A DNA stretch of 33,891 bases, taken from positions 1-33,891 of the forward strand of contig SHZF01000047.1 in NCBI GenBank assembly GCA_009692425.1, read 5' to 3'. The stretch is from Myxococcales bacterium (GTDB taxonomy: Bacteria > Myxococcota_A > UBA9042). Position numbers and translations under genes: made by a program. Positions 1 to 33,891 of this stretch are shown one piece after another (positions within the stretch are counted from its first letter, which is position 1; every line of letters starts with the position of its first letter). The notes below the pieces were generated by a model. The model had not been told where the DNA came from. It was given only the letters and a program-made list of their open reading frames with translations, and did no database searches.

Positions 1-129
1 AGCCCCGCCGTCGCCTTCGCCGCCGCAGCCATCTCGGCGCGCAGCGACGCCGGACCCAGCACCTCCAGCCACTGCCCGTAGCTGCGCAGCCACGCGCGCA
101 GGTCGTTCGTGTCCGCTACCTCGGCCCGC
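1..129. repeat. Direct repeat, left copy of WYL gene 3' segment
   Basis: These 129 bases are identical to positions 524-652, inside the 3' end of the WYL regulator gene. Identity stops at base 130 (t versus a at 653). The copy runs off the left edge of the window, so its true length is at least 129 bp. On the minus strand it would encode only the last part of the WYL protein without a start, so it is a non-functional fragment. It could be a genuine segmental duplication. It could also be an assembly effect, because a repeat of about one k-mer length at a contig edge is a common graph artefact. Confidence 0.9.
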
Positions 130-504
130 TACACCAGCCTTCCTCAGGTGCACTCTGCGCTGTAAGGACTAGCCCTCCACGGCCCTTACACCGCCCTGAC
201 AACCGCCGTCGCCAGGCCCTGCCGAGCAACGTGCAGCAACGTCAATGGCTTGAATTGGCGAACAATCGGTTGCATGATGAAAGCCCGCGACAGCTTCACA
301 CGGTGGGAGTCGTAGGTTCGAATCCTTCTGCGCGCACTGGTCGAATGTCCGTCTAGGGCGCCGACGAAAACAACTCGACATGCCCGTGGTCTTGAGCCGG
401 TGCCCTTTTCGATGTTGGGTCGTCGAGATCGCGGCTGACGCCGACTCGCGGCAACGGCAAAGGGATCGACTGGATTCTGTCGCCGTCCTTCCACGCGCGG
501 CGAG
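130..504. other. Spacer between the two repeat copies, no protein gene
   Basis: This stretch separates the two copies of the WYL 3' segment. The only notable object is a degenerate tRNA 3' half at 290-335. Minus-strand reading frames here give peptides of the type R-R-R-I-R-T-Y-D-S-H-R, which is the well-known translation artefact of antisense tRNA sequence, so I call no gene. I see no terminator with a T-run. Confidence 0.6.
290..335 (+). pseudogene. Degenerate 3' half of a tRNA, probably tRNA-Val(CAC)
   Basis: Read on the plus strand, 317-323 is a canonical T-loop (TTCGAAT) flanked by a T-stem with one mismatch (312-316 against 324-328). A seven-base acceptor 3' strand and discriminator A end at 335. 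With standard spacing, 295-301 forms a seven-base anticodon loop with T33, anticodon CAC and A37. The anticodon stem pairs at only three of five positions. No D-arm and no complementary 5' acceptor strand can be found upstream, and CCA is not encoded. It therefore looks like a tRNA 3' remnant, such as an integrase attachment scar, and not a working gene. Confidence 0.5.
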
Positions 505-1509
505 TCAGGCCTTACTCGCATACAGCCCCGCCGTCGCCTTCGCCGCCGCAGCCATCTCGGCGCGCAGCGACGCCGGACCCAGCACCTCCAGCCACTGCCC
601 GTAGCTGCGCAGCCACGCGCGCAGGTCGTTCGTGTCCGCTACCTCGGCCCGCAGCCGCACGCGACCGTCTTGCATCGGCTCCAGCGTCTGCCCCTCGGCC
701 AGCGGCGTTTCCGCAAGGCGCTGAACCACTTCGGCCCGCACCGCCAGATCGACCGCCAGCGGGACATCTCCCAGCAGGAAGCCGAGCCCGGCAGCGCGCA
801 TCCAGGCATCGAAGTCGAACTTGGGCGGCACGGTGCGCGCGGCCCCCGTCATCGTCGCGGTCTGCACGCGGTGCAGCGCCAATTGCCGCACGTCGGTGTA
901 GCCCGCATACGAAACGACGAGGTAGCCGACCGGCCCCTTCCACGCCAGCGCGAGGGGGTTGACGGTCGCCGCCTGGGTCTGGTTCTTCTGGCGCGAGGCG
1001 TACACGACTTCGAGCTGGCGTTCGTGAAGCAGCGCGTCTTGTACAGATTCAAGTACTTGGTCGTCAATCACGGGCGGCAGCAGTTGAAAACCCGCCGGCG
1101 CCGCGCGCACCTTGCCCGCCCAGCCCGCCACCTTGTTGCCGGCCGCCGCCTCCAGCACGCTGCGGGCGCGCTCGAAGTGGTGACGCAGGCCCGCCCGCGA
1201 GGCGGCCGGCAGCAGCGGCGCTAGGTACCCCTCGGCGAGGTGGAAGGCGAGCGCGTCGTGCACGTCCATTCCGGGGCAGTCGAAGGGCTCCGCAGTGCGC
1301 GCCCACGACCAGCCGAACGGCTTGTGCCGGTCGTCGACCACCAGCGGAAACACCGCCGACAACGCCTGCAAGTCCCGCTGTAGACTGCGCTGCGTCACAT
1401 CGAAGCCGGCGGCGCGCAGGCGTTCGCGCAGCATCGCGGTGTCAATCTTGCGCGGCGCCCGCGGCAGGTTGCGCAGCATGGACCAGTGGCGCAGCAGGGT
1501 GTCGGTCAT
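505..1509 (-). CDS. WYL-domain transcriptional regulator
   Basis: The 334-residue protein has the layout of WYL regulators. An N-terminal DNA-binding region (about 1-75) includes the helix R-S-L-Q-R-D-L-Q-A-L. A linker follows, then a WYL-like domain (about 150-220) containing V-N-P-L-A-L-A-W-K-G-P-V-G-Y-L and a terminal L-H-R-V, and finally a WCX-type C-terminal region. The W-Y-L tripeptide itself has diverged to W-K-G-P-V-G-Y-L. Such proteins usually bind DNA as dimers and sense a ligand, often nucleic acid or nucleotide. A perfect palindrome lies 23-41 bp upstream of its start and is a good candidate autoregulatory operator. The divergently transcribed pirin gene shares this intergenic region. 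The last about 43 codons are duplicated at the left edge of the window. Confidence 0.88.
   Translation of the reverse strand: MTDTLLRHWSMLRNLPRAPRKIDTAMLRERLRAAGFDVTQRSLQRDLQALSAVFPLVVDDRHKPFGWSWARTAEPFDCPGMDVHDALAFHLAEGYLAPLLPAASRAGLRHHFERARSVLEAAAGNKVAGWAGKVRAAPAGFQLLPPVIDDQVLESVQDALLHERQLEVVYASRQKNQTQAATVNPLALAWKGPVGYLVVSYAGYTDVRQLALHRVQTATMTGAARTVPPKFDFDAWMRAAGLGFLLGDVPLAVDLAVRAEVVQRLAETPLAEGQTLEPMQDGRVRLRAEVADTNDLRAWLRSYGQWLEVLGPASLRAEMAAAAKATAGLYASKA
524..652. repeat. Direct repeat, right copy inside the WYL gene
   Basis: This segment is identical over 129 bases to window positions 1-129. It lies within the coding region for the C-terminal part of the WYL protein, which is the intact copy. 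The two copies start 523 bp apart in direct orientation. Confidence 0.9.
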
Positions 1510-1531
1510 CGGATGCCTCCGCGGCAGCTAG

Positions 1532-1550
1532 TGCGACAAATCGTGTCGCA
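1532..1550. promoter_or_regulatory. Perfect palindrome TGCGACA-N5-TGTCGCA, putative operator
   Basis: Two 7-base arms are exact reverse complements with a 5-base spacer (AATCG). The site lies between the WYL start (1509) and the divergent pirin start (1700). The same arms with a different spacer occur again at 2949-2967, and core versions at 3014-3030 and 10853-10867. Identical arms with different spacers are what a dimeric regulator's operator looks like. Assigning it to the WYL protein rests on adjacency only. Confidence 0.65.
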
Positions 1551-1699
1551 TGAACGGAGCACGCCGTCCAGTTCTCCCGGCGTGCCAGGCTCGACCGGTT
1601 GCGGTACGCTGTGCACCTTGAGGGCCTGGCGGACTCACCGACAGACTCCCAGGTGCGGTTCCCGACGCGGCGTCCGGCCGTCCACCCTAGGAAGACTCC

Positions 1700-2872
1700 A
1701 TGACCGAATTGAACCGGCGCGATGCCCTGGGTCGACTCGCTGCCGTCGGCGCCGCTGCCACTGCGGCGGGCGCGGTAGCGGGCTGTGCCCGACCGGAAGC
1801 CCAGCCCATCGAAGCGACGTCGGCGCCTGCGCCCCAGCCCACAGCCGCACCGGCCGACCTCGTGCGCCGGGTGCGTCCGCTCGGCGCGCCACCCTGGCCG
1901 ACACTCGACCCGTTCCTGTTCTGCGTCCACCACGATGACGCATATCCGCAAGGCAACGCCGACCTGGGTCCTGCCGCGTCGCTCATCGACCGCCAGATGG
2001 GCAGCGATTTCGAGGGCATCGACGGCTGGCGCATGTACCATGGCAGGAAGGTGCCAGGGTTCCCCAGCCACCCCCACCGCGGCTTCGAGACCGTCACCGT
2101 CGTGCGCCGCGGCCTGGTCGACCACTCCGATTCGCTCGGCGCCACCGCGCGCTATGGGGATGGCGACGTGCAGTGGCTGACGGCCGGGGACGGCATCCAG
2201 CATGCGGAGATGTTTCCGCTGCTCCGGCAGGATCAGCCGAATCCCTTGGAGTTGTTTCAAATCTGGCTGAACCTGCCCAAGGCGGACAAGCGCGCGCCGC
2301 CGCACTTCACGATGATCTGGCGCGACAAGGTCCCCCACATCGTCGCGACCGACCCGGCCGGCCGCACCACCGAGATCGAAGTCGTCGCCGGCCACCTCGC
2401 CGGCCACCCGCCGCCGCCGCCACCACCACCGCGTTCGTGGGCCGCACGCCCCGACTCCGACGTCGCAATTTGGACGCTGCGGCTGGCACCCGGCGCCGCG
2501 TGGACTTTGCCCGCGGCCCAGCCCGATACGAACCGGGCGCTCTACTTTTTTGAGGGCAGCGCGCTCCAGGTAGGTGCGACGGCCGTGCCGCCCCAGCACC
2601 TGGCGGAATTGCGGCCCGAGTTCGACGCGCCGCTGGTTGCCGGTCCCGACACCACCCAAGTGCTCGTGCTGCAGGGCCGTCCCATCGGCGAGCCGGTCGT
2701 GCAATACGGCCCCTTCGTCATGAATACGGCCGACGAGATCCGCCAGGCCTATGCGGACTACCAGCGCAGCCAATTCGGCGGCTGGCCGTGGTCACGCTCC
2801 GACCCCGTGCACGCACCCACCGAGGGCCGCTTTGCCCGCCACACCGATGGCCGCGTGGAGCGTGCCGGATGA
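1700..2872 (+). CDS. Pirin-family protein with Tat/lipoprotein export signal
   Basis: The 390-residue protein begins with R-R-D-A-L-G-R-L, a twin-arginine-like motif, then an Ala/Gly-rich hydrophobic stretch and a lipobox A-V-A-G-C with Cys29, so it is probably an exported lipoprotein. The rest is a pirin-type double cupin. The N-terminal cupin has S-H-P-H-R-G-F-E-T-V-T, D-H-S-D-S-L-G and G-D-V-Q-W-L-T-A-G-D-G-I-Q-H-A-E, which carry the metal-binding His and Glu residues of pirins. Characterised pirins are cytoplasmic or nuclear metal proteins, some with quercetinase activity, so an exported one is unusual. A run of eight prolines (around 2408-2431) sits between the two cupin halves. The stop overlaps the next start as ATGA, which implies translational coupling with the lipase-like gene. 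Confidence 0.87.
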   Translation: MTELNRRDALGRLAAVGAAATAAGAVAGCARPEAQPIEATSAPAPQPTAAPADLVRRVRPLGAPPWPTLDPFLFCVHHDDAYPQGNADLGPAASLIDRQMGSDFEGIDGWRMYHGRKVPGFPSHPHRGFETVTVVRRGLVDHSDSLGATARYGDGDVQWLTAGDGIQHAEMFPLLRQDQPNPLELFQIWLNLPKADKRAPPHFTMIWRDKVPHIVATDPAGRTTEIEVVAGHLAGHPPPPPPPPRSWAARPDSDVAIWTLRLAPGAAWTLPAAQPDTNRALYFFEGSALQVGATAVPPQHLAELRPEFDAPLVAGPDTTQVLVLQGRPIGEPVVQYGPFVMNTADEIRQAYADYQRSQFGGWPWSRSDPVHAPTEGRFARHTDGRVERAG

Positions 2873-4878
2873 AGGCCTGGCTTGCCGTGGCATGTGCCGT
2901 CGTCGGCGCCGGGTGTGCCGGGAATTCAGACCACCGCATCTCGCCGTCTGCGACAGATTCTGTCGCAAAGCCGGCCGATGCCGGATCGACCCGCGGCGGG
3001 GATGCCGGCAACAGCGACACAAACCGTCGCAAGGCGATTTCCTACTGCGAAGGCCAGACACGCGCGCTCTACGACCCCGTCGCTTCGGCAGGGACCGACG
3101 TCCTGCCCGATGATTTCTGGACGGTCGACGACCCAGCCAGCGTCACTGGCGTGCGCGTTCGGTTCGATGCGTCGAAGCACGCGTGGATCGACAAGACCCC
3201 TCCAAGTTTCCGTCACTTCTACGACGATCTCGGCAGGCTCGACGGCTGGGGCGTCACGGCGGGCATCGTGTTGCGGTTTTCTGCCGCGCCCGGCGCGCTG
3301 CCGTCTGGGGCCACGTCGACGTCGAGCGAGGCCGTGCAGTTGCTCGACCTCGGTGGATCGAAGCCCGAGCGTGTGCCCTTCGAAGTGCAACTGACCGACG
3401 CGGGCCGCACCGCGATCCTGTGGCCGATGCGCCCGCTGCGACCGGCCACGCACCACGCCGTATTCGTGACGCGCAAGCACCTTGCCGCCGACGGCACCTG
3501 CATCTCGCCGAGCCTTGCCTTGCGCAGCGTGCTCGACGGTTCGGCGCCGGATGCGCGCTTGCAGCGAATGGTGCCGCGCCTGCAGCAGGCACGGACTGCG
3601 GCGGGCCTGGAGGCGGGCGATGTCTCGGCGGCCAGCGTGTTCACGACCCAGTCGACGACGGCGCCGGCCGAGGCCATCGCGGCCGACATCCTGGGTCGCT
3701 TGCACCCGTGGGCGCTGCCGCTGACGTGCACCGAGACGGCCTACGCCGACAACGACGGCAAGCCCCAGACGCTGCGCACGTGCAGTACCGCATTTGCGGG
3801 CCACGACTATCGCAAGGAAGGCGCCATCGGATCGGGCGCGCCCGCCAAGCAATGGTCCATGCCGGTGGCGGTGTGGCTGCCGGCGCAGGGCAAGGGGCCG
3901 TTCCCTGTCGTCGTGTTCGGTCACGGACTCGGTTCGGACCGCTGGCAGGGCAAGGCGCTCGCCGAAGTCGCGGCGCCCCAGGGCATCGCGACGGTGGCCA
4001 TCGACGCCGTACAGCACGGCACGCACCCGGCCGGCGGCAACAAGGGCACACTCAACAGCGTGATCGGGTTCTTCGCCATCTCGGTCGCCACGGCAAGCGT
4101 CGATGCGATTCGCCTGCGCGACAACTTTCGCCAGTCCAGTTTCGACGGGTTGCAGTTGCTCGACGCCTTGGCGGACCAACCCGACGCCGATGGCGATGGC
4201 ATCGCAGAATTCGACGTGGCCAAGATCAGTTACGTCGGCGTCAGCCTGGGCGGCATCATGGGGCCGGCCCTGCTGGCCCTCACCCCCCGGATCCGAGCCG
4301 CCGTGCTGCCGGTGGCGGGCGCGAGGGTCGGATCGATCATCAGCGATTCTGTGCAGTTTGCCCCAATCATCGCCGCATTGCAGCCCGACGGCACCGAGCC
4401 CGGCGACGTGGACCGTTTCTTCCCCATGTTGCAGACCCTGCTCGATGCCGGCGACCCGGCCGCCTATGCCGCGCGCATCCGGGCGGGTCGCGCCGACGGC
4501 AGCGTACCCCACGTGCTCCAGACGATGGCCATCGACGACGAAATAGTGCCGAATTCGTGCAACCGCGCACTGGCGCGTGCCCTGGGCCTGCAACTGGTGG
4601 CGCCGGCATGGCAGCCCCTCGGGCTGGGACCGCCCGCCGTTGCCGCGCCCATGCAAGGCAACGGGCCGGGCGGAGCGACGCTGGCCCTGTTCCAGTACGA
4701 CCGCGTCACGAAGCAGCCGGGCGCTGCGCCGCAGAAGGCCGAGCACGGCAACGTCCCCGGCAGTCGCGAGGGGCTGCACCAGGCCCTGCACTTCCTGCAG
4801 ACTTGGCTCGCCACGGGCAAGGCGGTCGTTGAAGACCCCTACGCAGCGTTGGCGACGCCCGCCATGACGGGGAAATAG
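2869..4878 (+). CDS. Large alpha/beta-hydrolase (lipase-like) lipoprotein
   Basis: The start is placed at the ATG that overlaps the pirin stop, because the next residues form a lipoprotein signal with lipobox V-G-A-G-C (Cys16). The 669-residue product has an N-terminal region of about 300 residues with no motif I recognise. An alpha/beta-hydrolase domain follows, with the oxyanion strand V-V-V-F-G-H-G-L-G, nucleophile elbow G-V-S-L-G-G (Ser459), a candidate acid in A-I-D-D-E-I-V-P (about 555) and a candidate His near 637. The plan resembles bacterial extracellular lipases of the Lipase_bact_N type. The substrate is unknown and may be a lipid or polyester. Two palindromes matching the upstream operator lie within codons 27-54. 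Confidence 0.85.
   Translation: MKAWLAVACAVVGAGCAGNSDHRISPSATDSVAKPADAGSTRGGDAGNSDTNRRKAISYCEGQTRALYDPVASAGTDVLPDDFWTVDDPASVTGVRVRFDASKHAWIDKTPPSFRHFYDDLGRLDGWGVTAGIVLRFSAAPGALPSGATSTSSEAVQLLDLGGSKPERVPFEVQLTDAGRTAILWPMRPLRPATHHAVFVTRKHLAADGTCISPSLALRSVLDGSAPDARLQRMVPRLQQARTAAGLEAGDVSAASVFTTQSTTAPAEAIAADILGRLHPWALPLTCTETAYADNDGKPQTLRTCSTAFAGHDYRKEGAIGSGAPAKQWSMPVAVWLPAQGKGPFPVVVFGHGLGSDRWQGKALAEVAAPQGIATVAIDAVQHGTHPAGGNKGTLNSVIGFFAISVATASVDAIRLRDNFRQSSFDGLQLLDALADQPDADGDGIAEFDVAKISYVGVSLGGIMGPALLALTPRIRAAVLPVAGARVGSIISDSVQFAPIIAALQPDGTEPGDVDRFFPMLQTLLDAGDPAAYAARIRAGRADGSVPHVLQTMAIDDEIVPNSCNRALARALGLQLVAPAWQPLGLGPPAVAAPMQGNGPGGATLALFQYDRVTKQPGAAPQKAEHGNVPGSREGLHQALHFLQTWLATGKAVVEDPYAALATPAMTGK
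2949..2967. promoter_or_regulatory. Second perfect TGCGACA-N5-TGTCGCA palindrome
   Basis: The arms are identical to those at 1532-1550, with spacer GATTC. It lies inside the lipase-like gene, about 80 bp after its start codon, in the region encoding the flexible linker after the signal peptide. An operator inside a coding region could act as a roadblock or serve an internal promoter. Chance identity of both arms with the intergenic copy is very unlikely. Confidence 0.55.
3014..3030. promoter_or_regulatory. Core palindrome GCGAC-N7-GTCGC
   Basis: This site keeps the inner arms of the 19-bp palindrome with the same centre-to-centre spacing, but loses the outer symmetric bases on one side. It lies 64 bp after the site at 2949-2967, about six helical turns, so two dimers would bind on roughly the same DNA face. 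It could be a weaker auxiliary site. Confidence 0.4.
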
Positions 4879-4929
4879 CCAGTTTGGAGCGCCGCTGCCA
4901 GTCCGCGTTCAGGTTCAGCGCGGCTGCGC

Positions 4930-6219
4930 TCAGGCTGATTTGGGCGTTGCGGCTGCCGGCGCGGGAGTCGGCAGGTGCAGCGGCACCATCTCTGACGCCG
5001 CGCTCACCGTGAGCGGCACGCCGCGCCGTGCTATCATTGCCCTACATTCCGAGAGCTTGTGGTCCACTTCCGCATCGTCGTGCATCGGATCGTGCGAGAA
5101 AAGCACGAGGTGCTTGGCGCCGGCCTCGATGGCGGTCTCGACCGCATCTGCGTAATTCGTGTGCCCCCAGCCGGTCTTCTTCTTGTACTCCTCCGGCGTG
5201 TACTGGGCGTCTGCGATGTACACGTCGGCCCCGCGCACCAGCTCGACGAGCGCCTGGTCCTGGGTGCGCCCGAACGCGCCAGAATCGCGGTGGGCGCTGG
5301 GCGACATCGGCAGCAGCGTGCGGAACGGCTCGGTATCCGTCGCGTACGTGATGCACAGGCCCCCCACCTCGATGCGGAAGCCCAGCGTGAGCCCCGGGTG
5401 GTTCAGGTAGCCGGGTCGCACGTGAAATGGGCCCACCTGCCACGGTTGGCCGCGGTACTCGGTGAAGGCCAACTGCGCCGCCAGGTCTCCGAGCGCGACC
5501 GGAAAATACTCGACGTCCATCTGCCCGCGCAGGACCTTTTCGAGCGGCTTCTCGGCCGAGCGCGGTCCGTACACGTTCAGGCGGTTGCCGGGAATGTAGG
5601 CGGGAACGAAGAATGGGAAGCCTTGGATGTGGTCCCAATGCGTGTGGCTCACGAGCAAGTCGAGGGAGAGAGGGCGCCCCGCGGCCGCTGCCATCAGGTG
5701 AAGCCCGAGCTTGCGGATTCCGGTGCCGGCATCGAGGATGAGGATGTGGCCATCGTGTTCGATCGTGACGCATGGCGTGTTGCCACCGTAACGTGCCGTC
5801 TCCGGCCCGGGTGCCGCGCACGAGCCGCGCACACCCCAGAATGTCAACGTGGTCCGTTCGATGAACGACGTGACGAGCCGCAGGATGTCGTCGGTGTCGA
5901 ACGGCTTCTGCACGTAGGCCGAGGCGCCCATGTCGAGCGCCTTGCGATGATCCGACGCGTACGCCTTGGCCGACAGCACCACGATCGGCACGCGCGCCGT
6001 GCCGGGAAACGCGCGCAGGTTCTGGATGAGTTCGTAGCCGTGCATTCCCGGCATCATCAGGTCGAGCAACACGACCGCCGGCGGGTTCGCCTTGGCAAGT
6101 TGCAGGCCGATGGCACCGTCGTCGGCGACATCGACCTCAAAGCCTGCACGCGCGAGCACCGTCGCGAGCAAGGCGCGGATCGGCTCCTGATCTTCGACCA
6201 CGAGGATGCGACTGGTCAT
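4930..6219 (-). CDS. Response-regulator receiver fused to MBL-fold metallohydrolase
   Basis: The protein has 429 residues. Residues 1-122 form a receiver domain with acidic pocket E9/D10, phospho-acceptor D53 (L-L-D-L-M-M-P-G), S83 and K105 (Q-K-P-F). Residues 125-410 form a metallo-beta-lactamase-fold hydrolase of the PhnP/cyclic-phosphodiesterase-like group. It starts F-W-G-V-R-G-S, then R-Y-G-G-N-T, and carries the zinc motifs H-T-H-W-D-H (192-197), N-H-P-G (His274), A-T-D-T-E (Asp295) and F-S-H-D (His376). Both active centres look intact, so phosphorylation probably controls a hydrolase, perhaps of a cyclic nucleotide or phosphodiester. No histidine kinase lies next to it. It converges with the lipase-like gene. 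Confidence 0.92.
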   Translation of the reverse strand: MTSRILVVEDQEPIRALLATVLARAGFEVDVADDGAIGLQLAKANPPAVVLLDLMMPGMHGYELIQNLRAFPGTARVPIVVLSAKAYASDHRKALDMGASAYVQKPFDTDDILRLVTSFIERTTLTFWGVRGSCAAPGPETARYGGNTPCVTIEHDGHILILDAGTGIRKLGLHLMAAAAGRPLSLDLLVSHTHWDHIQGFPFFVPAYIPGNRLNVYGPRSAEKPLEKVLRGQMDVEYFPVALGDLAAQLAFTEYRGQPWQVGPFHVRPGYLNHPGLTLGFRIEVGGLCITYATDTEPFRTLLPMSPSAHRDSGAFGRTQDQALVELVRGADVYIADAQYTPEEYKKKTGWGHTNYADAVETAIEAGAKHLVLFSHDPMHDDAEVDHKLSECRAMIARRGVPLTVSAASEMVPLHLPTPAPAAATPKSA

Positions 6220-6615
6220 TGAGGGCCCGCTGCCCCAACACGCAGGGACGCCTTCAATTTAGACGCACGTGGCGCCAAGCGCAAGCGGCTACTGCGACGG
6301 TCCGCCGCACTCGATCGCACGGGCGACCCCATGCACAGTCCGACGCGCGAGGTCGCCGTGTCGAGTTCGCTCTCCGTGAAGCCGAAGCAGGTCGAGGTGC
6401 TCGCCTTCGTCGAATACTGCATCCGGTCGGCCAACACCGCGTCCGAGGCGACCGCGTTGGCGACGGGACCAATCAGCAGCGAGGGGCCGACTGCGAGCGA
6501 GGCTGTCGAACGCCTCGCGGCGGCGCGTACCCGGGCTCGCCACCGGTCGGAATCGATCGCGAGCAAGACCGTGGCGCCCGCCAGATCGCAGGGCCATCGC
6601 CACGGCGCACGACCG
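6220..6615. other. 396-bp gap without a convincing gene
   Basis: This gap lies between two minus-strand genes. Open frames exist on both strands with high third-position GC at the same base positions, so codon bias cannot choose between them. One minus frame (start about 6566, stop 6216-6218) ends by overlapping the receiver-MBL start as ATGA, which is the only positional support for a gene here. Its 116-residue Ser/Arg/Ala-rich translation matches nothing I know. The plus frame from 6331 is equally open. I see no RNA gene or strong terminator. Confidence 0.4.
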
Positions 6616-7275
6616 TCATTCTTTGTTCGTGACGTCGCTTGTGGGCGCCGCTTGCGCCAGTGCGGCGTGCATCGCGGCGCTCAGCGCCCGGTACGTCCGC
6701 AGGTTGGCTTGGGCGATGCGTTCCGACAATGGCTGCGCAAGCTGGGCCGCCTCGAGTTGGGCGAGCGCTGCCGGGTCGCTCGCATCGACCCAGCGCGGCG
6801 GCCCAGCGCCTGCGCCACGCAGGGCGTCGAGTACCGCGATCCGCACGAGTTGCACCGTCGGGTCGGGGCTGTGGCGCAACAGGCCGATCAACCGATACCC
6901 GTCGCCGTCGCTCCAGGGCAACTCGGGATGAAACGCCACGACATGGAAGTCCATGGCCTCCCCACGCGCTGCGCGCCCTTGCCGCACGCCGTCTGCGGCC
7001 TGGGCCACGGCCCTCTCGAACGCGGCTGGCCCAGCGCAATAGCCGGGCACGAGCAAGAGCCCAATCTCGAAGGCATCTTCGCGACGGTGGAGCGCGTCGA
7101 TCCGGTCGGCGAGCACCGCCTCGATTGCGGGCACCGTTCCTTCGATCACCTCGCGGTGCAGGCGCCCCTCGGTCCGGCACGCCTGTGCGAAAGGGCACAC
7201 GTGGAACGCCTCGACGAACGTGCGCAGGTAGGCATCGTTGCGGGCAAGGGCGGCGGCGGCGGCGGCAGGCTCCAC
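6616..7275 (-). CDS. DUF1415-like protein
   Basis: The protein is 219 residues from a GTG at 7275. Upstream codons in the open frame run through the prfB leader and look non-coding. A TTG at 7311 with AGGAG only three bases before it is an alternative start. Features matching the DUF1415 family are an early V-C-P-F-A-Q cysteine motif and, mid-protein, V-V-A-F-H-P-E-L followed by G-Y-R-L-I-G-L-L-R-H-S-P-D-P-T-V-Q-L. In family members the corresponding segment reads like S-F-H-P followed by N-R-S-P-Y-P-T. The function of the family is unknown. The gene diverges from prfB with about 100 bp between them. Confidence 0.65.
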   Translation of the reverse strand: MEPAAAAAALARNDAYLRTFVEAFHVCPFAQACRTEGRLHREVIEGTVPAIEAVLADRIDALHRREDAFEIGLLLVPGYCAGPAAFERAVAQAADGVRQGRAARGEAMDFHVVAFHPELPWSDGDGYRLIGLLRHSPDPTVQLVRIAVLDALRGAGAGPPRWVDASDPAALAQLEAAQLAQPLSERIAQANLRTYRALSAAMHAALAQAAPTSDVTNKE

Positions 7276-7378
7276 CGCACAAGCTTCGCCCCGCGGCGGT
7301 ACTGTAGGCAAGGACTCCTGACATGCTAGACTGCTGCGGCCGCGTTCTGGGCGCCTTTCGTTCCGGGCCGGGTTTGCG

Positions 7379-8516
7379 ATGGCCACCTTTTCTGATGTTC
7401 GGTCCTGCGCCGGCGCCGTCGCGATTCGTCTCGACGCGCTGGGCAGGCATCTTTGACGTCGCTTCCCGGCGTGTCCGCCTGCACGAACTCGAGGCAATGG
7501 CGGGAGAAACCGATTTCTGGAGCGACAACGAACGCGCCCAGCGCCTGCTCAAAGAGCGCGCCGCGTGCCAGGCTGCCGTGGAGGCCGTGGACTTGCCGCG
7601 GGCGTCCATCGCCGAGGTCCTGGGCCTGCTCGAACTCGCCGAGGCCGACGCGGACCCGAGCCTGCTGCCCGAACTGCAGGGCCAACTTGACGCGCTGACG
7701 GCGCAGCTCGACGAGGCCGACTTCGCCCGCACGATGGCGGCGCCGACCGACCGCTCGCCTGCGATCGTGAAGATCAACGCCGGCGCGGGCGGCACCGACA
7801 GCGCCGACTGGGCCACGATGCTGGCGCGGATGTACGGTCGCTGGGCGGAACGCCACGGCTGCACGGTGGAATTGCTCGACGAAGTGCCCGGCGAAGAGGC
7901 CGGCGTGCGCTCCTGCGACCTGCGGATCGAGGGGCCGTTCGCGTTTGGCTGGCTCAAGGCCGAAAACGGAGTCCACCGGCTCGTGCGCATCAGCCCGTTC
8001 GACGCGAACAAGCGCCGCCAGACGAGCTTCTGTTCAGTGTACGTGCTGCCTGAGGAGGACGAGGAAATCCACATCGACATCAAGGACGACGACCTCAAAG
8101 TCGACACCTTTCGCGCATCCGGCGCCGGCGGCCAGCACGTGAACCGCACGGACTCGGCCATTCGCATCACGCACATGCCGACCGGCATCGTCGCCGCGTG
8201 CCAGGCCGAGCGCAGCCAGCACAAGAATCGCGCCAAGGCCATGAAGATGCTGGCAGCTCGGCTGGCAGACCTGGAGCGGCGCAAGCGCAACGCCGCCAAG
8301 GACGAGATCGAAGCCGCCAAGCTCGGCATCAACTTCGGCAGCCAGATCCGCAGCTACGTGCTCCAGCCGTACCAGATGGTGAAAGACCACCGCACCGGCG
8401 CGCAGACATCTGACACGCAGGGTGTGCTCGACGGCGAGATCGACGCGTTCCTCAAGGCATACCTGCTGGCGGCGCAGGCCGGGCCAGTCTCCTTGCGCGG
8501 CGACGACACCGACTGA
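7379..8516 (+). CDS. prfB: Peptide chain release factor 2, programmed +1 frameshift
   Basis: RF2 recognises UGA and UAA and releases the nascent peptide. The true start is the ATG at 7379. It opens a 25-codon frame (M-A-T-F-S-D-V...G-R-H-L) that ends at TGA 7454-7456. A +1 slip at CTT-TGA-C moves ribosomes into the main frame at GAC 7455. Frame-0 codon 25 (Leu) and the UGA at codon 26 match the E. coli prfB layout exactly. The product is 378 residues, close to the family length. It contains the anticodon-like tripeptide S-P-F (in R-I-S-P-F-D), the catalytic G-G-Q loop (G-A-G-G-Q-H-V-N) and the usual C-terminal T-Q-G-V-L-D-G. A single-frame translation from further upstream (7323) gives a wrong N-terminus. 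Confidence 0.96.
7441..7457 (+). promoter_or_regulatory. RF2 programmed +1 frameshift signal
   Basis: The slippery CTT-TGA-C (7451-7457) is preceded by the Shine-Dalgarno-like GGGCAGG (7441-7447), which ends three bases before CTT. This matches the architecture of the E. coli prfB site. When RF2 is scarce the ribosome pauses at UGA and shifts, so the gene regulates itself. The anti-SD complement is weaker than the AGGGGG of E. coli, so efficiency may differ. Confidence 0.92.
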
Positions 8517-8540
8517 CCATCGGCAACTGGGATTCTGTGC

Positions 8541-9416
8541 ATGAACCAAGCCTCCACGACACGGCTCGACGGCAAGGCAATGGCTGCGCTGCTGCGCGCC
8601 GAAGTCACGCAAGAAGTCGCCGAACTGCACCGGCGTGGAGTCCAACCCGGCCTGGCGGTCCTGCTCGTCGGCGACGATCCGGCGTCTGCGGTGTATGTCG
8701 GATCCAAGCTCAAGGCGTGCGCCGAGACGGGGATCCACAGCGTCCAAGCGCGGTTGCCGGCAAACGCGGACGCGGCGGCCATCCATCGGCAGATCGATGA
8801 GTGGAACGCGGACAATGCGATCGACGGCATCCTCGTCCAGTTGCCATTGCCCAAAGGCATCGACACGCAGGCCGTGATCGAGCGCGTGGGGCCGTTCAAG
8901 GACGTCGATGGTTTCCACCCCGAAAACCTCGGCCGTCTCGCCGCCGGGCGGCCGGGCCTCGTCGCCTGCACACCTGCAGGTATCATGGACATGCTGGCGC
9001 GTTGGGGCCACGCCGCGAACTGGACGCTGGCCGGCAAGCACGCCGTGGTGCTCGGCCGGTCGATCACCGTCGGGCGGCCCATGGCGCTGCTGCTGATGCA
9101 GGCGGACGCCACCGTGACGATTTGTCACAGTCGGTCCCTCGACGTGGCCGGTTGGGTGGCGCGCGCCGACCTGCTGGTGGCCGCTGTCGGTTCGCCGCGA
9201 ATCGTGCAAGGCGACTGGCTCAAGCCGGGGAGCGTCGTTATCGACGTGGGCATTCACCGCGGTTCCGACGGCCGGCTGACGGGAGATGTCGATTTCAATG
9301 GCGCACTCGGCCGCGTCGCTGCCATCACGCCGGTACCGGGCGGGGTCGGCCCGATGACCATCGCCCAGTTGATGCGCAACACGGTACTGGCCTGCCGGTG
9401 GCGGCAAAGAGTGTGA
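8541..9416 (+). CDS. folD: Bifunctional methylene-THF dehydrogenase/cyclohydrolase
   Basis: FolD interconverts 5,10-methylene-, methenyl- and 10-formyl-tetrahydrofolate in the cytoplasm. The 291-residue length is normal. Visible signatures are Y-V-G-S-K-L-K-A-C with the catalytic Lys, D-G-I-L-V-Q-L-P-L-P, the nucleotide-binding L-G-R-S-I-T-V-G-R-P (usually G-R-S-x-I-V-G-x-P) and P-V-P-G-G-V-G-P-M-T near the end. The gene starts 24 bp after prfB and precedes gcvT, so it sits among one-carbon genes. The glycine cleavage enzymes make methylene-THF, which FolD consumes. Confidence 0.95.
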   Translation: MNQASTTRLDGKAMAALLRAEVTQEVAELHRRGVQPGLAVLLVGDDPASAVYVGSKLKACAETGIHSVQARLPANADAAAIHRQIDEWNADNAIDGILVQLPLPKGIDTQAVIERVGPFKDVDGFHPENLGRLAAGRPGLVACTPAGIMDMLARWGHAANWTLAGKHAVVLGRSITVGRPMALLLMQADATVTICHSRSLDVAGWVARADLLVAAVGSPRIVQGDWLKPGSVVIDVGIHRGSDGRLTGDVDFNGALGRVAAITPVPGGVGPMTIAQLMRNTVLACRWRQRV

Positions 9417-9460
9417 AGCCCCCCGATCCGCCGCCTTCGGCACAACTCTACGTTATCGCT

Positions 9461-9502
9461 GCGGAATCTTCGTTCGAAGTGCCGGGTGTACGTCTTCCCG
9501 CC
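9461..9502 (-). pseudogene. Short transposase N-terminus remnant
   Basis: On the minus strand this codes for G-G-K-T-Y-T-R-H-F-E-R-R-F-R. It closely matches G-G-K-T-Y-T-Y-H-F-L-R-Q-S-F of the transposase remnant at 33363-33857, also at the DNA level. Nothing else of the gene is recognisable nearby, so this is a small relic at best. The match is short and could be partly fortuitous. Confidence 0.35.
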
Positions 9503-9586
9503 GAGTCCTTGCTGCGCCTTGACCTGCATCCGAATTCGGCGGCCGGGGATGGGAGTCGGTGGTGGCTCCTGAAGCCGATGCGCAGT

Positions 9587-9650
9587 TGACTTCGCTGCGT
9601 CCATGACTTCGCTGCGTCCATGACTTCGCCGCGTCCTTGACTTCGCCGCA
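9587..9650 (+). repeat. 17-bp tandem repeat, about 3.8 copies
   Basis: The unit TGACTTCGCTGCGTCCA repeats at 9587, 9604 and 9621 with one or two changes in the third copy, and a partial fourth follows at 9638. It lies between folD and gcvT, about 50 bp before the gcvT start. It could be a slippage product or a regulatory array. The rest of 9417-9703 shows no gene. Confidence 0.85.
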
Positions 9651-9703
9651 GTGCTTTGCGACACCCCGCCCGACTCCGCCGTTGCGGGGCAAATGAGTCG
9701 AGG

Positions 9704-10825
9704 ATGGCCGACACCCCTGCCGCTTTGCAGTGTACGCCCCTGCACGCGAGCCACGTCGCTGCCGGCGGCCAGATGGTACCCTTCGCCGGTTGGGAAATGC
9801 CGGTCCAGTACGCCGGCCGTGGGCTGGTTGCCGAGCATCTCGCCACGCGCACGGCCGTTGGCTTGTTCGATGTCAGCCACATGGGCGAGATCGTGATCGA
9901 GGGGCCCGGCGCGCTCGACGAGGTGCAGGGCCTCGTCACGAACGACGCGACGAGGCTGCAAGACGGCGACGCGATGTATGCGCTGCTGTGCCACGCCGAC
10001 GGCGGGACGGTCGATGACTTGTACGTCTACCGGCTCGGGGCGGAGCGCTTTCTGCTCGTGGTGAACGCTTCCAACATTGCAAAAGACTTTGCACACATGC
10101 AGGCCCATGCCGCGCGGCCCGAGCGCGTGCGCGACCGATCGACCGACTTTGCCCAGATTGCGGTGCAGGGGCCGCGAGCGCGCGAACTGCTGGCCCGCGT
10201 GGCGACGGGTGACGCGCTCGACCTGCCGCGGAACAAGCTGCGCGTCCACGATTTCCACGGCGCCGACCTGCTCGTCGCCACGACCGGCTACACAGGCGAG
10301 CCGGGCTACGAGGTCTACCTGCCGCCGGAACTCGCGGCCGATTTCTGGTCGGCATGCATGGACGCCGGCAGCGACCTCGGCGTGTGCCCGGTCGGACTCG
10401 GCGCGCGCGACACGCTCCGGCTCGAAATGGGGTACGCGCTGTACGGCCACGAACTCGACGATGCCACGAATGCCTATGAAGCCCGCCTCGGCTGGGCGGT
10501 CAAGCTGCTCAAGGGCGCATTCGTGGGGAGCGAGGCGTTGGCCCGCGTCAAGACCGACGGCCCGCGCCGGCGGTTGGTCGGACTCGCCATGCTGGACCGC
10601 GGCATCGCCCGCGAGGGCCATCCCGTGCTGCACGCCGGGCGCCGCGTCGGCGGGGTCACCAGCGGGACGCACGCCCCGTCACGCAAGGCTGCGATTGCGT
10701 TGGCATATGTCGAAGCCGACTTCGCTGCACCCGGAACCTGCCTCGAAGTGGAGATTCGCGGCAAGCCGGTGCGCGCTGAGGTCGTCACCTATCCGTTCGT
10801 CCAGACGGCGCTGACCGCGCCATGA
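9704..10825 (+). CDS. gcvT: Glycine cleavage system T protein (aminomethyltransferase)
   Basis: GcvT transfers the methylene group from the aminomethyl-lipoyl arm of GcvH to tetrahydrofolate and releases ammonia. The chosen ATG gives M-A-D-T-P-A-A-L and 373 residues, the family size; an upstream in-frame ATG at 9656 would only add a poorly conserved tail. Signatures are F-A-G-W-E-M-P-V-Q-Y, F-D-V-S-H-M-G-E, T-T-G-Y-T-G-E-P-G-Y-E and L-G-A-R-D-T-L-R-L-E-M-G. It is followed by gcvH 67 bp later. No gcvP lies in the window. Confidence 0.95.
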   Translation: MADTPAALQCTPLHASHVAAGGQMVPFAGWEMPVQYAGRGLVAEHLATRTAVGLFDVSHMGEIVIEGPGALDEVQGLVTNDATRLQDGDAMYALLCHADGGTVDDLYVYRLGAERFLLVVNASNIAKDFAHMQAHAARPERVRDRSTDFAQIAVQGPRARELLARVATGDALDLPRNKLRVHDFHGADLLVATTGYTGEPGYEVYLPPELAADFWSACMDAGSDLGVCPVGLGARDTLRLEMGYALYGHELDDATNAYEARLGWAVKLLKGAFVGSEALARVKTDGPRRRLVGLAMLDRGIAREGHPVLHAGRRVGGVTSGTHAPSRKAAIALAYVEADFAAPGTCLEVEIRGKPVRAEVVTYPFVQTALTAP

Positions 10826-10852
10826 CATCCCGGTGCGAGGGGAATCGCCCTA

Positions 10853-10867
10853 CGACAAGATCTGTCG
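10853..10867. promoter_or_regulatory. Palindrome CGACA-N5-TGTCG upstream of gcvH
   Basis: The inner arms are identical to the palindromes at 1532 and 2949 with the same 5-base spacer length. It ends 25 bp before the gcvH start in the gcvT-gcvH gap. It may be an operator of the same regulator or an unrelated short palindrome, since only five bases per arm match. Confidence 0.35.
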
Positions 10868-10892
10868 CTACTGGTCGAACATTGGAGAAACA

Positions 10893-11288
10893 ATGAATAT
10901 TCCAGACGGACTTCGATACACCAGCGACCATGAGTGGGCGCGCACGGAGCAGGACGGTACAATCACGTGCGGCATCACCGACTTCGCGCAGGCCGCGTTG
11001 GGCGGCGTCGTATTCGTCGAACTGCCCGATGACGGCGCGGGGCTGGCGCAGGGCGACCGCTTCGGCACGGTGGAGTCGACCAAGTCGGTGAGCGACCTGT
11101 ACGCACCCGTGGCCGGCCTCGTGGTGGCGCGCAACAGCAGGCTCGACGCGGAGCCGGAACTCGTGAACACCGACCCGTACGGCGACGGCTGGATGGTGCG
11201 GTTGCGCCCGGATGGCGACGGCGACCTGGCAAGGCTGATGGATGCGGCGGCCTACGGTACCCACGTCGCGGCTGCCGATCACGGTTGA
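10893..11288 (+). CDS. gcvH: Glycine cleavage system H protein
   Basis: GcvH is the lipoylated shuttle protein of the glycine cleavage complex. The ATG at 10893 has GGAGA seven bases upstream and gives 131 residues, the usual size. The family start Y-T-S-D-H-E-W-A-R, the lipoylation segment V-E-S-T-K-S-V-S-D-L-Y with its Lys, and D-P-Y-G-D-G-W-M-V-R are all present. It follows gcvT in the usual T-H order, but the next gene is a DCC protein and not gcvP. Confidence 0.96.
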   Translation: MNIPDGLRYTSDHEWARTEQDGTITCGITDFAQAALGGVVFVELPDDGAGLAQGDRFGTVESTKSVSDLYAPVAGLVVARNSRLDAEPELVNTDPYGDGWMVRLRPDGDGDLARLMDAAAYGTHVAAADHG

Positions 11289-11709
11289 CACGCGCCAGCC
11301 ACCGCCCACCGCAGCGGCCCCAGGCCCCGTGATGTACTTCGACGGGGTGTGCACGATGTGCAATGCGGCGGTCGATTTCGTCATCCGCAGAGACCGCGCC
11401 CACGTGTTTCGCTTCGCCTTGCTCCAAGGAGAGACGGCCCGGGCACAACTCGGCATCGTCGAAGGCCAGGCGTTTGGCACGTTGGTGCTCGTCGACGGCG
11501 GTACGCGGCTGGAGCGCTCCGCGGCCGTGCTGCGCGTGGCGGACCGTCTGGGCTGGCCCTGGCGCGCGCTTGCCGTGTTCTGGATCCTGCCCGCCCGGTG
11601 GCGCGATGCAGTGTACGACTTCGTGGCGGCCCGGCGCTTTCGCTGGTTCGGGCGCAAGGACTCCTGCCGCCTCCCGTCGCCGGCCGAGCGGGCGCGCTTC
11701 CTGCCGTAG
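11242..11709 (+). CDS. DCC/DUF393 family thiol-disulfide oxidoreductase-like protein
   Basis: The 155-residue reading contains the family hallmark Y-F-D-G-V-C-T-M-C-N (D-G-x-C-x-x-C) and the C-terminal segment Y-D-F-V-A-A-R-R-F-R-W-F-G-R-K-D-S-C. The family is predicted to be thioredoxin-like, but its function is poorly known. The ATG at 11242 overlaps the end of gcvH by 47 bp and has AAGG upstream. GTG 11329 or ATG 11332, directly before the first beta strand, are possible but leave almost no residues before the motif. It is probably cotranscribed with gcvT-gcvH. Confidence 0.85.
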   Translation: MRRPTVPTSRLPITVDTRQPPPTAAAPGPVMYFDGVCTMCNAAVDFVIRRDRAHVFRFALLQGETARAQLGIVEGQAFGTLVLVDGGTRLERSAAVLRVADRLGWPWRALAVFWILPARWRDAVYDFVAARRFRWFGRKDSCRLPSPAERARFLP

Positions 11710-11725
11710 CCTGAGCCCAGCCCCG

Positions 11726-13636
11726 CTACTTCTCGAAGTAATCCTTGCCGAACCGCTTGGAGAGGTCGGCCTTGTCGAGCGCCTTTGCGAGCGCCTCGTC
11801 AAACTCGACCTTGCCATCGGTGACGAGCCGCTCAAGTTGCTCGTTGAGAAGTTGGTTGCCCTGCGCCTTCGCGGTCAGCATGATGTTGAAAATCTGATGG
11901 TTCTTTCCCTCACGGATCAGATTCGACACCGCGTGGCTGCCGACCAGCACCTCGAGCGCCGCGCAGCGCCCGCCGCCCTTCTTCTTGACCAGCGTCTGCG
12001 CCACCACTCCCTTGAGCGTCTCGCTGAGCACCGCGCGCACCTGACTCTGCTGCTCGTGCGGGAACACGTCGATGACGCGGTCGATCGTCGAAATCGCCGT
12101 CGCGGTGTGCAGTGTGCCGAAGACGAGGTGGCCGGTGTTGGCCGTTTCCAAGGCGAGCCCGATCGTTTCGAGATCGCGCATCTCGCCGACCAGGATGATG
12201 TCGGGGTCCTCGCGCAGCGACGCCCGCAGCGCACGTGCAAAACTCTTCGTGTGGGCGCCAACTTCGCGCTGGTTCACGAGCGACCTCTGGCTGGCGTGGA
12301 CGAACTCGATCGGGTCTTCAAGCGTGATGATGTGGCAGCGCTTCGTGCGGTTGATGTAGTCGATCATCGCCGCCAGCGTCGTCGACTTGCCGGAACCCGT
12401 CGGCCCCGTGACGAGCACGAGGCCTTTGGGGTTGTCGCACATCTTGCGGACGCCCTCGGGCAGGCCGAGCTGCTCGAATGTCATGATTTTCGACGGAATC
12501 GTCCGTGCGACGAGGCCGATGCCGCGCTGATCGCGGAACAGGTTGCAGCGAAACCGCGCGACGTCGGGCAGCGAGTACGCAAAATCCGCATCGTTGTCGG
12601 CAAGGAAGTGCTCCTTGGCGCGGTCGGGAGTGCCCGACTCCATCAAGTCCCACACCTGCGCGTCGCCCAGCACCTTGCCCTCCGCGATCTCGCGCATCTC
12701 GCCGTCGATGCGCCAGCGCGGGCGGTGGCCGGCGCACATGTGGAGGTCGCTGGCGCCTTCTGCAACCATCCGCCGGAACAGCGCATCCATCTTCGGCGCC
12801 GACAGGGGCTTCCCAGAGAGCGGCCGACCCGGCAACCCGGCCGGTGCGGCACCCAGCGCCGGCCCTCCCGCAGCAGGGTAGCCGCCCTCGGGTGCGGGCG
12901 CGGACCCTCCCAAGACCGGGCCACCGGTTGTCGGCAGTTCCTGTACGGCGTGGTTGAACGCATCCGGGGTGACCCGCATCGGCACGATATCCATGCCCGG
13001 CACCAGGCGGCGCAGCCCCGCGATGACGTGCGCGTTCAGTTCATCGACGAAGCCGACGATGAGCCGGTCGCCCTGGGAACGCAGCGGCAACACGCGCTGG
13101 CGCTCGATGAATGCCCGCGGCACGAGCGCCAGCGCATCGGCGAGCGGAGGGTTCGCGGCGAGGTCTACCAGCGGCAGCGGCACCCTCGGGGCCTCGTCGC
13201 GCAGACGCCCGGCCAGCGCCAGCGCCATCGCCATGCCAAATGTCGGCGAGCGCTCGAAAAGCGTGCGCAACATCTCGCCGGGCACCTGAAGCACGAGAGC
13301 CTGGTCCGCGGCGAAAGCGCCGGCGCGGCGCGGCTCATCGAGCAACACGTCGAGTTCACCGAACAGGTCGGGCGGCTTGAGCCATGCGATCTCGTAGGTA
13401 TCGTCCGCCTCGGCCGGCGTCGCGACCACGGTGACTCTGCCGCGCAGGACGACGAAAAACGTCTCCGGCTTGTCACCCTGCGCGCACAGCGGCTCCTCCG
13501 GCGCGTAGTGGATCAGCATGGACTGGAAGGCAACATCTTGCAGCGTGCGCGCATCGACCTGCTTCAGCACCGGGTGCCCGCCCAAGGCTTGGACGACCTT
13601 GCCTGCCAATTCCTGCGTGACGGGCTGCATTTTCAT
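11726..13636 (-). CDS. PilT-type ATPase with N-terminal cyclic-nucleotide-binding domain
   Basis: The 636-residue product has three parts. Residues 20-150 are a Crp-like cyclic-nucleotide-binding domain, with F-F-V-V-L-R-G-R-V and a phosphate-binding cassette F-G-E-L-D...P-R-R-A (92-105) that keeps the Glu and Arg expected for cNMP binding. Residues about 160-232 resemble the MshEN/GspE N-terminal domain. After a Gly/Pro/Ala linker (234-280) comes a complete PilT motor. It has Walker A G-P-T-G-S-G-K-S-T (411-419), an Asp box near 440, Walker B D-I-I-L-V-G-E-M-R-D (479-488) and a His box T-G-H-L-V-F-G-T-L-H-T (501-511). PilT drives type IV pilus retraction, so a ligand-gated retraction motor is inferred. 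The ATG at 13636 was chosen because upstream codons lack family character. Confidence 0.92.
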   Translation of the reverse strand: MKMQPVTQELAGKVVQALGGHPVLKQVDARTLQDVAFQSMLIHYAPEEPLCAQGDKPETFFVVLRGRVTVVATPAEADDTYEIAWLKPPDLFGELDVLLDEPRRAGAFAADQALVLQVPGEMLRTLFERSPTFGMAMALALAGRLRDEAPRVPLPLVDLAANPPLADALALVPRAFIERQRVLPLRSQGDRLIVGFVDELNAHVIAGLRRLVPGMDIVPMRVTPDAFNHAVQELPTTGGPVLGGSAPAPEGGYPAAGGPALGAAPAGLPGRPLSGKPLSAPKMDALFRRMVAEGASDLHMCAGHRPRWRIDGEMREIAEGKVLGDAQVWDLMESGTPDRAKEHFLADNDADFAYSLPDVARFRCNLFRDQRGIGLVARTIPSKIMTFEQLGLPEGVRKMCDNPKGLVLVTGPTGSGKSTTLAAMIDYINRTKRCHIITLEDPIEFVHASQRSLVNQREVGAHTKSFARALRASLREDPDIILVGEMRDLETIGLALETANTGHLVFGTLHTATAISTIDRVIDVFPHEQQSQVRAVLSETLKGVVAQTLVKKKGGGRCAALEVLVGSHAVSNLIREGKNHQIFNIMLTAKAQGNQLLNEQLERLVTDGKVEFDEALAKALDKADLSKRFGKDYFEK

Positions 13637-13994
13637 GAATCGTCTCGATATGTTGCGAAGATACGGCGTGGTTCCGGCGCGCGCACGATCATGGGCCACG
13701 CACCCGATTTGGGCGAAGGTACGCGCGTGGTCGGTTCGCTGTCCAGCCCACACAGGCCTTGCCGACGCGCTTTGCGTTCGCCCTGACATCCCCGTCGCGC
13801 TGTGCCGGGTCGGGAACACGGCGCGCTAGGAAAAAACCGACCTGCCGCGCGCGGGTTGCATCTTGTTGGCGGAGCAATGCCTCGGTATCTTTTTCCCATC
13901 GGCGGCCCGCATCGAAGCCTGCGTGCAAGCCAGCGGACGGCAAGGTGTCCCCGACCATGAGTCGGGGCCTGTTCTTGCGTCGCGCGGAGGGCTC
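13637..13994. other. Divergent intergenic region between PilT fusion and ATP-grasp gene
   Basis: About 360 bp separate the two divergent starts. Frames here run on from the neighbouring genes and show no protein features. The region presumably holds promoters for both genes, but I cannot place -35/-10 boxes with confidence. It contains a perfect hairpin at 13949-13967. Confidence 0.5.
13949..13967. promoter_or_regulatory. Palindrome CCCCGAC-N5-GTCGGGG before the ATP-grasp gene
   Basis: A perfect 7-bp inverted repeat with 5-base loop CATGA ends 27 bp before the ATG at 13995. It has no T-run, so it is not a typical terminator. In mRNA it would form a strong hairpin upstream of the ribosome binding site. 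In DNA it could be an operator with the same 7-5-7 geometry as the site at 1532, but with different arm sequence. Confidence 0.45.
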
Positions 13995-15020
13995 ATGCGC
14001 GTGTGCATCCTGATGACGGAAGAAGACCCCGTACTCAACGAGGCGTGCGCACCCCACTTGACGCCGCCTGGCTGCTATCTACCTGAACATACGTGGAAAG
14101 TCGTCGAACTGAATCGACTCACCGCACGCGCCCGCATCCAAGCACTGGTAGGCGAGGGGTGGGACGTCTTCCTCAACCTGTGCGACGGAATGTCTCACGA
14201 GGACTCCGCCGGCATCGAGGTCGTCCACACGCTGGAGTCACTCGGCGCGGCGTTCACCGGGTCCGGCGAGGGGTTCTACGAGCCGTCGCGCGCCGAACAG
14301 AAGCGGGTGTGCGCCCAACTCGGCATCTTGACGCCGCCGTGTCGGTTCGTGACGTCGCCGGATGCGGCCGAGGCGGTTGCGGCAGAGCTCCAGTTCCCGT
14401 TGATCGTCAAGCACTGGAACGGCTACGCGAGCATCGGCATCGACCGCGGCTCCAAGGTGGACGACCTGGACGGCCTGCGCACGCGGCTGGCGTGGGCGTG
14501 CCAGGAGTTCGGCACCGCGCTGGTCGAAGAATTCATCGATGGGCGTGAGTTCACCGTGCTCGTCTCGGAGCCCCTGGCGCCGCGGGCGCGCGCGGCCAAG
14601 GCGTGGCATCCGATCGAGTGCCGCTTCCCGACCGGCGAGACGTTCAAGCACTATGACCTGAAGTGGGTCGATTTCGCCGGCATGAGTTGGCATTCCGTCG
14701 AGGGAGAAGTCCTCGTGCGCCGCCTGATGGACGCCAGCCGCCGCATGTTCTCCGGGCTGCGCGGCACGGGGTACGCCCGCTGCGACTTGCGAATGGACGC
14801 GGCCGGGCGGCTGTACATGCTAGAAATCAATCCGAACTGCGGCGTATTCTACCCGATCGAGGAGTACGGCTCGGCCGACTTCATCCTCGCCAACGATGCG
14901 GGTGGCCATGCCGGGTTTCTCGACCACATGTTCCAACTCGCGTTCCGGCGCCAGGCGGGGCTGCAGAAGGCGTTGGCTGGGCGCGGCGGGCGGCGGCGGG
15001 AGCAGACGGCGCGCGCGTGA
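13995..15020 (+). CDS. ATP-grasp ligase, D-Ala-D-Ala ligase-like
   Basis: The start at ATG 13995 has GGAGG five bases upstream and yields 341 residues; an upstream in-frame start at 13863 has no such support. The fold is ATP-grasp, with L-I-V-K-H-W-N-G-Y-A-S-I-G-I (ATP-binding Lys and loop), L-V-E-E-F-I-D-G-R-E-F-T-V-L-V, and the metal site C-D-L-R-M-D...L-E-I-N-P-N-C-G. It resembles the D-alanine-D-alanine ligase branch, but the context is not a cell-wall cluster. It may instead ligate amino acids or peptides; the substrate is unknown. It is transcribed away from the PilT fusion and converges with the metallophosphoesterase. Confidence 0.85.
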   Translation: MRVCILMTEEDPVLNEACAPHLTPPGCYLPEHTWKVVELNRLTARARIQALVGEGWDVFLNLCDGMSHEDSAGIEVVHTLESLGAAFTGSGEGFYEPSRAEQKRVCAQLGILTPPCRFVTSPDAAEAVAAELQFPLIVKHWNGYASIGIDRGSKVDDLDGLRTRLAWACQEFGTALVEEFIDGREFTVLVSEPLAPRARAAKAWHPIECRFPTGETFKHYDLKWVDFAGMSWHSVEGEVLVRRLMDASRRMFSGLRGTGYARCDLRMDAAGRLYMLEINPNCGVFYPIEEYGSADFILANDAGGHAGFLDHMFQLAFRRQAGLQKALAGRGGRRREQTARA

Positions 15021-15029
15021 GGTTTTGGC

Positions 15030-16511
15030 TCATTCCGCGGGTGGCTGCACCGGCATGACCGCGACCGCGTGGCTCGAGCGCCGCCCCGACCCCAATGGGC
15101 GCACGACGCTGTCTGGAATCCACTCGATAGGGCCGAGCGGCACGACGCGCCACAACTCCAGCGCGCGACGGCCACTGGGCAGTGGCCGCACACGCACGAA
15201 GGTCGGCACCGACAGACGCGTCTTGCATTCCGGCTCGGCGAAGGCGGGGCTCCACGACCCGCCGTTGCAATAGCGCAGGCCTCCGATGTCGTCGATCAAC
15301 GGCTCGTGCGTGTGGCCGAACACGGCCATGTGGGCGCCGGTGATACGGGCGATGACGCGGGCGCGCTGGGGCGTGAGCAAGGGCTCGACGAACGTCTCCG
15401 GCTTCACCTGAAACGAATAGGCCAGGAACAGCGGGAAAAGCAGGGCGAGCGGCACAAGCATGATGAGCGGAGTGACGTTACCCCAGAAACTGGCCGTCGC
15501 CCCGAACAAGTACGCGACGGCCACCATGGCAGCAAACAGCACGCCGCGGTCGAGCCAGAGTTCCCGCACGATCTTGATCGGGTTCGTGCACGCGGACGGC
15601 ACATCGACGGCGACGAGTTGGCGCACCATCGCCGGGGTCACGTTGCTGCGCTGGGCGATCGCCGCCACCTTGTCCTCGACGGTCAGCGGGTCGCGCAGGG
15701 GCGGTCGCAAGTAGTCGCGCAGGGTCAGCAGCAGGGTCGCCGCGGCACTCCAGGCCCAGGTCCACAGCAACAGCGGCTGGTCCTTGGCCATGTACTTGAA
15801 GAAGAAACGCACATACTGCCGCGCCGACATGATGTAGTTCGACGTCGCGTGCGGGTTGAAATAGCCCATGCCGTTGAGCATGAAGCGGTTCGCCTGGTCG
15901 CCGAACGGAATCGCCACGCGCGGCCGGCCGTGCACGTCGATGAGCGGGTTGACCGGGTCGGGCACGGAACAATACGCGTCGTACTGGTGGCCGTGGCTCA
16001 CGTAGGTGTCGCCGCCCGACAGGTAGAACCACGGCACGAACCGCACCCGCACGTTGGCAGCGTCGTCGAGCGCCAAGGCCGTGCGCACGCGCTGTTGGAC
16101 GTCGGGCCAGTGCATCTCCAAGTCATGGTTGCCGCATACGAATACGGCACAATGGCCGGCAGCGACGAAGCCGCCCAGCGCGGCGAACCAGTCGGGGTGG
16201 TCGCGCACGATGATGTCCATCTTGAATGCCGACATCCATGCTTCGGACGCCAGCCCGCGGGCGCGTTGGAACCACGTGATCGGCACCGGCGGCTGGTCGG
16301 GCAGGGCGGTGACGGCGTCGAAGTCGAAGATGTCGCCGTTGAGGATCAGTTCGACGGGCTCCTGTGACTCGGTCTGGAGTTGGGCGAGCAGGCGCGCGAA
16401 GTCCCCGTCGATGAAGTGCTCGCGCCGCTTGAACGACATCCAGTACGGCCGCTGCGGGTCGAGCGGCTGGGCTTCGGTCAGGTGCATGTCGCTGACGATG
16501 ACGGTTTGCAC
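15030..16511 (-). CDS. Membrane-inserted calcineurin-like metallophosphoesterase
   Basis: GTG 16511 is chosen because GGGAGG lies six bases upstream and the protein then begins V-Q-T-V-I-V-S-D-M-H-L. The 493 residues carry all metallophosphoesterase motifs: D-M-H (D-x-H), G-D-I-F-D-F, G-N-H-D, S-H-G-H, and F-G-H-T-H late in the chain. Unusually, roughly 150-200 residues with about three hydrophobic segments (L-L-L-W-T-W-A-W-S-A-A-A-T-L-L-L, the V-L-F-A-A-M-V-A-V-A-Y-L-F region, and I-M-L-V-P-L-A-L-L-F-P-L-F-L-A) lie between the fourth and last motifs. The enzyme is therefore probably membrane-anchored in the middle of its catalytic domain. It may act on a lipid or nucleotide phosphoester; the substrate is unknown. 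Confidence 0.88.
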   Translation of the reverse strand: MQTVIVSDMHLTEAQPLDPQRPYWMSFKRREHFIDGDFARLLAQLQTESQEPVELILNGDIFDFDAVTALPDQPPVPITWFQRARGLASEAWMSAFKMDIIVRDHPDWFAALGGFVAAGHCAVFVCGNHDLEMHWPDVQQRVRTALALDDAANVRVRFVPWFYLSGGDTYVSHGHQYDAYCSVPDPVNPLIDVHGRPRVAIPFGDQANRFMLNGMGYFNPHATSNYIMSARQYVRFFFKYMAKDQPLLLWTWAWSAAATLLLTLRDYLRPPLRDPLTVEDKVAAIAQRSNVTPAMVRQLVAVDVPSACTNPIKIVRELWLDRGVLFAAMVAVAYLFGATASFWGNVTPLIMLVPLALLFPLFLAYSFQVKPETFVEPLLTPQRARVIARITGAHMAVFGHTHEPLIDDIGGLRYCNGGSWSPAFAEPECKTRLSVPTFVRVRPLPSGRRALELWRVVPLGPIEWIPDSVVRPLGSGRRSSHAVAVMPVQPPAE

Positions 16512-16583
16512 GCGCGCCCTCCCGCACAGCATGACCGTGGCCGGGCAGGGATCAAGGAAAACGTCTCCAGCGCGCCGCCACGC

Positions 16584-17462
16584 CTACGGCTTGCAGGTCT
16601 CCTTGACGATGTGCTCGCTGCCTTGCTCGATGGTGATGAGCAGGACGGTGTCGGCCTTGATCTTCGGGTCGAGCGCGTCGAACGTGTCGCGCACGGTCGT
16701 GGCCCAGTCCGCGCGCAGCGTCCACAGGTGGAGCACCTGCTTGTGCCATTTGTCGGCTGGCGCGACGAGCCGTGACGATTCGATGATGCCGCCCAGCTTC
16801 TTCTCGAGCAACTTCTTGGCGTCGGCCGCGGTGTAGACCGTTGCTGTGGGCCCGAGGTAGATGCGCGACACGGACACGCCGAACTTCATGTTGTACACCT
16901 CGCCGAGCCAGTCGGTAGTCTGGCCCTTCGCCGTCCAGGTGATTTCGACCTCGGTCTTGAGCGGCTTGGCCCCGAAGCAGTCGCAGATGGTCTGGATGCT
17001 CATCGCCTCAGAGCAATTCGAGCTGCCGCCGTTGTTCGGGCCGTTGCGGCGCTGGAACGCCTTGGGCCGCAGGGGTTTGGCGTCGAAGGGCCCCGTGGAT
17101 GAAAACGTATAGTAGTTCATCAGGGTCGTCGGCCCGGCGTGCTGGAGGGCATTGGCGAACGAGTTGTCGCCACAGGCTCCGCTGATCTTGCCCCATGCGG
17201 TCAGAAACGGAGCGTCCGTCGTGTCGACCTTCGCAGTATCGACAATGGAGAGGTCGGAGGGCGGCGCGTCGGTGGCGGCGACGATCTCGGTCGTGGCGGC
17301 GTCGGCGCGAGAGGTCTCGGGCGTGCCCGCGTCCGCCGCCGGCACGTCGAGGTCCACACCGGCGGAGGCGTCCGGACCCGCAGCCGCCGCGGTCGAAGCG
17401 GGCGGGGCGGATGCACAGGCAGTCAACGTGACGAGGATGGCGATTGCGACAACGGGTGGCAC
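16584..17462 (-). CDS. Unrecognised lipoprotein
   Basis: GTG 17462 preceded by GGAGG at five bases starts a lipoprotein signal ending in lipobox L-T-A-C. A linker of about 70 residues rich in Ala, Asp, Ser and Thr follows, of the kind common in myxobacterial surface lipoproteins. The roughly 200-residue globular part has about six cysteines and segments such as G-A-C-G-D-N-S-F-A-N-A-L and S-I-Q-T-I-C-D-C-F-G. I do not recognise a family. It lies 72 bp upstream of the metallophosphoesterase gene in the same direction and may be cotranscribed with it. Confidence 0.8.
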   Translation of the reverse strand: MPPVVAIAILVTLTACASAPPASTAAAAGPDASAGVDLDVPAADAGTPETSRADAATTEIVAATDAPPSDLSIVDTAKVDTTDAPFLTAWGKISGACGDNSFANALQHAGPTTLMNYYTFSSTGPFDAKPLRPKAFQRRNGPNNGGSSNCSEAMSIQTICDCFGAKPLKTEVEITWTAKGQTTDWLGEVYNMKFGVSVSRIYLGPTATVYTAADAKKLLEKKLGGIIESSRLVAPADKWHKQVLHLWTLRADWATTVRDTFDALDPKIKADTVLLITIEQGSEHIVKETCKP

Positions 17463-17687
17463 GGGAACCTCCGCTTTGCACCATCTACGCCCCGCGCGAC
17501 GCGTCAAGTCGTCCAGGCCGTGCAGTGGTCGGCGCCCAAGCCGGGCAGCGCAATCGGCCCGGCGGGTGGCCCGTGGCTGGGGTAGGCATCGCGCGACCTG
17601 CCATCCGGGCGACCATCACCCTGCCGCAGGTGGTGACCAAGATGGCGCCGTTGACGACCCCACCCAATCGCGCATGATGGTGCCGCA

Positions 17688-19808
17688 ATGCTGTCCACGG
17701 TGATTCGCAACCTGTCGACCCGCCGCCGCGGGGCCCTCCTCGCCGTCGGCGTGACCGCGCTCGCCGCCACGCTGGGTGCCGGGCTCGGGCGCACGGACTT
17801 CCTCGAGACGATCGAGGCCAAGTCCTACGACTGGCGCGCCCGCCACCTGCTGCGGCCTGCTCCCGCGGGCCCTTCGGTGCTCGTCCTTATCGACGAAGGC
17901 ACGCTGCGGGTGTTCAAGGACCCGCCCTATGGCGTGCGCTGGCCGTTCCCGCGCGAACTGTATTGCCCCGTGTTGCGCTACTTGAAGCACGCGGGTGCGG
18001 CGGCCGTCGCGTTCGACATCCAGTTCTCCGAGCCCGACATGGAGTTCGACCCAGCGTTTGCCGACTGCCTGCGTGCCAACGGCCGCGCGTGGCTCGCCTA
18101 CCAGTGCCAGGGCGATCACGGCGGCGACGACCGCCCGTGGCCGGTGCGCACCCAGGGCACCCCACCCTTGCCCATCCGGCGCTGCCCTGGCGTGCTGCCG
18201 ATGCCCGAACTGGCCGCCGCCGCTCACTCGGGCGCGCGCATCGACTTCGACCCAGACCCGGACGGCGTCATCCGCTGGGCCCGGGTGTTGCAGCCGTCCC
18301 GGCCCGGCGAAGCGTTGCCGCAGTTGGGCGTGGCGCCCCTCTTCGACGACGTGAGCGCCACTGCCCTGTTCACGCCGGGCCAATTGCACATCGGCCGCCA
18401 CGTGCTGCCGCTCGACGACCGTGGCCGCGTGCTGGTGCGCTGGCGGCCACCGGAGCAGCCGTGGCCGACGCACTCGTTCGCAAGTGTTTACGAGAACGGC
18501 CTGCGGCTCGACGAAGGCAAGTCCGTGACCCTGGACCCTGCACGGTTTCGCGGCAAGACCGTGTTTATCGGCGCGAGTGCAGCGGCCACTTACGAGTTCC
18601 GAGTGACGCCGATCCGCGAGGCCGACGTCGGCGTCACGCTCCACGCGGCCGTCCACGATGCGGCGGTGACGGGGGTGGCCATGCTGCGCGCCGGGGCCGG
18701 GCTCAACCTCGCGCTGCTCGTCCTGGCGGCGCTGCTGGTCGCGGGCGCGTCGCTGCTGATCGAGCGCATCTGGTTGCAGATGGCGGCGGCGGGGCTCGTC
18801 GTCGTCGTCTACCTCGGCGTCGCCGGGTGGTTGTTCGCTGCCCACGGTGTCTGGCTCGACGTGGTGTCGCCGACGCTGGCAACGCTGATCGCGTTGGGCG
18901 GCGGTACCACCATCCAGTACGCGACGGAAGGCCGCCAGAAGCGCCGCATCCGCTCGGCCTTCCAGCACTACCTTGCGCCCGCCGTCATCGATCAGGTGGT
19001 GCGGGATCCGAGCAAGCTGAGCTTGGGCGGGGAGCGCCGCGACATCACGGCGTTCTTCTCCGACATCCAGGGCTTCACCGGCATTAGCGAGAAGTTGGAC
19101 CCGACCGACCTCGTGGCGCTGCTCAACGAGTGCCTGGGCGGCATGACCGACCTCATCCTCGAATCGGGCGGCACCATCGACAAGTACATCGGCGATGCGA
19201 TCGTGGCGATGTACGGGGCCCCGCTCGACCAACCCGATCACGCCGTGCGCGGTTGCCGCGCCGCCCTGCGCTGCCAGGCTCGCCTCATCGAGTTGCGTCG
19301 GCAATGGGCCGCGCGCGGCAAGCCGGAACTGGTCGTGCGCATCGGACTCAACAGCGGCTCGGCGCTGGTCGGCAACATGGGGTCGGCGGCGCGCTTCGAC
19401 TACACGATGATGGGCGACACGGTGAACTTGGCGAGCCGGCTGGAGGGGGCCAACGCGGTGTATGGCACCTTCATCCTGGTCGGCGAGGAAGTGGTCAAGC
19501 GCGCAGAAGCAGAGGTGCTTTTCCGCGAACTGGATGCGCTGCGGGTCAAAGGCAAGAGTCTGCCGGTGCGTGTGTTTCACGTCCTTGCGATGAAGGCTGA
19601 GGCAACGCCGGCGCTGGTGGCCGTGGCCGACGGGTTCGCCCGCGGGCTGGCGGCGTACCGCGGGCAGCAGTGGGAAGTGGCGCGCGCGGCATTCGAGGCG
19701 CTGGCCGACGACCCGCCGGCCAAGGTGTTCCTCGGCAGGATTGCCGCTTTCGAGAAGAGTCCGCCAGGCGGGGGGTGGGATGGGGTGTATGAGATGACGA
19801 CGAAGTGA
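17688..19808 (+). CDS. CHASE2-domain class III adenylate cyclase
   Basis: The 706-residue protein has an N-terminal membrane segment (about 13-36), a large extracytoplasmic CHASE2 sensor (about 40-330), three closely spaced membrane segments (about 338-412) and a cytoplasmic class III cyclase domain (about 449-625). The first metal Asp is in F-F-S-D-I-Q-G-F-T and the second in K-Y-I-G-D-A-I-V-A-M-Y. D-Y-T-M-M-G-D-T-V-N-L-A-S-R provides the base-recognising Asp and the transition-state Asn/Arg, which supports ATP as substrate. The C-terminal tail of about 60 residues is the helical extension common in this family. It probably converts an envelope signal into cAMP. Confidence 0.93.
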   Translation: MLSTVIRNLSTRRRGALLAVGVTALAATLGAGLGRTDFLETIEAKSYDWRARHLLRPAPAGPSVLVLIDEGTLRVFKDPPYGVRWPFPRELYCPVLRYLKHAGAAAVAFDIQFSEPDMEFDPAFADCLRANGRAWLAYQCQGDHGGDDRPWPVRTQGTPPLPIRRCPGVLPMPELAAAAHSGARIDFDPDPDGVIRWARVLQPSRPGEALPQLGVAPLFDDVSATALFTPGQLHIGRHVLPLDDRGRVLVRWRPPEQPWPTHSFASVYENGLRLDEGKSVTLDPARFRGKTVFIGASAAATYEFRVTPIREADVGVTLHAAVHDAAVTGVAMLRAGAGLNLALLVLAALLVAGASLLIERIWLQMAAAGLVVVVYLGVAGWLFAAHGVWLDVVSPTLATLIALGGGTTIQYATEGRQKRRIRSAFQHYLAPAVIDQVVRDPSKLSLGGERRDITAFFSDIQGFTGISEKLDPTDLVALLNECLGGMTDLILESGGTIDKYIGDAIVAMYGAPLDQPDHAVRGCRAALRCQARLIELRRQWAARGKPELVVRIGLNSGSALVGNMGSAARFDYTMMGDTVNLASRLEGANAVYGTFILVGEEVVKRAEAEVLFRELDALRVKGKSLPVRVFHVLAMKAEATPALVAVADGFARGLAAYRGQQWEVARAAFEALADDPPAKVFLGRIAAFEKSPPGGGWDGVYEMTTK

Positions 19809-19969
19809 GCGGTGTGGATCGCGGCATCACCAGGTGCTTGTGCGTCACCGCCGGCGGGCATGGTCCGGGGCAGGTTGAGTGGCGGATCGGCGACGGACAG
19901 CCCCCTGTGCAAGCCCCATTCATGCGCTACACTCCGCCCGCCCAGACCAACCGGGCTCGGAGTCACGCC

Positions 19970-20467
19970 ATGAAGGGCCGCCACGTTCTCGCCGCCGCCG
20001 CTCTCGCCGCGGCCCTCCCCGCCGGGGCATTGGCCGGGCCCATGTACGTCAGCAGCCGCTTCGCCAAGGTGCGCGACGGCAAGACGGCGACCAGCCCGGT
20101 CATCGCCCAGATCGGCTACGGCCAGCCGCTCGACGTCGTCGGCGACGACGGCACGTTCTGGAAGGTGAAGTTCGCCGACGGCCGGCTCGGCTTCATCACC
20201 AAGAACTGGCTCACGGCGGCGGCGCCGGGCAAGGACGGCTTCGCGGAGCAGATCGGCGCCAAGGTGCGCGGCGGCTCCGGTGGGCAGGTCTCCTACACCG
20301 CGGGCGCACGCGGCCTCACGGAGCAGGCCCAGGCCTACGGCGCCGCGCACGACAAGGCGGCGGCCACGGCGGCGGTCGCGCGGATGGAGAACTACAAGGT
20401 GAACGCAGACGATCTCGACAAGTTTCAACTCACTGGCAAGATTGGAGAATACAAGGAGTTCAAGTGA
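19970..20467 (+). CDS. Secreted SH3-like (SH3b) domain protein
   Basis: ATG 19970 with GGAG upstream starts a Sec signal peptide (A-A-A-L-A-A-A-L-P-A-G-A-L-A), giving 165 residues. Residues about 24-85 look like a bacterial SH3 domain: Y-V-S-S-R-F-A-K-V-R-D-G-K-T-A-T-S-P-V, Q-P-L-D-V-V-G-D-D-G-T-F-W-K-V-K-F and G-R-L-G-F-I. The remainder is an Ala/Gly-rich helical tail. Such domains often bind cell-wall peptides. Its stop overlaps the start of the M48 protease gene (GTGA), so the two are translationally coupled and probably work together in the envelope. Confidence 0.83.
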   Translation: MKGRHVLAAAALAAALPAGALAGPMYVSSRFAKVRDGKTATSPVIAQIGYGQPLDVVGDDGTFWKVKFADGRLGFITKNWLTAAAPGKDGFAEQIGAKVRGGSGGQVSYTAGARGLTEQAQAYGAAHDKAAATAAVARMENYKVNADDLDKFQLTGKIGEYKEFK

Positions 20468-21414
20468 ACACTCCCCTTCTTCGCGTGGCCTCCCTGCTGC
20501 CGCTGGCGGCCCTGACCGCCAGTTGTGGCACCCTCCAACAACTCTATGCCAGCGACGACGCCATGGTCGCCGTCGCCGCGCTGAGCAAGGGAGCCGTCGC
20601 GGCCGGTGGCGCGGCGATGCCCATCGGCTACGAAGAAGAGCTCTCGTACGGCGGCGGGATCGCCGTGCAGATCATGGCCCGCTACGGTGGGCTCTATGAG
20701 GAACCGAAGGCCCGCGCCTACGTGACCTTGGTCGGCGAGACCGTCGCGATGTACAGCGGACGGCCCGACATCGAGTACCACTTTGCGATCCTGGACTCTG
20801 ACGAGGTCCAGGCGCTGTCGGGTCCCGGCGGCTACGTGTTCGTGACGCGCGGCGCGCTGGCCAAGATGAACGACGAGGCGGAACTGGCCGGTGTGTTGGC
20901 GCACGAAGTCGCGCACATCGTCGCCAAGCACGCGCTTGACATCATCCGCAAGCTCAAGACCCAGCAGGCCGTCACGAGCGCGGCCGCAGACGCGTGGAAG
21001 GAGGCGGCGCTGTTCAAGGGCTTTCTCGACGGCTTCCTCGGCGAGTACCTCGAAAAGGGCCTGCCGCGCGACACCGAGTTCGAGTCCGACAAGCTCAGCA
21101 CCGCATCGCTCGCGCAGATTGGCTGGCGCCCGGCTGGACTGCGCGATTTTCTTGCCCGGCTCGTCCAAGCCGAAAAAACGGCGGAGGGAAACTCATTTGC
21201 CCGCACCCACCCCAAGTCGGAGGAGCGCATCGCCGCCCTCGACGCCCAACTGGCTGCCTTGCCCAAGGACGGCGCCGGCAATGTCGAGCGCTTCCAGACG
21301 GCACTGGCGGCGGTGCTGCCGAAGGGCACTGCGCCGGCAGTCGCGCCAGACGCCGGGCACCCTGTGACGCTGGACCCGAACGCGCGGCCCGTGGCTCCCA
21401 CGCGCCCGCAGTAA
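20464..21414 (+). CDS. M48-family metallopeptidase lipoprotein
   Basis: The start is GTG 20464, with AAGGAG five bases upstream and overlapping the SH3 gene's stop. The long open frame upstream of it is a shadow. The 316-residue protein has a lipoprotein signal with L-T-A-S-C (Cys21), so it is likely anchored on the periplasmic side. The zinc site is H-E-V-A-H (147-151), with third ligand Glu in T-E-F-E-S-D-K (about 205-209, where the family usually has E-x-E-A-D). The preceding P-G-G-Y-V-F-V-T-R-G-A-L strand is typical of M48 proteins such as BepA and LoiP. A role in outer-membrane protein quality control is plausible. The C-terminus is Pro/Ala-rich. Confidence 0.92.
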   Translation: MNTPLLRVASLLPLAALTASCGTLQQLYASDDAMVAVAALSKGAVAAGGAAMPIGYEEELSYGGGIAVQIMARYGGLYEEPKARAYVTLVGETVAMYSGRPDIEYHFAILDSDEVQALSGPGGYVFVTRGALAKMNDEAELAGVLAHEVAHIVAKHALDIIRKLKTQQAVTSAAADAWKEAALFKGFLDGFLGEYLEKGLPRDTEFESDKLSTASLAQIGWRPAGLRDFLARLVQAEKTAEGNSFARTHPKSEERIAALDAQLAALPKDGAGNVERFQTALAAVLPKGTAPAVAPDAGHPVTLDPNARPVAPTRPQ

Positions 21415-21427
21415 GCTGGTTGCGCCC

Positions 21428-22837
21428 ATGAACCTCACCGCCACCGTCCACGGCTCGTCGTTCACGTTCACGTCGCTGAAGGACGCACTCAACAAGGCGA
21501 GCGAGCGCAAGTCGGGCGACCTTGGCGCAGGCCTGGCCGCGGCGTCGATGCGCGAGCGGGTGGCTGCCAAGCGGGTGATCGGCGACGTAGAACTGCGCCA
21601 CTTCTTCGAACAGCCGTCGGTGCCCTACGAGCAGGACGAGGTGACGCGCGTGGTCATCGACGACCTCGACGCGCGCGCCCACCGCCGCGTGGCTGCTTGG
21701 ACGGCGGCGCAGTTGCGCGAGTGGTTGCTCGATCGGCGGACCACGGCCCAGGACATTGCCGACATCGGCCCAGGGCTCACGCCCGAAATGGTGAGCGCCG
21801 TAGCCAAGCTGATGAGCGCCCTCGATCTCGTCGTCGTCGGCCGCAAGATGCGCGTGGTGCGGCGCTGCAACAACACGATCGGCCTCGAAGGGCGCACCGC
21901 CTCGCGCCTGCAGCCCAACCACCCGACCGACTCCGTGCCCGGCATCCTCGCCGCGATGAAGGAAGGCCTCAGCTACGGCAACGGCGACGCCGTCATCGGC
22001 ATCAACCCGAGCACCGAGAGCGTCGAGAACACCGCCAACATCTTGAAGGCGGTCAAAGACCTGATGCGCCAGCACCGCATTCCGACCCAGGTCTGCGTGC
22101 TGGCCCACGTGACGGTGCAGATGGAGGCGCTGCGGCGCTTCCAGGCGCCGATCGACCTGTGCTTCCAGTCGCTGGCAGGCTCCGAGAAGGCCAACCGCAA
22201 CTTCGGCATCTCGGTGGCGCTGCTCGACGAGGCCTACGATCTGGTGCGCCGCGAGGGCACCGCTGAGGGGCCGCACGTCATGTATTTCGAGACGGGGCAG
22301 GGCACGGCGCTGTCGGCAAACGCCCACTTCGGCACCGACCAGACCACCATGGAGGCCCGTGCCTACGGGCTGGCGCGCCGCTATACGCCGTTTCTCGTCA
22401 ATACCGTGGTCGGCTTCATCGGGCCGGAGTACCTGCAAGATGGCAAGCAAATCACGCGCGCGGGCCTCGAAGACCACTTCATGGGCAAGCTCATGGGCAT
22501 CTCGATGGGCTGTGACGCCTGCTACACGAATCACGCCGACGCCGACCAGGACGACCAGGAAATCCTCGAACTACTCCTGACCTCGGCCGGTTGCACGTAC
22601 CTGATGGGGATTCCGCTCGGCGACGACGTGATGCTGAACTACCAGACGACGAGTTTCCACGACAATGCGACCGTGCGCGAATTGTACGGCATGCGGCCGG
22701 CGCCGGAATTCGAGGCGTGGCTGGAGCGCGTGGGGCTGTGGCGCAATGGCAAGCTGACCGAACGCGCGGGCGACCCGACCGTGTTCGACTCGCCGTTCAG
22801 CCTGCGGGCGGAGCGGCGTGCACGGAGTCCAGGTTGA
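21428..22837 (+). CDS. eutB: Ethanolamine ammonia-lyase large subunit
   Basis: EutB, with EutC, is the adenosylcobalamin-dependent enzyme splitting ethanolamine to acetaldehyde and ammonia. The 469 residues contain the conserved barrel segments R-L-Q-P-N-H-P-T-D-S-V-P, S-Y-G-N-G-D-A-V-I-G-I-N-P, C-V-L-A-H-V-T-V-Q and C-F-Q-S-L-A-G-S-E-K-A-N, plus M-G-C-D-A-C-Y-T-N-H. It ends near the usual point (R-A-G-D-P-T-V-F), then adds about 16 residues that overlap a MazF fragment on the other strand. No eutC follows; the downstream DNA is mobile-element debris. The partner gene may have been lost or may lie elsewhere. Confidence 0.94.
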   Translation: MNLTATVHGSSFTFTSLKDALNKASERKSGDLGAGLAAASMRERVAAKRVIGDVELRHFFEQPSVPYEQDEVTRVVIDDLDARAHRRVAAWTAAQLREWLLDRRTTAQDIADIGPGLTPEMVSAVAKLMSALDLVVVGRKMRVVRRCNNTIGLEGRTASRLQPNHPTDSVPGILAAMKEGLSYGNGDAVIGINPSTESVENTANILKAVKDLMRQHRIPTQVCVLAHVTVQMEALRRFQAPIDLCFQSLAGSEKANRNFGISVALLDEAYDLVRREGTAEGPHVMYFETGQGTALSANAHFGTDQTTMEARAYGLARRYTPFLVNTVVGFIGPEYLQDGKQITRAGLEDHFMGKLMGISMGCDACYTNHADADQDDQEILELLLTSAGCTYLMGIPLGDDVMLNYQTTSFHDNATVRELYGMRPAPEFEAWLERVGLWRNGKLTERAGDPTVFDSPFSLRAERRARSPG

Positions 22838-22990
22838 CGGCGCAGTCGTGGGACAGGCCATCCCGAGGGCCGACGCTGACCTCTTGCGGGATCCCACGAA
22901 TCGTCGAAGTCACTTCCGCGACGGTGATCCGCGCCAAGTAGGTGCATGCCCGGGTGCGCGCCAGGATCAGCACCGGCCGCCGACCCGCAG
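22797..22990 (-). pseudogene. Truncated MazF/PemK-type toxin fragment
   Basis: The minus-strand translation has G-R-R-P-V-L-I-L-A-R, then L-A-R-I-T-V-A-E-V-T-S-T-I-R-G-I-P-Q-E-V, then G-P-R-D-G-L and C-A-V-N-L-D-S-V. This is the conserved core of MazF/PemK endoribonuclease toxins. The family's N-terminal R-G-x-x-W strand is missing and the C-terminal third is cut off after V-N-L-D-S-V-H-A. No antitoxin gene is present. The fragment is in frame with the upstream transposase fragment and overlaps the last 41 bp of eutB. It is almost certainly inactive. Confidence 0.75.
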
Positions 22991-23078
22991 TCCCGGGTCC
23001 GAGTGCCCGAACGCAAGCTCGGTCTGCGCCTGGCCGTGGCGGGCGAGACCACGGTCTGTACTGCCTCAACGTGAACGC

Positions 23079-23318
23079 GAGCCCGGCCTCGAGCGCGGCG
23101 ACCTTGGCTTCGAACTGGCGCTCGCGGCTCGACGGGACAGGCGCCACGAACGCGGCGTGCGCGTGCATCTGGAACAGCCGCAGCCAGTCGTCGCACAGGC
23201 TGGGCTGCAGTTCGTTTTCGTTGCACAGCTGAGAGACCGGAACCTTGGCGATGAGGTGCCCCTTGACCAGGGTCGCCTTCTGTTCGGGGCTGTGGTGACG
23301 GCGGGTGCGCTCGCTCAT
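23079..23318 (-). pseudogene. Transposase OrfA (HTH_Tnp_1-type) fragment
   Basis: ATG 23318 with GGAGG upstream begins M-S-E-R-T-R-R-H-H-S-P-E-Q-K-A. The helix-turn-helix region K-V-P-V-S-Q-L-C-N-E-N-E-L-Q-P follows, typical of IS3/IS66-type first open frames. The family's W-x-R-Q segment is altered to D-W-L-R-L-F. After about 80 residues similarity ends and the open frame continues into the MazF fragment, giving one chimeric 173-residue reading. No second transposase frame remains. Confidence 0.75.
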
Positions 23319-23385
23319 GAAGACCTCCGGGCCGTGTAGGTAGCACGGCTTTGGGTCTGTCACGATTCAGCTGAGGCAGGACAGC

Positions 23386-23445
23386 GGGGACCTGGATTCC
23401 GCTGCGGAGACCTGCATTCCGCTGCGGGGACCTGCGTCCCGGCGT
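23386..23445. repeat. 20-bp tandem repeat, three copies
   Basis: The unit GGGGACCTGGATTCCGCTGC repeats at 23386, 23406 and 23426 with increasing divergence. It lies just outside the transposase fragment. Multiple short repeats at an element end recall the repeated transposase-binding sites of IS21-like elements, but I cannot assign the family. Confidence 0.75.
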
Positions 23446-23672
23446 GGGGTACGTCCGTCGCGCGCCTAGGGGAGGCTTTCGCGACCGGAAGTGATCAGGC
23501 AGGGTGGTGGGCGCCGGCAGGGGAGTGCAGGCTCCTGTGGCAGGCGCGTGTCGAGTTCGCTCCCGGCGTCCGCATCCGTCTTGTCATCATCACCCGGGAC
23601 TCGTACGGTTGAAGGCCAGCCACTGGGCCTGTCTGTGGGTGAGCGGGTGGCGCTGGCACCGGGAGGAGCGCG
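23446..23672. other. Leader region of the giant lipoprotein gene
   Basis: The 227 bp between the tandem repeat and the start at 23673 hold no gene I can support. The region should contain the promoter for the following gene, but no convincing -35/-10 pair stands out. The ribosome binding site GGGAGGAG lies immediately upstream of the start. Confidence 0.4.
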
Positions 23673-26600
23673 ATGCAAAGCGGTGGAAGAGTGCGCAGGT
23701 GTGCCGCCCGCGGCCTGCTGGGGCTCGCCGTGGGCCTGCCCGGGTGCTCGAATCCGCCCGCGCTCGCGCCGCCCGCGGCAGCGGCAGAACCCGAAGATGG
23801 GGCGGCCATCGATGCGCACATCCAAGACGCCGTCGCGCCTGACACCCGCGCTCTGCCCGACATCGCCAAGGCCGACGCGGCCAAGCTCGGTTGTGCGACG
23901 GACGACGACTGCAAAGGCCTGCCCGCGTCTGGCTGCAAGCGCGCGACGTGCGACCTGACGCAGGCGGCGCCGGTATGCGTGCTGACGGACCGGGCCCTGA
24001 GTTCCAAGTGCGACGACGGCAAGGCGTGCACCGGCAACGACGCGTGCATCGAAGGCGCCGTGTGCGCAGGCACGCTCGCGTGCGACGACGGCAAGCCGTG
24101 CACGACCGGCGCCTGCGACGACGAGGGCAATTGCGCGTCATCGAACAACAAGAATGCCTGTGACGACAACAATGCGTGTACGACGGGCGACATCTGCGAC
24201 AAGGGCGCGTGCATCGCGACGAATGCGATCAAGGACGAGCAGTGCCCCGACGACGGCAACGCGTGTACCGCTGCCAACTGCGACGCGAAAATCGGTTGCG
24301 CGCACGTGGCGCGGGCCGACGGGTCGTTGTGCTCCGACGGCGATCAGTGCACCGAAGCCGAGAAGTGCAAGACCGGCAAGTGTGAGGGCGGGGTGGCGGT
24401 GACGTGCAAGGACGACGGCAACCCGTGCACCGCCGAGAAGTGCGACAGCAAGTTCGGCTGCGAGAAGTTGCCGGCCAAGCAGGGCGAGCCGTGCAACGAT
24501 GGGGTCGCGTGCAGCGTCGACGACATCTGCGTCAACGCGAAGTGCGCCGGCAAGCCGCATCCGCTGCTGACGCCGAGCAACCCGTGTCTCGATGCGGTGC
24601 CGGTCGCGAACGCGCCGACGTGCACGGTGACGTTGGTGGCGAAGGTCGGCCCGTGCGACGACGGCGTCGGCTGCACCAAGCAGGACCAGTGCAAGCAGGG
24701 CAAGTGCGATGGCACCAAGCTCGTGTGCAACGACGGCAACCCGTGCACCGACGACGCCTGCGACGAGAAGAAGTGCATCGTCGGCACCGACTGCGGCTAT
24801 TGCGCGGTGACGGCGAAGCCCGAGGGCACGGTGTGCGACGACGGCGACAAGTGCACGTCGGCCGATGCGTGCGGGCTCGACCCGAAGACGAAACTGCAGA
24901 CGTGCTCGGGCAAGAAATGGGAGTCGACGGCGCAGTGCGAAGACAAGAACGGCTGCACGAACGACTCGTGCCAGCCCGCGATCGGCTGCCTGCACGTGCC
25001 GACGGACGGCAAGTTCTGCGACGACGGCAACCCGTGCACGATCCCGGACACGTGTCTGGGCCCGTCGTGCAAGGGCAAGAAGAAGGACTGCGCGGACAGC
25101 TTGCCGTGTACGTTGGACGCCTGCGATGCGAAATCGGGCAGTTGCACCCACGCCAAGCAGGAGGCCGTGCCGTGCGACGACGGCAACAAGTGTACCGAGA
25201 AGGATTTCTGCAGCGCGGGCGTCTGCGACGGCCAGGCGATCGTGTGCAACGACCTGAACCCGTGCACGAACGACTTCTGTTCGACGCAGTTCGGCTGCCA
25301 GAAGCTGCCGCTCGCCGGTGGCGCCAAGTGCGACGATGGGCTGTCGTGCACGATCGACGACTACTGCGACGCGGGCCAGTGCATCTCGGTGACGAATTCG
25401 TGCCTCGGCTGCAAGACCGACATCGAGTGCGCGGCGTACGACGACGGCAACATCTGCAACGGGCTGGTGCGCTGCATCCCCGGCCCGAAGTCGGCGGTTT
25501 GTGCGGTCGACGTCAAGACGGTCATCACCTGCGACGCTGCGAAGGACAGCGACTGCTCGAAGAACACGTGCGACGCCAACACGGGCAAATGCGGCGTGGT
25601 GCTCAAGGCGGAAGCGGCGCCATGCGCGACCGGCAACAAGTGCCTTCAGAACGCGACGTGTACGGCCGAGGGCTCGTGCGTGGGCATTGCGGTCAAGTGC
25701 GACGACAACGAAGCGTGCACGACCGACGTGTGCGACTCCAAGAAGGGCTGCATCGGCAAGCCGCTGGCCGACAACGAGGTCTGCAACGACAACAACGCGT
25801 GCACGCCCAACGACAAGTGCAACGGCGGCAAGTGCCTGGGCGACGAGAACACCTGCAAGTGCAAGAGCGACAGCGAATGCCTCAGCTATGACGACGGCAA
25901 CCTGTGCAACGGCACGTTCAAGTGCGCCGACAAGGGCGCCGGCCTGTTCGTGTGCGAGAAGGCCGCCAAGACCGAGGTGACGTGCCCACCGGACAAGACC
26001 CAGCCGTGCCTCGACCAGGTGTGCAGCGCCGTTTCTGGCAAATGCGAAGGCAAGCCGAAACCCGACGCTGCGGCGTGCGACGACGGCAATGCCTGCAGCG
26101 CGGCGGACAGTTGCGTGGGCGGCAAGTGTGCATCGACCAAGAAAGCGAACTGCGACGACGACAACAAGTGTACGGCCGACATCTGCGACAAGGTGTTCGG
26201 CTGTGATCACGCGACGCTGGCGTCGGGCGCATTGTGCGACGACGGCAACGCGTGCACGGACAAGGATACGTGCGTCAAGCAGGTGTGCGCCGGCACGGCA
26301 GTCAAGTGCGACGACGGCAACCCGTGCACGATCAACGTGTGCAACAAGGTCAAGGGTGGTTGCTCGGTGGTGCTCGACGACAACCTGACGTGCGACGACG
26401 GCGACCCGTGCTCGGAGAAGGACAACTGCAAGGACGGCGCCTGCAAGGGCGCGGTGCTGAATTGCGACGACGGCAACCCGTGCTCGATCGACAACTGCGA
26501 CGGCAAGGGCGGCTGCAAGAACGTAATGATCGAAAACAAGGACTGCCAGGACGGCGACTCGTGCACGACGGGCGACACGTGCATCGGCGGCAAATGCCTA

Positions 26601-29600
26601 GGAAAGGCAAATGATTGCAACGACAACAACCCATGCACCGAAGAGTCGTGCGCCAAGGGCACGTGCGCCGTGCTGCCCTCGACCGGCAAGGCCTGCGACG
26701 ACGGCAATGCGTGTACCGAAGGCGACAAGTGCAGCGGCGGCGGCGCCTGCGAGGGCGGCACGGTGCAGTGCAAGGCCGACGGCGTGTGCGGCGTCGTCGT
26801 GCAGTGCTCGCCGACCAAGGGTTGCGTCATTGCGGCGAACGACGGTGTGAGTTGCAACGACAACGACGCGTGTACCGGCAGCGACAAGTGCGCGGGCGGC
26901 GGCTGCCAGGGCATCACGATCGACTGCGACGACAAGAACCTGTGTACGCTCGACGGCTGCGACCCCAAGAAAGGCTGCCAGATCAAGCAGAACACTTGCA
27001 ACGACAAGAACGACTGCACGTTCGACAAGTGCGACCAGAAGCAGGGGTGCGTCTACGAGGCGATCGACGGCGCGGCGTGCGACGACGGCGACCCGTGCAC
27101 CGAGAAGGGCAAGTGCGCCGTCGACAAGTGCAAGAGCGTGCCGAAGCCGTGCGACGACAAGAACTCGTGCACGGTGGATTCATGCAATTCTGAGGATCTC
27201 GACGGCAACCCGTGCGTGTTCCTGGCCGGGGCCGCGACCCAGGTGACGTGCGCCGATTCCAATCCGTGCACCGACGACACCTGCGTGGCGGGCAAGTGCA
27301 CGGCGACCACGACGGTGTGCGACGACAAGCTGCCGTGCACAGTCGATTCGTGCGACGCGCTCAAGGGCTGCGTCGTGGAAGACGTGGCCGAGGGCGGGGC
27401 GTGCGACGACGACGACACCTGCACGGACAAGACGGTGTGCCAGTCGGGCATCTGCTCGGGCGGCTCGATCACGTGCGAACTGTGCCCGACGGGCGCGCAG
27501 TCCGAATGCGACATCTTTGACGACAACAACAAGTGCAACGGTTGGAAGAAGTGCACGAAGAAGCTGCCCGGCGACAAGGGCGGCGTGTGCGCGCCGCAGA
27601 AGGAGCCCGTGGTGTGCGACTCGGGCCAGAACGGCGCGTGCATCAAGAACCAGTGCAATTCGGCGTCGGGCAAATGCGAGATGACCGAGGCGGTCAACGG
27701 CACGAAATGTGAAGACGGCGCGGGCTGCACCGCCAACGACTACTGCCTGTCGGGCACGTGCGCGGCCGGCGGCCCGACCGAGTGCGGCGCGACGAAGAAC
27801 CCCTGCTACGACCCGAAGTGCGTCGAAGATCCCGGCGGCAAGCTCGGCTATGTGTGCGTGGCGCTGCCGAAAGAGGGCAGCCCGGCGTGCGACTCCGACG
27901 GCGACGGCTGCACGGCCGGAGACCGCTGCGAGGCCGGCTCCTGCAAGGTGGGGCCCAAGGTTGACTGCTCGGGTGTGGCCGGAAAATGCCAGGTAGCTTC
28001 GTGCAAGTCGTTGACACCAGACAAGTTCGAGTGCGCGGTGGCGCTCGCCGTCGATAGCGCGCCGTGTGACGACGGGCAGTTGTGCACGGTCGGCGACAGT
28101 TGCAAGACCGGCAAGTGCATCGCGGGAACAAAGCCGTATGATTGCGCGAAGTTGAACGGTACGTGCGCGCTCGGATTCTGCGACAAGAGCGGCAACGCGG
28201 GCAGTGGCGCGTGCTTCCCGCAGCCCCAGAACGAGGGGGCGACGTGCGACTCCGACGGCAACGGCTGCACCACGGCCGATCGCTGCGTGGCCGGCTTCTG
28301 CGTGCCGGGTGTGCCGCCGGACTGCGAGAATTCGTCGAGCCAGTGCACGATCGGCGCGTGCAAGTCGGTGAACGAGACGACGTTCCAGTGCGTCGGCGCG
28401 CCCAAGAAGGACCTGCTGCCGTGCGAAGCCGACCAGAACGGCTGCACGGTCGGCGACGCGTGCAAGGCGGGCGTGTGCGGCGCAGGCAAGGCGGTGGACT
28501 GCGGCCAGAAATCCTCGGCAGACGGCTGCCTCGTCGGCACGTGCAAATCGCTGGGCCCGGCGCAGAATACCTGCGTGGCCGAGCCCGCCAAGCTGGGCAC
28601 GACGTGCGATTCCGACAACAACGGCTGCACCAAGGGCGATGCCTGCAACAAGGAGGGGGCGTGCATCCCCGGCAACGCCGTGGACTGCCTGGCGTTCACC
28701 GGTTCGTGCGCCCAAGGCCTGTGCAAGTCGATGGGGGCGGCGACCTTCCAGTGTGAGGGCACGCCCAAGCCCGACGGCGCTGCGTGCGACGCCGACCTGA
28801 CGGGCTGCACCGACAAGGACACATGCAAGGGCGGCAAGTGCATCCCGGGCGCGCCGATCGATTGCAGCGCCAAGGCGGTCAACGTGTGCCTGACGGCGAA
28901 GTGCATCCCCGCCGGCTCCGACAAGTACCAGTGCGACGCTGCGCCGCTGAAGGAGGGCACGCCGTGCAACTTCGACAGCGACGGCTGCACGTTCGACGAC
29001 GGCTGCCAACTGGGCTTCTGCACCGCCGGCGACTACGACACCTGCTCGACGGCGCAGTCGGCGTGTGCGGAAGCGAAGTGCAAGTCGACGGGCACGAACA
29101 CGCGCAAATGCGACCTCACCGCGCTCGAGTCGTATGTGACGCTCGACCCCGCCCTGGCGTGCACGCCGACCGACGTGCCGTCCAAATGCGCGCCCGGCTA
29201 CACGTGCCTGCTGGTGGACCAGTCGACGAAGTCCGGCATCTGCTCGCCGACGAAGCAGGTCGGCTGCGACGACAAGAACCTGTGCAGCGAATCGGACACC
29301 TGCAGCGCCGGCAAGTGCGTTTCCGGCAAGCAGAAAGACTGCAACGACAAGGACCCGTGCACGTTGGATGCGTGCAACGTCTCGTCCGGCAAGTGCGTCA
29401 ACAGCCCGATCACCGGGTGCACGGCGTGCATCTACGAGAAGTTCGACGACCCGTACCCCAAAAGCGTGCAGGCGACCGGCGACGAGCCGAAGTGGCTGCT
29501 GTGGAAGATCAGCAAGGACAAGCCATTCGACACGAGCGAGTCCCACCTGCGCGCCCAGTGGACAGTGCCCAAGATTGCGTCGAAGCCGGACGAGATTGCG

Positions 29601-31031
29601 GTCAAGACCAGCGTAGCCACCGGCTACCGCTTCCGCCGCATCTACGCGACGACGACGGTGGCGCCGGTGCTCGATTTCTACCTGGCCACGAAGTTGCCGA
29701 CGCAGGATTGTGCCATTGATGACTTTCAGGTCTTGGTCAACCGCCATGTGGTCTACGAGAAGTGCGGCGACACGAAGACAGCCGACCTGGAGGCGGGTTC
29801 GAGCTATTATGAGCACGTCAAGATCGACCTGCAGGCGTTCGCCGGAATGCCGATCGACCTCGAGTTGCGCGCAGTGGTCTCGCCACAGGTCGGCCAGCAG
29901 GGGCTGATCGATGTGGACAGCCTGCGCCTCGTCGGTTCGTGCGGTCCCGGTTGCCTGGGGGCGACGTTCGAGCCGGAGCCGGCGCAGCCGGACTTCCCCT
30001 ACGACCAGATGCCCCAGCCGTGGACGTTCTCGAGTTCGCCCGGTGCCGATGCGTACCTCGGCTGGCAGTTGAAGGAACTCGCACCGCCCCTGAAGGCGCA
30101 CAGCGGTGCATGGCTCGCGCAGTCCAAGTACGCCGGCGCACCTCCCAACGGCGTGCCCGCCACTGCCACTTTGAGAGTCCCGCAGGTCCGCGGCAGCAAG
30201 GGCGACAAGTTCTACTTCAACATCCGGGCCACGGACCTCGGCGACGTGAACTGTGGTGCCGATGACCTCATCATCCGCATGACGCCCCATGATGCCGCGG
30301 GCAAAGCCTTGGCGCCGAAGGAGGTGTACCAGCGCTGCAATCCGCAGCCGACGTGGAAGGAGGAGTCGTTCGATCTGCCCGAAGGCGTGACGGTCGACAT
30401 CGAGTTCCAGGTCATCAGCGGCGCCGCCTCGACGGCGAAGGGTACGTGGCAGCTCGACGACTTGGGTGTGCTGGGCACCTGCAGGTACGCGTGCTTCTCT
30501 GCGAACTTCGACACGAACGGCATCGGCAGTTGGAGCGGGTTTTCCAACAGCCCAACCACGATGCCACTGTGGAAAGCCGACAACCAACAGGCGTATTCGC
30601 CGCCCACCGCGGCGTACCAAAGCTACGGCGCGAACGCCGCCCAGCAGAAAGCGGCGACGTTGACGCACAAGACGGGCTTCCTCTGGCCCGTCATGGGCGG
30701 CACCTACAGCCTGCGCCACAACCTGTTTCTCGACCAGGACACCTGTAACGCCGGCTCGCCCCCGCCGGTGCGTCTCAACGCGGTCAGTCAATACGACCCG
30801 CAAGCACCGGTCGAGAAGGCCGACGTCGTGCTCGGCACCGTAGCCACCTGGTGCAAGTCGACCGGCCTGGGCGGCACAGGGGCGTGGGAACTGCACGCTG
30901 GCGAACTGCCCGACACGTTGTTCGGGGGGTCACTGCCTACCGGCCTGCGCTTTCAACTCGCCGTCATCCGTGTTCCTGCGGTCAACCAAGTCAAGGCCTG
31001 GTTCGACAACATCGGCATTCAATGTCGCTGA
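23673..31031 (+). CDS. Giant cysteine-rich repeat lipoprotein (2452 aa)
   Basis: ATG 23673 with GGGAGGAG upstream starts a signal ending in lipobox G-L-P-G-C, so the protein is anchored in the envelope. Residues about 65-1919 are a continuous array of short modules of two alternating types. One reads C-D-D-G-N-x-C-T-x-x-D-x-C-x-x-G-x-C; the other reads C-D-D-G-N-P-C-T-x-D-x-C-D-x-x-x-G-C. A pair spans roughly 45-50 residues. The acidic D-D-G-N and D-S-D-G-D-G loops suggest calcium binding plus disulfides. Residues 1919-2452 are three related domains, each opening near a Cys and an E-K-F or A-x-F-E/D motif and the first two closing with an acidic pair and G-S/T-C. They look like jelly-roll or MAM-like sandwiches. 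Similar proteins occur in Myxococcota. The function is unknown; adhesion or a surface fibre is plausible. Confidence 0.9.
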   Translation: MQSGGRVRRCAARGLLGLAVGLPGCSNPPALAPPAAAAEPEDGAAIDAHIQDAVAPDTRALPDIAKADAAKLGCATDDDCKGLPASGCKRATCDLTQAAPVCVLTDRALSSKCDDGKACTGNDACIEGAVCAGTLACDDGKPCTTGACDDEGNCASSNNKNACDDNNACTTGDICDKGACIATNAIKDEQCPDDGNACTAANCDAKIGCAHVARADGSLCSDGDQCTEAEKCKTGKCEGGVAVTCKDDGNPCTAEKCDSKFGCEKLPAKQGEPCNDGVACSVDDICVNAKCAGKPHPLLTPSNPCLDAVPVANAPTCTVTLVAKVGPCDDGVGCTKQDQCKQGKCDGTKLVCNDGNPCTDDACDEKKCIVGTDCGYCAVTAKPEGTVCDDGDKCTSADACGLDPKTKLQTCSGKKWESTAQCEDKNGCTNDSCQPAIGCLHVPTDGKFCDDGNPCTIPDTCLGPSCKGKKKDCADSLPCTLDACDAKSGSCTHAKQEAVPCDDGNKCTEKDFCSAGVCDGQAIVCNDLNPCTNDFCSTQFGCQKLPLAGGAKCDDGLSCTIDDYCDAGQCISVTNSCLGCKTDIECAAYDDGNICNGLVRCIPGPKSAVCAVDVKTVITCDAAKDSDCSKNTCDANTGKCGVVLKAEAAPCATGNKCLQNATCTAEGSCVGIAVKCDDNEACTTDVCDSKKGCIGKPLADNEVCNDNNACTPNDKCNGGKCLGDENTCKCKSDSECLSYDDGNLCNGTFKCADKGAGLFVCEKAAKTEVTCPPDKTQPCLDQVCSAVSGKCEGKPKPDAAACDDGNACSAADSCVGGKCASTKKANCDDDNKCTADICDKVFGCDHATLASGALCDDGNACTDKDTCVKQVCAGTAVKCDDGNPCTINVCNKVKGGCSVVLDDNLTCDDGDPCSEKDNCKDGACKGAVLNCDDGNPCSIDNCDGKGGCKNVMIENKDCQDGDSCTTGDTCIGGKCLGKANDCNDNNPCTEESCAKGTCAVLPSTGKACDDGNACTEGDKCSGGGACEGGTVQCKADGVCGVVVQCSPTKGCVIAANDGVSCNDNDACTGSDKCAGGGCQGITIDCDDKNLCTLDGCDPKKGCQIKQNTCNDKNDCTFDKCDQKQGCVYEAIDGAACDDGDPCTEKGKCAVDKCKSVPKPCDDKNSCTVDSCNSEDLDGNPCVFLAGAATQVTCADSNPCTDDTCVAGKCTATTTVCDDKLPCTVDSCDALKGCVVEDVAEGGACDDDDTCTDKTVCQSGICSGGSITCELCPTGAQSECDIFDDNNKCNGWKKCTKKLPGDKGGVCAPQKEPVVCDSGQNGACIKNQCNSASGKCEMTEAVNGTKCEDGAGCTANDYCLSGTCAAGGPTECGATKNPCYDPKCVEDPGGKLGYVCVALPKEGSPACDSDGDGCTAGDRCEAGSCKVGPKVDCSGVAGKCQVASCKSLTPDKFECAVALAVDSAPCDDGQLCTVGDSCKTGKCIAGTKPYDCAKLNGTCALGFCDKSGNAGSGACFPQPQNEGATCDSDGNGCTTADRCVAGFCVPGVPPDCENSSSQCTIGACKSVNETTFQCVGAPKKDLLPCEADQNGCTVGDACKAGVCGAGKAVDCGQKSSADGCLVGTCKSLGPAQNTCVAEPAKLGTTCDSDNNGCTKGDACNKEGACIPGNAVDCLAFTGSCAQGLCKSMGAATFQCEGTPKPDGAACDADLTGCTDKDTCKGGKCIPGAPIDCSAKAVNVCLTAKCIPAGSDKYQCDAAPLKEGTPCNFDSDGCTFDDGCQLGFCTAGDYDTCSTAQSACAEAKCKSTGTNTRKCDLTALESYVTLDPALACTPTDVPSKCAPGYTCLLVDQSTKSGICSPTKQVGCDDKNLCSESDTCSAGKCVSGKQKDCNDKDPCTLDACNVSSGKCVNSPITGCTACIYEKFDDPYPKSVQATGDEPKWLLWKISKDKPFDTSESHLRAQWTVPKIASKPDEIAVKTSVATGYRFRRIYATTTVAPVLDFYLATKLPTQDCAIDDFQVLVNRHVVYEKCGDTKTADLEAGSSYYEHVKIDLQAFAGMPIDLELRAVVSPQVGQQGLIDVDSLRLVGSCGPGCLGATFEPEPAQPDFPYDQMPQPWTFSSSPGADAYLGWQLKELAPPLKAHSGAWLAQSKYAGAPPNGVPATATLRVPQVRGSKGDKFYFNIRATDLGDVNCGADDLIIRMTPHDAAGKALAPKEVYQRCNPQPTWKEESFDLPEGVTVDIEFQVISGAASTAKGTWQLDDLGVLGTCRYACFSANFDTNGIGSWSGFSNSPTTMPLWKADNQQAYSPPTAAYQSYGANAAQQKAATLTHKTGFLWPVMGGTYSLRHNLFLDQDTCNAGSPPPVRLNAVSQYDPQAPVEKADVVLGTVATWCKSTGLGGTGAWELHAGELPDTLFGGSLPTGLRFQLAVIRVPAVNQVKAWFDNIGIQCR

Positions 31032-31066
31032 CAATCTGGCACCACCCCCAACGTGTGCCGTGCCCG

Positions 31067-32971
31067 ATGTGGACGCGTGCGGCGGTGTGGGCTGCGTTGC
31101 TCGTGGCGGGCTGTGCAGACGCCAGACTCCCCGCCGCGCCCGCAGCCTCGGATGGCTGGATCGGCCGGCGCGTGGCCGATGTGGGCAGCGCCATCGAAAC
31201 AGTGCCGGCGCGGACAGACGTCGTGCTGGAAGATGGAGCCGGCGCTGACCACGTCGTCGCTGAACCCATCGAGGCGGGGACCGATGGCGGTCGCCGTGGG
31301 GCAGTGGACGGCACACCGACGGACACCGCCGCCAGGGTTCCCGACGCCCCCGTGCTGCCCGACAGTCGCAGCGCTCCCGACATGCCAGTGGCGTCGGACC
31401 TCTCCGGCGCCGCCGACATCGCCGCAGACGCCGACGGCATCGCAGGATTCGATGGGTGGGGCGAAACCGATGGGTGGGACGAATCCGCCACGGGCGGCGA
31501 TGACGTGGCGTGGCCCTGCCAGGCCGCGACGCCCTGCGACGACGACAACGTGTGCACCTTGGACGAGTGCGACGCGGTCAAGGGCTGCAAGTTCACGCCG
31601 GTCGCCCAAGGCACGGCATGTGACGATGGCGTGGTGTGCAGCGTCCAGGACGCGTGCGCCAACGGGACGTGCGACCCCGGCCCCGATGCCCTGTGGGACA
31701 TTGCCTTTGGCGGACCAAAGGGCGAAGCCGTTTTCGGGATCGCCGCCCGCGCCGATGGCTCCGTCGTCATGGTGGGCCGCGTCCACGTCGTGACCGCGCC
31801 GCCCAAGTCTGACGCCTGGGTCATCGCGCTGGGTCCCGGCGGCAAGGCGATCTGGAGCACCGTGGCCGATGCTGTCGTCCTCAGTGCCGCCAACGCCGGG
31901 CAACAGTCGGAGTTCCGCGACGTGGCTACATTCGCCAACGGCGGCGGCGTTGCCGTTGGCTACGTCGGGGTCCCACCTGGCGACATCGACGGCTGCGCGT
32001 TCCGGTTCGATGCCCAGGGCAAGAAGCTGGGAGCCCTGCTGTGGGGCACTGCGGGAACGCCCGATTTTCTCAATGCAGTCAACATTTCCGGCCCGCTGGT
32101 GTTCGTCGCGGGAGCCCAGGGCAGTAACGGCGGCGACGGGCTGATCGATGTCTTCCCGGCTGAGGCGGGCGCGCCGGACCCGCCGGCGGTGGCGTTTGGC
32201 GGCGTGGACGCCGAGGCGTTCAATGATGTGGCCGTCATTCCGGGCGGCGGCGTGCTGGCGGCTGGCGACGTCAAGGTGAGCAATGGCGGCGGGGCCAAAG
32301 GCACCCAGCAGGGCTTCCTGGTGCGAACGACTGCGGACCTCAAGGGGGTGTGGCAAGTCCAGACCAGCGGCACCGGCAACCGTTCCGTGTCCGAGGTCCT
32401 GGTCCTGGCCGCAGGCTTTCTCGCCGTGGGGCGCACGTGGGCCGAAACCGGCGGTTCCGCCATGTGGCTGCTGCGCTTGGACGCAGGCGGCCAGACCCTG
32501 TGGCAACAGAGTTGGAGTGAGGCGGGCAGTGCCGCGGCGACCGGACTCGTGGCGCTCGGCAGCGGGTTTCTCGTGGTGGGCCATGCGACAGTGCCCGGCA
32601 GTGCCACCGACGGCTGGCTCCTGTGGGTCAACGGCAGCGGCGGCGTCGTGGGAGCCCACGGGGTTGGCGGCGCGAAGGACGATGAGTTCCTCGCCTTGGC
32701 CCAAACCGGCGGAGCGCTCGTGGCAGCGGGAACGACCAACTCCAAGGGCTCAGGCCAACTGGACGCCTGGATGGTGCGAATGGACATGTTCGGCAACGCC
32801 AGTTGTGACAACAGCGGGACGTGTCTCGGCCAGGCCAACTCCTGTGACGACGCCAACGCGTGCACGGCAGACCTGTGCTCGGCCAAGGGCGGTTGCATCC
32901 ATGCCAAAGCCAACGATGGCACCGTGTGTGGGACGCTGGTGGCATGCACGGGTGGCAACTGCGGGCCGTAG
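31067..32971 (+). CDS. Lipoprotein with cysteine-rich modules flanking a beta-propeller-like core
   Basis: The ATG at 31067 gives a compact lipoprotein signal M-W-T-R-A-A-V-W-A-A-L-L-V-A-G-C. An alternative ATG at 31022 overlaps the end of the giant gene and adds 15 residues. A linker of about 130 Asp/Ala/Pro-rich residues leads to two C-D-D-D-N/C-D-D-G modules like those of the upstream protein. Next comes a core of about 350 residues with repeated strands of the kind G-G-G-V-A-V-G-Y, G-G-G-V-L-A-A-G-D, A-G-F-L-A-V-G-R and S-G-F-L-V-V-G-H. These resemble delta-60/beta-propeller-like repeats. One more cysteine-rich module (S-C-D-D-A-N-A-C-T) closes the protein. It directly follows the giant lipoprotein gene and is probably cotranscribed with it. 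Confidence 0.85.
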   Translation: MWTRAAVWAALLVAGCADARLPAAPAASDGWIGRRVADVGSAIETVPARTDVVLEDGAGADHVVAEPIEAGTDGGRRGAVDGTPTDTAARVPDAPVLPDSRSAPDMPVASDLSGAADIAADADGIAGFDGWGETDGWDESATGGDDVAWPCQAATPCDDDNVCTLDECDAVKGCKFTPVAQGTACDDGVVCSVQDACANGTCDPGPDALWDIAFGGPKGEAVFGIAARADGSVVMVGRVHVVTAPPKSDAWVIALGPGGKAIWSTVADAVVLSAANAGQQSEFRDVATFANGGGVAVGYVGVPPGDIDGCAFRFDAQGKKLGALLWGTAGTPDFLNAVNISGPLVFVAGAQGSNGGDGLIDVFPAEAGAPDPPAVAFGGVDAEAFNDVAVIPGGGVLAAGDVKVSNGGGAKGTQQGFLVRTTADLKGVWQVQTSGTGNRSVSEVLVLAAGFLAVGRTWAETGGSAMWLLRLDAGGQTLWQQSWSEAGSAAATGLVALGSGFLVVGHATVPGSATDGWLLWVNGSGGVVGAHGVGGAKDDEFLALAQTGGALVAAGTTNSKGSGQLDAWMVRMDMFGNASCDNSGTCLGQANSCDDANACTADLCSAKGGCIHAKANDGTVCGTLVACTGGNCGP

Positions 32972-33362
32972 GGGCGAGTCCGCCTGCTCTTCCTTGTCCT
33001 GCGCGCCTTGCGTGCATCGGCAGTCCAATTGACCATCGCTCCGCACCACCCGCCGCCCGACCTCGCCCCGCACCCGTCAACACTACGCCGACACTCCAAG
33101 TTTTCCAGCCGTAGGCCTGGATCGGGGCAGGATCGAGTTGAAAGTGGACGCATTTTTCCCACCGCGGGCAAACCCCGTCCGTGACGCTGCCGTTCGGCGC
33201 CCCTGCAAGTTCCTACGGGGTGGCGTGCGCTAGGCCGATCTTCCAGCCCCCACCGAGCCTGAATTGACCCTTGTTCCTGCACCCCGCCCAAATTCGGGGC
33301 GTCAAAATGTAGCCATGAAAATCACGCCTGCATTCGGCATCGTCAGAACGTATGATACGCGC
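32972..33362. other. Intergenic region before the transposase remnant
   Basis: About 390 bp without a supported gene. It contains a hairpin CCCCG-N8-CGGGG near 33283-33300, which could be part of an element end or a weak terminator for the lipoprotein pair. I could not match terminal inverted repeats with the other side of the transposase remnant. Confidence 0.4.
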
Positions 33363-33857
33363 ATGAAGAATCGCAGCGCCCCCATCCACGTCGCAAAAAT
33401 CAACCGGACCCACGGGGGAAAGACCTACACCTATCACTTCTTGCGCCAGAGCTTTGGCGACGGCGCCAAGGTCAAGCACCGAACGTTGGGGAACCTTTCG
33501 GGCCTGCCGGAGTCGACCATCGATGCGACCCGGCGCGCGCTGCGTGGCGATGGTCTGATGTCGGTCGACGAGGCCGTCCACGTCCTGCGCTCGCGCCCGC
33601 ACGGTCACGTCGCGCGGGCTACAGAAGGTGACCCTGCGCAGCCCGCTCGGCCCGGGTGGCGCCGGGGGGCCGAACGCCAGGCGCTGACGAAAGTGAACTC
33701 CAATGGGGAGCCCGCGCAGAGCTTCCGTGCGCTGCTCGGGGACCTCGCCACGCTGGCCAAGGTCAGGCTGGCCGTCGCAGGCAACGAGTTCGATCGCCTG
33801 GCAGACCCGACGCCGGTGCAAGTGCGCGCATTCTCGCTGCTTGGTGTCGAGTTGTAG
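33363..33857 (+). pseudogene. Internally deleted transposase (IS1634/IS4-like), N and C ends joined
   Basis: The 164-residue frame starts M-K-N-R-S-A-P-I-H-V-A-K. It has the N-terminal region of a DDE transposase (G-G-K-T-Y-T-Y-H-F-L-R, V-K-H-R-T-L-G-N-L-S, then R-P-H-G-H-V). The catalytic core is then absent. The frame continues with what looks like the extreme C-terminus (S-F-R-A-L-L-G-D-L-A-T-L and T-P-V-Q-V-R-A-F-S-L-L-G-V) and stops. Full-length relatives are about 500-600 residues. It cannot be an active transposase but might still bind element ends. An ATG at 33315 is an alternative start. Confidence 0.72.
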
Positions 33858-33891
33858 ACAAAACGTGATCTTGGATCGTGGGTGATTGGTT

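Follow-up and report, generated by a model that had tools for sequence, protein, structure and literature searches.

The analysed window, a stretch of 33,891 nucleotides corresponding to contig C96 in the MAG of an uncultured member of the Myxococcota (4.94 Mb, 137 contigs), contains the gene of a giant lipoprotein whose Cys-rich modules are nearly unchanged in number and order across at least nine genera of its family of uncultured freshwater myxobacteria. The gene is a single open reading frame (23673..31031, + strand, as are all window features given below) encoding 2452 residues, with clear orthologs in 20 of the 22 genomes of the family. The protein matches the Dicty_CTDC profile of Pfam (PF00526) in 20 stretches with E=4.8e-23 and 81.1 bits, above the curated cut-off of 27. 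The profile has no match in 14 control genomes, indicating that the Cys pattern of the giant protein is not due to chance. We tentatively read the protein, with a confidence that falls a little short of calling it probable, as a lipid-anchored, disulfide-locked stalk of fixed length that carries MAM/CBM-like ligand-binding domains and is plausibly delivered to the surface with the assistance of TAM.

Residues 1-25 (23673..23747) form a signal peptide that ends with the lipobox-like sequence VGLPGC, in which Cys25 is the probable lipidated residue. The lipobox is atypical and does not pass a strict PROSITE-style pattern because of the Pro at position -2. A strict lipobox is present at the equivalent place in fifteen orthologs, and the mature length calculated from Cys25, 2428 residues, is within the range of the orthologs. 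The protein is predicted to be lipidated at Cys25, and it may be exposed on the cell surface. The signal peptide is followed by a low-complexity tether rich in acidic residues, Ala, and Pro (residues 26-73, 23748..23891), and equivalent acidic tethers are found in the orthologs. A VKOR-family protein is encoded in the same genome, which fits oxidative folding.

The rod, formed by 1,846 residues with Dicty_CTDC repeats (residues 73-1918), contains 264 of the 278 Cys residues of the protein. It is composed of 14.3% Cys and 11.9% Asp and has a net charge of -106. The stalk comprises about 66 small CTDC half-modules with the pattern C-x-D-G-[ND]-x-C-T-x-x-D-x-C-x-x-G-x-C (Cys spacing 5-5-4) or its 5-4-5/6 variant. 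The half-modules pair into double units of about 52 residues, with the spacing C-x5-C-x5-C-x4-C followed by C-x5-C-x4-C-x5/6-C. According to the Cys spacing, the double units form the first part of the rod (residues 74-1394, 23892..27854), which is interrupted by three special insert modules: residues 577-650 (25401..25622), with a C-N-G motif and an unchanged position throughout the orthologs; residues 728-801 (25854..26075); and residues 1268-1345 (27474..27707), which have lower confidence within the modelled segment. The second part consists of seven 60-residue units (residues 1395-1813, 27855..29111) and is the stretch most conserved among the orthologs. The end modules of the rod (residues 1814-1918, 29112..29426) include the best single Pfam CTDC stretch, residues 1889-1913.

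Structures of the rod and head were predicted with moderate confidence. The AlphaFold2 model of rod residues 1061-1540, calculated from 16 sequences, has a pLDDT of 75.2 and a pTM of 0.28; 350 of the 480 residues have pLDDT values of 70-90, and none is below 50. The segment is predicted to fold mostly into serial beta-hairpins. The best Foldseek match of the rod segment is the heavy chain of the Entamoeba Gal/GalNAc lectin (E=2.7e-7, probability 0.98, TM 0.11-0.17), a giant Cys-rich surface adhesin. However, the low TM-scores of the rod and head matches (0.11-0.23) indicate local fold similarity only, and the profile of the rod has no sequence match to the lectin among solved structures. The likeness is probably convergent or very distant. 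Searches of solved structures with the sequence of the whole protein and with the rod profile gave no matches at all.

A conserved D-x-[ND] and a later Asp are present within the half-modules, and these Asp/Asn positions suggest, at most, that the rod binds calcium. Together with the net charge of -106, they agree with an alternative, suggested in a preliminary description of the locus, in which the protein forms a matrix binding calcium or another metal, or a structure for contact with prey. Predators occur among the named myxobacteria, but the records found for this lineage are all MAGs, and we consider this alternative very improbable.

The head of the protein (residues 1919-2452, 29427..31028) is Cys-poor and is predicted to contain three tandem beta-sandwich domains (residues 1919-2090, 2094-2270, and 2274-2452), each of which opens with C-x4-F at residues 1919, 2094, and 2274, respectively. 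Its AlphaFold2 model has a pLDDT of 77 and a pTM of 0.55, and its Foldseek matches include reelin, tandem CBM22, meprin, CBM4, and SGBP-B. The fold resembles the jelly-rolls of choice-of-anchor J, MAM, and CBM domains, whereas the sequence scores are below the curated cut-offs: 22.2 bits for choice-of-anchor J (NF038128, NCBIfam cut-off 30) and 11.8 bits for InhA-like MAM (PF20773, Pfam cut-off 26.9). The head of a related paralogue on contig C105 reaches 31.8 bits with InhA-like MAM, which is above the cut-off. A search of solved structures with the head profile gave a single match, with E=0.94. The predicted fold suggests that the head may bind a ligand, for which a glycan or glycoprotein is the likeliest candidate. 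The same head type is also found on much shorter proteins with frames of about 950-1260 residues (L062:18069-19568, C105:56716-59568; G016:C65; G114:C147; G075:C179), so that one head seems to be displayed on two stalk lengths. The preliminary description had proposed a very large Cys- and Asp-rich lipoprotein with an export signal, an ordered rod, and three C-terminal sandwich domains. The size and composition of the frame and the PF00526 match agree with it, the strict lipoboxes of the orthologs support the export signal by homology, the tandem hairpins are predicted at a pLDDT of 75, and the three domains are borne out by the head model, the Foldseek matches, and the C-x4-F starts.

The orthologs, identified with residues 1395-1916 as the query, are 49-63% identical to the giant protein across the full query; in one of the 20 genomes, the ortholog is split into two pieces on separate contigs. 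No ortholog was found in 30 other genomes of the class, in which the best match is partial, with 202 bits. The ortholog frames are mostly 2422-2532 residues long; one has 3198 residues, and some end early at contig ends. Measured from the lipobox Cys, the mature lengths are 2367-2441 residues, with a coefficient of variation of 0.9% (n=16, including the window protein). Of the 264 rod Cys residues, 255 are invariant across the 17 proteins aligned, and the identity to the window protein is 46-53% in the rod and 25-36% in the head. When the rod is divided into eight-Cys segments, 26-30 of the 32 segments have their best match in their own counterpart in every ortholog, and the misses are mostly among the first four. 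The repeat number of such tandem proteins usually changes rapidly, through both gains and losses. A homogenised array was ruled out because colinear segments match each other best, and a freely varying repeat number was ruled out for the giant protein by the ortholog alignment and the family-wide lengths. The frozen length, Cys positions, and colinear modules show that the giant rod is more than a dispensable spacer made of repeats. The 2592-residue paralogue on contig C31 has best matches that are mostly partial and in proteins of varied length, and the 2022-residue paralogue on C115 is intermediate between the two patterns.

Two earlier impressions of the rod require correction. The modules had been called near-uniform; they are individually distinct, with 52-residue units, three inserts, and 60-residue units in a frozen order, and the eight-Cys segments within the giant protein have a mean identity to one another of only 38%. 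The rod had also been described as lifting three domains off the membrane, which understates it, because conservation is higher in the rod than in the head.

Named records that carry orthologs were found with the ortholog alignment as the query and are MAGs of uncultured Myxococcales, Deltaproteobacteria, or Proteobacteria, many of them named after lakes; the head alone as the query gave no match in named genomes. A full ortholog is also present in CAMDBH010000028.1 (L142), titled as a Klebsiella pneumoniae MAG, and the title is therefore probably wrong.

The giant gene of the window is an extra copy. Comparison of the neighbours of the orthologs with each other, all in MAG assemblies, revealed a conserved locus, in which a second conserved CTDC protein is encoded upstream of the giant gene in 13 family genomes. 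Next in line, 12 genomes encode a conserved protein with about 1,500 residues, and seven encode a further conserved protein. Two of the 1,500-residue proteins were scanned and both match TamB (PF04357), and the one further neighbour scanned matches POTRA and Omp85. According to a manual count from a table, 18 of 20 family loci have a CTDC-like reading frame adjoining TamB, whereas none of 10 loci from outside the family does. The TamB-adjoining CTDC lipoproteins form an ortholog group (L191; G000:C59:3922-10717) with frames of about 590-740 residues in nearly all family genomes. In the window's own genome, TamB is located on C59 next to the CTDC frame C59:3922-6033, an ortholog of the TamB-side CTDC neighbours in the relatives. 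Divergent from this frame is a second giant copy, of which the N-terminal part runs off C59 and the C-terminal part is found at the end of C128; the ends of the two contigs share an overlap of exactly 71 bp. The identity of these parts to the window protein is 83% and 79%, respectively.

The second copy and most orthologs adjoin TamB and the CTDC lipoprotein gene, whereas the window copy does not and is thus a non-syntenic extra copy. This duplication of a TamB/Omp85-side gene is visible only by comparing genomes, beyond the reach of a first reading of the window. The genes upstream in the window (17688-22837), which encode a CHASE2-adenylate cyclase, an M48 peptidase, and the large subunit of ethanolamine ammonia-lyase, are not conserved beside the orthologs. 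The EutB gene is separated from the giant gene by a long gap of about 835 bp, which contains 2.6 copies of a 20-bp tandem repeat (23384-23435). Downstream, another CTDC lipoprotein frame of 649 residues (31022..32971, start ATG 31022, PF00526 E=6.7e-13) overlaps the 3' end of the giant gene by 10 bp and encodes a protein with the lipobox LVAGC, a pair of CTDC modules, an extended Cys-poor middle region, and a C-terminal CTDC. The dN/dS ratios between the two giant copies are 0.17 and 0.12 for the rod and 0.33 for the head, indicating that both copies are constrained, the rod more strongly than the head.

The likeness to TAM (TamA/TamB)/Omp85 systems is one of gene neighbourhood: TamB and Omp85 genes neighbour the gene in the relatives, whereas the window copy is located elsewhere. 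Common descent, rather than a functional link, may account for this neighbourhood. Published work on TamB and surface lipoproteins includes several papers on Borrelia. Alternatively to surface display, the protein might act as an envelope-spanning or assembly factor that is periplasmic or sits on the inner side of the outer membrane, with TamB/Omp85 as its partner and its length set by the distance across the envelope. The fixed length, the single-copy, family-wide occurrence, and the CTDC lipoprotein and TamB genes adjoining it would fit such a role. However, a stalk of seventy-odd modules probably exceeds the width of the periplasm, the extra copy is away from TamB, two family genomes that carry TamB seem to be without the giant gene, and the binding-type heads of other CTDC proteins occur without linkage to TamB. 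We regard this role as improbable.

It is also possible, although unlikely, that giant CTDC lipoproteins form an extracellular layer, a structural matrix or coat in which the rod does the work and the head only docks, and which is assembled partly by intermolecular disulfides or lateral packing of rods. The higher conservation of the rod and the stronger selection on it speak for such a layer, as does the lack of any head on many CTDC paralogues. The PF00526 repeat is shared with ecmA, ecmB, pdiA, and psiA of Dictyostelium, which are large secreted Cys-rich proteins, and the Dictyostelium CTDC proteins are matrix proteins (PMC4931340). The window protein differs from them in being a bacterial lipoprotein, with about 20 Pfam-called repeats in 1,850 residues. 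CREMP, a component of disulfide-rich eggshell fibres, also has long runs of four-Cys modules of a and b types and is folded only when its disulfides are formed (PMC3068167). The resemblance is one of module pattern: the CREMP spacing C-x4-C-x5-C-x8-C-x6/11 differs from the 5-5-4 and 5-4-5/6 of the window protein, and CREMP, unlike the latter, has neither a head nor a lipid anchor. Against a coat, each half-module of the rod has its own full set of four Cys residues, which would be expected if they pair intramolecularly, and all full-length orthologs checked have kept the three-domain head.

The many paralogues anticipated in the preliminary description are present. The PF00526 search of the genome gave at least 150 matches out of 1,621 first-look candidates, and at least 67 CTDC reading frames were identified on about 40 contigs (e.g. 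C128:7236-13133, C58:4770-9689, and C20:41328-46964), occupying about 270 kb, or at least 5.5% of the DNA. The 67 frames come from 1.31 Mb of sequence and are a lower bound because the regions were chosen partly by the matches and the genome was read in part. Genomes of the Dictyostelium group have 11 to 15 CTDC genes each, with protein hits counted differently (PMC4931340). An automatic test for a strict lipobox was passed by 41 of the 67 frames, and less strict inspection of the N termini points to additional ones. Right behind the lipobox Cys, many CTDC N termini have the motif C-x2-6-V-x-G (e.g. CGTDAAVDGPG and CSEDAPVVGSS), which is absent from the giant protein. It was found in 14 of 41 CTDC lipoproteins and 3 of 41 others (Fisher p=0.005); the motif was tested on the data in which it had been noticed, and the comparison set was obtained with a crude coding filter in which most CTDC genes were lost. 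The motif is a lead to a possible lipoprotein sorting signal.

The CTDC heads in the genome are mostly unrelated to one another: in an all-against-all comparison, 27 tails of at least 80 residues fell into 24 similarity groups. Heads scoring above Pfam cut-offs include Laminin_G_3, RCC1, CotH, LTD, SBBP, NHL, InhA-like MAM, and copper-binding (plastocyanin-like) domains. The tail of C55:29271-32693 (L086:978-2693) has a weak match, below the cut-off, to LBP/BPI lipid-binding domains. In the phylum sample, PF00526 is matched in 167 of 284 genomes, and the first-look candidates, as loose numbers, are by far most numerous in the class of the window and peak in its family. In line with the preliminary description, which had called the family functionally uncharacterised, no functional study of bacterial CTDC proteins was found in the literature searched.

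The display of unrelated binding-type heads on paralogous stalks argues for the lipid-anchored stalk as our preferred reading, as do the frozen modules, the dN/dS ratios, the predicted hairpins, the local likeness of the rod to the Entamoeba lectin and of the head to reelin, meprin, and carbohydrate-binding modules, the lipoboxes of the orthologs, the TamB and CTDC neighbours, and the VKOR-family protein. The atypical lipobox and the position of the window copy away from TamB speak against it, and the lower conservation of the head counts against the head as the working end. According to the preferred reading, the protein would be exported by Sec and anchored through Cys25. A flexible acidic tether would lead to a stiff stalk of disulfide-stapled beta-hairpin half-modules in fixed number and order, which may be maintained by a required length or by specific contacts along the modules. 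The stalk would hold three jelly-roll domains, whose glycan or glycoprotein ligand could belong to another cell or to the extracellular matrix, and TAM machinery may help to place such stalks on the outer surface. The window gene is a duplicate of a core family gene that the relatives keep beside the second CTDC lipoprotein, TamB, and Omp85. A bolder proposal, which we consider unlikely, is that TamB/Omp85 delivers fixed-length stalks that act as molecular rulers, one stalk design with dozens of heads, as a bacterial counterpart of the CTDC matrix proteins of social amoebae.

A repeat family that takes its name from slime moulds accounts for at least 5.5% of the DNA of this genome, with one type of stalk joined to propellers and to LamG, MAM, CotH, LTD, and plastocyanin-like heads. 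The linkage to TamB/Omp85 provides a concrete hypothesis about the possible route of such proteins to the surface. Since an array of 1,850 residues with 264 Cys has been kept module for module, the reason for its exact length and order is a directly testable question.
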